In this document: positions 1 through 37,874 of the stretch, piece after piece
Position numbering within the stretch: position 1 is the first letter of the stretch
How the letters are laid out: each line of letters begins with the position of its first letter
Origin: a virus
DNA length: 37,874 nt
IMG/VR virus record: IMGVR_UViG_3300047509_000142
Location: 1-37,874 of that record
Direction: 5' to 3' (one strand)
Made by a program: the position numbers and the translations under genes
The notes under the pieces: model-generated
What the model was told of the DNA's origin: nothing
The model's database searches: none
Seen by the model: the letters and a program-made list of their open reading frames with translations, nothing else

Positions 1-136
1 ACACGCGGGCGTACACGCGGGCGTACACGCGGGCGTACACGCGGTCGGACACGCGGTCGGACACGCGGGCGTACACGCGGGCGGACACGCGGGCGTACAC
101 GCGGGCGTCCACGCGGGCGTACACGCGGGCGGACAC
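1..136. repeat. 12-bp tandem repeat array, left end
   Basis: Eleven full units of MCACGCGGKCGK plus a partial one run from base 1 without interruption. Only three positions vary: the first base (A or C), base 9 (G or T) and base 12 (T or G). On the minus strand these fall in two adjacent codons, giving Ser/Tyr/Asp and Ala/Asp between invariant Val (GTG) and Arg (CGC) codons. The array continues in register at the right end of the window. Confidence 0.97.
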
Positions 137-157
137 GCCTGATCCCAGCTGTTGCAT
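1..157 (-). CDS. Tetrapeptide-repeat protein 1, N-terminal part (continues at 37874)
   Basis: No function is known. The ATG (157-155) overlaps the TGA of the DUF6745-like gene as TGATG, so translation is probably coupled to it. The product begins MQQLGSG and then runs as V-x-[A/D]-R units, where x is Ser, Tyr or Asp; eleven full units lie before the window edge. The frame stays open at base 1 and is in phase with the frame entering at 37874. If the molecule is circular the gene ends at 37621 and encodes 136 residues: a 7-residue head, 31 repeat units and the tail VRRLQ. The head resembles the MKQLG heads of the two following ORFs, which supports coding on this strand rather than on the open plus-strand frames. 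There is no signal peptide or membrane segment. The protein would be rich in Arg and Val. The number of units may be affected by assembly. Confidence 0.7.
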   Translation of the reverse strand, partial: MQQLGSGVSARVYARVDARVYARVSARVYARVSDRVSDRVYARVYARVYARV

Positions 158-162
158 CAGGC
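137..162 (-). promoter_or_regulatory. Hairpin over the DUF6745 stop / repeat-ORF start
   Basis: GCCTGAT (137-143) and ATCAGGC (156-162) form a perfect 7-bp inverted repeat with a 12-nt loop. In the minus-strand mRNA the first arm contains the TGA of the upstream gene and most of the overlapping AUG of repeat ORF 1. Closed, the hairpin would hide the start; a ribosome finishing the upstream gene would open it. This is a plausible coupling device. There is no U-tract, so it is not a typical terminator. Confidence 0.5.
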
Positions 163-1080
163 TTCTACCCGGTACCGTAGTTCTGGGTTTTTGTTGCAAG
201 CGCGCGCGACGGCCGCCGGGTCCATGTTGCGGCGGCACACCGCCTGCCATTTGCGCGCCGCTTGCGCGGATGTCAGCTCACCATGTACCGGTTCGCAGTA
301 ATACGGCTGCGACTTGTTTTGCAGCGGCGGACTCTGTTTACCGATGATGTTTTGGTCGGGAGCTCGGTAAAGGTCGTAGCTCAGGTCGGTGACAGGGTCT
401 TTCCACTCGCTGATTTTTTCGCAATTGAGCAACTTCAAGAAGTTGTCCCAGCCGAGCCGCTCTGCCAAGGCCCTCCGTTCCTCCGTGTTCAGAACCATCG
501 CGGCCTTGGCGTCGATCGTCTCCGGCGTTTCGATGATCTGCTGCGTCACGAAAACCCCGTGCCATAGCCATTCGGAATAGCCATCACGCCACGAAATCGC
601 CGGCCCGCGTTCGGCATGCAGCTGGTTGTCCGCGTCCGTCAGGCACGTGGCCGGCAGTCGCACAACCAGAGCGCGATCGTCGCACAAGATGGTGTCGTAG
701 ACTCCGTTTAGCAGCAGATTGCGAATCTTGCAGAAGTCGATGGTTTCCTGCTCGTCTTCTTCCAAGACCCCGAGTCGGCGATACGTTTCGTAGCGCGAAG
801 TCCAGCCAGCTCGGCCAGCGCCGGTCCAGTCAAAAAACGGCGACGCGATGCCTAGTTCTTTCGCGCGCAGCAGCGCAGCGCATGGACTATCGACGATTTC
901 GATCTCCGGCGTCTTGGCGTCGTACATCGAATAAATCAGGTCGAGCCCCGGGCGCACGCCATCCAGGTCCACTTCGTCGCCGCGTTGGAGCACCGTCAGG
1001 TACTCGTTCGCGACAATCTCCAGCACAGCCTCTTGTTCGGCGGTCAGCTCTCTGAGCATCACGTTTTCCTTGCTTGCCAT
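157..1080 (-). CDS. DUF6745-like protein
   Basis: 307 residues, molecular function unknown. The pattern matches what I remember of the DUF6745 family: a DSP(C/L)AA motif near residues 64-69, an FFDW...GW segment near 82-93, LHAERGPAISWRDG at 154-167 followed by a WHGVFV motif at 173-178, and an ERR..LAERLGW segment near 201-211. From memory, many family members elsewhere carry a run of [x][A/D]SV tetrapeptides just after the DSP motif. Here that run is absent, but a similar four-residue repeat is encoded in the next genes downstream. No signal peptide or membrane segment is visible. The start ATG lies 10 bp after the stop of the 1091-1414 gene, with a weak AAGG about 8 nt upstream. Last single-copy gene of the early operon. 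Family name from recall, not a search. Confidence 0.75.
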   Translation of the reverse strand: MASKENVMLRELTAEQEAVLEIVANEYLTVLQRGDEVDLDGVRPGLDLIYSMYDAKTPEIEIVDSPCAALLRAKELGIASPFFDWTGAGRAGWTSRYETYRRLGVLEEDEQETIDFCKIRNLLLNGVYDTILCDDRALVVRLPATCLTDADNQLHAERGPAISWRDGYSEWLWHGVFVTQQIIETPETIDAKAAMVLNTEERRALAERLGWDNFLKLLNCEKISEWKDPVTDLSYDLYRAPDQNIIGKQSPPLQNKSQPYYCEPVHGELTSAQAARKWQAVCRRNMDPAAVARACNKNPELRYRVEA

Positions 1081-1090
1081 GGTGGGACCT

Positions 1091-1414
1091 TCAGTCGATT
1101 ACGGCGCGAGCGAGCTCGCCATTCATTTCGGTGAGCGGGTAGACTTCGTTGTCTCCGGCCAGCATCGTGATTGCCGTATGGCGGCCGAGGTGAGTCAGCT
1201 CCACGTCGCGCGACAAGCGGAGCCATTGCGTACCGTCCACATCGGCGTATTCGGCAGCCTCGAAATCGTCGATTCGGTGGGGCGCGCTATCGTGGCCCGC
1301 GAGAATGATCGGCGCGGTCGCGCGCTTCAGTAGCGGCAGCACGGTTGCCGGAATGGGCGTGCGGTTGATGACTAGGTCGCCGTGGCGCGCGTCGAGTTCG
1401 TTCGGTAGGTCCAT
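1091..1414 (-). CDS. Small HGD-type protein, partner of DUF6745
   Basis: 107 residues. Features seen: ARHGDLVI at the N-terminus, IP...V, an ILAGHDSAPHRI segment in the middle, then WLRLSRDVELTHLGRHTAI and a C-terminal EVYPLTE. This order resembles small proteins that I recall beside DUF6745 genes (HGD...IP...LAxGE..GHAH...YLRV...LTHEEH..I), although here several of the His/Glu positions are changed. Function unknown. A good AGGAG lies 5 nt before the ATG. It follows a 165-bp gap after the exonuclease-annealase gene and precedes the DUF6745-like gene by 10 bp, so the two are almost certainly co-transcribed. Confidence 0.65.
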   Translation of the reverse strand: MDLPNELDARHGDLVINRTPIPATVLPLLKRATAPIILAGHDSAPHRIDDFEAAEYADVDGTQWLRLSRDVELTHLGRHTAITMLAGDNEVYPLTEMNGELARAVID

Positions 1415-1532
1415 TGGTGCTCCTGTTGGGTTGAATGCGGAACTCTCTCCGCGGTCACGCTTGCTGCCTATTGGCTTGCGTTACGCCTAGTGTCTTGGCA
1501 GCTGGACCCGACCCGTGTAGCCCGATTGGCAC

Positions 1533-1577
1533 GAGTCGAAAGGGCGTCGCGCTTGCGCGCGCTCGGGGCCCTGACTC
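1533..1577 (-). other. Long hairpin after the exonuclease-annealase stop
   Basis: Three nested stems: GAGTC/GACTC, AGGGC/GCCCT and CGCGC/GCGCG, closed by a GCAA loop (GNRA type) when read on the minus strand. It starts 2 nt after the stop of the 1580-3064 gene and lies in the 165-bp gap before the HGD-type gene. There is no T-run, so it may be an RNA-processing or stability element, a partial attenuator, or a Rho-related structure. The rest of the gap (1415-1532) shows only the ribosome binding site of the next gene. Confidence 0.5.
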
Positions 1578-1579
1578 TT

Positions 1580-3064
1580 TCAGGCCGCCATCTCATCCGG
1601 CGAATACAGGCCCATCGTCGCGCCCGGTGCGATGACGCGACCGAGCTGAACCCCACCCGTCTTGCGCAGCATCTCGTCGGGGCGCTTGTCCCAATTGCTG
1701 TTTGGCTTCACCAGGCCAGCCTTCTTCGCCTGGTCGATGGTGTAGCGCAGCTTGATCGGTGGGCGCCCCGCCGCCGCGCCTTGTTTGCTCTGCCCCTCCC
1801 ATTCCGCGTACGTCGCGTCACCGCCGACGAATTCGAGGTATTCGCACTCAGGCGACGCCTTGGCGCGCGCGATGATGAAGTGCGCGTGTGGGCATGGCTT
1901 CCCTTCTACAATGTGAAACAGGTCGAGACTCGTGAGCGCCCCGAGCCCCATCTCGCGGCCTCGAATGATGACGGCGAAGATGGCTTCGGCGGACGGGAAG
2001 CGCGAGTAGAGCCGCGAGTTGTACAGGTCCTGCGCGAGCTTGTACGCGAGCCCGAGCGTCGTCGGTTCCAGGGCGAGGTCCCAGCTTGGCGGCGCCAGGG
2101 CCGCATGCTTCACCTGTACGAGCTCGGCTCTCTCTGTCCTGCGCTCTGGCGCGGGCGCCGCGTCTCCCTGCGCAGCCGGCGGGGGCTCGCTTGGCGTCGT
2201 CGATGCCCCTGGCTCGGACTTGGGAGCGGGCTCGAAATCAGCGTCGTCGAATCCGATGGAATTGGTGCTAGTGGTCAACGGTTTGATCTCCCTGGTCTCG
2301 TACAGCTCAGCAAAATTGATCGGCACGTCGTAGCGTAGCGACACGAGCTTGACGGTCGTCGGCAACCACGCGAGCGCTTCTTTTAGCTTCACGTCGATAG
2401 TCAGCGTCGCCACCGGTTTCGCGCGAGGCTTCACGACTTCGAGCATTACCTGCTCTAGCGTGACGTACTCTTCCAGTAGCTTTGCCGCGCCCCTGGGGCC
2501 GACGCCTTGCACTCCGCGCACGTTGTCGCTCGAGTCGCCGCAGATGGCGAGATAATCGCGCATCTGCTCAGGCCAGACGCCGAACTTCGCGCGCACGCCG
2601 TCTCGCGTCAGTAGCTCGCCAGTCTTCGGGCTCGCCCACGACACGCCGTACTGCACGAGCTGGGTCAAATCCTTGTCGGCACTCGCGACAACAACCTCGT
2701 GCCCAGCGGCTACTGCGGCACGGCAGGCCGTAGCGAGCACGTCATCCGCCTCGAAGCCTTCCGCCTCCCACAGCAAGAGCCCGTCCTTCGCCAGCGTATC
2801 CTTGGCCAGGCGCATCTGCTCGAAAGCGGCGGAATCGCGCGGCGGGCGGTGCGCCTTGTAGCTCGGCTCCAGCTCTTTGCGGAAATTCGACGGCGAATCG
2901 CAGCACACCGCGACCAGCGAATACGGGTAGCCCTCGCGCAGGCGACGCACCTGGTTGACCGAGCGGTCGTGCGCCGCGCTCATCTCGTCCTTGACCGACG
3001 AAAACCACGCGGGCCAGAAAATGGATCCCATATCAATCAGCAGGACAGGCCGTTGCGTGATCAT
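1580..3064 (-). CDS. 5'-3' exonuclease fused to RecT-like ssDNA-annealing domain
   Basis: 494 residues. Residues 1-258 are a PolA/FEN-type 5'-3' exonuclease: the acidic residues are present at D11, D56, the E105-A-D107-D108 cluster, D130/D132 and the GDSSDN motif at 176-181, followed by the GVQGVGPRGAAKLL helix-hairpin-helix. Residues about 258-315 are a Pro/Ala/Glu-rich linker. Residues about 318-494 resemble RecT-family annealing proteins: IFAVIIRGREMGLGALTSL, IVEGKP, CEYLEF, ATYAEW, RYTIDQAKKAGLV, a W..RPDEMLRK segment and MGLYSPDEM near the end. One uninterrupted frame spans both. Known families with these roles resect double strands and anneal the resulting single strands, as lambda Exo and Beta do from two genes. 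Start ATG overlaps the upstream stop (ATGA). Exonuclease part is secure; the annealase call rests on motif memory. Confidence 0.8.
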   Translation of the reverse strand: MITQRPVLLIDMGSIFWPAWFSSVKDEMSAAHDRSVNQVRRLREGYPYSLVAVCCDSPSNFRKELEPSYKAHRPPRDSAAFEQMRLAKDTLAKDGLLLWEAEGFEADDVLATACRAAVAAGHEVVVASADKDLTQLVQYGVSWASPKTGELLTRDGVRAKFGVWPEQMRDYLAICGDSSDNVRGVQGVGPRGAAKLLEEYVTLEQVMLEVVKPRAKPVATLTIDVKLKEALAWLPTTVKLVSLRYDVPINFAELYETREIKPLTTSTNSIGFDDADFEPAPKSEPGASTTPSEPPPAAQGDAAPAPERRTERAELVQVKHAALAPPSWDLALEPTTLGLAYKLAQDLYNSRLYSRFPSAEAIFAVIIRGREMGLGALTSLDLFHIVEGKPCPHAHFIIARAKASPECEYLEFVGGDATYAEWEGQSKQGAAAGRPPIKLRYTIDQAKKAGLVKPNSNWDKRPDEMLRKTGGVQLGRVIAPGATMGLYSPDEMAA

Positions 3065-3324
3065 GCTTTCTCCAATTCGTCGAACACCGCACGCAGCCTG
3101 ACCACGCTCGCCTCGAGTCCGCGGAGCCCGCCGGCAGCCATGCGCGTGTCGCCGTGCATCAACTCGTCAATCAGGCTGTGCAGGTTGCTGTTACAGGTCT
3201 GCGCCCATGCGAGCGCCGAGTCTTCCATGGCTTCGCGTGATGGCTTCGCTTTGACGACGCTGCCGCCGGGGAACCGAAGCGCTAGCGCCTCGTCGATGAG
3301 CGCGACCTCGCTGGCGGCGCTCAC
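3061..3324 (-). CDS. Hypothetical early protein
   Basis: 87 residues, not recognised. Mostly helical in appearance, with a C-terminal segment ending in VRLRAVFDELEKA. No cysteines pattern, signal or membrane segment. It overlaps the ParB-like gene upstream by 4 bp and the exonuclease-annealase gene downstream by 4 bp (ATGA), so it belongs to the same transcript and may serve recombination or replication. Confidence 0.65.
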   Translation of the reverse strand: MSAASEVALIDEALALRFPGGSVVKAKPSREAMEDSALAWAQTCNSNLHSLIDELMHGDTRMAAGGLRGLEASVVRLRAVFDELEKA

Positions 3325-4139
3325 TTTTCGAACCCCGGTTTGGTGAGCGTGATGACGATGTCAGCGCCGGGCGTGTTCGGCAGCTTGAGCGTGCGGCGCT
3401 TGGTCGTCACGAAGCGGTAGCCAGCCTCGCCCGAATAGACCGAGCGCTGCTCTTTGTTGCACAGAAAGTGCGTCACGCAATTGAGGCAGGCAAGCGCGCT
3501 GTCCCAGGGCTGCAACGCGCGCCGGTTGGCTTCGAGCCACCCACGGAGCGCGAATGCCGGGTCGCCACGCTTGAGCATTTCTCCGCGCGAGACCTGTGCC
3601 GCGAATTCGACAACGCGATCGCTGACTGGCACGGCCCAAACCAACGCAGCGATGATGCCGCCGAAAAGCTTGTCGCGGCCCGGAACGGGGGCCAGCGCCG
3701 CTAAGTCATCGGCGAAAAGCTCGTACACGGCCGTGCTCTGCGCCGCGGTCATGTTCGTCGTGAACTGGTAGCCATCAACGAAGCCACGGAGCACCTTGCA
3801 GGCCGCGATCGTCTTGGTCGTGTAACCCGTCAGGTAGCTCGTGGTGCGCTTGCGGTGCGTGTCGATCGGGTCGCCGATTTCGCTACCCGAGTTTTCGGCC
3901 ACGAGGATTTCGACCGTCTTGCCGGCTTGCACGATCGCGTTGAGCCGGTGCTGACCGTCGATGAGGCAGCCGTCGCCGTCAAAGCAGATACCCTGATGCG
4001 TGATTTTCCAGTTGCCGTTGGCGATGTCCCCCGCGATGGCATCGACGATCGCCTGCGAGATACGGCGATTTTTCGGGTGGTTTTTCTTCAGCCACTTTTC
4101 GGCCATCGCTGGCGTGACCTTTTTCAGCTCGATATTCAC
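3321..4139 (-). CDS. ParB/sulfiredoxin-like domain protein
   Basis: 272 residues from a GTG start. The N-terminal half carries the ParB/Srx signature: a K-x-H-P-K-N-R-R-I-S segment, IANGNWKITHQGICFDGDG, then DGQHRLNAIVQAGKTVEILV. Proteins with this fold bind or cleave nucleic acid, or act as nucleotide-dependent clamps; no C-terminal DNA-binding domain that would show a partition role is recognised here. The GTG at 4139 is chosen because GGGAGG lies 5 nt upstream and GTGA overlaps the previous stop; the frame is also open further upstream but without such a signal. The C-terminal half is unrecognised. Member of the early operon. Confidence 0.7.
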   Translation of the reverse strand: MNIELKKVTPAMAEKWLKKNHPKNRRISQAIVDAIAGDIANGNWKITHQGICFDGDGCLIDGQHRLNAIVQAGKTVEILVAENSGSEIGDPIDTHRKRTTSYLTGYTTKTIAACKVLRGFVDGYQFTTNMTAAQSTAVYELFADDLAALAPVPGRDKLFGGIIAALVWAVPVSDRVVEFAAQVSRGEMLKRGDPAFALRGWLEANRRALQPWDSALACLNCVTHFLCNKEQRSVYSGEAGYRFVTTKRRTLKLPNTPGADIVITLTKPGFEK

Positions 4140-4396
4140 GACGCCTCCCTCATTGCGTAAGCGCGCTCGCTGCGCGAATTGAACGGCAGCCGCACGAGAT
4201 GCGCCGTGCGGAACCACTCACCGCTCAGCCACTGGAATTGGTCGGCGCGCTCTTTCTCGAGCTGCGCGGCAGCCTTGGCTTGCGATTCCTCCCAGCACGC
4301 GAGGCAGCTGCCGTCATTGCCCTCGTGGGGCTCGTCGGGTAGCTCGGCGCCACATGCCACGCACTGAGCGGGCGCCACGTCGTACAGGCCGATCAC
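4136..4396 (-). CDS. Small zinc-ribbon protein
   Basis: 86 residues from a GTG start overlapping the previous stop. Two CxxC pairs (CVAC near residue 12 and CLAC near residue 32) are spaced as in a zinc ribbon. The C-terminal half is charged and helical, with WFRTAHLVRLPF. Likely a nucleic-acid or protein-binding accessory factor; the exact role is unknown. It sits directly before the ParB-like gene. Confidence 0.65.
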   Translation of the reverse strand: MIGLYDVAPAQCVACGAELPDEPHEGNDGSCLACWEESQAKAAAQLEKERADQFQWLSGEWFRTAHLVRLPFNSRSERAYAMREAS

Positions 4397-4827
4397 GACG
4401 CGCTCTCCGGATGCAGTCGATGCTCAGTCGCGTCGGGGTCATCAGCGTCGAGCCAAGCGTCGTACGCGCGCCAGTCGGGATGGCTGATGCCGTCCGCCCC
4501 GACAGGGAACGATACGCTTTCGGACGCCCGCAGCAGACGACACCCCTCTCGCATGTGGGCTAACTCGATCTCAGCAACCGCGCGTGTTGGCGGCGCCGCC
4601 GGCAGGAGCTTCGCGTCGTAGCTCGCCAACAGCGCGCGAATCACCTCGACCGGGATGCGCGTCAGGCCGAAGTGGTCGGCGCCCATGTCGAGGAGGCTCT
4701 GGTCGCGCTCGTCGGCAACCGTGAATTCGCCGTCGTCCTGGACCTCGACGTAGCTGCCGCCGGCAGTCGCGGGCTCAGCGTAGTCAGGGAGCACCTTCCA
4801 ACCGGCGATAATTGGCGCCGCGGTCAC
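4393..4827 (-). CDS. Hypothetical early protein
   Basis: 144 residues from a GTG start that overlaps the upstream stop (GTGA). Acidic protein, no recognised domain. The middle has an HFGLTRIPVEVIRALLASYDAKLLP segment in two helices, and the C-terminus is rich in Asp and Trp (PDWRAYDAWLDADDPDA). No membrane segment. Co-transcribed with the rest of the early operon. Confidence 0.6.
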   Translation of the reverse strand: MTAAPIIAGWKVLPDYAEPATAGGSYVEVQDDGEFTVADERDQSLLDMGADHFGLTRIPVEVIRALLASYDAKLLPAAPPTRAVAEIELAHMREGCRLLRASESVSFPVGADGISHPDWRAYDAWLDADDPDATEHRLHPESAS

Positions 4828-5006
4828 TGGAAACGCTCCGACGCGACCGACACCGTATGGCCTTGGTTCGCCCAGAACCGAGCGAGACGAAGCGCTCGCA
4901 GCTCACGCGCGGCGTACTGCTGCAACGTGGCGCGCGACGAAGCCAGCTCGCGGTATTCGCGCGCGGCCTCGGCGACGACACCCATGTAATGGTGAACGAC
5001 GCTCAT
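4824..5006 (-). CDS. Small hypothetical early protein
   Basis: 60 residues, not recognised. A basic helical segment (REYRELASSRATLQQYAAR) makes up the centre. ATG overlaps the stop of the upstream gene and its own stop overlaps the next GTG, both by 4 bp, which is the main support for it being real. Confidence 0.55.
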   Translation of the reverse strand: MSVVHHYMGVVAEAAREYRELASSRATLQQYAARELRALRLARFWANQGHTVSVASERFQ

Positions 5007-5200
5007 CGGCTACCCGCCTTGCGCAGCGGGTGAACGGTCGCGAGGCTCGTCGACTTGGCCTTGACCAGCCCCATCGGGCGGAAGGCGCGCAGCACGTCAC
5101 GCATGAGGGCGTCCGACTGCTCAGCGGCGTCCGGACGGTCGGATTCTGGGGTTTCGAGCACGGCGCGGATGGCGACCAGCTCGATTGCGATGCGATGCAT
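5003..5200 (-). CDS. First gene of the early-left operon (leaderless)
   Basis: 65 residues (MHRIAIELVAIR...), unrecognised, mainly helical with a basic C-terminus. The ATG at 5200 is chosen over upstream alternatives because it lies 7 nt after a TAATAC -10 box and right beside the second operator, so the transcript would begin at or next to the AUG. The Cro-like gene at 5988 has the same arrangement. A longer version starting upstream would need a ribosome site not seen in the sequence. Position as first repressor-controlled gene suggests an early regulatory or host-takeover role, but nothing in the sequence shows this. Confidence 0.6.
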   Translation of the reverse strand: MHRIAIELVAIRAVLETPESDRPDAAEQSDALMRDVLRAFRPMGLVKAKSTSLATVHPLRKAGSR

Positions 5201-5202
5201 GA

Positions 5203-5236
5203 GTAACGTATTACTATCGAGTAATTGGTTACGCAA
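5203..5236 (-). promoter_or_regulatory. Early-left promoter with two operators
   Basis: Minus strand: -35 TTGCGT (5236-5231), 17-bp spacer, -10 TAATAC (5213-5208), then 7 nt to the ATG at 5200. Two 12-bp palindromes, GTAACGTATTAC (5203-5214) and GTAATTGGTTAC (5221-5232), start 18 bp apart and cover both promoter boxes, so a bound repressor would block it. The same design is found at 5952-5985. Confidence 0.8.
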
Positions 5237-5464
5237 TACCCTCGCATCAAATAGGTGAGACATGCACCTACATGGACAATATGTGACAGCTTTGCACACG
5301 CACACTGGCGCGGTGTGGATTGCCCACGTAATGTGCGGCGTTCAGCTGCGAACCAAGAGGGTCCGATGCGAGTAGTGCTGCGGCGACTTGACGGGATGGC
5401 TACGGCGACGGCGGGGGGCCGGTCGATTCACGGGCCAGAAAAAGAGATTGCCGGCGTGCTCGAG
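5237..5464. other. Gap without a supported gene
   Basis: Lies between the early-left promoter and the 3' end of the repressor. Plus-strand frames are open here and run antisense into the repressor, but their composition looks like a shadow and there is no ribosome site in the right place. A short U-rich run follows the repressor stop on the minus strand (CTCTTTTTCT), without a clear hairpin. Nothing else is seen. Confidence 0.5.
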
Positions 5465-5896
5465 CTAGCGCGAATGCTCGTCGGCGGGGGCGGAGAGGGC
5501 GGCGGGGGCCTGCACATTTTCGAGCTTCTTAGCCAACAGCAAGGCGACCCAATAGTCGGCGCCGGGGTCTCGCTCGAGATCGGCGACGCTGGACACGGCA
5601 GCGATTATCGCCTTCGAGTAGCCAAGGACGTAAGCAGCGGCGATGGCGCGACGCCTGGAGGGATAAAGCGTGTCCTCAGGCAAATCCGCGGCGAAACTGC
5701 CGGTAGCGAGCCATTCGAATGAGACCTCGGCCGCCTTGGCGAGCTTCGCCAGCGTGCGGCTCTCCATGCTGTCGCGCCCGTCCTTGATCGCGAGACGCAC
5801 CGTGGCGCGCGGCACGTCCGCCTTCTGCGCCCATGACGACGGGTTCAGCCCGCGCAGGGCCATGACCTCACTGAGGCGTTCTGCCAGCGTGCTCAC
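5465..5896 (-). CDS. XRE-family phage repressor
   Basis: 143 residues from the GTG at 5896. Residues about 1-65 form an XRE helix-turn-helix: LAERLSEVMALRGLNPSSWAQ, then DVPRATVRLAI as recognition region and SRTLAKLAKAAEVSFEWLATG. The C-terminal half is Ala-rich and helical and contains no LexA/S24 Ser-Lys peptidase motifs, so RecA-driven self-cleavage is not expected. It is divergent from the Cro-like gene, with operators between and a further weak operator-like site (5907-5918) just before the start. No Shine-Dalgarno is seen; the start is therefore uncertain and upstream in-frame ATGs cannot be excluded. Likely maintains lysogeny by binding the paired palindromes at 5203-5232 and 5956-5985. 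Confidence 0.8.
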   Translation of the reverse strand: MSTLAERLSEVMALRGLNPSSWAQKADVPRATVRLAIKDGRDSMESRTLAKLAKAAEVSFEWLATGSFAADLPEDTLYPSRRRAIAAAYVLGYSKAIIAAVSSVADLERDPGADYWVALLLAKKLENVQAPAALSAPADEHSR

Positions 5897-5906
5897 AGGT
5901 GAGAGA

Positions 5907-5918
5907 GTAACTGAATAC
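5907..5918 (-). promoter_or_regulatory. Weak operator-like site before the repressor
   Basis: GTAACTGAATAC keeps the GTAAC half and the final TAC of the 12-bp operators but has a damaged second half. On the minus strand it overlaps a TATTCA box about 15 nt before the repressor GTG. It could mediate autoregulation. One imperfect site, so weakly supported. Confidence 0.3.
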
Positions 5919-5951
5919 GCCGCCATGCCGAGCCCGTGAAACGATTCGCGC

Positions 5952-5985
5952 TTGCGTAACCTGTTACCCTGGGGTAAGAGCTTAC
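5952..5985 (+). promoter_or_regulatory. Cro-like gene promoter with two operators
   Basis: -35 TTGCGT (5952-5957), 17-bp spacer, -10 TAAGAG (5975-5980), then 7 nt to the ATG at 5988. Palindromes GTAACCTGTTAC (5956-5967) and GTAAGAGCTTAC (5974-5985) start 18 bp apart and overlap the -35 and -10 boxes. The -35, spacer length, operator spacing and leaderless distance equal those at 5203-5236. Confidence 0.8.
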
Positions 5986-5987
5986 GC

Positions 5988-6251
5988 ATGGGTGATATTG
6001 CTGAACGACTCAAATGGGCTCGGGGTGTCACCGGCCTGAGTCAAAAACGGTTGGCGAATGCGGCCGGGCTCCAGAGCGACGGGCCAGTGCGGCACCTAGA
6101 ATCGGGTCTGACCAAGACGGTCGAGTCCGGGACCGCGGTCGCGCTCTCGGCGGTGCTTGGTTGCTCCGTCGATTGGCTGCTGACCGGTGAGGGCGACCCG
6201 CCGAAGGAAGAGACGCTGCGCGCGCTCTCTGAGCCCGGAGCGGCGGAATGA
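5988..6251 (+). CDS. Cro-like XRE regulator
   Basis: 87 residues. The first 65 residues are an XRE helix-turn-helix: IAERLKWARGVTGLSQKRLANAAGL with the turn at GLQSDGPVRHLESG, then AVALSAVLGCSVDWLLTGEG, a typical end of the domain. The short tail is unstructured. ATG at 5988 is chosen because it sits 7 nt after the -10 box and directly after operator 2; an upstream ATG at 5952 would place the start inside the promoter. Divergent from the repressor and controlled by the same operators, so it is the natural candidate for the lytic-side regulator. Confidence 0.8.
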   Translation: MGDIAERLKWARGVTGLSQKRLANAAGLQSDGPVRHLESGLTKTVESGTAVALSAVLGCSVDWLLTGEGDPPKEETLRALSEPGAAE

Positions 6252-6254
6252 TGA

Positions 6255-6473
6255 TCACCAAGGGCAAATCCCGATCGGGCGCACCCATGCCGGTGCGCGT
6301 GCCTCGCATGCGTGCATCGCGTCGCAGCTCAAACTGAGCTGTTTCCAGCATTCATTACGTTCGTCGTGCTTGCTCAAGCCCCAGCGGTCCGATTCGGACA
6401 GGGCGTGAGCGAGCCAGGCGCAGGCACCCAATAAAACCAACGTCGCGACCTTCCACCAATTCCAGGACTTCAT
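6255..6473 (-). CDS. Small membrane protein, possible exclusion factor
   Basis: 72 residues. One hydrophobic segment (WKVATLVLLGACAWLAHAL) near the N-terminus, then a Cys- and Trp-containing outer part (C..L.LSCDAMHACEA). It fills the space between the Cro-like gene and the 6472 gene, and the two ATGs of the divergent pair share the bases CATG. No ribosome site is visible, so the call is tentative. A minus-strand gene inside the immunity region would be expressed in the lysogen; small membrane proteins there are often superinfection-exclusion factors, but that is inference. Confidence 0.4.
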   Translation of the reverse strand: MKSWNWWKVATLVLLGACAWLAHALSESDRWGLSKHDERNECWKQLSLSCDAMHACEARAPAWVRPIGICPW

Positions 6474-6702
6474 GACCACAAAGGCCACAGTAACCAGGCT
6501 CCCGAGTCAAGGGAGGCCAGCTTTGACCGGTTCGATCGCGCTGCTGCGCATGCGGCACGAGCTGGGCTGGACGCAGGAACGCATGGCCGCGCACTACGGC
6601 GTGTCGGTCAAGACGTACCGGCGTCGCGAGACTGCGCGGAAGGTCGACCCCGTGTTTGACGGATTCGTTGCGCTGCTTGCGGCGCGGAAGGAGGCGGCGT
6701 GA
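6472..6702 (+). CDS. Small helix-turn-helix protein
   Basis: 76 residues. The segment IALLRMRHELGWTQERMAAHYGVSVKTYRRRETARKVDP is an XRE-type helix-turn-helix with W-T-Q-E-R-M as helix 2 and V-S-V-K-T-Y-R-R as recognition helix. Likely a DNA-binding regulator of the rightward early genes, in the position of a CII-like activator; no direct evidence of activation. AGGA lies 5 nt before the ATG. Next gene overlaps by 4 bp. Confidence 0.7.
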   Translation: MTTKATVTRLPSQGRPALTGSIALLRMRHELGWTQERMAAHYGVSVKTYRRRETARKVDPVFDGFVALLAARKEAA

Positions 6703-7103
6703 CAACCAACGTTGACCGGCATGCGCGATTCATTACCGCGCTCTCGAGCAAGCTGAACGAGTCCGAGCTTTGGGAGCTGATTCAGCTAGCGCAGAAGAAC
6801 GAATACTACGACGGCAAAAACGACGTGGTCCCTGTGCTCTCGAAGCGCCAGCAAGAGCTTTGCGATTGGCTCTGCTCCGCCGGCTACGCCCAAGCTGCGG
6901 ACGAACGGCTAAAGGCGGCGCTTGACGTAGCCAACGTCAAAATCAAGGCCTTTGAGAGCGAGCGCTACGACGCGCTCCGGGTCGTCGAGGAAGTGAAAAG
7001 GCAGGTCACTGCCATACGCCACGCCAAGCAAACGCTCGACGAAAAAGGCGGCGTTCTGCTCGAGCTGCTGAAGAACGTGCCGAACTCGGAAAGCCGGTAC
7101 TGA
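6699..7103 (+). CDS. Hypothetical coiled-coil protein
   Basis: 134 residues from a GTG that overlaps the previous stop. N-terminal half has HARFITALSSKLNESELWEL; C-terminal half is a long charged helix (ERYDALRVVEEVKRQVTAIRH). Not recognised; soluble. Part of the early-right operon. Confidence 0.65.
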   Translation: MTTNVDRHARFITALSSKLNESELWELIQLAQKNEYYDGKNDVVPVLSKRQQELCDWLCSAGYAQAADERLKAALDVANVKIKAFESERYDALRVVEEVKRQVTAIRHAKQTLDEKGGVLLELLKNVPNSESRY

Positions 7104-7201
7104 TGATCACCCAACAGCACTATGCCCTCGCCATGGCCGCCGTCTCGCTCGCGCTGAGCGTGCTCGGGACTGCGCTGCTCGTCGGGGTGAAACGTGGCTA
7201 A
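7103..7201 (+). CDS. Tiny single-span membrane protein
   Basis: 32 residues, starting MITQQHYALAM and continuing as one hydrophobic helix (AAVSLALSVLGTALLVGV) with a short basic end (KRG). The ATG overlaps the previous stop as TGATG. The next gene starts inside its 3' end. Too short to assign a function. Confidence 0.5.
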   Translation: MITQQHYALAMAAVSLALSVLGTALLVGVKRG

Positions 7202-7376
7202 GCAGCAACGCTATCCGCGCCTGACGCCGCTGCGAGCCTTTGAGCTTTTGCGCGGCCTGGACGAACAGGCCGGCGTCGTTCGCGGCACCGGCAAGGTCAA
7301 CAGCCACGTCGACAATCGAGCCCGCGTCGAGCTTGCCGACCACATCCGCGCTGCACTGGTCAAGGTGCGGCGGTGA
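7194..7376 (+). CDS. Small basic hypothetical protein
   Basis: 60 residues from GTG, with GGGGTGAAAC as ribosome site. Basic and helical (RLTPLRAFELLRGLDEQAG ... NRARVELADHIRAALVKVRR). Not recognised. Overlaps the next gene by GTGA. Confidence 0.55.
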   Translation: MAKQQRYPRLTPLRAFELLRGLDEQAGVVRGTGKVNSHVDNRARVELADHIRAALVKVRR

Positions 7377-7567
7377 TCGACGTGGCGAAGTTCAGTCGAG
7401 ACATCGCCGCGGAGACGGTGCAGCTCTGGCATGACGCGCACTATCGCAAGGTCGAAGCGGAACGCGACTTGCGCCGCGTGCAAGATTTGCTCGACTCGTG
7501 CGGCATCACCATTGCCCAGCTGGAAACGAAACTCGGCGTCCGAACCGCCACGATGGGCGGCCGTTGA
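7373..7567 (+). CDS. Small coiled-coil hypothetical protein
   Basis: 64 residues from GTG. Central charged helix (HYRKVEAERDLRRVQDLLDS) typical of a coiled coil. Unknown role. Starts in a GTGA overlap and ends in a TTGA overlap with the excisionase-like gene. Confidence 0.55.
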   Translation: MIDVAKFSRDIAAETVQLWHDAHYRKVEAERDLRRVQDLLDSCGITIAQLETKLGVRTATMGGR

Positions 7568-7917
7568 CGATTCTCACGCCCGCCGCCGTCGCGCTGCGCA
7601 TGGAATGCACCGTGCGCGCCGCGTTCAAGCTGCTGCGTCGGTTCGGCGCGCTCTCTTGTCGCGACTCGGACGGCAAACCCTCGCTTCGAATCACTGAGGA
7701 AAGGTTCCTGGAATGTCTGTCAAACGAGATGGCATCTACAAGCGCGGCTCGGTCTGGTGGCTCCGGACGGACCCCGTCACCGGCAAAGCCCTCTCGACGC
7801 GGTGCAAAGACCTTGAGGCCGCTCGCAGATTCCGAGCGAAGCGCGAACGCCTCGCAGCCGACCCGGCCCACGCAGCCGCGGAAACGGCGCGTCTCGACGA
7901 ATGGATCCGCCGCGTGA
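7564..7917 (+). CDS. Excisionase-like helix-turn-helix protein
   Basis: 117 residues from a TTG that overlaps the previous stop (TTGA). Residues 1-50 (LTPAAVALRMECTVRAAFKL ... LRITEERFLECL) look like a small winged helix-turn-helix of the MerR/excisionase kind. The rest is a basic, Ser/Arg/Pro-rich tail that is read from the same bases as the first 205 bp of the integrase in another frame. The integrase start at 7713 is sound, so either this is a true long overlap or the working protein is only the first half. Position just before the integrase supports a role in excision direction. Confidence 0.55.
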   Translation: MTILTPAAVALRMECTVRAAFKLLRRFGALSCRDSDGKPSLRITEERFLECLSNEMASTSAARSGGSGRTPSPAKPSRRGAKTLRPLADSERSANASQPTRPTQPRKRRVSTNGSAA

Positions 7918-8945
7918 TTGCGGTGAAGGAGTCGGACGGCTCGGCCGAGGCCACCGTCGAGGTATACCGGACGAAGCTCGGCCATTGGCTGCGGCTCGCG
8001 CCCGACGCGATGCTGTCCGAGGTACAGCCGCCTTTCGTTGACGCCTTCGTCGCGCAGCGCCGGACCGAGGACGTGACCGACCACACCATTTCGAAAGAGG
8101 TCACGCACCTGTGCACCGTGCTCAAGGCTGCCGAGCGCGCCGGCTGCTATTCGGGCAACATCGCTACCCTGCGCCCGCCGGGCCTGCATGCCGGCTACAA
8201 GCCCCGCAAGCGCGCCCTGTCCCGCGAGGAGGTTGTGGCACTCATGAGCGAGCTGAAGCCCGAGCTAGCCGCCCTGGTGGCCATCTGCGTGGCGCTTGGC
8301 TGTCGGCTGTCCGAGGCCTTTCGTTTGCAGCCGGGTGACGTGGGTGCGACTAGCGTGCACATTAAGGGGACAAAAACCGATGAAGCTGACCGCCATGTCC
8401 CGATCCTTTCCGTGTTTCGGTGTCTTCTTGCCGAGGGCGCGCGTTTCCTCCCCCTCGGAGCTGAGCCAAATAATCTCCGCAGAGATCTCGCGGCAGCTTG
8501 CCGCAGAGCCGGAATCGCCGTCGCCACCCCCAACGACCTACGACGTACGCATGCCACGCTCTTGGCCAGTGCTGGAGTCGATCGGGATGTCACCCGGCGA
8601 CTCCTCGGACATACGACCACCCGTCTCGTTGATACTGTCTACGGGCACCCAACGACGGAAGCGCTAGGGGCGCTCGCGGAAGCGAAGCTGCTGACCGCGG
8701 CACCGTTACAAGGACGCGACAGTCAGGCCAAGGAGATGAAGAAACCAGGAGCCGATTCGGGTATTCGAAACCCGGACCTGCGGTTTACGAAACCGGTATC
8801 ACGCCCGCCCGAAACGCGCCTATCCGTACTTCTACGGCGTTATCCCGGTCTAAGCCGGGGCGAACTGCTGCGAAGCGGAGCGGTTGACGATACAAGGACG
8901 CGACAGTCCGTCAGGGCTGCGGACCTGGCGGCGGTGGCGCCGTGA
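7713..8945 (+). CDS. int: Tyrosine integrase
   Basis: 410 residues. N-terminal part: GIYKRGSVWWLRTDPVTGK arm-type fold, then a core-binding domain (about 58-150). Catalytic domain from about 165: R198 in GCRLSEA, K221 in KGTKTDE, N274-D-L-R277 where many family members have His-x-x-Arg, H300 in LLGH and the nucleophile Y310 in DTVYGH. The approximately 95 residues after the tyrosine pass through an attP-like core (residues about 346-361) that is antisense to the 3' half of a tRNA-Thr; the GIRNPDLRF text is typical of such antisense tRNA reading. The last base pairs overlap the next gene as GTGA. Needed for integration and excision. It follows the excisionase-like gene. Confidence 0.93.
   Translation: MSVKRDGIYKRGSVWWLRTDPVTGKALSTRCKDLEAARRFRAKRERLAADPAHAAAETARLDEWIRRVIAVKESDGSAEATVEVYRTKLGHWLRLAPDAMLSEVQPPFVDAFVAQRRTEDVTDHTISKEVTHLCTVLKAAERAGCYSGNIATLRPPGLHAGYKPRKRALSREEVVALMSELKPELAALVAICVALGCRLSEAFRLQPGDVGATSVHIKGTKTDEADRHVPILSVFRCLLAEGARFLPLGAEPNNLRRDLAAACRRAGIAVATPNDLRRTHATLLASAGVDRDVTRRLLGHTTTRLVDTVYGHPTTEALGALAEAKLLTAAPLQGRDSQAKEMKKPGADSGIRNPDLRFTKPVSRPPETRLSVLLRRYPGLSRGELLRSGAVDDTRTRQSVRAADLAAVAP
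8707..8724 (+). repeat. Candidate integrase arm site, left copy
   Basis: TACAAGGACGCGACAGTC occurs here and again, exactly and in the same direction, at 8891-8908. The two copies flank the attP-like core, as arm-type integrase sites do. Both lie in the 3' part of the integrase gene. Confidence 0.6.
8748..8795 (-). other. Putative attP core (3' half of tRNA-Thr(CGU))
   Basis: Read on the minus strand this contains an anticodon loop TTCGTAA (anticodon CGT), the 3' stem strand ACCGC, a T-arm CGGGT-TTCGAAT-ACCCG (8758-8774), and an acceptor end GGCTCC. The 5' half of the anticodon stem already departs from the pairing expected, so identity with the host tRNA probably ends there. No full tRNA is present. 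Such a partial tRNA in a phage next to its integrase is the usual attP core, which restores the tRNA on integration. Confidence 0.65.
8891..8908 (+). repeat. Candidate integrase arm site, right copy
   Basis: Second exact copy of the 18-bp repeat described at 8707-8724, 96 bp beyond the right edge of the core. Confidence 0.6.
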
Positions 8946-9154
8946 AAGCCCTTGCCTGGTCTACCGTCGCGGTGAGGGAAGCGCTCGAGCGGGCCCCCTC
9001 TTTGCATTCGGCTGCCGAAGATCTCGGCGCCTCGACAATCGTCCTCCGTAGGCTTGCCGCTGCCCGCCCCACACTGCGTGGCGCCTACGAGCTGTGCCGC
9101 CTGCGCGGGCTCAGTGTTGCTGGACGGCGCCGGAAAGCGAGCGCTGCCGAATGA
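8942..9154 (+). CDS. Small HTH-like hypothetical protein
   Basis: 70 residues from GTG overlapping the integrase stop. STVAVREALERAPSLHSAAEDLG followed by STIVLRRLAAARP suggests a small helix-turn-helix, and the C-terminus is strongly basic (GRRRKAS). Probably DNA-binding. Because it begins just beyond the attP region it would be separated from the integrase in the prophage. Confidence 0.55.
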   Translation: MKALAWSTVAVREALERAPSLHSAAEDLGASTIVLRRLAAARPTLRGAYELCRLRGLSVAGRRRKASAAE

Positions 9155-9342
9155 GCGCCCTCTTCAACCAGCCGACCGCCCCCGCTCCGCGTCGCGCCAA
9201 GGACCCCGCCAGCATCGCCGCTCGACGCGCGAGGCATGAGGCTCGCTGCGAACTGCTAGCGCGCGGTGAGAGGCGGCTGCGGCGCGTGGACGGGCGGTGG
9301 CAGGTGCGTGGGTTCGATCGCGTTTGGAGGGAGTTCGCATGA
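9151..9342 (+). CDS. Small Arg-rich hypothetical protein
   Basis: 63 residues, ATG in an ATGA overlap. Very basic (RRARHEARCELLARGERRLRR). Function unknown. Supported by its neat fit between neighbours. Confidence 0.5.
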   Translation: MSALFNQPTAPAPRRAKDPASIAARRARHEARCELLARGERRLRRVDGRWQVRGFDRVWREFA

Positions 9343-9548
9343 ACGTAGACACCTTTCGCGCAGCGGTAGTCGCCCGAATCCGCAAGGGCAGCGCCGCTCA
9401 CCCGGGCACGTGCACGACTGCCGCGCTCGTCGGCAAGACGTTCCAAAAGCGGTTCAGCGCTAGCGACGTGGCGCTTGAGGCCGAGCTGACCAAGATGGTC
9501 AAAGAGGGCCTCATCGTGTGCACGAGCGGCATGTGGTGGAACCGGTGA
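9339..9548 (+). CDS. Small winged-helix-like protein
   Basis: 69 residues, GGAGG 8 nt before the ATG. The order of helices followed by LTKMVKEGLIVCTSGMWW resembles a small winged helix. DNA-binding is possible, not shown. Confidence 0.55.
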   Translation: MNVDTFRAAVVARIRKGSAAHPGTCTTAALVGKTFQKRFSASDVALEAELTKMVKEGLIVCTSGMWWNR

Positions 9549-9808
9549 GCCTCGAAGTCCTCGCCCGTGTCGGCACGTCGACCAACTCCGGCGCTCCGAT
9601 TCACCGCGTCCGCTGCTCCGAGTGCGGCGACGTTTTCCTGCGCGTCGGACAACGCGCGCACATTGAGGCGCAGTGCTGGTGTTCGACCTGTGCGCATGCG
9701 GCCAAGCGCATTCCTGACGCCCGTCGACTGCGCAACGCGCGGCGCTACCAGACTGCGGCGCGGCTGCCGGTGAAGTGCGGCACCCGGCCGAGATTGGCGG
9801 GAGGATGA
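9545..9808 (+). CDS. Small zinc-binding protein
   Basis: 87 residues from GTG (GTGA overlap). CSEC (residues about 23-26) and CWCSTC (about 45-50) give two Cys pairs for a zinc ribbon. The rest is basic (RIPDARRLRNARRYQ). Likely nucleic-acid binding; exact role unknown. Confidence 0.6.
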   Translation: MSLEVLARVGTSTNSGAPIHRVRCSECGDVFLRVGQRAHIEAQCWCSTCAHAAKRIPDARRLRNARRYQTAARLPVKCGTRPRLAGG

Positions 9809-10002
9809 GCAAAAAGAACGCGTACTGGAATGACCTCGCCCGCGGCTACTCGCGGCAGTTCGGCAAGCGCTGCCAGCGTGCTCGCTTTTGGAAGCGCATG
9901 GACCATCGCGTGCGGCGCCGCGTGCACGTCCGTTCGCGGCAGTGGCGCGGCCAGCATGATTGGGCTTGGGACGCCGGCAACCAAATGGAGATGCCGTTTT
10001 GA
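9805..10002 (+). CDS. Small basic Trp-rich protein
   Basis: 65 residues, GGGAGG just before the ATG. Rich in Arg and Trp (ARFWKRMDHRVRRRVHVRSRQWRGQ). Not recognised. Its stop overlaps the TTG of the DnaA-like gene. Confidence 0.5.
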   Translation: MSKKNAYWNDLARGYSRQFGKRCQRARFWKRMDHRVRRRVHVRSRQWRGQHDWAWDAGNQMEMPF

Positions 10003-10349
10003 AGTCCGATTATCGGTATCTGGAATTCATGGTGTCCTGTTGTGTAGCGCTTCAGGTCGACGTGGAGGACGTGCTGAGCCGCGTGCGCTTTCCGCGCGCC
10101 GTGGTGGAGGCGCGACACTTGGTCGCGTTCGGCCTGCGCGAGCGCTTCAATCTGAGTTATCCCCACACTGGGCACATCTTGGGGGCTCGCGATCACACCA
10201 CTGTGATGCACTCGATTAGCGTTGTGCGCGCCGCGGAGCTAGCTGGCAAGCTCTGGGCGACAGAGGGCCTACTGCGCGTGCGTGCGGTCGCTCCGCTGAC
10301 GCCCGCCGTCGAGCTCGAGTCGCCGCTGGAAAGCTTGGGGCACGGATGA
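9999..10349 (+). CDS. Stand-alone DnaA domain IV-like protein
   Basis: 116 residues from TTG (TTGA overlap; GGAG about 10 nt upstream). Residues about 10-75 match the C-terminal DNA-binding domain of DnaA: VALQVDVEDVLSRVR, then VVEARHLVAFGLRERFNLSYPHTGHILGARDHTTVMHS, including the GARDHTTVMH signature that reads the DnaA box. The AAA+ ATPase and domain I are absent. It may mark or mask DnaA boxes on phage or host DNA. It is followed immediately by the replication initiator-like gene. A shorter start at the ATG near residue 11 is possible. Confidence 0.8.
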   Translation: MKSDYRYLEFMVSCCVALQVDVEDVLSRVRFPRAVVEARHLVAFGLRERFNLSYPHTGHILGARDHTTVMHSISVVRAAELAGKLWATEGLLRVRAVAPLTPAVELESPLESLGHG

Positions 10350-11233
10350 GTTGGTCCAAGTTCGATGACGCCGCGCCGAAAAGCCCGAAGGCTGTCATCG
10401 CCGGGAACGAGGCGTGGTCGCTGTGGGCAGCCGCGGTCATGTACTGCAACCGGCACAACACCGATGGCTACGTGACTCTCGCGGCGCTCGCGGTCGACTG
10501 CCTGCCGAGGCCGATACCGGTCGCGAAAGCGCGCAAGCTGGCGGACGCGCTGTGCGATGCGCGGGCTCGTCCCGAAGGCAAAGGGCTCTTTGAGCTGGAC
10601 AGGAATGACATGTATCGAGTCCACGATTTCCTAGATTGGAATCCGTCAAAAGCCGAAGTGGAATCCAAGCGGAAACTAGACCGCGACCGGAAGCGCGGCG
10701 GACGCGGAGTCGAGCAGGATTCCGAGCGGAAGCCAAGCGGACGGCGAACGGATTCCGTCCCCCCGCGCGCCTCTCCCGTCCCGACCTCTCCCGTCCCGAC
10801 CATACCCGACCCGGATGAGAGCGCGCGCGCGTCCGTGCCCGACGAGCAAGGCACATGGGACGGCTCGGAGCGGGAAACCGCCTGCCCACTGGACATCGCG
10901 CAGCGAGCAAAAGTGCTCGGAATCCCCGAAAAACTAGCCGAATCGCTGAAAGTCGACCGCTCCGCCGTTGATGCTCTTATCCACGATTTCGCGAGCTATT
11001 GGACCATCGGCGGCGGGATGGGCCAGAAACGCCGGCATTGGATGCGAAAGCTGCGGGAGAACGTGCGGAAGGAGGCCGGAAAACCCGGTGGATTGCCAGC
11101 GCCGGGCGCGCTCGAGCATTCGAATCTGACGCGGGAAAGCCGGATTGTGCTGAAAGAAATCGACCAGGTCGAACAAAGCCGCCTGGTTTACGAGGCTGAA
11201 AAGAAGCGAAGGGCGGCGGCAAATGGCCAGTGA
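10346..11233 (+). CDS. Phage replication initiator-like protein (winged helix)
   Basis: 295 residues. N-terminal 100 residues: W-S-K-FDD..P, AAVMYCNRHNTDGYVTLAAL, ALCDA...GLFELDRNDMYRVHDFLDWN, a pattern common in phage replisome-organiser proteins with a winged helix. The middle (about 105-175) is a low-complexity Arg/Ser/Pro linker with repeated SPVPT. The C-terminal 110 residues (WTIGGGMGQKRRHWMRKLRENV) resemble the domain that contacts helicase or loader in DnaT/O-like proteins. Adjacent to a DnaA-like gene. Likely starts phage DNA replication. Confidence 0.7.
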   Translation: MSWSKFDDAAPKSPKAVIAGNEAWSLWAAAVMYCNRHNTDGYVTLAALAVDCLPRPIPVAKARKLADALCDARARPEGKGLFELDRNDMYRVHDFLDWNPSKAEVESKRKLDRDRKRGGRGVEQDSERKPSGRRTDSVPPRASPVPTSPVPTIPDPDESARASVPDEQGTWDGSERETACPLDIAQRAKVLGIPEKLAESLKVDRSAVDALIHDFASYWTIGGGMGQKRRHWMRKLRENVRKEAGKPGGLPAPGALEHSNLTRESRIVLKEIDQVEQSRLVYEAEKKRRAAANGQ

Positions 11234-11693
11234 GCGCGACTTTCCGTACGACCCAACGGCGCGCGTCGAGCAGCTCAGCGGGCTCGAGAAGCTCCGCGCG
11301 GTGCAGGACCGCGGGCTCGCGGCGCTGATGTTTGATCTCTGGTTTCGCGTCGCGCCGGACCTGCCGACCGCCGAGGAATACGACCCGAGCACGTACGGCG
11401 ACGAGCCCGACACGAGCCAGTTGCACGACCCGACCGATAGCCTCGCCGACGAGCGCGACCGCAATAACGCGGCGCTGCATTTCTGCTGGAAGGAGTTTTA
11501 CCGGAACATGGAAGACTACGAACGCAAGCGCGGGCGACGGCTGAATCAGCAGCAGCGCGCGCAGCACGTCTGGAACTTCGCGGGCATCATGGAGCGGACC
11601 TACGGCGCGCCGTACCCGCTGAGCACGTGGGTCGAGCGCCGCAAGGACTGGGAGAATCGGCCGAGTGGGCGCAACGGTGGAGGCGCGTCGTGA
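11223..11693 (+). CDS. Hypothetical protein next to the initiator
   Basis: 156 residues, not recognised. N-terminal RDFPYDPTARVEQLSGLEKLRAVQ; two helical segments around FCWKEFYRNMEDYERKRGRRL and QHVWNFAGIMERTYG. No ATP-binding motif, so not an obvious helicase loader, although the position after the initiator would suit an accessory factor. Overlaps the previous gene by 11 bp. Confidence 0.65.
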   Translation: MASERDFPYDPTARVEQLSGLEKLRAVQDRGLAALMFDLWFRVAPDLPTAEEYDPSTYGDEPDTSQLHDPTDSLADERDRNNAALHFCWKEFYRNMEDYERKRGRRLNQQQRAQHVWNFAGIMERTYGAPYPLSTWVERRKDWENRPSGRNGGGAS

Positions 11694-12091
11694 CCAACGA
11701 ATGGGACGGGCGACACCCGCCGCCGGCACCCGGCCCGAATGATCCTATCGGCGCCGTGCTGCATCATCCCGGGCACCCTGGCCACGGTAAAAACTGGGGC
11801 GAGCAGCAGCACGCCATTGAGCGCGATTGGGCTCTCGGGGTACCACGTCGCCAAGACCCCGAGCGCTGCGGCTGCGACGACTCCAAGCGCCTCCAGGACG
11901 AGCTGGCCGCCGTTGACCGCGCGCTGGGTGTAACCGGGCAAGAGGCGCGGCTGGAGGCCATCCTGAGGCTACTGGCTAGGCCTACCGCAGAGGAGCTGGC
12001 CAACGTCGAGACGGTCATGGGCGCGCGGCAGAAGCATTGGCGTGAGGCGGCGGCTCGAATCCGGCAGGCGCTCTCGGAGGGCGGCGTCTGA
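11690..12091 (+). CDS. Hypothetical protein
   Basis: 133 residues from GTG in a GTGA overlap, with GGTGGAGG upstream. N-terminus rich in Pro, His and Gly (HHPGHPGHGKNWGEQQ), then CGC and a C-terminal helical part (ANVETVMGARQKHWREAAARI). Not recognised. Confidence 0.6.
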   Translation: MTNEWDGRHPPPAPGPNDPIGAVLHHPGHPGHGKNWGEQQHAIERDWALGVPRRQDPERCGCDDSKRLQDELAAVDRALGVTGQEARLEAILRLLARPTAEELANVETVMGARQKHWREAAARIRQALSEGGV

Positions 12092-12438
12092 TGGGCTGGC
12101 GCTCTGGTCGCCGCAAGGCTCCGCCCGAGAGCCATCGCGAGTGCCGAAGCTGCGGGACCATGCTCGAGCTGACCGCTGAGAACTTCCCGCTGAGCCCGAC
12201 GAGTCGAAACGGTCACCTCATCGACTGCCGGCCGTGCGTCAAAATGAAGCAGCATGCGCGCGATGATAGGACGCTTCAACGTCGGAAAGAGAAGCGCGTC
12301 GGCGAGCACTGTGGCAACTGTTTCGGGTTGCCGTGGCAAGTCGTCGGCGAAACCTGCATCGGGTGCGGGCTTGCGCATGCCGAGGAGCCGCGGCCGGATT
12401 TCGTGCTGTGGCGGAGCTGGGCGCACGCGTATGTCTGA
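12091..12438 (+). CDS. Zinc-finger protein, endonuclease VII-like N-terminus
   Basis: 115 residues, TGATG overlap. Two zinc sites: CRSC...CRPC (about 18-49, with the ENFPLSPTSRNGHLIDC spacing common in recombination endonuclease VII-like and HNH-associated proteins) and CGNC...CIGC (about 74-92). No complete HNH motif is present. Possibly a junction-processing factor or its remnant. Followed by a VRR-NUC gene. Confidence 0.6.
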   Translation: MGWRSGRRKAPPESHRECRSCGTMLELTAENFPLSPTSRNGHLIDCRPCVKMKQHARDDRTLQRRKEKRVGEHCGNCFGLPWQVVGETCIGCGLAHAEEPRPDFVLWRSWAHAYV

Positions 12439-12754
12439 GACGGACTTGAGTCGCAGCATCCGAAAGGAGCTAGCGAAACTCGGCTTCTGGGTCATTCGCA
12501 TGGGCGTCACCATGAAGCGCGGCAAATCCGGCACGCAATCAGGCGAACCCGGCCAGCCCGACCTGTTGCTCCCCGCGCTCGGCTGGATGGAAACGAAGAC
12601 TCAGACAGGCGAGCTATCGGCGGTCCAAGTCGCGTGGCACGACCGAGCCCAGCGGGAAGGGATTCGGACCGCGGTCCCGACTTCGGTCGCGTCGGCGGTG
12701 CGGATTGCGCTCAGGTGGCGGGAGGAGCAGACTGAGGCGAGGAGGCGAGCGTGA
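12431..12754 (+). CDS. VRR-NUC domain nuclease
   Basis: 107 residues. The PD-(D/E)xK-type VRR-NUC pattern is visible: SRSIRKELAKLGFWVIRM, then SGEPGQPDLLLPALGWMETKT (the D and E-x-K of the active site) and LSAVQVAWHDRAQREG. Family members are structure-specific DNA nucleases or Holliday-junction resolvases. ATG overlaps the previous gene by 8 bp; alternative long upstream frames are shadows. Probably resolves replication or recombination intermediates before packaging. Confidence 0.85.
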   Translation: MSETDLSRSIRKELAKLGFWVIRMGVTMKRGKSGTQSGEPGQPDLLLPALGWMETKTQTGELSAVQVAWHDRAQREGIRTAVPTSVASAVRIALRWREEQTEARRRA

Positions 12755-12960
12755 CCTATCGAAGCGGCGGCGATTGGCCAGGCCCATGTATGTGCGGGCA
12801 CGATAGCCCCGAACACCGGATGGCTATGTGCTGCCTGGAAGATGGCTGCGAGTGCGGTGACTTCGAGCCTCGGCCCGGAATGCGTAATCCCGTCATCGAG
12901 CATGAGGGCGAGCACCCGTTCCTCAAGATGCTAGTCAGGAGTCAGAGATTTGGCCAGTGA
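12751..12960 (+). CDS. Cys-rich small protein
   Basis: 69 residues from GTG (GTGA overlap). CMCGHDSPEHRMAMCC...CECGDFEPR gives six Cys and two His, suggesting one or two metal sites. Such small CxCG...CxCGDF proteins are common and uncharacterised in actinobacterial and other phages. Confidence 0.6.
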   Translation: MTYRSGGDWPGPCMCGHDSPEHRMAMCCLEDGCECGDFEPRPGMRNPVIEHEGEHPFLKMLVRSQRFGQ

Positions 12961-13009
12961 CCGCGCGACCATGCAGGTAGTTCACATATGGCTGTCAAGG
13001 GGGCATGAT

Positions 13010-13366
13010 GTGTGCCGTGCGCTTTTCAGCATAGTATCTCACGCCCGCGCACGTGTTGCTGGGCTCGCGCTGGTTGCGCTCGGCTGCTCTGCACAGGTCG
13101 AATCTGCCGTACATGACGTGGGCTCGGATCTGTCGGGCCGCTGCGGCTGGTACCAGGACACGGATAGCCCGCTCGCCGGCGACGCAGCGTGCCACGTGTA
13201 TGCCGTTGAGGCGGCTACCGGTGGCGGCTTGCTCCCGGCTGGCGCTGACCCATGCTCGATGCCGCCGGTTGACGTGCTGCGCGTCGAGGCTGGCGACATC
13301 CACAGCGACTGGCATCGGTTCGGGAAAATCCCGACCATCGACGACGAGCCGTGCTCAGCGCCGTAG
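13010..13366 (+). CDS. Predicted lipoprotein
   Basis: 118 residues from a GTG preceded by AAGGGGG; a TTG start at 12950 is also possible. The hydrophobic stretch VAGLALVALGC has a lipobox-like end (L-V-A-L-G-C), and the mature part contains four more Cys and no recognised domain. Last gene of the rightward early operon, convergent with the terminase gene (12-bp overlap). A surface lipoprotein here could act in superinfection exclusion, but this is inference. Confidence 0.55.
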   Translation: MCRALFSIVSHARARVAGLALVALGCSAQVESAVHDVGSDLSGRCGWYQDTDSPLAGDAACHVYAVEAATGGGLLPAGADPCSMPPVDVLRVEAGDIHSDWHRFGKIPTIDDEPCSAP

Positions 13367-14797
13367 CGCCCCGAGCTTTTTCGCGCGGCCCTCGGCTCGC
13401 TTTTTGATCGCGGCGCGCGTGGCTTTAGCTTCGGCGTCCCACCACTCCTTCGTCCCTGGCTTCGGTGGCTCGAGTTCTGGCTGATACGCGGTGCGCGCCG
13501 CTCGTACGCCGTAAAGCATCGAGTCGGCGCAGTCGTTCTCGAAGCGGGGGTCCTCAGCAACGCGGCCCGGCCCCCACTGGAGCAAGCACAGCTCGTCGAG
13601 TAGCTGGCCGCACTCGCGCGCAACGATTTTGACGGTGCCGCTACGGAGCTCGCCCGCGACGATTTCTTGGAACGCGCGCTTCTTCGTCTTTTCGGCCGCG
13701 ATGATGCCGATGCCGTAGCGCTGGCGCATCTCCTCGGCGTAGCCTTTGCCGAGGCCGCCCTCGTCGCCGATGATTTGCAGCCCCGCGCCGTACTCCACGC
13801 GCAGGCGCTCCACGTGCGCCGCTGCTGCGCTCGGGATGAGCCCGGCAAGCTTCCACGCCTTGAGCACCCAAACCTCGGGGAATGCCGTCCTGATGCCCAG
13901 AATCGTGAACGCCGTGGCGTTGCCGAAGCCGAAGTCCAGCGAGAGAATGTAGCGCAGGCCGTCCGGCACTTGGTCCGGCGTGACGGCGTTCAGGCCGGCG
14001 CTGTATGGGTAGACCAGCGCGCCCTCGTCGCGCACCCATTGGCCAAGGTACTCACGGCGGAACGTGGCGCTGTTCCGGTCGAGCCCGTACGTCTCGCAGA
14101 AAAGCTTGACCTCGGCTTCCGCGTTCGGGATGTGCGGGTTGTCGTAGATGGTCCAGTGGTGCGTCGGCCACTGCGGCGAGCCGTCGCCCGTGCTCGCCTC
14201 GTAGAACAGCCCGGCAGGTATTGGGCTCGGGGTGCCCGCGAGCAGCAGGTGACCAGCCTTGTCGATGAGCGCCGGCTCAAAGACGTCAGTGACCAGCTCG
14301 CGCAGGAACGGGTATTCTTGAGCCTCGTCGATCGCGACGCGCTTGTACTTCGAGCCGCGGAACTTGCCGCCCTCGCTCTGGTCTTTGCAGCCTGCAAGCC
14401 AGATGCTGTGCCGCGTGAGCCCGACCACGAGCAGCAGTTGGCCGTCGACCTCGCGGAGCTTGAGCTGTAGCTCCGGGTAGCGCTGGGCGAAGTAGTCGAT
14501 CGCCGGCTGCAAAATGCGCCGGGCATCGCCCTTGCTGCGCGCAACGTAGACGCTGAGGCCGCCGGGGTCCTCCAGCGCGCCGTCTATCAGCCACGCCAGG
14601 ATGCCGTGAGACTTGCCGGCGCGGCGCGAGCAGAGCGCGACCTTGCGCCGCGCCTTGTCCTCGACGAAGCGCCGCTGCTTCGGATGCAGGTCACCCAGAA
14701 ACCGCCGGGCTGCGCGTACGTCTCGGTCCGCACGAATGCGGCGCTCGAGCTCGCCGCGCAACTCCGGCGGCAACTGGGCGAACAGGCGCGCGTTCAC
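13355..14797 (-). CDS. Terminase large subunit
   Basis: 480 residues from GTG. ATPase: Q-adenine region LHPKQRRFVED, Walker A CSRRAGKS (56-63), Walker B VAIDEAQE (154-161), coupling AGTPSP. Nuclease: SLDFGFG near 290, GDEGG in the middle and DPRFENDCADSMLYG near 430, giving the conserved acidic residues. Cuts and pumps DNA into the procapsid. Last gene of a minus-strand packaging operon, opposite to the structural genes. Its end overlaps the lipoprotein gene by 12 bp. Confidence 0.95.
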   Translation of the reverse strand: MNARLFAQLPPELRGELERRIRADRDVRAARRFLGDLHPKQRRFVEDKARRKVALCSRRAGKSHGILAWLIDGALEDPGGLSVYVARSKGDARRILQPAIDYFAQRYPELQLKLREVDGQLLLVVGLTRHSIWLAGCKDQSEGGKFRGSKYKRVAIDEAQEYPFLRELVTDVFEPALIDKAGHLLLAGTPSPIPAGLFYEASTGDGSPQWPTHHWTIYDNPHIPNAEAEVKLFCETYGLDRNSATFRREYLGQWVRDEGALVYPYSAGLNAVTPDQVPDGLRYILSLDFGFGNATAFTILGIRTAFPEVWVLKAWKLAGLIPSAAAAHVERLRVEYGAGLQIIGDEGGLGKGYAEEMRQRYGIGIIAAEKTKKRAFQEIVAGELRSGTVKIVARECGQLLDELCLLQWGPGRVAEDPRFENDCADSMLYGVRAARTAYQPELEPPKPGTKEWWDAEAKATRAAIKKRAEGRAKKLGALRR

Positions 14798-15003
14798 TCG
14801 GCCGGGGGCGGCTCCGTGTCCGACACGGGGTCAGGCTCGACCACGGTTGCATGCCACAGCGTCACGATGTTCGCGCCGTCTGCTGTGACGTGTGAGCCGA
14901 CCAGGCTGTGTGCGCCTTCGTCGAGTGCGCCAGCGGGCAGCGCGGGGGCAGCGAACGGCTCGCCGACGGGATGGGAAATGCTGGTGTAAACTTCGCGTCT
15001 CAT
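14794..15003 (-). CDS. Hypothetical protein
   Basis: 69 residues, overlaps both neighbours by 4 bp. HVTADGANIVTLWHATVVEPDPV suggests a small beta-rich protein. Not recognised. Confidence 0.55.
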   Translation of the reverse strand: MRREVYTSISHPVGEPFAAPALPAGALDEGAHSLVGSHVTADGANIVTLWHATVVEPDPVSDTEPPPAE

Positions 15004-15296
15004 GGGGTTTCTTCCTTTGCTTTTTCAGTCTCGAATCGAGCCCGCACAACGCGTGCGTCCGGAGTCCAGTAGCTCAGCCCGTCGTTATCCGAACGGGTGA
15101 TGAAGCCCGCGCCGAAGCGCTCGATTTTGTAGCCCTCCTCCTGCGAGTAGTGCGAGACGCCGTCTGGGTCAGGGAGAATGTTCAAACTCAGCCAGCGCAT
15201 CCGCGTCTCGGGCTTCGCTTTCGGTGTCGCCGTCGTCTCCTTCGGAGTCTTCGGAGGGCTCGGGAATGGTTTCGCCGCTGGTTTCGATTCCGTCAT
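15000..15296 (-). CDS. Hypothetical protein overlapping terminase small subunit
   Basis: 98 residues. AGGAAAG lies about 6 nt before the ATG. The first 32 residues (Lys/Pro/Thr-rich) are read within the last 128 bp of the terminase small-subunit gene in another frame. From residue 33 (MRWLSLNILPDP) on, the sequence looks like a folded beta protein (GVSHYSQEEGYKIERFGAGFITR). A shorter form starting at that Met is possible. Confidence 0.55.
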   Translation of the reverse strand: MTESKPAAKPFPSPPKTPKETTATPKAKPETRMRWLSLNILPDPDGVSHYSQEEGYKIERFGAGFITRSDNDGLSYWTPDARVVRARFETEKAKEETP

Positions 15297-15798
15297 GGGT
15301 CTTTCCTGTGAGTTGGGCGACGAAGCGCTGCGCCTCGCGCCAGAGGTCCGAGTCGCTCATTTGCTGGTAGCGCACAACCACTTCGCTGTTCGTGCCGCTC
15401 ATCCCGAGCATGTCGGCTAGGTGCTTCATGGCCGCGAGCGCCGTGCGATGGTCGGGCTTCTTCAGCGCTACGACCTCGACCGACTTGGTTTCGGTGTTGA
15501 ACACACCGGCCTCTTCCTCGCGCTCCATGGCTTCCCGCCCGATGTGCGCGATGCGCTCGAGCACCGCGACCTTGGCCTCGTCCTGCCCCCAGCTGAGCCG
15601 CAGCAGCCGCGTGGCCTCGCTGGCATAGCGCTGCGCGCTGGCGAGCGACATGTTGTGCCGCGCCGCAAGCTCACGCACGGAGCGGTACGGGCGCCAGTTG
15701 CCCTCGGACATTTGGAGCGCGACAGCTTCCACGATTTGGTCTTTCTGGAGCGTCGAGCCTTCGGCCGCGCCGCCGGGCTTTGGCGTGCGCCTACCCAT
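15169..15798 (-). CDS. Terminase small subunit-like protein
   Basis: 209 residues. N-terminal helix-turn-helix: YRSVRELAARHNMSLASAQRYASEATRL, then long helices (RIAHIGREAMEREEEAG ... HRTALAAMKHLADMLGM) as in oligomerising small terminases, and an acidic tail (EDSEGDDGDTESEARDAD). It would recognise the packaging site and load the large subunit, which lies two genes downstream in the operon. Position and fold agree; the family was not confirmed by search. Confidence 0.7.
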   Translation of the reverse strand: MGRRTPKPGGAAEGSTLQKDQIVEAVALQMSEGNWRPYRSVRELAARHNMSLASAQRYASEATRLLRLSWGQDEAKVAVLERIAHIGREAMEREEEAGVFNTETKSVEVVALKKPDHRTALAAMKHLADMLGMSGTNSEVVVRYQQMSDSDLWREAQRFVAQLTGKTHDGIETSGETIPEPSEDSEGDDGDTESEARDADALAEFEHSP

Positions 15799-15807
15799 TG
15801 AGCGTAA

Positions 15808-15993
15808 CTATCCCCTTGGCCACGCGGCGGCTTGCAGGCGCTCGCTCAGTAGCACGCCCTCCGTCACTGCCGGCGCGATGATGGCTGCCGCGTCCGCAAT
15901 CTTCATGCCGTGCCGGCGCGCTTTGATTTGCTGCGCCATGCTCCGGTTGAAGAAGCTCAGGTGTTTCGTGAGGCGGCGGGATAGTGAGCCCAT
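15808..15993 (-). CDS. Small hypothetical protein
   Basis: 61 residues. ATG overlaps the upstream stop as TGATG. Basic N-terminus (LSRRLTKHLSFFNRS) and an Ala-rich middle helix (MKIADAAAIIAPAVTEGVLL). Not recognised. Confidence 0.5.
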   Translation of the reverse strand: MGSLSRRLTKHLSFFNRSMAQQIKARRHGMKIADAAAIIAPAVTEGVLLSERLQAAAWPRG

Positions 15994-16343
15994 CAGCGCT
16001 TCGCTTTCGCGCGCGCTTTGTGGCGCAGCCCATGGTTTAGCGCCTTCAATCCAGCAATTTCAGCGCGCGCCTTTTCGAGCCTGACGAGCAGACGCCGATT
16101 CTTCCGGTCCAGAGAATTGTTCTCTCGGTCCAGATGCGCGTTGGTGCGCTCATAGTTACGGGCATCCTTCTCCCATTCGAGCCGCGCCAGTTCGACACCG
16201 TGATCCACGTTCTGTTGCACGTGAGCCCAGTAGTCCTTGAGCTTGTCCTGAAACTCTCGCTCGACCGCGGTAAGCCGCTGATGGCTTTGCAGCGCGGCTA
16301 CCAGCAGCTCGCAAAGTTGCTCAGCACGAGCGACCTCGCTCAC
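15993..16343 (-). CDS. Coiled-coil hypothetical protein
   Basis: 116 residues from GTG (GTGA overlap with GroES). Nearly all helix: NYERTNAHLDRENNSLDRKN then RRLLVRLEKARAEIAGLKAL form a coiled coil, with a basic end (HKARAKAKR). Possibly a packaging or assembly accessory protein. Confidence 0.6.
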   Translation of the reverse strand: MSEVARAEQLCELLVAALQSHQRLTAVEREFQDKLKDYWAHVQQNVDHGVELARLEWEKDARNYERTNAHLDRENNSLDRKNRRLLVRLEKARAEIAGLKALNHGLRHKARAKAKR

Positions 16344-16696
16344 GGCGCACCCTCGACAACCGCCAACACCTCATCCTCCCGCACGACGCGGAAGTTGCCG
16401 AACTTGTCCGCCCACTCGGCGTCCTTGTTCTGGCGCGGCGTGTTCACATCGAGGCAGTAGTCCTGCCCAGCTTGCCGATCGACAAGCACGATTTCACCCG
16501 CTACCAGAGTCGTCGGGATGAACTTGCCGTGACCGTTGTCGCGATAGTGACCAGGCCCGACGGCGATGACTTCGGCCCGGAGCGTTTTCTCGGGTTTCGC
16601 CGTGTCGGGCATGAAAAGGATGCCGCCGCCCGTCTTTTTCGGCGGGGGCAAAAACCGGATGATGACGTTATCCTGAATGGCACGGATGTTTGGCAC
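16340..16696 (-). CDS. Phage GroES-like co-chaperonin
   Basis: 118 residues from GTG. Cpn10 pattern throughout: IRAIQDNVIIRFLPPPKKTGGGILFMPDTA (start strand and mobile loop), AEVIAVGPGHYRDNGHGKFIPTTLVAGEIVLVDRQAG, and VVREDEVLAVVEG at the end. Co-chaperonins close the GroEL chamber; phage versions, as T4 gp31, help fold the capsid protein with host GroEL. The frame is open upstream but Cpn10 homology starts at the GTG, which lies near an AT-rich promoter region. First gene of the minus-strand packaging operon. Confidence 0.9.
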   Translation of the reverse strand: MPNIRAIQDNVIIRFLPPPKKTGGGILFMPDTAKPEKTLRAEVIAVGPGHYRDNGHGKFIPTTLVAGEIVLVDRQAGQDYCLDVNTPRQNKDAEWADKFGNFRVVREDEVLAVVEGAP

Positions 16697-16745
16697 AACT
16701 GCATGGATACTAAAATATCTCGCGGTTGTCGAAACATTTCTGACC
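16690..16745. promoter_or_regulatory. AT-rich divergent promoter region (candidate)
   Basis: The only strongly AT-rich patch between GroES and the HNH gene (TACTAAAATAT). Plus strand: TTGGCA, 15-nt spacer, TAAAAT at 16711-16716. Minus strand: TAGTAT about 10 nt before the GroES GTG, with only a weak -35. Promoters for both late operons are expected here, but the boxes are imperfect. Confidence 0.35.
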
Positions 16746-16784
16746 ACGGGCCGGACAATTTGAGCCAACCTGTGCCGTACCTGC

Positions 16785-17249
16785 TTGGCACACCCGACAG
16801 ACCGATTCTGGGCGAAAGTTGACAAGTCCGGCGATTGCTGGATCTGGATCGGCGCGCGCAAGCCATCGGGGTACGGGAACCTGCGCGTAGATGGCTGCCA
16901 CGCCTCAGCTCATCGTCACAGTTGGGAATTGGCACACGGTCCTATCCCTGACGGGATGCAGGTCTGCCACCGATGCGACAACCCCAGTTGCGTAAATCCG
17001 GCGCACCTGTTCCTTGGGACCGCGCTCGACAACAGTTTGGATATGCGCTCCAAGGGGCGCGGTCGAGCAGGCGATCACAGGGGCGAGCGCAATAGTCGGG
17101 CCCGTCTCACATGGGGCGACGTTGAACTGATTCGCCTGACGGCTGAGACGTTGCCTGTAACGCAGCTAGCGGTCGCCAAAGCCTGGGGCATCTCGGAGGC
17201 AGCGGCGCGCGCCGTCATCCGCCACGAATCGTGGGTGCCCGTTGGCTGA
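16785..17249 (+). CDS. HNH endonuclease with C-terminal HTH
   Basis: 154 residues from TTG. HNH core: [39 protein letters not shown], then [20 protein letters not shown] with the His, the two CxxC-like Cys pairs and the Asn-x-x-H. C-terminus ([20 protein letters not shown] ... [14 protein letters not shown]) is a helix-turn-helix as in homing-type endonucleases. Free-standing; may be a mobile homing endonuclease or help packaging, since HNH genes are often beside terminases. Overlaps the portal gene by 8 bp. Confidence 0.85.
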
Positions 17250-19176
17250 TTTCAAAACACCCAAGTGGCATTCTTTGGATAAGGGCGCCGAAATGGCGCG
17301 CGAGTTGGTCGCCCTTTGCGTGGCGCTCCAGACCGAGCAGAAGTCCCGCAAGACGCGTTGCCGCGACGCCGCGAGCCGCTACGAGATGCGCCGGCTTGGC
17401 GGGCTGAACCCCGCTGCGTACTACCGCGCCGGAGCGTACGGCGGGACCGATGGCGGCTCGCTGGTGTGGCCCGAGGAGCGCAGCGTAGCGAACGCGGCGC
17501 ACGCCAAGCTCGCCGGGCAGCAGAAGCCCAAGGTTCAGTTCGTCACGTCCGACGCGGACTGGCAGACCAAGCGCAAGAGCAAGAAACTCGACCGCTTCGT
17601 CGAGGGCCAGTTCATGCAGGCGGTCGGCATCTACGGCGACGTGTGGGAGCTGATGCTGCGCGTGTTCCTTGATGCATGCGTGTTTCCCACGGGCGGCGCG
17701 GTCAAGACCTTCGCCGACGAGGACGACGGCCGCGTTTCATACGAGCGCGTGTTCACGTGGGAGCTGTTCGTCGACCCGCTCGAAGCTCGCTACGGCCAGC
17801 CGCGCAATCTGTTTCACATCTACCCGTACGACCGAGACGAACTGATTGCGCGCTTTCCGGAGAGCAAAGAGGCGCTTGAGCGCGCGCCGGAATACGTCGA
17901 GGAGGGCGAGGCGGAATGGGTAGGGACGCGCCGCGTTTCGAACCAAATCCGCGTCTGTGAAGCCTGGCGACTCCCGTTCAGCAAAACGAAGGCCGGGCGC
18001 CACGTCATCGCCGTGGACGAGGAAACGCTGGTCGATGAGGAATGGACCCGGACCGAGTTTCCCTTCATTTGGCTGCACTGGTCGCGGCATCTCGTCGGTT
18101 CGGACGGCACCTCGCTGGTCGAGGAAGTGTCGAGCATCGCCGACACCATCAATGACACGGTGCAGCGCATGGGCGACTCGCACAAACGCACGTCGATGGG
18201 CTGTCTGGCATTCGAGGAGGGCTCCGTTCGCGAGGAGGACCTGCGCTCAAACGAGGACGGCATCAATCTGCGGTTCAAGCCGGGCTCCGCGCCGCCTGTG
18301 TACGTCCCGCCCGTGCCTTTCGGTCCTGCGAACGTCCAATTTTTGCAGATGAATCAGGCCGAGCTGCACGACATTTCGGGTGTGTCCGAGATGACATCGA
18401 GTGGTGACAAGCCGACCGGGCTCACTGCGGCCGTGGCGATTCGGGCTACCGAAGACATCCAAAGCAAGCGCTTTTCCGTCATCTACCGCGCGTTTGAGGG
18501 CGCTTTCGTTTCCCTGGCGCGGCAGACCGTCGCTTGCGTGCGCGAGCTCGCCGCGATCAACAAGGACTTTTCCTCGAAGTGGACCGGCAAGGGGTTCATG
18601 CGGACGATCAAGTGGTCGGACGTGGACCTCGAGGAGGACCGTTACGTCATCCAGCTCTACTCCGTGGGCGAGGTCAAGAATACGCCCGCCGACCGCTTGC
18701 AGCTGATTCAAGAGATGAACGCCGCCGGCAAGGTCAGTGACGAGAGCCTGATCGAAGTCATCAAGTACCTCGATACCGCGAAGGAGCTGGAGAGCGTGTC
18801 GCGCCAGCGCGAGCTCGTGGAGAGCTACATCGACCAGTGGCTCGACGCGACACCCGAGGCCGAGCAGGCGGGCACGTTCCGCTACCGCCCGCCGATTCCG
18901 TGGATGCCCTCGCTCCCCGATGCGCTCGTACAGGTCGCGCAGGCGTACCTCGAAGCCGAGATGGATGACGTGCCGGATTTCAACAAGGACTTCTTCTTGC
19001 GCTTCATGCAGGAAGTCGACCTGGAGATCCAAAAGAAGGAAGCGCGCGCAGCCGCCAACGCTGCCGGCGCGCCGATGGCTCCAGCTCCCAATGGTCCGCC
19101 CCCTGTTGGCGCGCCGATGATGCCGCCGGGTCCGCCCGCTGGCCCACCCCCACAGATGGTGCCCAATGCCGCCTGA
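17242..19176 (+). CDS. Portal protein (podovirus type)
   Basis: 644 residues from TTG. Typical large podovirus head-tail connector: N-terminal helices, an [23 protein letters not shown] segment, [29 protein letters not shown], an [19 protein letters not shown] segment, [14 protein letters not shown], then [20 protein letters not shown] and a C-terminal Pro/Gly/Ala-rich tail ([19 protein letters not shown]). Forms the dodecameric ring at the packaging vertex. First structural gene of the late plus operon. Confidence 0.88.
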
Positions 19177-20296
19177 CGAAAGCCAAGAATCCGCCGCGAC
19201 GAGCGCCGCTCCTGCTGCTGCCCCGAGCCTGCCGACCGCTGCTGAGGTCATCGAAAAGGTGCTCTCGCAAGATGAGGCCCCGACTCGGCCGGATGGCAAG
19301 GCACCGGTTGCCGACAAGGCGCCTGGACGCCGCGTAGAGAAGCTCGAGGCCAAGGCAGCGGAGAAAGCCGCCGAAGCGCCACCGGAGCCCGACGCGGGCG
19401 CTGCTGCGCTCGAGAAGGCGCGCTTCCACCTCAAGCACGGCGACGTAGCCAAGGCGCTGGACGCTGCGTTCGGTGACCTGAAGGGCCTTGGCGAAGCCAT
19501 GCCGGATGGCGTGCGCGAGGCGCTGGCCCGCAAACTCAACGTCAACTCGGCGCAGTGGGAGAAAATCCGCAAGTACGAGCAGGGCGCGAAGCGCGCCGTT
19601 GCTGCGCGTGAGCACGAGCTTTCAACGGTGGTCGATCGGCTCAAGGCCGAATACGCGCCGTTTCATCAGGCCCGCGAGCTGTACAAGTCCGGCGACTACG
19701 ATGCGGCCTTCAAGGCGGCGTTCGGTGAGGATGCAGCCGACTACCAGCGCAAGATCATCACTCAGCGCGTCGGCAAAAATCCCGAGATTGAAGCGCTCAA
19801 AGCCGAACTCGCTGAGCGCGATCGCAAGCAAGCCGAGCGCGAGCAGCGTGAGCGTGAGCAGGCCGAGGAGGCCGACCGGGCGCGCCAAATCCACGCCTAC
19901 CTCGACGACACGCAAAAGCAGTGCGCGACCAGCGAGGACCCGGCGATTCGCAAGTACAGCGCTCGCCCCGCGTTTATCCAGCGCATCTACGCGATCCAGA
20001 AGGAAAGCTACGATGCCGAGTCGAACACGCTGATGCCGCTCCAGCAAGCCGCGGAGATGGCACGCGACGAAATCCTAGCCTCACTCCAGCAATGGAGTGT
20101 TGACGAACCGACCGGGGTATCCCCCGCGAATGCTGCCCGGGCCAGTGCACTGCCCGCGAAACCGCCAGCTGCGAAAGCACCTGCGCGCTCGCTCAAGCAA
20201 ACGCAAGCCGCAGAGGCAACCGGGACGCCGCAGAAGCTCACGTCCGCGCAGATCCGCGAAAAGTATCAGCGCCAGATGGAGCAAGCGACCGACTGA
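19166..20296 (+). CDS. Scaffolding protein candidate
   Basis: 376 residues, between portal and capsid. Ala/Pro/Glu-rich N-terminus, a helical core, a charged coiled coil (KAELAERDRKQAEREQRERE) and a basic C-terminal end (SAQIREKYQRQMEQ). Composition and position fit an assembly scaffold. No protease domain is seen in it or near it. Overlaps the portal gene by 11 bp. Confidence 0.7.
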   Translation: MPPDESQESAATSAAPAAAPSLPTAAEVIEKVLSQDEAPTRPDGKAPVADKAPGRRVEKLEAKAAEKAAEAPPEPDAGAAALEKARFHLKHGDVAKALDAAFGDLKGLGEAMPDGVREALARKLNVNSAQWEKIRKYEQGAKRAVAAREHELSTVVDRLKAEYAPFHQARELYKSGDYDAAFKAAFGEDAADYQRKIITQRVGKNPEIEALKAELAERDRKQAEREQREREQAEEADRARQIHAYLDDTQKQCATSEDPAIRKYSARPAFIQRIYAIQKESYDAESNTLMPLQQAAEMARDEILASLQQWSVDEPTGVSPANAARASALPAKPPAAKAPARSLKQTQAAEATGTPQKLTSAQIREKYQRQMEQATD

Positions 20297-20324
20297 CAGT
20301 CTCGAGCGGCCAGGGACGAAACCC

Positions 20325-21596
20325 ATGGCCTCAACTCTCGCGTCCTTTGACGCATTTCTCAAAGACTTCTACACCAAAGACAAAATCGACGACCTGACCA
20401 AGAAGGATCGACCCTTCTTCGGCATGGTCACCCGCGAGGAAGACCTCGGCGGCGACCAGTACGTTCACCCGTTCATTTTCCAGAACCCACAAGGCTTCGG
20501 CGCGACGCTCGCCAAGGCTCAACAGGGCTCGCAGCAAGGCTCCGGCAACGGCAACTTGCAGGGCCGCAAATGGAAGGTCGCTTACGGCGACTACTCCGCG
20601 TCCGTCGAAATCGGCGACAAGGTCATCAAGGCTTCGCGCTCGAATGTCGGCGCGTTCCTGCGTGACCAAGAGACGGAAATCAGCGGCCTGTACAACGGCT
20701 TCGGGGACACGTTCTCGACGTACCTGTACGGCAACGGTGGCCAGTCGCTCTCCAGCGCGGGCTTCACCATCGCGGCCGGCGTATGCACGCTGGTCAACGC
20801 CGATGACATCGTCAACTTCGAGGTCGGCCAAATCCTCGTGGTGTCCGTCAATGACGGCTCCGACCCTGCGCACATCCTGATTGCTGCGTCGGGTCAGGGC
20901 TTCGTTGTGGCCGTCAACCGCAACGCTGGCACGTTCACCGTGTCGACGACTTCGGGCGGCGCGGCAGCCACTCCGGCCAACTGGGCCGGCACGATGTTCT
21001 GCTTCCGTGACGGCGACTTTGGCGGCAGCGGCGCAACGCGCATTCTGCTCGGCCTGGGCGCATGGATCCCGGCGGCGGACCCGACCGCGACCACGTTCGA
21101 AAACCTCAACCGCACGATCGACCTCGCGCGCATGTCGGGCATCCGCCTAACGACTGCGGAAATCACGGGCCTCACCTTGGAGCAGCGGCTCAAGCGCCTC
21201 GTGACCCGCATGCGCGGTCGCAACTTCGGGCCCGGTCCCGATGCCGTGTTCCTGAACCCCGAGAAGTGGCAGAACGTGGCCGACTCGCTCGAGTCCCGCG
21301 GCTACCGCGAAATCGGGAAGGACGCCGAGTTCGGCTACGAGAATCTCTCGTTCAAGGCCGGCGGCAAGACGGTGAAGCTCTATGCCGATCCGTTCTGCCC
21401 GGTGGGCAAGGCGTTCGCGCTGAAGATGGACACCGTCAAGCTCGGTGGCCTCAGCAAAATCCCCGAGGTCGTCAATGGTGACGGGCTCGAGATGCTCCGC
21501 AAGGTCGCGAGCAACGACTACGAGTACCGCCTGGTTGCATACCCGGCGTTCGTTGTCGCTGCCCCTGGCTTCTGCGGCACCGTGCCCACGACCTGA
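20325..21596 (+). CDS. Major capsid protein
   Basis: 423 residues. ATG at 20325 chosen for the AGGGA site 9 nt upstream and because sequence before it is the 3' end of the scaffold. N-terminal arm (FDAFLKDFYTKDKIDDLTKKDRPFF), VASVEIGD-like core segment (YSASVEIGDKVIKASRSNVG), an inserted Gly/Thr-rich domain (about 135-215) and a late ETR-like region with VFLNPEKWQNVADSLESRGY and ENLSFKAGGKTVKLYADPFC. HK97-fold coat by position and pattern. Likely client of the phage GroES. Confidence 0.85.
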   Translation: MASTLASFDAFLKDFYTKDKIDDLTKKDRPFFGMVTREEDLGGDQYVHPFIFQNPQGFGATLAKAQQGSQQGSGNGNLQGRKWKVAYGDYSASVEIGDKVIKASRSNVGAFLRDQETEISGLYNGFGDTFSTYLYGNGGQSLSSAGFTIAAGVCTLVNADDIVNFEVGQILVVSVNDGSDPAHILIAASGQGFVVAVNRNAGTFTVSTTSGGAAATPANWAGTMFCFRDGDFGGSGATRILLGLGAWIPAADPTATTFENLNRTIDLARMSGIRLTTAEITGLTLEQRLKRLVTRMRGRNFGPGPDAVFLNPEKWQNVADSLESRGYREIGKDAEFGYENLSFKAGGKTVKLYADPFCPVGKAFALKMDTVKLGGLSKIPEVVNGDGLEMLRKVASNDYEYRLVAYPAFVVAAPGFCGTVPTT

Positions 21597-21605
21597 GGTT
21601 TTGCC

Positions 21606-22004
21606 ATGAGCACCAGCGCAGGCGAAGTCATCCAGTACCCGACTCGATCTGGTCACCGCGACCGGATCGAGCTCGAGCACATCATTCCCATCGGTGCAGC
21701 GGGAGCCGTTGCCGCAGCGAGCGGCGCGATTCTCGCGGCACAAGATGATCCGAACATGTCAGTCGCGCACGGCGCGGCCGGTGTATACAACCTCACGTTT
21801 CCGCCTGCTGCCGACGGTGGCGGCAACATCGACGGGGTAATCGTTTCGCCGGCTGGCACGGTGCGCGGCTTCTTCGTGACCGCGTTCCTGCCCAACTCGG
21901 GCACGGCGTCGATCACTTGCGTCAACGCTGCTGGCGCCGCGACCGACCCGGCAAACGGTGACGTGATTCGCGTCCAGTACATGCTGAACGGCAGGGCTCC
22001 GTAA
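21606..22004 (+). CDS. Small virion protein, possible head decoration
   Basis: 132 residues, Gly/Ala/Thr-rich beta protein (YNLTFPPAADGGGNIDGVIV ... GTASITCVNAAG). Immediately after the capsid gene, where decoration proteins are often found. Not recognised by family. Confidence 0.6.
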   Translation: MSTSAGEVIQYPTRSGHRDRIELEHIIPIGAAGAVAAASGAILAAQDDPNMSVAHGAAGVYNLTFPPAADGGGNIDGVIVSPAGTVRGFFVTAFLPNSGTASITCVNAAGAATDPANGDVIRVQYMLNGRAP

Positions 22005-22255
22005 TGGGCGCCATGCCAGGCATGTCCGACGACGAGAAAGAGCCGAAGGGCAAGGGCGTCGACCTCGCAATCATCATGGGCGGCAAACCCAAGGGTGGCG
22101 GCGATTCGATGCCCAAGCCGAAGGCTGAGCCGAGCGGCGACGAGCTGCCGCCCGGTTTCGAGGAAGCCGCGACCGAGGCTTTCCCCGACATGGATCCGGA
22201 GCGCCTCAAGGCGTTCTGGCGCGCCGTGAAGGCTTGCAACTCGGACGACTACTGA
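22004..22255 (+). CDS. Hypothetical small acidic/Lys-rich protein
   Basis: 83 residues, TAATG overlap. Gly/Lys/Pro-rich low-complexity first half (KEPKGKGVDLAIIMGGKPKG), then a helical end (MDPERLKAFWRAVKAC). Not recognised; within the head gene block. Confidence 0.6.
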   Translation: MGAMPGMSDDEKEPKGKGVDLAIIMGGKPKGGGDSMPKPKAEPSGDELPPGFEEAATEAFPDMDPERLKAFWRAVKACNSDDY

Positions 22256-22272
22256 ACCCGGAGTGATGCAAC

Positions 22273-22989
22273 GTGGCCAGGACTAGAACCCTACTCCAGA
22301 TGCGGACCGACTTGCGTTGGCAAGCCGACCAGCTCGGGGCCACGTTGCGTCACGACGACACGTCGCTCACGCGCGTCATCAATCAGAGCGTGCAGCGCTG
22401 GCGCGAATGGGTGAGCGAGCAGGGCGTGCCGCTGTATCTGACGCCGCATTCGGGCACGCTCACCGTTGGCCCGACCGCGCCGTACGCGTTCGGCACCATC
22501 GACATTTCGGCGTTCAATCCGGGCGCGCTCCACGTCTATCAAATGGAAGTGACGGTCAACGGGCAAGTGCTCGACGTGCCGCAGCTCCCCTTCGAGCAGC
22601 GCAATCAGTATCAGGGCGTTTTCGGCCCAACTCCCACCGGGGCAACACAGAGCATTCCGGTCGGTTTCTTCCGCTACAACAACACGATCGGCATCGTCCC
22701 GCCGCCGCAGTCCGCCTACCCATACACGCTTTGGTACATGGGGCTGCTGCCTGACCTCGTCGCGGACGGCGACACGTTCGACGGCGTCGCGGGCTGGGAA
22801 GAGTGGGTGACGTGGGATTGTCTCATCAAGATCATCGTACGCGACCACGACCAAGGCGCGTACGCCACGGCGACGACTGAGCGCGACCGAATCCAGGCCG
22901 ACTTTCAGCAGCGCCTGCGCCAGGACCGGCCGAGCGTGGCCAAACGCTACGACCTTCGCGGTATGCGCAACCGAAGGACGATGCTGTGA
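22273..22989 (+). CDS. Head-tail adaptor protein
   Basis: 238 residues from GTG. RTLLQMRTDLRWQADQLG, then LTRVINQSVQRWREWV is the usual start of podovirus adaptor proteins that sit under the portal. C-terminal part: WEEWVTWDCLIKIIVRDHDQ, ERDRIQADFQQRLRQDRP. Position between capsid and nozzle-like gene supports this. Confidence 0.7.
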   Translation: MARTRTLLQMRTDLRWQADQLGATLRHDDTSLTRVINQSVQRWREWVSEQGVPLYLTPHSGTLTVGPTAPYAFGTIDISAFNPGALHVYQMEVTVNGQVLDVPQLPFEQRNQYQGVFGPTPTGATQSIPVGFFRYNNTIGIVPPPQSAYPYTLWYMGLLPDLVADGDTFDGVAGWEEWVTWDCLIKIIVRDHDQGAYATATTERDRIQADFQQRLRQDRPSVAKRYDLRGMRNRRTML

Positions 22990-23399
22990 GCCTCGCCCGC
23001 ATCCAGCAATTCGACACAACCGACCCGGCGAAACTGGGCAGGCAACTGAGTGCGCTCGAAGACAATACCAGCAAGGCGATCGACCAAGCGCAGGCTGCGA
23101 GCTCGCCGCTGCCGATCGCGTCCGTGTTCACGGCAACGGCGGCCAAAGGCGTCGTGTCGCTTGGACCCGACCAGCAGCTCAGTGTCGACACCAGCGTCGC
23201 GGGCGCGAGTATCGTGCTGCCTGCGTTGAAGCCTACGAACTTCGGGCGGCGCTTCGTGCTCATCAAGCCTGTGGCGGCGAACGCTGTGACCGTGCTTTGC
23301 CAGGACTCGACGGTGCTCTGCAACGGCGCCGCGCTGCCGAGCTTGGCCGCGGTCGGCGTGTACGTCTTTTACTGCGACAAGTACGGGTACTACCGATGA
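22986..23399 (+). CDS. Small structural protein
   Basis: 137 residues from GTG. Helical N-terminus (LGRQLSALEDNTSKAIDQAQ) and a beta-rich C-terminal half (IVLPALKPTNFGRRFVLIKP ... VYVFYCDKYGYYR). Resembles small tail accessory or trimeric fibre-base proteins. Overlaps the next gene by ATGA. Confidence 0.55.
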   Translation: MSLARIQQFDTTDPAKLGRQLSALEDNTSKAIDQAQAASSPLPIASVFTATAAKGVVSLGPDQQLSVDTSVAGASIVLPALKPTNFGRRFVLIKPVAANAVTVLCQDSTVLCNGAALPSLAAVGVYVFYCDKYGYYR

Positions 23400-26300
23400 C
23401 GGACCTACTTCCGATCATCTTCGCCCGCGGGCAAAATGAGAGTGTCGATCCGCGCGTCGCGCCACCGGACGTACACCGGCTCGCGCAGAACGTGCGCTGG
23501 CGCAAGGATGGGCGACCCTCCAAGCGCTACGGCGTTTCCGCGCTCACGACGACGAACCTGGACGGCGGCCTAAACTACATGACGCAGCCGGTCAATGCGA
23601 TCGGCACGTGGAACGACACGCCGCTACTCGCGCTCGGTTCTGGAGTCCGCCAATTCACGGGCGGCGCCTGGACTTCGGCGGGCCTCGCTTTCAACGGCGA
23701 GCTGGCGCATTGGGCCCCGGGTGAGCGTGACATCATCTCACGCGCTGAGTCCGCAGCCATCGGTAACGGCACGCTTGGTCAGTCCGGTGGCACGCTGGTC
23801 TACCTGTGGGACGACGGCACCAGCGTCTTCCGCTGCGTGAAGCGCACGGACGGCGCCATGGTGCGCCCGACCGAGCTTTACGCGACGGGGCTCTATCCGC
23901 GCGCCATCAGCTGTACCTCCTTCGTTCACTACCTTTACCGGGTCGGAACGGCGCTCCACCTGGCGACCTACGACCCATCGACGCAGGTGACGACAGACAT
24001 TAACGCGGGAACGCTCGGCCCCGCTGGCGCCATCTACGACGCCGTAGGACGAGGGGGTGACCTCGTTATCGTCTATCAGTCGGCGATTGGCACGCTCACG
24101 GTCAAGCTGTTCGCGTCGCTGGCCACGCCCACCCTGTCGCAGACGCAAACCGTCGCCACGACCGGTGGGATCATCGTCACGCCGACCATCAACAGCGACG
24201 CAACCAACAACATCTTCGTTGCTTGGCTAGACAGCGGCGGAGACATCCGGTTCGCCAGCTGGAACAACGGGCTCACGGCATCGACTGGGGCGGCCTTCTC
24301 TGTGCAGGTGGACGCCAACAATTTCACGCAGCCCGGCATTGCGCTCGAATCGGCAGGCGTGTGCACGCTCGCATGGTCCGGCTACGTCGCGGCCACGACT
24401 TCGAACTACACTCGCTGCGTCAGCGTCAACGCCAACAGCACGCTAGCTACCGGCATCTCGACGTTTCACGGCGCGTGCCTCGCGAGCAAGCCATTCCCGG
24501 GGCCTGCCTACGGCACGTTCGGGACGCGCGATGGCATGTACGCTTGGTGCCACACGCACAACGCCGGCAGCACGTTCAACAGCACGCAATGGGATGACCA
24601 GCGGTCGTTCTATCTGTTGCAGCTATCGAGCACGGCGGCGTCGGGCTCGTTCCTGCGCAGGCACCTACACGCGCCGAATACGGTAGCGTCGACACTCGCT
24701 CACTATCGGCACCTGGCGGACGCTGTCCCGACTGCCGCCGGCTACTACACAGCGCTGATTGTCACGACGCGCTTTGGCAACACCAACAACGTCGAGGCTT
24801 TCGGCCTGGACTCAATCTCTGCGCATTCGATCTTCGAGTCGCAGCGATATGCCGCGCGACGCATCGCCACGGCTGGCCGCGCCGCTCAATTCGCGGGCGG
24901 GGCACTGTTCGAATACACGGGCTCGGCCGAGGAAACCGGCTTCACGAACTTTCCCGTTATCAAGAGCATCACGGGCGGCGGCGGCGGCGCGCTCACGACT
25001 GGCGCAGGCGTCTACCTCTATCGCGCTGTCTACGAATGGCTGGACGGGCAGGGTCGGCGCCATCGGTCCGCGCCAAGCGATCCTTTCGCGTTCACGCCCG
25101 GCGCCAACAACTCGGCCACTCTGGTGATCGCGCCGTTGGTCGCCATGTCGCGACTCGTCAACGGCACCCTTTCGTTGCACATCTACCGCACGCTTTCAGG
25201 GCAGGGCACCTACCATCGCGTGACGCCGAACGTGGCACCGCCAAGCGGTGCGCCCGGCGCAGCGGCAACCGTCTCGTACACGGATCTGATGTCCGATGCG
25301 AGCGCGGCGATTAACGAATTCATCTACACCGACGGCGGCGTGCTCGACAATACGCTCCCGCCTCCCTGCACGTTCATGACCGTGTGCAACGGTCGTGTGT
25401 GGCTCGGTGGACAGCTCGACCGCTGCGTCGTTACGGCTTCGAAATTGCTGGTTGACGGCGAGCCGACGCAGTTTAGCGACCTCGACCCGTTCAACGTGTT
25501 TTTGCCGCAAAAATGCACAGGGCTTGCGTCACTCGACGGCACCGTCGTGGCCTTTGCGCGCGAGAAAATCTACCTCGTCCAGGGCGACGGGCCGAGCGAT
25601 CAAGGCATCGGCCAATTCAGCCCGCCGCAAGAGCTTCCCACGGACAACGGATGCGTCGACTGGCGCAGCGTGGTCGAGACTTCGCTCGGCATCTTCTTCC
25701 AGAGCAAGCGCGGAATCTTCCTGTTGCCTCGCGGCTTCAACACGCCGCTGTTCATTGGTGCCGAAGTCCAAGACACGCTCGCGCTGTTTCCGATCGTGGT
25801 AAGCGCTACGCTCGTTTCGGCGCCAAGCAACGGAAACGGCAAGCTCGGGGAAATCACTGTGCGGTTTGTTCTGGCGTCCACCGAAGCCGGCACGTCATCC
25901 GCAATCGTGACCTACGACATGCGCACGCAAGGCTGGTCGGTCGACTACTTCGGCGCTGGCGGACCGGTGCTCGGACTCGGCGGCACCTGGTCGGATACGT
26001 TCATTTTGCCGCAGCTTAACGGCGTCACGGGAGCGCTACTCAACCTGTTTGCCGAGTCGTCCGCGGGCTATTCGGACAATGGGCAATTCATCTCCACGTC
26101 ACTCGGCACCGGAGACATCCGGCCTTTCGGCGTCGGCGGGTACGGCCAATTCAACAAGGTGCTCGTGATGGGCGAGTACCGCGGTAACGCGCAGGTGAAC
26201 GTCCAGGTGTCGGTAGACGGAGCCGCCGCCGACACGTACCCGTTCACGGTCACCGCGCCCGATGGCCCTGACGGCGTCGTCTATCTGAACGTGACACCGA

Positions 26301-26458
26301 AGATCCAAAAGGGCGCTTCGTTGCGCGTGACGTGCACGGACGGCCCGGACGCTGGGTCTGGTGGCGCTGCGACCGAGGGCTTCATCATGCAAGCGCTGTT
26401 CATCGAGTCGGAATTGATTGGAAAGACCAAGCGGTTGCCCGCGGGGAGAGCAGCGTAA
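23396..26458 (+). CDS. Tail nozzle-like / tubular protein
   Basis: 1020 residues. The N-terminal motif NESVDPRVAPPDVHRLAQNVRWRKDGRPSKRYG is typical of T7 gp12-like nozzle proteins. The middle is a long beta-rich repeat region that looks like a propeller (repeated AWxDSGGDIRFASW-type strands). Then VYLYRAVYEWLDGQGRRHRS, VWLGGQLDRCVVTASKL, and VVAFAREKIYLVQGDGP, again common in nozzle proteins. Forms the short tail tube through which DNA leaves. ATG 23396 in an ATGA overlap. Confidence 0.75.
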   Translation: MTDLLPIIFARGQNESVDPRVAPPDVHRLAQNVRWRKDGRPSKRYGVSALTTTNLDGGLNYMTQPVNAIGTWNDTPLLALGSGVRQFTGGAWTSAGLAFNGELAHWAPGERDIISRAESAAIGNGTLGQSGGTLVYLWDDGTSVFRCVKRTDGAMVRPTELYATGLYPRAISCTSFVHYLYRVGTALHLATYDPSTQVTTDINAGTLGPAGAIYDAVGRGGDLVIVYQSAIGTLTVKLFASLATPTLSQTQTVATTGGIIVTPTINSDATNNIFVAWLDSGGDIRFASWNNGLTASTGAAFSVQVDANNFTQPGIALESAGVCTLAWSGYVAATTSNYTRCVSVNANSTLATGISTFHGACLASKPFPGPAYGTFGTRDGMYAWCHTHNAGSTFNSTQWDDQRSFYLLQLSSTAASGSFLRRHLHAPNTVASTLAHYRHLADAVPTAAGYYTALIVTTRFGNTNNVEAFGLDSISAHSIFESQRYAARRIATAGRAAQFAGGALFEYTGSAEETGFTNFPVIKSITGGGGGALTTGAGVYLYRAVYEWLDGQGRRHRSAPSDPFAFTPGANNSATLVIAPLVAMSRLVNGTLSLHIYRTLSGQGTYHRVTPNVAPPSGAPGAAATVSYTDLMSDASAAINEFIYTDGGVLDNTLPPPCTFMTVCNGRVWLGGQLDRCVVTASKLLVDGEPTQFSDLDPFNVFLPQKCTGLASLDGTVVAFAREKIYLVQGDGPSDQGIGQFSPPQELPTDNGCVDWRSVVETSLGIFFQSKRGIFLLPRGFNTPLFIGAEVQDTLALFPIVVSATLVSAPSNGNGKLGEITVRFVLASTEAGTSSAIVTYDMRTQGWSVDYFGAGGPVLGLGGTWSDTFILPQLNGVTGALLNLFAESSAGYSDNGQFISTSLGTGDIRPFGVGGYGQFNKVLVMGEYRGNAQVNVQVSVDGAAADTYPFTVTAPDGPDGVVYLNVTPKIQKGASLRVTCTDGPDAGSGGAATEGFIMQALFIESELIGKTKRLPAGRAA

Positions 26459-28458
26459 TGCCGAATCCTGATGGAACGATGACGCCGGCAGAACGGCAGG
26501 CGGCTTTGCTCGGCACGGCCGGCGCTGTCCCGACTGCGGCACCAACCAACGGCGCTCCGATCGGCGGGCGCGGGACTATCGTGGCTCACGACACGGCCAC
26601 GGCGCAGGCCAACAAGGCCGTATACGATGCGCAGATTGCAGCCGGGCAAAGGCTCGACGGGCGGCAGACCTACAACGCCGACTTGGGCGGGCAAAACGAG
26701 CTTTTCGGCAACCTCGACAACGCGCAGGCAGAGGTAAAGCAGCAGGGGGATTTCGGGCTCGGCACGAACAACAACGCAGCTACCGCTGCGATGCTTGGCA
26801 ACGCTGGCGCGACTGCGGACGCTTATAGTCGCAGGTTCAACGCCGACGCGAACCGCGCTGGTGAGCTATCGACCGAGGCCGGCGCCCGAGGGCTGGGCGC
26901 ATACACGGGCGATACAACCCAATACGACACCGGCCTCAAGCACGCGCAGAGCGACCGCAACTTGCAGACGGGGGCCTACGAGGGCCTTCTGGCCTTCGCG
27001 AACCAGCAACCGGGACCGAGCGCAGCACAGGCGCAGCTCACGCAGGCCACGGACGCGAACACCCAGAACGCGCTCGCGCTCGCGCGCTCAGGTCGCGGCA
27101 TGGGCGGCGGCGGCGCGGGGCTGCGCCAAGCCATCCAGCAAAACGCGCTAACTCAGCAGCAGGCCGCAGGTCAGATGGGCGAGCTGCGCGCCAACGAGAA
27201 CACCGCGTTTCAAAATCAGCGCCTCAATGCGATCACGGGTGCCGGCAGCATCGCAGGGCAAACCGTACAGGCCGACCAGGGGACTGCCGCGTCCGGGCTC
27301 GCTGGCGCGCAATACCACACGACTACGGCGCTACAGGGAACGCAGCTCAATGACGCAGCTTCGCAGGCTTGGGCCGCGCAGCAGCAGGGCGCGCAGCAGC
27401 AGGCTCTCGGCGCCGAGATGGGCGGCCAGACTCAGCAGCTCAACATCAACGCTTCGGCGCTCGCTGGGCGGGAATCCGAATGGGCCAGCGCGAACCAGAC
27501 GCACGGCATTGACTCCGGCAATGCCACGACCGCGGGCATCGCCGACGCGAACCGGCAACAGGCGTACATCGGCGCGGGTACCTCGGCAGCCGGCGGTGTC
27601 ATCTCGGCGGCAGTGTCCGACGAGCGCTACAAGACTGGGATCACGCCGCTGAGCGCGGCGCCTGCGTCAACGGACATGGTGCTGCCCTCGAAAGCGGCCA
27701 CCGATGCTGCGCAAACCACAGCAAAGGACAGCGCGATCGGTGGGACGGCGGGCTCCGTTACGGGCGGCGTCGCCGGCAGCGCAGTCGGCGGCCCGGTGGG
27801 CGGCATCGTCGGCAGCACGCTCGGGGGCATGGCGGGCAAGGCGCTCGGCAAGGTGTTCTCCGACGTGCGCAGCAAGACGGCTGTTGTGCCGCTGAGCGCA
27901 GTCGGTAGCAGCGTGAGCGCGGCCGGCAACTCGCTCCAGCCGAAGGGCGCGTTTGGTGACTTGCAAGCGCTCGCCGCGAAGTATGGCGCGGGCGGCGTCG
28001 CGACGGACCCTAAGCAGGCCGACAAGTACGCCAAGGTCCCCACGGCTCGCTTTGCCGACGTGAAGGGCGACGCGGCAGGCATCTTCTCTCGCTCGACGGA
28101 CCACCCGATTTTGAGCAAGGGCGACGCACTGATTGCGGACTCCGCACGCGGCGCGCCCCCGAGCATGTACAAGTACAAGGACCCGGCGGACGGAACTGGC
28201 ACGTACGTTAGCCCGATGGCTCAAGACTTGGCAAAGAGCCCAGTCACTGCGCCAGCGGTCGGGGCAGATCCGAACGGCAAGCTCTATGTGGACGGGCCGC
28301 GCGCCGCGCTTGCCGCGCTCTCGCAGAACCACTCGCAGCAAAACCAGCTCGACGCGCTTTACGCGATGCTGGACGACTCGAAGAAAAAAGAGCTACAACG
28401 CTCGAGCAGCGGACTCGACGCGGCGGGTAATCCCTACATGCAAGCGGGGGCTCGCTGA
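26458..28458 (+). CDS. Virion protein with S74-like C-terminal chaperone
   Basis: 666 residues, TAATG overlap. First half is Ala/Gln/Asn-rich helix (NANTQNALALARSGRGMGG). At residue 387 there is SDERYKTGITPLSA and at 468 a second SDVRSKTAVVPLSA; both resemble the SDxRLKxxI.PL start of peptidase S74 (endosialidase-type) self-cleaving chaperones. The C-terminus has YKYKDPADGTGTYVSPMAQD and a VDGPRAALAAL segment, comparable to the rest of an S74 domain. A Gly-rich glycine-zipper run (GGTAGSVTGGVAGSAVGG) lies between the two copies. Internal virion or tail-assembly role; family by motif only. Confidence 0.6.
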   Translation: MPNPDGTMTPAERQAALLGTAGAVPTAAPTNGAPIGGRGTIVAHDTATAQANKAVYDAQIAAGQRLDGRQTYNADLGGQNELFGNLDNAQAEVKQQGDFGLGTNNNAATAAMLGNAGATADAYSRRFNADANRAGELSTEAGARGLGAYTGDTTQYDTGLKHAQSDRNLQTGAYEGLLAFANQQPGPSAAQAQLTQATDANTQNALALARSGRGMGGGGAGLRQAIQQNALTQQQAAGQMGELRANENTAFQNQRLNAITGAGSIAGQTVQADQGTAASGLAGAQYHTTTALQGTQLNDAASQAWAAQQQGAQQQALGAEMGGQTQQLNINASALAGRESEWASANQTHGIDSGNATTAGIADANRQQAYIGAGTSAAGGVISAAVSDERYKTGITPLSAAPASTDMVLPSKAATDAAQTTAKDSAIGGTAGSVTGGVAGSAVGGPVGGIVGSTLGGMAGKALGKVFSDVRSKTAVVPLSAVGSSVSAAGNSLQPKGAFGDLQALAAKYGAGGVATDPKQADKYAKVPTARFADVKGDAAGIFSRSTDHPILSKGDALIADSARGAPPSMYKYKDPADGTGTYVSPMAQDLAKSPVTAPAVGADPNGKLYVDGPRAALAALSQNHSQQNQLDALYAMLDDSKKKELQRSSSGLDAAGNPYMQAGAR

Positions 28459-30344
28459 TGGCGAAGGTGGTCGACGTGACCGACGTGCCTGAGCTGCCAG
28501 GCGCGGGCATGCTGCATTTTGACGACGGGCGCCCGCCGCTGATGGCGCTGCCGGAGATTGCAGACGAGCATCGCGAACGGCTCGGGCTCAATGCGCTCGA
28601 CAACGGCGTGGCTGGGCCGGGTAGCGGCACGCCGGACGGTGGCGGGTTCATGAGTAAGCTCTGGAATGGGCAGCTCGATTCGCAGAAGAACCTGAATGCG
28701 CAGGTACCGCTCGGTGGCAAGCTCGCCCAGCCGTCCGCGCCTCAACCAGCTCCGGCGGCCCCTGCTGCGCCTGTGACGGCACCGCCTCCCGCGCCCGTTC
28801 CGCAGCAGGGCGCCGACGGGGCTACACCCGCGCCAGCTGCGCCCGTGGACCCCGCGCAGGCTGCGCAGGATGAGCGCCTGCGACAGATTCAGCTGACCGG
28901 CAGGCTCCCCGGTGGCGGCGGCGGACCGGCGCGCCCGGCGGGCTTCTCGCCTGACATCCAGAAGACGGTGACCGAGCACGGGCCGGCATACGACCCGCAA
29001 GCGGCCGGCGAACGGCTCGACGCTGGCGCCGCGGTGCTCGACGCGCAGCTTGCAAAGGCAGCGACCGAAAAGCAGATCGCAGACGCGACGGCTGCGCGCG
29101 CTGCCGCGCAGAACCTGCAAGCGCAGCAATCGCTCGCTCATCAGCAGGCCGAGGTCCAGCGCAAGCAAGCCAACTTCCAAGCTCAGGAAAAGGGCTTTCA
29201 GAACGACATAGACCGCTACACGCAATCGGCGCAGCCCGACCCGAATCACTTCATCGCGAGCCGCGGTGTCGTCGCCAACATCTTCGGCGCGATCGGTCAA
29301 GGATTGGGAGCGTTCGGCGCGTCGCTGAACCACACGCAAAACTACGCCTTCGACTACGTTCAGTCCCAAATCAAGGCGGACATCGCGGCGCAGGAAGAGC
29401 GCTACCGCGCTGGGCGCGCCGACAAGAAAGACGCACTCGCGCGCTTCGTCGACTACTACCACGGCGACATGGACATGGCCAAAGCGGCCATGCTCCAAGC
29501 GCAAAACAAGGTCGCCGAAACCGAAACCAACAACTTCGCCGCGCAAGCGCAGTCGAAAGAGGTTTCAGCTAACGCGCAGGTATTGGCCGCGCAGTTTCAG
29601 CAGCAGCAGCTCCTAGCCGAGCAGCAGCGCGCGGAGCTTGCCGCCGGCAAAACCACGACCACGACCGAGGACAAGTTTCACCAGGCGAGCGGCGGCACGG
29701 GCGGCGGAAAGCCGCTCACGCTTGCCGAAGAACTTGCGATCAAGAAAGCCGCCGGAAGCGGCAAGCCTGCGTTGTCCGCGACCGGTGAAGCACGCCAGAA
29801 GGCCAACTACGGCACGAAGATCGAACAGACCGAGCGGTTCACCGATGCGCTGGCACACGAGGCCAAGCTGATGGGCGTTCAGCTCGACCCGGAGACGGGA
29901 ACGATCATCGATCCGAAAACCGGCAAGCCCGCACAGGCCGTCGATGTGCCTGTCGGCGCGGGCGCGCTCGGTCAGCACTTGCCTGGCATGGTTGTACCGA
30001 AGGGCGCGACCGATTTACGGCGCGCGCGCATCAACAGCGCTCGCCTGCATTCGTCGGCCATTTTGGGCAAGGACCTATCCGCCGACGAGGGCGAAAAGGA
30101 AGCCGACAAGACGCTTGGGCAGACCGATGCGGAACGGCTCGACAGCCTGCGCCAGCGCGCACACGAGCTGTACGCTTATCGGCGGTCTCTCGACGCTACC
30201 GCGGCTTCGATTGATCCGAGCATCGTGAACAGTCGCACCCAGGCGCAAAAGGACGTGAACCTTTCGCGCGCCACCGGCAAACCGCTGCCCGAGTCGCCAC
30301 GCGGCGCCGCCGAACCGGACGCGCCCGAGCCGGAGCTGCCATGA
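28458..30344 (+). CDS. Internal virion (ejection) protein candidate
   Basis: 628 residues. Pro/Ala-rich region (about 90-130), a long coiled coil (LAHQQAEVQRKQANFQAQEK), a short Gly/Ala hydrophobic patch (ANIFGAIGQGLGAFGAS) that could interact with membrane, and a helical C-terminus. Position between tail genes and a very large Ala-rich protein fits podovirus internal proteins that are ejected with DNA. No lytic domain recognised. Confidence 0.6.
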   Translation: MAKVVDVTDVPELPGAGMLHFDDGRPPLMALPEIADEHRERLGLNALDNGVAGPGSGTPDGGGFMSKLWNGQLDSQKNLNAQVPLGGKLAQPSAPQPAPAAPAAPVTAPPPAPVPQQGADGATPAPAAPVDPAQAAQDERLRQIQLTGRLPGGGGGPARPAGFSPDIQKTVTEHGPAYDPQAAGERLDAGAAVLDAQLAKAATEKQIADATAARAAAQNLQAQQSLAHQQAEVQRKQANFQAQEKGFQNDIDRYTQSAQPDPNHFIASRGVVANIFGAIGQGLGAFGASLNHTQNYAFDYVQSQIKADIAAQEERYRAGRADKKDALARFVDYYHGDMDMAKAAMLQAQNKVAETETNNFAAQAQSKEVSANAQVLAAQFQQQQLLAEQQRAELAAGKTTTTTEDKFHQASGGTGGGKPLTLAEELAIKKAAGSGKPALSATGEARQKANYGTKIEQTERFTDALAHEAKLMGVQLDPETGTIIDPKTGKPAQAVDVPVGAGALGQHLPGMVVPKGATDLRRARINSARLHSSAILGKDLSADEGEKEADKTLGQTDAERLDSLRQRAHELYAYRRSLDATAASIDPSIVNSRTQAQKDVNLSRATGKPLPESPRGAAEPDAPEPELP

Positions 30345-33004
30345 GCGGCAAGGCATACGTCCAGACCCGCGACGGCGACGTCGTCGAGGTTCCGAAGGAG
30401 CAGGTCAAGGCCAAGCTCGAGAGCGGCGACTACCTGCCCGCGACCGCTGCCGACAAGGCAGCAGCCGACAAGGCAGCTGCAAACTCGACGCTTGGCGCAA
30501 AGGCCAAGACGTTCGGCGAGTCGGCCGCCGCCGCCGCAATCGACACCATCGAAGCGCCGATCGCTTTGCCGCTCCGCGCGAATGCCGCGCTGTGGGGCGA
30601 CGAGGATCCGCTCAAAAACATCCACGGCCGGCAGACCGTCGAGAACGCGGCCAGCATCTTCGGCGAGGCCAAGAACCGCGTTACCGGCGAGAACCAGACC
30701 GGCGAGGCGTACGGCCGCGAGTACGGCGAGAATGCCCGAGCTCGAGCCGAGGCGAACCCGGGCTACCACGCGGCGGGTAATCTTGCGGGCTCCTTAGCGG
30801 CCGGTGGCGCGCTTTCGGGCGGAGCCGGCGCGGCAGGTGCCGGCGCAGCCAAAGCGCTCGGAGGGGGCGCCCTGGCGCGCGCGAGCGGCGCTCTCGTGTC
30901 GGGCGCCGTCGAGGGCGCGGCGTACGGCCAGGCGCAGGCGGGCGAGGAGGCCTACCTGCACAACATTCCGCTAAGCGGCGAAAAGCTGATTGCGGCGATG
31001 GGGTGGGGAGCGGTGCTCGGGGGCGGCGTTTCGCTTGCGGCTCACGGTGCCGGCGCTCTGCTGCGGCATGGCTCGCGCGGGTCGACGCCGATTGATTCTC
31101 CGCGGCTGAACGATAACGGGCTGGGCGTCCCGGGCGAGCCTGACGTAGGCGGTCCGCTGGACGCTGCGGACGGCCCCGCCGTGGCCGCCGAAACGGCTCC
31201 CGGCGCGCCGCTGGACGCGGGCGTTACGGAGGCGCCGCCAGCGCCCGGCAAGCTTTCGAGCGGGCTCCGCGAATTCGCCGACGAGCGCACCATCAAGGCA
31301 CTTGGCGCGACGCAGTCAACGCTCAAGCGCATGGGCCGCGACTACGAGTCTGCGGCGGCGACCAGCTCGAATGTGGCGCGAGCCGTGCGCGACGCGACGC
31401 TCGACGACGGCACGAAGGTCTTTCAATGGAATCAGTCGCCGGTCGAGCTTGCGGAGCGGACCGAGCAAGCGACCCAGGAAGCCGGGCAAAGGCTCGGAGC
31501 CTTCCGCGAGCGGGCCGACAAGGTTTTCGAGGCGCACCCCGAGATTGCGCCCGACGTTGGAGCGCTCGCCGACCGCATCGAAAAGGACGTGGTTGGGCCG
31601 CTCGACCTGCACCCGTCGTCACTCGAGCGCGGCAAAGCCGGTGCTGTGCGCCAGTGGGTGAACGACCTTCGCGAACTCACCGCGCCCAAGTTTGAAGCGG
31701 TAACGCGCGAGGATGGGCGCAAACTAATTCAGCCGAAAGCCGGCGAGACACCGGTCAGTGTAGCGGATTTGACCCGAATTCGTCAGGCGCTCGACGACCA
31801 GATTTATCAGGTCAAGCGTGGTGTCAACATGGCGCAGCAGGGCGCCCCGCCGAACCTGCTCGACCTGCAAAAAGTGCGCGGGATGCTCGAGGAGCAGATT
31901 GAAGCCAGCACCGACAAGGCGGCTACGTTTTTCGACAAGTCCGAGGCCGGCGCGTACAAGGCGCTGAAAACGCAGTACCGCAACCTCAAGCTCGCGAGTG
32001 ACATCGCGGGCGAAGGGGCAATGCGCCAGCTCGGCAACCGCGTGGTTTCCCCGAGCGACTACGGCGCTGGCATCGCGGGCGCTGCGCTCACCGGTAGCCC
32101 GATCGGCTCTGTCCTCAGCGGCATCGCTCACAAGGCGGTCCGTGAGCACGCGAGCGCCGTCGCTGCTGTTCTCGCTGACAAGCTCGCCAATACGCTGGAC
32201 GGCAAGCTAGAGTCCGGGCTCGGGGCCTTCTTTCGCGAATCGACCGCGCGCGCTGCGGCGTCCGCTGGCGAGGCCGGGCAAGCCGTCGCGGCCGTGCCGA
32301 TCCGGCGCATCGCGACCCCTGCCGCCGTGGATGCATTCATGGGCAAGTCCAAGGACCTCAGCGCGGCGTACGAGAAGCGCGTGGCCGAGCTTTCGAACGC
32401 GACTCGCGACATGGGGGCCGGTGTGCGCGCCTCAATGCAGGCGGCCATGGGCGGCGCGTACGAGACAATGCCGCGCCTTTCGCAGGCCGCTACCGTCACC
32501 GCTACGCGCGGCGCGCAGTACCTGCAAACGCAGTTGCCGAGCGGGACCGCGGCGCCGACGGTCTTTCAGCCATCGCGTAAAATCACTCCGAGCGATTTGC
32601 AGATTCGGGAATTCGCGCAGAAGTGGGCGGCCGTCTCGAATCCGCTTTCCGTCGTCGATGACTTGCGGCGCGGCACGGTCACGCACGCGCAAATTGACGC
32701 GCTCAAAGCCGTGTACCCGGCCATGTACGCCGAGATTCAGACGAAGGCGCTCGACCAAATCCGCGAGCTCGACGCGAAGGGCAAGCGCATGCCGTTCAAC
32801 GATCGCTTGCAACTCGACCTGTTCCTGGACCTGAACGGCGCGGGCGAACCGACGCTGGACGGCAAATTCATCGACCGAATCGCGAAGGCGCAAGCCGACA
32901 AGGTCGCGAAGGACGCGCAGCAGAAGCCGCACGCGTCAGGCGGAGCGCTCGCAAAACTTGGAAACGCTCGGCAGTCGGGCGCTCAGGCAGCTCTAGGAGG
33001 TTGA
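30341..33004 (+). CDS. Large internal virion (ejection) protein candidate
   Basis: 887 residues. Residues about 145-250 are Gly/Ala-rich with glycine-zipper-like hydrophobic stretches (LAGSLAAGGALSGGAGAAGA) that can span membranes. The rest is helical, e.g. LTRIRQALDDQIYQVKRGVN and SALVSGAVEGAAYG; segments such as RRIATPAAVDAFMGKSKDLS occur in the C-terminal third. Resembles DNA-ejection proteins that form a channel in the host envelope. ATGA overlap with the previous gene. Confidence 0.6.
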   Translation: MSGKAYVQTRDGDVVEVPKEQVKAKLESGDYLPATAADKAAADKAAANSTLGAKAKTFGESAAAAAIDTIEAPIALPLRANAALWGDEDPLKNIHGRQTVENAASIFGEAKNRVTGENQTGEAYGREYGENARARAEANPGYHAAGNLAGSLAAGGALSGGAGAAGAGAAKALGGGALARASGALVSGAVEGAAYGQAQAGEEAYLHNIPLSGEKLIAAMGWGAVLGGGVSLAAHGAGALLRHGSRGSTPIDSPRLNDNGLGVPGEPDVGGPLDAADGPAVAAETAPGAPLDAGVTEAPPAPGKLSSGLREFADERTIKALGATQSTLKRMGRDYESAAATSSNVARAVRDATLDDGTKVFQWNQSPVELAERTEQATQEAGQRLGAFRERADKVFEAHPEIAPDVGALADRIEKDVVGPLDLHPSSLERGKAGAVRQWVNDLRELTAPKFEAVTREDGRKLIQPKAGETPVSVADLTRIRQALDDQIYQVKRGVNMAQQGAPPNLLDLQKVRGMLEEQIEASTDKAATFFDKSEAGAYKALKTQYRNLKLASDIAGEGAMRQLGNRVVSPSDYGAGIAGAALTGSPIGSVLSGIAHKAVREHASAVAAVLADKLANTLDGKLESGLGAFFRESTARAAASAGEAGQAVAAVPIRRIATPAAVDAFMGKSKDLSAAYEKRVAELSNATRDMGAGVRASMQAAMGGAYETMPRLSQAATVTATRGAQYLQTQLPSGTAAPTVFQPSRKITPSDLQIREFAQKWAAVSNPLSVVDDLRRGTVTHAQIDALKAVYPAMYAEIQTKALDQIRELDAKGKRMPFNDRLQLDLFLDLNGAGEPTLDGKFIDRIAKAQADKVAKDAQQKPHASGGALAKLGNARQSGAQAALGG

Positions 33005-33007
33005 GAC

Positions 33008-33316
33008 ATGTCTACTGCACAGTTCGAATGGAATCCGTACACCGCTTGGTTTCGCACGGCCTGGACCGCCACGCCGATTCTTTACGATATCCTCGCGAAT
33101 GACCCCGGCAAGCTGAATCAGCCGGGCCTAGCGACTCCCAGCGAGGGGCGCCCGTGCCGGTGGATCACGTGCGGCGGCGTGGGAACGCTTGTCGTCACCG
33201 GCTTGGATGGTGTTGACGTGACGCTGGACGCGACGCAGGTCGGGCAGACCTTCTTCGTTCAGGCCGTCGCGCTCAAAGCTGCGAGCACCGCAACGAAGGT
33301 TTCGGTGTACTGGTGA
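33008..33316 (+). CDS. Small virion protein with strong ribosome site
   Basis: 102 residues, beta-rich (GVGTLVVTGLDGVDVTLDATQ). AGGAGG lies 7 nt before the ATG, one of the few full consensus sites in the late operon, so high expression is likely. Overlaps the lectin-type fibre gene by GTGA. Possibly a fibre-attachment or tail-decoration protein; not recognised. Confidence 0.6.
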   Translation: MSTAQFEWNPYTAWFRTAWTATPILYDILANDPGKLNQPGLATPSEGRPCRWITCGGVGTLVVTGLDGVDVTLDATQVGQTFFVQAVALKAASTATKVSVYW

Positions 33317-34392
33317 GCCTCCCCGCGCAGCAATATTCGGCGATGCGCGCGATGCTGCGCGGAGCTTTGGCTGGCAACAATCCGCTCGCGGCGAACCCGA
33401 GCGACGGCGAGGTGCTTGGTTTTTTCAAGCAGCTTTTCACTGATGCTAGCGGCGCAGCCGCGCTCACACCGCTAAAGCAGGGAGCGATGGCGGCAGCCGC
33501 ATGTCGGCTGCTATCGGGAAACTTCGCGGGTATCGCGAATCCAAATGACGCCGACGTGGTGACGTTTTGGGGCCAAGTAAACACGGACGCAGCCGCAGCT
33601 GCGACGCTCACCGCGCAGCGCTATCTAGCCCTGCGCGCGGTGCTGCGTGACGTGTTTTCGATCAACTATCCCGGCGTGTCGAACCCGAGCGAAGCGGACA
33701 TGCTCGGGTATTTTGGCGTGTTCGCATCGGTATCGACGCCGCTCACCATCATCACCAGCGTCACTCCGAAGCTCTGGCTCGATTCGCAGCTTGGAGCGGG
33801 CGCGAATCAGTGGACCGACCAGAGCGCCAGTGGCTTCAATGCGACCGAGGCAACGAACCCGCCGACGCTGACCACGATTGGAACTGTCCCCTGTTACGCA
33901 GGCAACGGCGTCAACCAGCTTTTCACGCTGGCCGGCATGACGCTCACGTTCGGTAATTGGTATTGGATGATCGCGCAAATCATCTCGCCGTGGACGGCAA
34001 ACAGCAGCTTTTGCGGCGGTAGCGCGGGGGCAGCTGCGACGTTTTTCCAAGACGGCGGCGGCGCCTCCCCGGCTGTATCGATCTTCAACGGTGGCGTCGT
34101 TGACCAGAACCCAACCGCCATGACGGTAGGCTCATGGTTCCGTGTGATGTTCCAGTTTACAAATAGCGCCGCTGACTATTTGCAGGTAGGAGCGCCGGGC
34201 AACAAGGTCACAGGCACGGCGGGCGGCTTGACCGGCACCGGCTGGAACCTATTCGCGCGCGCCAATGCGAACTTCGGAAAAGTGGCAATTGCGCAGGTCG
34301 TTGCGTGCAACGGCGAACCGACTGGAACCGAGAAATCGAATCTCGATGCCTGGTTTCAGGCGAAACCCTTCGGCGGGGTCGTGGGGTTCTGA
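33313..34392 (+). CDS. Tail fibre with lectin-like C-terminus
   Basis: 359 residues from GTG. Residues 1-140 contain three related segments of about 45 residues, marked by QQYSAMRAMLRGALAG, NPSDGEVLGFF, NPNDADVVTFW and NPSEADMLGYF. The next gene has the same N-terminal module. Residues about 150-359 (PKLWLDSQLGAGANQWTDQS, NGVNQLFTLAGMTLTFGNWY, GSWFRVMFQFTNSAADYLQV) look like a LamG/concanavalin-type beta sandwich. Likely a receptor-binding fibre. Confidence 0.65.
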   Translation: MSLPAQQYSAMRAMLRGALAGNNPLAANPSDGEVLGFFKQLFTDASGAAALTPLKQGAMAAAACRLLSGNFAGIANPNDADVVTFWGQVNTDAAAAATLTAQRYLALRAVLRDVFSINYPGVSNPSEADMLGYFGVFASVSTPLTIITSVTPKLWLDSQLGAGANQWTDQSASGFNATEATNPPTLTTIGTVPCYAGNGVNQLFTLAGMTLTFGNWYWMIAQIISPWTANSSFCGGSAGAAATFFQDGGGASPAVSIFNGGVVDQNPTAMTVGSWFRVMFQFTNSAADYLQVGAPGNKVTGTAGGLTGTGWNLFARANANFGKVAIAQVVACNGEPTGTEKSNLDAWFQAKPFGGVVGF

Positions 34393-35850
34393 TTGGCGCT
34401 TTCCGCTCAGCAATATTTGAGCATGCGCGCCCTGTTTCGCAGTGCGCTCGCAGCAAACTCGTCTCTAGCCGCCAACCCGAGCGACGGCGAAGTGCTGGGC
34501 TTCTTCGCTCAGCTATTGGCAGAGGCCAACGGCGCCACTCTATTGCCGGACACGCGGCAGAACGCGATCGGCTTCGCGTTTCGGGGGCTACTGAGCGGCA
34601 ACATTGCGGGCGTATCGAACCCGAGCGACGCAGATGTGTTGTCGTTCTGGACGCAGCTCGCGTCCGACGCGAACGGCGCAGCGGCGCTTACGAGCGTGCG
34701 GTACCTAGCTCTCAAGTCGACATTGTGCAGCGCGATCGCGCGCAACTACCCGGCCGTCGCGAATCCCGCTCTTCAGGATTTGCTCGCGTATTTCACGGCC
34801 GTTGCCGGTGTACTGGTGTCCGGGGTTACCACGTTCGGCGCTGCGCAAAACTACCTCTGGCGCGACACCAAAACATTCACGGTGACCGGAGCGGGCGCGA
34901 ATCAATACGTGGCGCACGACATCGGCTCGCGCCTCGCTTTCTGGACTACGGCCACGAGCCTCACAATCGGCGCTGTCGCTACATCAGGTAACACGGCCTA
35001 CGGCGATTGCGTTGACGTGCGTGTAAGCGGGGCCTACTTCACCACGGCTCAGTTCCCAGATTCAGCGGGTTCGTCGATTGGCGTGCGTGCGCCCGTCACG
35101 ATCGCGTTGCCAGCTGGGCTCAAGTTAGTGGAGCTGATTGAGCAGGGGTGCTTCGTCATAGACATCAACGTTCCGTGCGCGCTGCTGCCGGCACCCGTGC
35201 CGCAGCGAAGCTTTACCGTGATCGGCGCCAGCGGTTCATGGGGCTATTTCGCTTGGGATGAAAGCAACGTCACGCCGGGCATGTTCGTCTTTGACCTCTG
35301 CTGGCGCGGTCGCGTTGCCTGGAGCGGCCGATTCGACGCGGTCTACACGGTGGCCAACAACAGCTTCGGGCTTACGTCCTACGGCGTCGTCGACCAAGCG
35401 AGCGCGATTGCCTTCGTTGCGAGCACCATCGCTCCGCGCATGACCGGCACGCTCGAGCAAACGGTTTGGCTCGAATTCGGCGCTGGCGAGTGCCTGAACT
35501 CAGCGACGACGCCCACCGTTTTCGCACAGAATCTCGGCTACCTCATCGACGCGATTCACGCCGCTTTCCCGCGCGCGCGCGTCTACGTCCAGACGCCGAT
35601 TTTTATCGTGACGCCAAGCGAGGCCACGGCCAACGGGCTCGGCTTCATCATGCAGAACTACCGCGACGTGATTCCGCCGCTGGCAACCGGTCGCCCCTAC
35701 GTGCGCATCGCCGACGGGCTGCAAATGGGCAGCAACGCTGGAGACATCAGCGGCGACGGCAAGCACGAAATCCCTGGCTTCCCGGTCACGCATATCGCGG
35801 GACACGTGAAGGCATTCAACTACGCATATCCGCTGCTAGCAGCAGCTTGA
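34393..35850 (+). CDS. Tail fibre/spike with SGNH-hydrolase-like domain
   Basis: 485 residues from TTG. Residues 1-140 are paralogous to the N-terminus of the previous protein (QQYLSMRALFRSALAANSSL, NPSDGEVLGFF, NPSDADVLSFW). A beta-rich part (about 150-270) and then an SGNH-like fold: block I FTVIGASGSWGYFAW (S280 or S282 as nucleophile), LEFGAGECLN where GxND is usual, FPRARVYVQTPIF, and a late D..H motif in GDGKHEIPGFPVTHIAGH. Probably removes acyl groups from the host surface polysaccharide. Two adjacent fibre genes with the same base and different heads. Confidence 0.65.
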   Translation: MALSAQQYLSMRALFRSALAANSSLAANPSDGEVLGFFAQLLAEANGATLLPDTRQNAIGFAFRGLLSGNIAGVSNPSDADVLSFWTQLASDANGAAALTSVRYLALKSTLCSAIARNYPAVANPALQDLLAYFTAVAGVLVSGVTTFGAAQNYLWRDTKTFTVTGAGANQYVAHDIGSRLAFWTTATSLTIGAVATSGNTAYGDCVDVRVSGAYFTTAQFPDSAGSSIGVRAPVTIALPAGLKLVELIEQGCFVIDINVPCALLPAPVPQRSFTVIGASGSWGYFAWDESNVTPGMFVFDLCWRGRVAWSGRFDAVYTVANNSFGLTSYGVVDQASAIAFVASTIAPRMTGTLEQTVWLEFGAGECLNSATTPTVFAQNLGYLIDAIHAAFPRARVYVQTPIFIVTPSEATANGLGFIMQNYRDVIPPLATGRPYVRIADGLQMGSNAGDISGDGKHEIPGFPVTHIAGHVKAFNYAYPLLAAA

Positions 35851-35859
35851 AAGGACACC

Positions 35860-36030
35860 ATGACCAAAGCCCAAATCATCAAGTTCGCCGGAACCGCCCT
35901 CGCCTTCGTAGCCGGAGGCGGCGCGCTGCTCATTCCATCGCCATACCAGGCCGTCGCCATGTCGGTGTCGACGCTGCTGCTCGGTTGGCTGCACCTGCCG
36001 CAGCCTGGCACCGTCAAGGTGTCGTCGTGA
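35860..36030 (+). CDS. Holin candidate
   Basis: 56 residues. Two hydrophobic segments (FAGTALAFVAGGGALLI and AVAMSVSTLLLGWLHL) separated by a short PSPYQ turn, with a basic start (MTKAQIIK). AAGGAC lies just upstream. Small size, two membrane spans and the position right before lipoprotein and endolysin genes suit a class II-type holin. No sequence family recognised. Confidence 0.6.
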   Translation: MTKAQIIKFAGTALAFVAGGGALLIPSPYQAVAMSVSTLLLGWLHLPQPGTVKVSS

Positions 36031-36209
36031 AGCATGCCGCGCTTGTTCTGGGCGCTCTGCTCATTGGGCTATTTTGCGCTTGCTCACCGGCTGACGTGGC
36101 GGCCGAAAAGAAGGCCCTCGCTGACGCGAACGCTAAGGTCAATTCGTACTGCGATGCGCGCGCGAAGGCGCTCGAAGCGCTGAGCGGCGACGCGGGGGCT
36201 AGGCCGTGA
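36027..36209 (+). CDS. Small lipoprotein (spanin candidate)
   Basis: 60 residues from GTG (GTGA overlap). Hydrophobic signal ALVLGALLIGLFCAC followed by SPADVAAEKKALADANAKVN; the second Cys (A-C) can be lipidated. The mature part is a charged helix with one further Cys. Between holin and endolysin genes, so it may be an outer-membrane spanin or Rz1-like lysis protein; this would indicate a Gram-negative host. Confidence 0.55.
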   Translation: MKHAALVLGALLIGLFCACSPADVAAEKKALADANAKVNSYCDARAKALEALSGDAGARP

Positions 36210-36838
36210 GCCGCGCGGCCGTCGTGGCTGCTGCGGCGGCCGAAATCGGACCGGACACGCACGAAAAGCGGGTCAAGTATTGGGCCGACGCGCTCGGCCG
36301 ACCGGTGACGTATGCCGAGATTTCGAAGCCGGCTTGGTGCGGCATCTTCGCGCTGTGGTGCCTGCATCAGGCCGGGCTCGACACCGATGAGCACTGGAAA
36401 ATCGGCGCGGGTTTCCTGCTCCAAAACCCTCACCCGATGCACCTCACGACGAGCCCGCAGCCTGGTGACATCGGCTACATCGCGAGCCCCTTCCAGCACC
36501 ACTTCGTTGTCGAGTCGGTCGACGCCACGCATGTGCACAGCATCGACGGGAACCAGCCGGACATCCGCCGGCAGTCCCGGGCGCTAAGTTCGCGCATCGC
36601 GTTCTACTCGATTGCCAGCCTTCTGGCCGCCGCTGGCGAGCCCGATGAGCAGCTGGGCCCGACGCCTGCCAGCATGCAGCACGCGCTGAATACGCTCATC
36701 CTGGCGCGCCCTGACGCCTCCCCGCCGCCTCTGCTCACGGTGGACGGCATCTTCGGCCCGAAGTCTACGGCGGCACTCAGGTGGGCCGAGACGCTGCAAC
36801 TGGACGACGCAACGCGCAAGGGATTGGGACTGTCATGA
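36206..36838 (+). CDS. CHAP-type endolysin
   Basis: 210 residues from GTG. CHAP-like amidase/peptidase: C45 in PAWCGIFALWC, H98-H99 in PGDIGYIASPFQHHFVVESV, and N116 in SIDGNQ make the Cys-His-Asn set. Residues about 170-210 (LLTVDGIFGPKSTAALRWAE) are a short peptidoglycan-binding domain (PG_binding_1 type). No signal peptide, so export depends on the holin. Cleaves the host wall at the end of the lytic cycle. Confidence 0.85.
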   Translation: MSRAAVVAAAAAEIGPDTHEKRVKYWADALGRPVTYAEISKPAWCGIFALWCLHQAGLDTDEHWKIGAGFLLQNPHPMHLTTSPQPGDIGYIASPFQHHFVVESVDATHVHSIDGNQPDIRRQSRALSSRIAFYSIASLLAAAGEPDEQLGPTPASMQHALNTLILARPDASPPPLLTVDGIFGPKSTAALRWAETLQLDDATRKGLGLS

Positions 36839-37074
36839 CCAGATGGGAGAAGCTCTCCGCTGTCCTGCTCCATGTCCTCGGCGAGCAGCGCAACGTAACC
36901 GCAGCCCTCAGCCACGTCACGAGCGCGCTGGGCCGGTTGTGCGACACTGTCGAACGCATCGAAGCAAACGAAGAAGCCCGCCATGCCTCACACCAGAAAG
37001 CCAACAGGGAATACGCCGCACTTGACACTCGTGTCACGAAGCTCGAGCGGGAGCGCCATGGCGCCGCGGAGTGA
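36835..37074 (+). CDS. Coiled-coil lysis-region protein
   Basis: 79 residues, ATGA overlap with the endolysin. Mostly helix: LCDTVERIEANEEARHASHQ, ALDTRVTKLERERHG. No clear membrane segment. Function unknown. Confidence 0.6.
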   Translation: MTRWEKLSAVLLHVLGEQRNVTAALSHVTSALGRLCDTVERIEANEEARHASHQKANREYAALDTRVTKLERERHGAAE

Positions 37075-37294
37075 CGCTTATAGCGCCGAGGATGCCGAGC
37101 GTCACGCTCGCGAGCTCGCCGAGTACGACGACCGCGACGAGGTCACCGCCAACATCAACGTCAACCTAGACTCCCTACACGACAGCGACCCGCCGGCAAA
37201 GCGAGTGCGGGCGGGTCTTGTCGCGGTCGGCAGCGGCATCGGGATTGCGTTGCTTACCGGGGTCGCGGCACTGCTACAGCACTGCGGGCATTGA
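37058..37294 (+). CDS. Small membrane protein, last late gene
   Basis: 78 residues. Acidic, helical N-terminus (SAEDAERHARELAEYDDRDE) and one C-terminal membrane segment (AGLVAVGSGIGIALLTGVAALL). GGGAG 5 nt upstream supports the ATG at 37058. May be a holin-related or antiholin protein. Its 3' end overlaps the third repeat ORF on the other strand by 41 bp. Confidence 0.6.
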   Translation: MAPRSDAYSAEDAERHARELAEYDDRDEVTANINVNLDSLHDSDPPAKRVRAGLVAVGSGIGIALLTGVAALLQHCGH

Positions 37295-37487
37295 GATCCC
37301 GCACGCGGGCGTCCACGCGGTCGTACACGCGGTCGGACACGCGGTCGGACACGCGGGCGTACACGCGGTCGGACACGCGGTCGTACACGCGGGCGTACAC
37401 GCGGTCGGACACGCGGTCGGACACGCGGGCGTACACGCGGTCGGACACGCGGGCGGACACGCGGGCGGACACGCCTAGCTGCTTCAT
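37254..37487 (-). CDS. Tetrapeptide-repeat protein 3
   Basis: 77 residues. AGGAGG (37493-37498) lies 5 nt before the ATG, which overlaps the stop of repeat protein 2 as ATGA. Head MKQLG, then fourteen V-x-[A/D]-R units, and a non-repeat tail (VRDLNARSAVAVPRPR) that runs antisense into the end of the late operon. Unknown function. Convergent with the late genes. Part of the DUF6745-linked array. Confidence 0.7.
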   Translation of the reverse strand: MKQLGVSARVSARVSDRVYARVSDRVSDRVYARVYDRVSDRVYARVSDRVSDRVYDRVDARVRDLNARSAVAVPRPR

Positions 37488-37493
37488 TGCAGC
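37478..37493 (-). promoter_or_regulatory. Hairpin presenting the start codon of repeat ORF 3
   Basis: In minus-strand mRNA GCUGC and GCAGC pair around the loop AAUGAA, which holds the AUG and the overlapping UGA of repeat ORF 2. The AGGAGG site touches the outer end of the stem. An identical element lies 137 bp away at 37615-37630. Confidence 0.5.
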
Positions 37494-37624
37494 CTCCTAA
37501 CGCGGGCGTCCACGCGGGCGGACACGCGGTCGTACACGCGGGCGTCCACGCGGTCGGACACGCGGGCGTACACGCGGTCGGACACGCGGGCGGACACGCG
37601 GTCGGACACGCCTAGCTGCTTCAT
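37484..37624 (-). CDS. Tetrapeptide-repeat protein 2
   Basis: 46 residues: head MKQLG, nine V-x-[A/D]-R units, tail VRRLQ. The ATG (37624) overlaps the stop of repeat protein 1 as ATGA, and AGGAGG (37630-37635) lies 5 nt before it. Its own tail codons AGG-AGG serve as ribosome site for the next ORF, whose ATG again overlaps its stop. Head and boundary are identical to those of repeat protein 3, so one probably arose from the other by the 137-bp duplication. Function unknown. Confidence 0.65.
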   Translation of the reverse strand: MKQLGVSDRVSARVSDRVYARVSDRVDARVYDRVSARVDARVRRLQ

Positions 37625-37630
37625 TGCAGC
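37615..37630 (-). promoter_or_regulatory. Hairpin presenting the start codon of repeat ORF 2
   Basis: Exact copy of the 37478-37493 element, at the junction of repeat ORFs 1 and 2. Confidence 0.5.
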
Positions 37631-37874
37631 CTCCTAACGCGGGCGTCCACGCGGGCGGACACGCGGTCGTACACGCGGGCGTCCACGCGGTCGTACACGC
37701 GGGCGTACACGCGGTCGTACACGCGGGCGGACACGCGGGCGGACACGCGGTCGGACACGCGGGCGTCCACGCGGTCGTACACGCGGGCGTACACGCGGTC
37801 GGACACGCGGTCGGACACGCGGGCGTACACGCGGGCGGACACGCGGGCGTACACGCGGGCGTCCACGCGGGCGT
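37621..37874 (-). CDS. Tetrapeptide-repeat protein 1, C-terminal part (continued from base 1)
   Basis: The frame enters at 37874 in phase with the ORF that starts at base 157 and ends with VDARVRRLQ and a TGA at 37623-37621. The last codons AGG-AGG-CTG form the ribosome site of repeat protein 2. In this part the units mix all five observed forms (SA, SD, YA, YD, DA). Inclusion as one gene with 1-157 depends on the window being circular. Confidence 0.65.
   Translation of the reverse strand, partial: ARVDARVYARVSARVYARVSDRVSDRVYARVYDRVDARVSDRVSARVSARVYDRVYARVYDRVDARVYDRVSARVDARVRRLQ

Follow-up and report, generated by a model that had tools for sequence, protein, structure and literature searches.

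A predicted one-chain nuclease-annealase of uncultured phages joins a FEN-type domain to a RecT/Redbeta-type core

Sequence comparisons give good support to a conserved and widespread protein of uncultured phages in which a predicted exonuclease and a predicted annealase share a single chain. We read this fusion, with a probability of roughly 0.7, as a phage single-strand-annealing recombinase in which a tethered FEN-type domain would resect DNA and a RecT/Redbeta core would anneal the strand so exposed. The gene lies in a 37,874-base virus contig, analysed at its full length and referred to here as the window. A check of the open reading frames returned the coordinates given in a preliminary description of this DNA and placed the gene on the minus strand. 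The gene, its domains and the two reading frames upstream of it are as follows.

1580..3064, minus strand: FEN-RecT fusion gene, 494 aa; ATG at 3064, stop at 1580-1582, single frame with no internal stop
2291..3064, minus strand: FEN/PolA-type 5' nuclease domain, residues 1-258 (Pfam, structure match, invariant acids)
2096..2275, minus strand: disordered Pro/Ala/Glu-rich linker, residues 264-323 (pLDDT below 50, length and sequence unconserved, fast-evolving)
1583..2083, minus strand: RecT/Redbeta annealase core lacking the usual C-terminal tail, residues 328-494 (Pfam, AlphaFold, Foldseek, VIA, hmmsearch)
3061..3324, minus strand: 87-aa ORF upstream of the fusion gene, overlapping its start by 4 nt (ATGA)
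3321..4217, minus strand: 298-aa ORF upstream of the 87-aa ORF, phrog_5931, overlapping the latter by 4 nt (GTGA)

From the two short overlaps, the 298-aa ORF, the 87-aa ORF and the fusion are probably co-translated. The 87-aa ORF had no match in Pfam or NCBIfam. Besides phrog_5931, the 298-aa ORF of this apparent operon has just weak PHROG matches, including a ParB-like one. A 307-aa ORF at positions 157-1080 of the window gives a borderline match to DUF6745, and similar ORFs are found near the fusion genes of L019 and L037. The contig further encodes a CI-type repressor (5465-6031), a tyrosine integrase (7713-8945), a replication initiation protein (10346-11233), a large terminase and a P22/SU10-type portal; the virus looks like a temperate tailed phage and is probably podovirus-like.

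Two Pfam domains were found above their cut-offs in the N-terminal half, 5_3_exonuc_N at residues 7-162 (1e-26, 93.9 bits against a cut-off of 34.3) and 5_3_exonuc at residues 163-252 (7e-19, 68.5 bits against 40). All nine catalytic acids of the PolA/Taq set are there (D11, D56, E105, D107, D108, D130, D132, D177 and D180); D11 sits in the N-terminal LLID motif, beyond the alignment with Taq, and the alignment supports the placing of the acids that fall inside it. None of the nine acids varies among the 55 distinct complete relatives, and neither do R62 and K70. The predicted structure of the nuclease matches ExoIX, M. smegmatis FenA and T5 FEN with Z values of 24.7-28.6 over 228-260 residues. 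By sequence and by modelled fold the N-terminal half is a member of the FEN/PolA family with predicted 5' nuclease activity, and the earlier characterization of it as a complete exonuclease of this type, with every expected acidic residue, holds. No DNA polymerase A gene was found in 24 fusion-bearing contigs (DNA_pol_A in 0/24), which rules out that the FEN domain is the detached nuclease, or a fragment, of a phage PolA.

The C-terminal half is more divergent from its solved relatives, with about 16% identity to Redbeta. It matches Pfam RecT at 2.6e-6 (27.6 bits against a cut-off of 24), a cut-off below which some other members of the fusion family fall individually, the domain being common to them by alignment, and it matches the RecT-like annealing proteins of PHROG at 1e-7. 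When a profile of 24 relatives was run with hmmsearch against all PDB sequences, lambda Redbeta (7UJL) was the sole match (1.4e-4). The AlphaFold model of the C-terminal domain alone (pLDDT 92.6) contains the hairpin, the sheet strands and the C-terminal helix, and the N-terminal domain of lambda Redbeta (7UJL) was again the sole Foldseek match below 0.001 in the PDB (1.2e-4, TM 0.58-0.62). The VIA comparison ranked Redbeta highest (Z 8.2 over 133 residues), ahead of Listeria phage RecT (5.9) and human RAD52 (5.1), all of these Z values being moderate. In the profile alignment W458 and R476, invariant in all 55 relatives, correspond to Redbeta W143 and R161, residues that touch the template strand; mutation of R161 reportedly lowers annealing efficiency in vivo 1000-fold (PMC9512822). 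A non-annealase identity was looked for, and the domain fell in the RecT/Redbeta annealase family, to which it belongs by sequence and modelled fold; annealing is the predicted activity. The preliminary description, which had placed a RecT-like domain at residues 315-494, was thus right as to its identity; as to its start it was not, the folded part beginning at about residue 328.

Between the two confidently modelled domains, pLDDT stays below 50 across 60 residues (264-323) rich in proline, alanine and glutamate, in agreement with the 55-60-residue Pro-rich linker first proposed. Linker sequences are poorly conserved among the relatives, and the spacing between the domain matches varies from 53 to 194 residues in the 55. 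Three close pairs were used for estimates of selection. The dN/dS was 0.07-0.14 in the nuclease domain and 0.04-0.13 in the annealase domain; for the linker it was 0.44-0.58 in two of the pairs and saturated in the third. Both domains are therefore under purifying selection in these pairs while the linker drifts, a pattern indicating that the linker mostly need only exist and be flexible.

The annealase half also differs from its stand-alone relatives at its end. After the annealase core, the 55 fused proteins have a tail of 1-15 aa and 35 stand-alone relatives one of 28-318 aa, so that the two ranges do not meet. In Redbeta, residues 1-177 are enough for annealing, and residues 178-261 interact with lambda Exo (PMC9512822). 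What the fusions lack is thus the very part that would become redundant with a nuclease already attached, and the best reading of the comparison is that the linker replaces a protein-protein contact between nuclease and annealase.

Scans of IMG/VR identified single-ORF relatives at roughly 30-79% identity. With duplicates and contig-edge cases dropped, 55 distinct complete relatives remained, the window's own copy counted, and the search for homologues of the same two-domain order thus gave a uniform answer, as every one keeps the FEN-then-RecT order in one ORF. These copies come from many separate assemblies and carry different linkers. They refute the reading that neighbouring genes were joined here by an assembly or sequencing error, in favour of which stands nothing more than the fact that two-gene arrangements are usual in cultured phages; its probability is practically nil. 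Among the loci fetched, no two-gene split form of the same FEN and the same RecT was seen. The RecT locus scan, which used a narrower alignment, included one apparently unfused RecT (L125) that proved to be a gene cut by the end of its contig. The RecT tree would allow the fusion to have arisen once.

No fusion was found in cultured phages, as 96 INPHARED records had a match and in no place did one cover 80% of the query. Nor was one found in bacterial genomes, where eight genome-contig matches covered essentially the FEN half alone; 195 Myxococcota genomes gave no match to the RecT domain at E 1e-10. One database entry, A0A6J5MUB0 (462 aa, uncultured Caudovirales phage), aligns with the fusion over the full length of both proteins (34% identity, Foldseek 1.7e-41) and is, from this whole-length alignment, probably the same fusion. 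It is named 'PIN_53EXO domain containing protein', a name that covers the nuclease half alone.

In order to see which nucleases accompany unfused annealases, we examined ten cultured-phage records with stand-alone relatives. A RecE/YqaJ-type or PD-(D/E)XK nuclease gene adjoins the annealase gene in eight of them (Nadezda, Evamon, Anatole, Phonegingi, Sleepyhead, GMA1, Dewey and P54_PAE_BP), consistent with the expectation that two genes are the norm for phage systems. Synechococcus phage S-LBS1 has a VRR-NUC gene in this position, and no recognised nuclease gene was found beside the stand-alone relative of the Salinibacter phage. A RecT-like annealase (L103:5923-6936) occurs in 185 Salinibacter ruber phage records and is called 'hypothetical protein' among the records listed.

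The neighbourhoods of the fusion genes are different. The A4 scan placed a RecE-like gene near 0 of 31 fused and 9 of 26 stand-alone loci (Fisher p 3e-4, a value that overstates independence, as the loci are related). PF09588 detects RecE-like genes in just 3 of 24 stand-alone contigs, so that its absence alone is weak evidence; the annotated RecE-like neighbours were for this reason also made into a profile, and it found no RecE-like gene near any of the 55 fusions. YqaJ (0/24 fusion contigs) and DUF3799 (0/17) gave no matches, and PDDEXK_1 gave one, below its cut-off, in 17 fusion contigs. Together with the FEN Pfam domains, the lack of a RecE-like neighbour fits the earlier proposal that a FEN-type nuclease is used instead of a lambda-Exo-type one. 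Since no RecE-like gene was detected for some close stand-alone relatives (e.g. L145 and L157), and since many contigs are fragments, from which the lack of other nucleases can be judged only in part, nuclease replacement is best described as a strong tendency and not as proven for every case. Four of 24 fusion contigs (L030, L036, L002 and L003) have an SSB gene, each time directly downstream of the fusion, as expected of a recombination operon.

These observations suggest the following course of events. The FEN-type domain would remove nucleotides from the 5' ends of phage DNA and so expose a 3' single strand, which the RecT/Redbeta-type domain, held on its long flexible linker, could bind as it appears and anneal to a complementary strand. 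Later the FEN domain might also trim 5' flaps at the joint, after which host polymerase and ligase would seal it. The tether would here do the job of the C-terminal domain of the lambda Red annealase, namely binding of the exonuclease. From the protein sequence it is sound to expect that a single chain would couple resection to strand annealing, as was originally proposed; we infer the polarity and substrate of the nuclease, annealing itself, the order of events, flap trimming and the role in replication or recombination.

FEN enzymes are usually directed to flaps or gaps and are not highly processive, so that resection over long stretches, as lambda Exo performs it, cannot be taken for granted. 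RecT might then anneal strands produced by other nucleases, with the tethered FEN only trimming 5' flaps or removing Okazaki RNA primers. The nearest relatives of the FEN half, ExoIX, FenA and T5 FEN, do act on flaps and gaps, and for a phage without DNA polymerase A its own trimming of flaps after annealing could be useful. Early models of Red likewise invoke a 5'-3' exonuclease or the flap endonuclease of PolI in resolving the joint (PMC7496540). Against this, the RecE-type resection gene is absent from the fusion loci, which suggests that the FEN domain has taken over resection. Moreover, the FEN-type phage exonucleases T7 gp6 and T5 D15 also degrade duplex ends. We regard a role confined to flaps and primers as unlikely, though with an appreciable chance of being correct.

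A much smaller probability attaches to the idea that the RecT-like part has degenerated into an ssDNA-binding module which targets or tightens the FEN domain and no longer anneals. The domain is indeed short (about 165 residues) and is without the C-terminal tail of its stand-alone relatives, but the matching core of Redbeta, residues 1-177, suffices for annealing (PMC9512822). The DNA-contact residues of the core are invariant throughout the 55 relatives, its dN/dS is as low as that of the nuclease, and the fold keeps its hairpin, sheet strands and C-terminal helix, all of which argue against degeneration. Resection by the tethered FEN followed by annealing by the RecT/Redbeta core is the reading that we prefer over both.

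A FEN domain is also joined to a different annealase. In another virus contig (L049:8001-9461, with the same gene in L193) the partner matches phrog_3290 (4e-48) and is about 51% identical to mycobacteriophage proteins, Clarkson gp68 among them; the adjacent Clarkson gp67 carries an exonuclease annotation. Judged by coordinates, Clarkson gp68 extends about 194 residues further beyond the core, whereas the L049 protein stops six residues after the PHROG match. A Streptomyces phage homologue scored below the cut-off against Pfam Rad52_Rad22 (0.022), so that 'Rad52-like' is here a lead only. The L049 FEN falls among the fused FENs (98 SH-aLRT) on a long branch, a position that would suit either an exchange of annealases within one FEN lineage or a second fusion event. 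We tentatively consider, at somewhat less than even odds, that self-contained one-protein recombinases, which would resect, anneal and trim their own flaps, arose or changed partners more than once, with RecT-type cores in some and another, possibly Rad52-like, annealase in L049.

The fusion may help with a question left open for lambda Red, that is, how the 3' strand passes from exonuclease to annealase, a trimeric nuclease and annealase oligomers being hard to reconcile (PMC9512822). A natural chain with both predicted activities has a 1:1 stoichiometry and could be severed at its linker, making the coupling directly testable. The fusion is also a candidate single gene for double-strand DNA recombineering. 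No FEN-RecT fusion was found in full-text literature searches, in which journal coverage was partial, and no NCBIfam model describes one.

Among known proteins, the PolA 5' nuclease domain, ExoIX/Xni and FenA are the nearest relatives of the N-terminal half in sequence and structure. None of these carries an annealase, and PolA bears a polymerase instead. Xni/ExoIX is missing part of the catalytic acid set; unlike it, the FEN domain of the fusion has the set complete. T7 gp6 and T5 D15 are, like the nuclease of the fusion, members of the FEN superfamily, acting as 5' exonucleases in phage replication and recombination, and in structure T5 D15 matches that nuclease closely. T7 gp6 and gp2.5, however, are encoded by separate genes, and the annealer gp2.5 has an OB fold and is no RecT. 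The closest functional parallel would be lambda Red (lambda Exo with Redbeta) and RecE/RecT, in which a 5'-3' nuclease is likewise paired with an annealase of the RecT/Redbeta family; for lambda, two-component phage recombinases of this sort have been described (PMC7496540, PMC9772228). Those systems consist of two genes, a PD-(D/E)XK toroid and an annealase with a C-terminal domain, while the fusion is one chain with a FEN-type nuclease and no such domain. Because the separate PD-(D/E)XK gene and the annealase C-terminal domain are both missing, the fusion stands outside the two-gene Red/RecET system.

Follow-up and report, generated by a model that had tools for sequence, protein, structure and literature searches.

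Myxococcus phage Mx8 provides a precedent in principle for an attachment site inside an integrase gene. According to reviews, attP of Mx8 lies in int and integration exchanges 112 C-terminal residues of Int for 13, which leaves the enzyme with lower activity or an altered specificity (PMC4701971, PMC6070905). The archaeal suicidal integrases of the SSV type also have attP within the integrase gene (PMC8371274), and the streptococcal ICEs in rumA bear a changed integrase C-terminus when integrated (PMC4701971). In mycobacteriophage BPs and its relatives, attP is inside a reading frame whose product becomes shorter, with a changed activity, upon integration (PMC4557955). Transcripts of the transfer genes of Tn916 cross the joined attachment site, and the downstream functions need the circular form of the element (PMC6540685).

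The soil phage analyzed here, IMGVR_UViG_3300047509_000142, is called the window, by which we mean the whole stretch of 37,874 nucleotides; its relatives are labelled L0xx, and the close ones were drawn from IMG/VR. Judged from its domain and its active-site Arg, His and Tyr, the integrase of the window is a tyrosine recombinase (Table 1). The catalytic Tyr310 is encoded at nt 8640 in the usual LGHTTTRLVDTVYGHP context, and an alignment of the integrase with 12 relatives showed that R198, H280, R/H around 277-300 and Y310 are invariant. The predicted structure (AlphaFold2, 12 sequences) gave pLDDT values of 72-94 per block for residues 11 to 310 and of 34-66 past residue 310; the confident fold comprises residues 1 to about 328, and residues 330-410 form the attP-encoded extension. 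The N-terminus was predicted as a three-strand and helix fold whose top Foldseek match is lambda Int. This predicted fold and the repeats around the core make the enzyme a candidate lambda-type (arm-binding, heterobivalent) integrase. The window integrase had no match among annotated phages, and that of L003 matched remote integrases alone among annotated phages and nothing among plasmids. Orthologues of the small HTH gene upstream overlap int in L003, L036, L037 and L039, and their HTH_17 matches in L003, L037 and L039 are weak (E 7.5e-4 to 5.5e-3, under the curated cut-off).

Table 1 Features of the putative attP, the integrase gene and the early operon in the window.
Feature	Position	Strand	Basis or remark
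CI-like repressor, divergent from early operon	5465..6031	-	PHROG 2328, 1.4e-8
Small HTH (HTH_17-like) gene, candidate excisionase	7564..7917	+	Overlaps int start out of frame; like Mx8 uoi
Integrase ORF, tyrosine recombinase, 410 aa	7713..8945	+	Pfam PF00589, 4.3e-12; PHROG 1 integrase, 9e-40
Arm-type site 1 (TACAAGGACGCGACAGTC)	8707..8724	+	Exact direct repeat; counterparts in L002 and L003 on the same side of the core
Putative attP core, 3' half of tRNA-Thr(CGU)	8748..8795	-	tRNA match; in frame in L002 and L003
Int codons 362-410 plus stop; host sequence predicted to take their place in the prophage	8796..8945	+	Core geometry
Arm-type site 2, second exact copy of TACAAGGACGCGACAGTC	8891..8908	+	16-bp motif begins 143 bp past core start
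Next operon gene	8942..9154	+	GTG overlaps int stop codon by 4 bp (GTGA)
Replication initiation protein	10346..11233	+	PHROG 2447, 8.8e-25; ends the chain of 4-bp overlaps that includes int

A preliminary description of this DNA had placed an attP with arm sites inside the integrase gene, around a partial tRNA-Thr(CGU) sequence past the catalytic tyrosine. The position of Tyr310 and the tRNA matches confirmed the latter part: the core corresponds to integrase codons 346-361 in antisense, and on the minus strand an anticodon loop, variable loop, T arm, acceptor strand and U73 can be followed. By BLAST, the anticodon arm and variable loop match tRNA-Thr(CGU) genes of other contigs (31 bp at 97%, 21 bp at 100%), and the T-stem and the acceptor 3' strand are self-consistent. 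ARAGORN detected no full tRNA, as would be expected of half a tRNA. A Streptomyces plasmid sequence that matched the core was rejected, as it is not a tRNA. An attP that bears the 3' half of a tRNA gene through the anticodon loop is the mark of tRNA-targeted integration, and restoration of the gene is predicted for this site. The anticodon loop at 8785-8791 is the probable overlap region, where crossover is likely to occur. In an unrelated prophage (L022/L028) that sits in a tRNA-Thr(CGU), the shared block spans the tRNA from its 3' end up to and including the anticodon stem, and these same block boundaries support the assumed crossover point.

The two arm repeats lie 184 bp apart and, as described before, are exact over 18 bp; among 2000 codon shuffles of the integrase ORF, none gave an exact repeat of at least 18 bp and three gave one of at least 16 bp. 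The two copies are translated in different frames (LQGRDS and DTRTRQS) and are therefore repeats at the DNA level. In the close relatives L002 and L003 (83% and 62% integrase protein identity), the core lies in the same frame of int and differs from that of the window in the T stem on both stem strands, indicating that pairing is kept. The distance from the core start to the second repeat is exactly 143 bp in all three phages, with a spacer that is only 35-56% identical, and the first repeat lies 41, 65 and 65 bp ahead of the core in the window, L002 and L003, respectively. The fixed spacing, the free sequence and the different frames of the repeats argue for DNA sites that are predicted to be bound by protein. 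A search of genome contigs for prophages and hosts gave no confirmed integrase relative (it used two short peptide patterns, a weak test) and no match to the tRNA-core pattern.

One could suppose that the tRNA block is a chance or decoy fragment and no attachment site, and that the repeats have another use, for example as a repressor operator. Although no integration junction was seen, this is very improbable, given that the block lies next to int with flanking repeats at fixed spacing, that it is conserved with changes on both strands of the T stem and that other tRNA-like blocks are used in relatives. The reading of 8707-8908 as an attP of arm-core-arm layout inside int is strongly supported by its sequence, through the tRNA half, the exact repeats, the same layout in relatives and the precedent of Mx8; this main claim of the preliminary description thus stands.

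A scan with the catalytic part of the integrase yielded nine further integrases. Repeat pairs spaced by 162-221 bp were present in L036, L037, L039, L040 and L042, within ORFs extending 114-137 aa past the catalytic tyrosine. The repeats are diverged versions of the window-type arms in the first four of these, as they are in L002 and L003, and the pair of L042 is one of its own, exact over 20 bp; a lack of the repeats in relatives, which would have spoken against the site, was thus checked for and not borne out. By eye, the core of L039 resembles a tRNA-Val 3' half (BLAST support absent) and that of L040 a tRNA-Arg(CCG) 3' half (BLAST support weak); no core was recognized in L037 and L042. A tRNA-Arg(CCU)-like 5' half in sense was seen at about 8285-8340 in L036, again by eye and with weak BLAST support, which is the rarer orientation of an attachment site. 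L038 has an ORF of 89 aa past the tyrosine with no clear arm pair found, and it was excluded from the arm-site count because it lacks a repeat pair; an OrfB/IS605-type (TnpB-like) transposase gene lies downstream of its integrase at 9801-10922. The integrases with an extended attP region continue for 100-137 aa past the tyrosine, those of L041, L043 and L044 for 27-40 aa and distant integrases for about 13-42 aa. In L044, a tRNA-like block was found directly past the int stop, within the following gene (8239-8826). From these comparisons, attP appears to lie inside int in the window phage and at least seven relatives.

In 8/8 phages, nothing interrupts the frame between arm 1 and the end of the ORF. 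By dinucleotide shuffles of each stretch, the chance of an open frame is 0.005-0.26 per phage with a product of 1.6e-10. This product treats eight related phages as independent and so gives the claim at its strongest, a reservation that is eased by the unrelated sequences of several of the spacers. The second arm is in an identical frame in all seven phages with the common arm motif, and the end of the extended ORF overlaps the start of the next gene in 9/9 (by 4 bp in six and 8 bp in three). What this conservation favors is a frame kept open, and genes kept coupled, across attP, more than the protein sequence of the tail. A passive arrangement, in which the position of attP reflects gene packing and read-through has no regulatory effect, would fit the 4-bp overlaps seen throughout the packed genes of these phages, the absence of the extension in the three short-tailed relatives and the tRNA-like block just 3' of the int stop in L044. 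However, the frame is kept open through unrelated spacers and cores in the eight phages, and this and the constant frame of arm 2 suggest selection for reading through. We consider a passive arrangement rather unlikely.

Integration had also been proposed to swap the C-terminal codons of Int for host sequence, and this remains the prediction, supported by comparison and by the precedent of Mx8. When the int frame was continued into tRNA-Thr(CGU) genes that occur on other contigs (nine genes), it ran for 4-25 residues past the core, and in five of the nine it immediately met the D-arm TGA. A host-encoded tail of about 4-25 residues is thus a forecast, modelled on tRNA-Thr(CGU) genes already known.

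The same description suggested that the swap gives a directional control, with the phage Int (with its tail) and the prophage Int (without it) differing in activity or specificity. The Mx8 precedent is in favor of this, as the altered Int is reported to be less active or changed in specificity (PMC4701971, PMC6070905). In addition, the tails of L039 and L040 past the second arm are identical at 25/41 residues, with 10, 11 and 17 differences by codon position, an excess at the third position, and only in this pair does the post-attP tail look like a conserved protein. In the window, L002 and L003, by contrast, the spacer from core to arm 2 varies equally at all codon positions, unlike the integrase body: between the window and L002, differences number 29/17/81 by codon position in the body, with a third-position excess, and 20/20/20 in the post-core spacer. 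Tail lengths and sequences vary, and the pLDDT of the tail is 34-56. The equal change at all codon positions and the low confidence after residue 328 indicate that the tail is not kept as protein sequence in the window group, and a conserved functional domain in the tail of this group was rejected on the lack of codon-position bias and the low pLDDT. Directional control by the swapped tail is possible but not favored by conservation in the window group, and we hold it to be doubtful.

The 4-bp overlaps are unbroken from 7194 to 11233 in the window, across int to the replication initiator, and replication genes lie on the same strand downstream of int in L002, L037, L039 and L042. Since the open frame through attP ends in an overlap with the next gene, attP is placed within a coupled early operon. 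Drawn from this gene order and these overlaps, the favored reading is that integration would split the operon. The site at 8707-8908 would be the functional attP of a lambda-type integrase, with crossover in the anticodon loop, and would sit midway in a translationally coupled early operon composed of the HTH/Xis-like gene, int, small genes and the replication initiator. Integration would rebuild the tRNA on the int side, exchange the Int residues from about 362 for a short host-encoded tail and separate the replication genes, which would then lie at the opposite end of the prophage, from int and its upstream promoter. In the lysogen, the early promoter would express Xis and Int without replication, and excision would rejoin the operon and so gate lytic replication; the change of the Int tail may add a bias. 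Against the splitting of the operon, the replication genes could have a promoter of their own downstream of attP; a scan of the plus strand from 5900 to 11300 found no sigma-70-like site, a consensus that may not be that of the host. Taken together, an attP in int within a coupled operon that integration splits, with excision gating replication, is the best explanation overall and in our judgment a fairly probable one.

The DNA identity between the window and L002 (84%) ends at the core end; past attP it is L037 that L002 matches, at 78-96% identity over several stretches. L002 is accordingly mosaic, with positions 1-1014 (the int half) window-like, positions 1156-11129 L037-like and the border at attP. 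This switch of identity makes attP look like an exchange border between the int side and the replication side. It is unlikely that L002 is an assembly chimera, because its second arm lies at exactly +143 and its frame continues. More tentatively, and with somewhat less than even confidence, we extend the proposal to a group of temperate soil phages whose attP lies in int within a coupled operon: the early promoter would lose its connection to the replication genes on integration and regain it only by excision, the frame would be kept open by selection despite turnover of sequence, and attP would also be a border for swaps between the int side and the replication side.

Two other features of the window were observed. 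An array of 12-bp units (ACACGCGGGCGT) occurs at both ends, in positions 1-120 and 37755-37874, alike at 118/120 positions, and the record may therefore be a complete circle, though it is classed as linear. An ORF at 1580-3064 (minus strand) matches an exonuclease in its first half and a RecT-like annealing protein in its second half, an apparent fusion.

The arrangement extends attP in int from Mx8 and a few other elements to soil phages unrelated to them by sequence. If the proposal is true, excision must precede expression of the replication genes, which amounts to a DNA-rearrangement switch inside an operon. Such systems could be found automatically by searching for integrases that extend at least about 90 residues beyond the catalytic tyrosine and hold a tRNA half.

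Compared with the known systems, the window is most similar in layout to Mx8: in both, attP is in the int ORF downstream of the catalytic tyrosine, and integration rewrites the Int C-terminus (according to reviews for Mx8, and as a prediction for the window). In both, too, a small HTH gene (uoi in Mx8) overlaps the int start and a replication initiator lies downstream on the same strand. The Mx8 Int itself is very distant (27% over 230 aa, E 0.011; profile comparison probability 49%), and by this lack of close homology the window integrase is outside the Mx8 integrase family. The 3' region of Mx8 int, unlike that of the window, was found to hold no widely spaced pair of direct repeats, merely a tandem TGTGACAGCGG pair, and its stop lies 47 bp ahead of the next gene with no 4-bp overlap. 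Integration splits and inactivates the enzyme in the SSV type, whereas the window integrase would keep its catalytic domain to residue 361. The streptococcal elements in rumA differ in using a serine integrase and a target that is not a tRNA, and in the integration-dependent immunity of BPs the gene concerned is the repressor, not the integrase. As proposed for the window phage, Tn916 expresses genes through the joined attachment site; Tn916, however, is a conjugative element with transfer genes, whereas the window would gate phage replication genes.

Follow-up and report, generated by a model that had tools for sequence, protein, structure and literature searches.

What is a row of small genes that encode little but a four-residue repeat doing behind a DUF6745-like gene on a phage genome? 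The question is raised by the IMG/VR virus record IMGVR_UViG_3300047509_000142, all 37,874 bases of which were analysed and are referred to here as the window.

The phage and its array genes

A 12-bp repeat occupies both ends of the record (Tandem Repeats Finder: 37302-37874 and 1-138). As the first and last bases lie in a repeat that runs in phase from 37874 into 1, we read the record as a phage genome, circular or permuted, that the assembler cut inside the repeat. When the rest of the window was codon-shuffled 100 times, no copy contained a period-12 segment. Matches to an integrase and a CI-like repressor fit a temperate phage, as the first-pass annotation of this DNA had proposed, and a 5'-3' exonuclease-RecT gene, portal, head and terminase are also encoded. 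The array module ends the leftward early region, behind the exonuclease-RecT gene, with the rightward late genes ending opposite it. In the phage collection, DNA searches with the window as query gave no match. The exonuclease and the RecT annealing domain are fused in a single ORF (1580-3064, minus strand), and the gene for the terminase large subunit (13355-14797, minus strand) lies on the strand opposite the portal and head genes, as it does in G010 and G017, two sister phages.

On the minus strand the HGD-type gene is followed by the DUF6745-like gene and then by array ORFs 1, 2 and 3 (Table 1). Read across the record join, the three array ORFs (136, 46 and 77 aa) together hold 54 VxyR units as assembled, copy number at contig ends being uncertain. 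This bears out the earlier claim of at least three tetrapeptide-repeat ORFs in a row after a DUF6745-like gene and its HGD neighbour. Repeat ORFs do lie at 37254-37874, where they had been placed, but the MQQLGSG head assigned to that interval is outside it, at position 157.

Table 1 Features of the array module in the window (the translation of ORF1 runs across the record ends)
Feature	Position	Strand	Remarks
Array ORF1, 5' part	1..157	(-)	MQQLGSG head and VxyR units; continues at 37874
DUF6745-like gene (P0001), 307 aa	157..1080	(-)	PF20530, 27.3 bits; no internal array
HGD-type small gene, 107 aa	1091..1414	(-)	HMM match, E 8.5e-14 (HMM built from DUF6745-neighbour genes, this gene being one of its six seeds)
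Array ORF3	37254..37487	(-)	MKQLG, 14 VxyR units, non-repeat tail RDLNARSAVAVPRPR, stop; 77 aa
Array ORF2	37484..37624	(-)	MKQLG, 9 VxyR units, VRRLQ, stop; 46 aa
Shine-Dalgarno sequence of ORF3	37488..37501	(-)	GTTAGGAGGCTGCA
Array ORF1, 3' part	37621..37874	(-)	ends ..VYDRVSARVDARVRRLQ, stop; stop overlaps next start, ATGA
Shine-Dalgarno sequence of ORF2	37625..37638	(-)	GTTAGGAGGCTGCA; doubles as coding sequence of the ORF1 tail

ORF1 has the form MQQLGSG(VxyR)31..VRRLQ, and its ATG overlaps the stop of the DUF6745-like gene as TGATG. ORF2 and ORF3 each overlap the preceding ORF as ATGA, and each start is preceded by the same motif, GTTAGGAGGCTGCA-ATG. As judged from the sequence, the array ORFs are translationally coupled to one another and to the DUF6745 gene, and they are presumably translated.

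Only five types of unit are found: 15 VYAR, 14 VSDR, 10 VSAR, 8 VDAR and 7 VYDR. The formula V-(S/Y/D)-(A/D)-R given earlier holds for all of them, but one of the combinations it allows, VDDR, never occurs. Nine of the 12 nucleotides are invariant in 54/54 units of the window; variation is confined to nucleotides 4 (T/G), 5 (A/C) and 8 (A/C), and is non-synonymous at all three. The repeat has a period of four residues and not the five of pentapeptide-repeat proteins, and its predicted fold is a helix and not their beta-helix. AlphaFold modelling of ORF3 with six relatives gave a single helix (residues 4-71, mean pLDDT 80). Cas2-like matches to ORF3 were set aside as low-complexity noise.

The DUF6745 protein and its partner

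By Pfam score alone the membership of P0001 in DUF6745 is thin, the match (27.3 bits, residues 135-220) being just over the gathering cut-off of 27, but profile comparison makes the proposed assignment secure. When P0001 and its homologue in phage G001 (42% identical, 48.9 bits) were compared by hhalign with a profile of 30 phage DUF6745 proteins, the match had a probability of 99.7% (E 3e-27, 266 columns) and ran from the N-terminal 'LTxEQ' as far as the C-terminal domain, gaps taking the place of the array columns. A close homologue, L027, scores 48.9 bits, and close relatives of P0001 were present at only three loci in the viral contigs. P0001 is a divergent member of PF20530, and it differs from the family in that its chain has no array: the N-terminal SP motif continues directly into the C-terminal domain, no period-4 or period-3 array was found within it, and the arrays sit in separate ORFs.

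An HGD-type partner lies within 1.5 kb of DUF6745 at 59 of the 80 viral loci and 71 of the 80 bacterial ones, and at 1091-1414 in the window. This neighbour is a regularity observed in the present analysis and stands outside Pfam's definition of DUF6745. The window HGD-type gene had no match in Pfam or NCBIfam. Neither a described function for DUF6745 nor a paper naming it was found in the open-access literature searched, and PADLOC gave no credible match to the module.

An AlphaFold model of an array-bearing homologue (L030, mean pLDDT 82.8) has confident N- and C-terminal domains; the array between them is poorly determined and partly helical at low confidence. The fold had no confident match in the PDB (best Foldseek E 0.37; VIA Z under 3), and its BFVD matches were mainly other DUF6745 or uncharacterised phage proteins. 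Matches to the solved structures of IpgB2 and P230 involved the repeat region only and were rejected as low-complexity noise.

Internal arrays in phage DUF6745 proteins

A scan of viral contigs gave at least 242 stretches with DUF6745 relatives, of which the best 80 were surveyed. An in-frame array was present in 73 of these 80 loci (68 of period 4, five of period 3), placed between the N-terminal 'SP' motif or domain and the DUF6745 domain, and in 8 of the 80 from bacteria (Fisher p 2e-27, without correction for relatedness). The array therefore belongs essentially to the phage members of the family. The four-residue run that the first-pass annotation placed inside DUF6745 proteins is thus real and very common, but in phages and not, as stated there, in bacteria; the survey of neighbours that it had proposed did find repeats inside or beside homologues.

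The units of the viral arrays are of many kinds: xASV/xDSV, xAQV/xDQV, xGQL/xDQL, xSSL, xANL/xDNL, AAxS and xAAT/xDAT. Twenty of the 80 viral ORFs are cut at a contig edge. The period-3 arrays, (A/D)-A-(R/W/M/L..), were seen in the DUF6745 ORFs L075, L077, L085, L097 and L107. One contig (L032/L034) and L085 have at least two DUF6745 genes, every one of them with an array to itself, as if several specificities were carried.

Array-less DUF6745 with an HGD-type neighbour is common in actinobacterial chromosomes (L111-L190), and because of this the pair may serve some function in the host and have been taken over from there by phages. A strict rule that a protein with no internal array has an array outside it was rejected: all five array-less viral records G004-G007 and G009 contradict it, having no convincing outside array, and the pairing of core and array is therefore not obligatory.

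Separate, multiplied arrays in three lineages

Three lineages have array ORFs that stand alone and are multiplied, namely the window, the phages G001/G002 and the locus L098, and all three have an array-less DUF6745. As the window and G001 were noticed through their arrays, the frequency of this form cannot be estimated from them. G001/G002 were found by the VxyR pattern alone, the DUF6745 gene being seen later; a relaxed VxyR pattern was discarded as too permissive, since its 119 stretches were mostly other G+C-rich repeats. G001/G002 have a run of array ORFs of the form MTRLGS(VxyR)nVQGGAT, interrupted by contig ends, in which the start, GGGAGGTGCAAC-GTG, overlaps the preceding stop. An array-less DUF6745 and the HGD gene are in the G001/G002 genome, and in G001 the arrays do not adjoin DUF6745. 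The G001 arrays (L017 and L014, the ends of G001) lie upstream of a terminase-like gene, an isolated array ORF is found elsewhere (L015 247-465), and the last ORF of the run retains the MTRL head on a non-repetitive body (MTRLMDSLELRRLALEAEC..). L098 belongs to an A+T-rich phage, in which array-less DUF6745 and the HGD gene are followed by seven ORFs of the form MTLSEEQIQPV(xNQV)n..VQE, with the stop mostly seven bases ahead of the next ATG. Here the whole arrangement is located away from contig ends.

The sister phage G010 is 87%, 89% and 84% identical to the window phage in portal, head and terminase, and its DUF6745 has an internal xSQL array, with the HGD gene beside it. A second sister, G017, had no match to the module, which is therefore accessory. 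So one phage group shows the module absent, fused or split. 'Split' is used as the name of a form; the change could have been a split or a fusion. The earlier proposal that the repeat was split off from an internal array and multiplied fits the G010 array and the multiplied ORFs of the two other lineages, but the direction that it suggested does not follow from them. As array and core are on different polypeptides in the split form, what the array does could be examined through the gain, loss or exchange of arrays with the core untouched. Array genes are easily missed, because assemblers often break inside these repeats.

Variation within the arrays

Codon positions were tallied in 64 arrays (1782 units, counts not corrected for relatedness). 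Change in the variable codons affected 29% of units at position 1, 25.5% at position 2 and 7.3% at position 3. Change at positions 1 and 2 exceeded that at position 3 in 59 arrays and the opposite was seen in 2 (61 informative, p 1.6e-15). Synonymous change in the constant codons was 85/3353. In L046 and L047, 540 nt of the DUF6745 C-terminus match at 99.8% identity and the arrays are scrambled; the same pattern is seen in L039 and L042, at 94% C-terminal identity. These are the only informative close pairs, and in them the array is the fast-changing part of the protein.

Variation that is restricted to particular codon positions in a phage protein recalls diversity-generating retroelements. 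These, however, have one variable region and a reverse transcriptase, whereas a tandem array without reverse transcriptase is found here. Targeted mutagenesis of this type was considered and rejected: the variable codons of G001 look A-derived (NNC/GNC), but reverse transcriptase (PF00078) had no match in G000, G001 or G002, and the L002 array, xGQL/xDQL, in which the Q position is fixed, also disfavours it.

Comparison with known phage repeats

Phage tetrapeptide arrays, and one phenotype for them, are already known. Gp54 of the mycobacteriophage Tweety, grouped with Che8 gp57 and PMC gp51, contains AAxy tetrapeptides in which x and y vary and third codon positions are invariant, and three relatives have 48, 26 and 15 units (PMC2884959). 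Two reviews (PMC9262239, PMC8549241), through which the result is taken here, describe mutants of Tweety that get past the prophage defences of Phrann or MichelleMyBell and have more or fewer units, and report the authors' reading of this change as counter-defence tuning. The first-pass statement that no described function is known needs correction to this extent, a related array having a role described in those reviews.

The Tweety and window arrays are alike in their 12-bp units, in their two constant and two variable residues, in the non-synonymous variation and in third codon positions that do not vary; in both cases unit number varies among close relatives and the gene is a non-structural accessory gene of a temperate phage. 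They differ in that the AAxy units lie within one chain and not in several ORFs, and in that, as the reviews have it, the role was shown genetically for gp54 and not here. Outside the repeat, BLASTP and hhalign gave no similarity between gp54 and the DUF6745 flanks, and no DUF6745 domain was found in Tweety. The role of gp54 is therefore used as an analogy, not as evidence of membership. The Tweety authors compared gp54 with VR2 of bbp36 in the Bordetella phage BMP-1, which is likewise a variable-number repeat in a non-essential phage gene, but with a 24-bp element (PMC2884959).

No description of DUF6745 arrays or of tandem stand-alone array ORFs was found in the open-access papers searched. 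Those papers likewise gave nothing on the link to DUF6745, its scale or the split, multiplied form. A type of array known from one case in mycobacteriophages, with a counter-defence phenotype that can be tuned, appears to be part of a far larger class. At least 242 viral stretches encode DUF6745 relatives, and of the best 80 about nine in ten carry an array; they have in common a module of HGD gene and DUF6745, in which the array is, time and again, either internal or encoded by genes of its own.

Possible function

The best explanation, to which a probability of about one half is given, is an accessory module of HGD partner, DUF6745 core and hypervariable array that likely serves counter-defence. 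In most phages the array is built into the DUF6745 protein, probably as a helical rod; in the window it lies apart from the core, on three overlapping, translationally coupled ORFs, and one core would presumably work in trans with several different arrays. The V..R frame would stay fixed while two residues per unit and the number of units vary, slippage and recombination shuffling the units and selection maintaining their diversity. Aimed or spaced by its array, the core would block a host or prophage defence factor, and altered unit number or order would retune it, as in the genetics of Tweety gp54. By this analogy counter-defence is the most likely role of the module, and the locus has the look of a fast-changing module, widespread among phages, in an arms race. 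Several points count against this explanation: we know of no partner, host or defence system for DUF6745, PADLOC gave no credible match, gp54 has no DUF6745 domain, the G001 arrays lie apart from the DUF6745 gene, and five viral records have an array-less DUF6745 and no convincing outside array. In a more speculative form of the idea, which we think improbable, the free arrays are interchangeable helical specificity subunits, with two variable residues per unit, loaded in trans on one core; if so, a phage could field several recognition arrays together and retune them by recombination with the core unduplicated.

The arrays might instead be neutral low-complexity spacers, freely slipping helical linkers in which variation is only tolerated and of which the free ORFs are by-products. 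In favour of this are the diversity of units (xASV, xDQL, xSSL, xAAT, VxyR and even a period of 3), which looks as though any long helical repeat would do, the helix predicted for ORF3 (at low confidence inside the fused protein) and the occurrence of array-less homologues. Neutral drift, however, predicts that third positions change at least as often as the others, and 59 of the 61 informative arrays show the opposite; retention of arrays in 73 of 80 phage homologues, their recurrence as separate ORFs with start-stop overlap or close spacing in three lineages and, as reviewed, the phenotype of repeat number in Tweety (PMC8549241) also make a neutral spacer unlikely. A quite unlikely role is that of a prophage-expressed defence or exclusion system, in which DUF6745 and the arrays attack or exclude other phages and the arrays recognise variable targets. 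The module is found in temperate phages, is accessory among sister phages and occurs without arrays in bacterial chromosomes, all of which would suit such a system, but its genes lie in the leftward recombination-gene region and not with lysogeny genes, PADLOC gave no match, and the sole functional precedent sits on the counter-defence side.

It is very unlikely that the 12-bp repeats act as DNA, as sites for protein binding, recombination or packaging, with the ORFs accidental. The G+C-rich 12-mers do keep other frames open too, and a CGCGTG core is conserved in two phages; on the other hand, starts, overlaps, heads and tails recur, homologues carry the array inside a protein, variation tracks codon positions, and unrelated phages, one of them with an A+T-rich genome, have unrelated 12-mers. 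That the assembler lengthened or made up the repeat at the record ends is hardly credible as the source of the arrays. Both ends of the record do fall in the repeat, and a contig edge truncates 20 of the 80 viral DUF6745 ORFs; but one array ORF is set off from the next by unique heads, tails and Shine-Dalgarno boxes, and L098 has the same architecture away from contig ends. The accessory counter-defence module is preferred to these four readings.

Other arrays

Several further arrays were seen during the search. A stand-alone ORF of G010 (L343 8666-8884, which is G010 34665-34883) encodes a dipeptide array, MLPIGYGSGDGDGDGYG.., of G followed by Y, S or D, and comes directly after a small gene (VVVVDRGWIFAGD..). 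A similar pair is found in L053 (10375-10944), in which the small gene resembles DUF6948 (16.9 bits, below the cut-off of 27). Could these pairs be a second variable array split from its core? G(Y/S/D) dipeptide arrays also occur in the viral contigs L223 (12704-13019), L239 (5855-6173) and L218 (9760-10070); in L223 and L239 the array is followed by a common domain, LHATxxPxKWKGERxWIVAL, without a Pfam match. In L246 (5620-5990) a phage protein of another kind (CPVIAAVVRGWND..) ends at its C-terminus in an AA(W/R/E/V)N array; this resembles the AAxy repeat of Tweety but not DUF6745.

Follow-up and report, generated by a model that had tools for sequence, protein, structure and literature searches.

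In ordinary translational coupling, neighbouring genes overlap as ATGA and the ribosome site (SD) lies inside the upstream gene. Coding repeats that change in length are described for the phage gene Tweety gp54 (also Che8 gp57 and PMC gp51), whose substitution pattern is judged, in the part of the account available to us, to be consistent with selection for variation and whose repeat number differs between phages (PMC2884959). According to the accessible portion of a second paper, Tweety variants that differ in repeat number evade the Phrann gp29/gp30 defence (PMC9262239). The same part of the first account lists VR2 of the Bordetella phage gene bbp36, a variable-number coding repeat whose role is given as unknown (PMC2884959), and an extract on the type I restriction protein HsdS (EcoR124I/II) describes its 12-bp TAEL repeat as adding just over one helical turn and tuning spacing (PMC3874165).

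Here we describe a 12-bp coding array in a soil phage. The window, that is, the whole stretch of DNA analysed, comprises all 37,874 bases of an IMG/VR virus record, and terminase, portal and integrase matches together with a weak CHAP match identify a tailed phage. The array occupies both ends of the record (Table 1), and its minus strand codes for Arg-Val-x-x units, (R-V-x-x)n, in three chained ORFs. Since array phase and reading frame carry on across both record ends, a circular or permuted genome is probable, and we place the record break inside the array because bases 22-120 are an exact copy of the last 99 bases. We think it likely that the array is a portable, translation-coupled chain of tetrapeptide-repeat ORFs that multiplies by recombination between its 12-bp units.

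Table 1. Features of the array chain and its neighbourhood in the window
Feature	Coordinates	Strand	Remark
12-bp array, left record end	1..138	(-)	
Array ORF 1, 5' part	1..157	(-)	starts MQQLGSG at 157; TGATG overlap with stop of DUF6745 gene
DUF6745 gene, 307 aa	157..1080	(-)	Pfam PF20530; directly upstream of chain
5'-3' exonuclease/RecT-like fusion, one ORF	1580..3064	(-)	domain matches
Array ORF 3, 77 aa, MKQLG..PRPR	37254..37487	(-)	end overlaps convergent gene
12-bp array, right record end	37302..37874	(-)	
91-bp exact repeat, copy 1	37466..37556		contains ORF 2/ORF 3 junction
Array ORF 2, 46 aa, MKQLG..VRRLQ	37484..37624	(-)	
AGGAGG in Arg-Arg codons of ORF 2 tail	37493..37498	(-)	5 nt before ORF 3 start
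91-bp exact repeat, copy 2	37603..37693		contains ORF 1/ORF 2 junction
Array ORF 1, 3' part, ends VRRLQ	37621..37874	(-)	runs on from other record end
AGGAGG in Arg-Arg codons of ORF 1 tail	37630..37635	(-)	5 nt before ORF 2 start

ORF 1, which starts downstream of the DUF6745 gene and continues from the other record end, was absent from the first-pass annotation of this DNA; its length is 136 aa when the two ends are joined directly and 96 aa when the 99 bases are taken as overlapping sequence. That annotation let each ORF end in VRRLQ, which holds for ORFs 1 and 2 but not for ORF 3, the last of the three, whose C-terminus is VRDLNARSAVAVPRPR. The tail of ORF 3 is the antisense of a convergent gene (36983-37294), with which it overlaps by 41 bp (37254-37294).

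Both internal junctions read ..CGC GTT AGG AGG CTG CAA TGA on the minus strand, with the next ATG overlapping as ATGA. Much of what had been proposed for them is confirmed: stop and start merge at both internal boundaries, the AGG AGG arginine codons form a ribosome site that ends 5 nt before the ATG in both copies, and the 91-bp segment is repeated exactly, in direct orientation and at an offset of 137. The ribosome site, assigned to the repeat tail, does lie in tail codons, but these belong to a distinct junction element, about 29 nt long, outside the 12-bp unit. Repetition of the boundary in the window exceeds chance: of 20,000 trials with shuffled units, 37 produced an exact span of at least 91 bp and 18 an equal number of matching flank units. 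With just two junction copies and shuffle values near 1e-3, support for duplication in the window is modest.

Anti-SD binding reaches -10.2 kcal/mol at the junction versus -3.0 kcal/mol for the best array-only 20-mer, and 35 of 3000 random 20-mers from the window attain -9 kcal/mol or better. AGG accounts for 13 of the 443 Arg codons in the 14 larger ORFs of the window, and all 50 Arg codons counted in the array are CGC; since the tail nevertheless switches to AGG AGG, codon usage argues that the SD is under selection. At the MQQLG start of ORF 1, which overlaps the DUF6745 stop codon, the SD is weak (-4.3 kcal/mol). Each internal boundary thus has the SD and the overlapping stop and start by which we define a translation-coupled chain. 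The MKQLG start codon also sits in a small hairpin loop (GCTGC/GCAGC; -9.7 kcal/mol for 32 nt; minus strand, 37480-37495 and 37617-37632), which might mask this start until the upstream ribosome comes.

Chains of the same design were found in other phages. A scan for the array pattern returned 38 stretches, many of them unrelated low-complexity frames; nine records (G011-G019) were kept and the remainder discarded by eye. Scanning for the start module gave nine stretches, including the new record G023 and four that look like chance (L099, L100, L101 and L103), and a final scan gave six, with one new record (L152). As a general pattern, an RV unit with AGGAGG-N5-ATGA after it marked a chain in one of four viral stretches (G011); the other three and all 13 bacterial stretches look like chance. 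Exact junction copies number two in the window, six in G011 and eight each in G012 and G023, every phage having its own letters. In G011 (39,331 bp) they form two clusters of four and two, with ORFs of the type MMKRLDRV..VRRLP and the SD in Arg-Arg codons. The tails are SLGRVS with GGGAGGG in G012 (13,954 bp) and QGGAT with GGGAGG in G023 (38,572 bp), both with a GTGA overlap; G023 has seven chained ORFs across its record ends, a bridge visible in L152, and one cassette on the opposite strand.

All junctions of G011, G012 and G023 combine a strong SD in tail codons with an ATGA or GTGA overlap, and the longest exact spans are 91 bp in the window, 90 bp in G011, 95 bp in G012 and 121 bp in G023. 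SD energies at internal starts range from -10.2 to -12.4 kcal/mol, and those of the ORFs that open the chains (window, two in G011, G023) from just -2.6 to -5.7 kcal/mol. Fifteen of 17 junction spacings are in frame; recombination between units keeps the frame because the unit is 12 nt, or four codons. The expectation that junction number varies between phages was thus borne out (6, 8 and 8 copies), and the opposite pattern, a single junction followed by a frameshifted remainder, was seen in none of these three multi-copy phages. The claim that duplicating the boundary creates a new in-frame gene finds its counterpart in all three, but two of the seven spacings in G012 are out of frame. The term "self-copying" should be dropped, as copying would be passive recombination with no activity of the junction itself. 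As an evolutionary mechanism, the proposed role of the junction is for the most part supported by these other phages, and its translational side is a prediction.

The window's own 23-nt junction had no match among viral contigs. Ten records share the portal gene of the window, several of them fragments; among these ten, none matches its array DNA and one (G001) has a DUF6745 gene. G011 and G012 have no non-array ORF in common with the window at E 1e-8, and G023 has 11, for example TerL at 41% identity. The differing letters suggest either that old junctions diverged or that the design arose more than once. DNA searches against named phages gave no near match for 1-24000 and no distant match for 36200-37874, and tblastn with the array protein found nothing, which the low-complexity filter of BLAST may explain. 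A literature search found no description of a repeat-ORF chain with such junctions.

Variation among the 53 whole units of the window is confined to nucleotides 4, 5 and 8 of 12 and is always amino-acid changing. Counted per column, synonymous variant codons amount to 0 of 3 in the window, 0 of 15 in G011, 1 of 11 in G023 (seven of its eight ORFs) and 2 of 11 in G012 (five ORFs). L152, a second assembly of the G023 phage with identical ORF order, aligns to it over 6,918 bp without gaps; all five mismatches fall within the array (597 bp), and the remaining 6,321 bp are identical. The mismatches touch four codons, all amino-acid changing, and two are adjacent and may be one event; these differences could stem from assembly error, to which repeats are prone. 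A test for a diversity-generating retroelement found a reverse transcriptase (PF00078) in none of nine records including the window, some of which are fragments. RecT matches occur in four of nine records, three above the cut-off, the window and G023 included. The simplest reading is unit-to-unit recombination combined with selection for differing x residues. The exonuclease/RecT-like fusion of the window is a possible helper of repeat recombination; G023 has a similar ORF, at 42% identity.

The arrays also behave as insertable units. The entry overlaps the stop of an upstream ORF in the window, in both G011 clusters and in two G015 cassettes. Exits lead through an NTGA overlap into non-array ORFs of 54-329 codons in G011 cluster 2, G012, the G023 chain and G015 cassettes 1 and 3, and G015 cassette 2 leads into a non-array ORF whose ATG lies 2 nt beyond the stop. 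The exits of G017 and of the G023 plus-strand cassette reach only frames of 16-18 codons, and for G011 cluster 1 and the window there is either no start nearby or just a frame of 45 codons. Because the three cassettes of G015, with near-identical heads and similar tails, are dispersed behind different ORFs, and because chain and cassette of G023 share a 121-bp exact match although they lie about 13 kb apart on opposite strands, the sequences point to copying of cassettes between sites within one genome. A second repetitive frame lies near the DUF6745 gene of G015 (L079:7489-7900).

The gene upstream of the chain matches DUF6745 at 27.3 bits (cut-off 27; E 2.7e-6), and its 307-aa product shares 41-42% identity with counterparts in G017 and G015. 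Tblastn with this protein retrieved 11 named phage records, each below 60% identity; a separate search of viral contigs gave no relatives. Array ORF 3 has no Pfam match at E 0.001, DUF6745 included. DUF6745 ORFs with an internal array occur in G001 (21 copies of a 12-bp unit), prophiGD102-1 (QSM05137.1), cta39025 (UOF77368.1), G018 and one of 30 actinomycete loci. In the window, G017, G013 and G014, DUF6745 has no internal array and an array ORF adjoins it; in G015 and G023, array ORFs lie elsewhere in the record. Microcystis phage LMM01 carries the gene without an array, and G011 and G012 gave no DUF6745 match. DUF6745 was matched in 31 of 296 actinomycete genomes, and one of the 30 loci scanned has a clear period-4 array. 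Since the arrays lie inside some DUF6745 ORFs and adjoin or stand apart from others, one kind of array occurs both as an inner segment of DUF6745 and as free ORFs, so that ORFs like those of the window would sometimes be internal to such genes.

The fold of DUF6745 matched no solved structure (best Foldseek E 0.54; best Z 3.9 over 41 residues in a second comparison), and its best matches among viral models are DUF6745 or unnamed proteins; within the internal array, the pLDDT of the DUF6745 model is about 40. A literature search found no paper naming the family. Several side observations concern these loci. The actinomycete genome L148 has a DUF6745 ORF with a long internal (AVxG/AVxD)n array, and G001 contains an additional tandem array of period 6/30 (L019:4689-4849). 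A small gene accompanies DUF6745, at about 1094-1480 (-) in the window, where it matches the G015 and G017 copies by tblastn; other copies lie at L081:6685-6990, L077:6397-6756, L078:11611-11997, L079:8080-8439 and the end of L018:14369-15304. The copies in G001, G013 and G017 match phrog_27831, and by eye the copies share a GHxHA/GHTHT-like motif.

Several elements can be read directly from the records: the anatomy of the cassettes, the identical repetition of their junctions, their recurrence in other phages and the variation of x residues with almost no synonymous change. A cassette begins with an ATG or GTG overlapping the preceding stop, continues with in-frame 12-bp units (Arg-Val-x-x) and closes with a tail in whose codons a strong ribosome site is written; the stop after this tail overlaps the next start. 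Ribosomes finishing one ORF are predicted to re-initiate at the next. Recombination between units, 12 being a multiple of three, would keep the frame while duplicating or deleting whole ORFs and moving cassettes, perhaps assisted by the phage RecT-like protein. The least certain step concerns the products, which may be long helices with variable surface residues whose diversity is kept by conflict with host or rival-phage factors; our model for this diversity is the Tweety gp54 array, tuned by repeat number.

The array might instead act at the DNA level, as iterons or as a packaging or partition site, with the ORFs as by-products. A stop-free 12-bp unit stays open in every frame that is not closed, the other frames of the window array are indeed open, and the arrays of the window, G011 and G023 lie partly near or across record ends. 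A DNA element would, however, have little use for identical junctions that combine SD, ATGA or GTGA overlap and codon switching, or for variation that avoids third codon positions; in addition, the arrays of the window, G011, G015 and G017 are read from the strand of the neighbour genes that they overlap, and like repeats are found inside DUF6745 genes. We therefore regard this alternative as very unlikely.

Ordinary tandem duplication in a low-complexity gene, with junctions copied by slippage, devoid of a role or selection of their own, and most internal ORFs useless, seems to us unlikely, if less so than a DNA element. It accommodates the keeping of frame, which is automatic with a 12-bp unit, the two broken frames of G012 and the modest support for duplication in the window. 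It does not predict that tail codons become AGG AGG or GGA GGT only at the SD, that the junctions are preserved letter for letter as the x codons diverge, or that cassettes are flanked by other genes which they overlap at either end. Finally, short reads may have turned a single repeat gene into an apparent chain during assembly, an explanation in keeping with the break of the window record within the array, the recurrence of its last 99 bases and the few bases by which the G023 ends differ. Chains in four different records, together with the gapless repetition of the G023 ORF order in L152 across those ends, make such an artefact scarcely credible.

Beyond the likely chain of coupled repeat ORFs, it is possible, and we offer this with some doubt, that phages possess a class of portable coding cassettes of the form [A/G]TGA-(4-residue repeats)n-SD-[A/G]TGA, which could be inserted and multiplied between coupled genes with translation unbroken. 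The outcome would be combinatorial helical repeat proteins under diversifying selection, in effect a gene-making array for conflict with hosts or rival phages. If so, complete new genes would arise from one recombination step, because the unit keeps the frame and the boundary brings stop, start and ribosome site. The unexplained family DUF6745 and a tunable repeat protein of the Tweety gp54 type would be tied to visible fast diversification, and the arrays would be a direct test case for gene birth via repeat recombination in phage populations.

As to the products, ORF 3, modelled with 12 other array ORFs, is a single helix (residues 4-71; pLDDT 82.8, pTM 0.38). Our best guess, by analogy with Tweety gp54, is a variable helical binder, and the chain may supply the phage with several such binders at once. 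ORF 3 had no phrog_3416 match, its only one being phrog_5189 (9.4e-4), whereas Tweety gp54 matches phrog_3416 at 1.2e-142; we discounted, as low-complexity effects, the weak matches of repeat stretches to Cas2, a type I specificity subunit, SseA and MSCRAMM. By Pfam, Tweety gp54 is not DUF6745, and 8 of its 19 variant codons are synonymous, a count that includes units outside the core.

The window array thus resembles Tweety gp54, as far as the published extract describes it, in being phage-encoded with 12-bp, four-residue units of two fixed and two variable residues. In the same extract, gp54 differs in being a single ORF whose N- and C-terminal parts are unique and whose units carry Ala-Ala, and neither an ORF chain nor an SD junction appears there. 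The internal DUF6745 arrays (G001, QSM05137.1, UOF77368.1) follow the same four-residue design of a polar residue, V/L and two others, but each is single and inside its gene, whereas the window array lies outside the gene as chained ORFs. The HsdS TAEL repeat is also 12 bp long, and the window array ORF too is modelled as a long helix; going by the portion of that source at hand, however, HsdS carries two or three identical units in one protein, with neither a chain nor variable residues. Bbp36 VR2, likened by its partial description only, has a 24-bp unit in one ORF. Ordinary ATGA coupling uses the same translation signals as the window, where they lie within a repeat array and would therefore multiply by repeat recombination.
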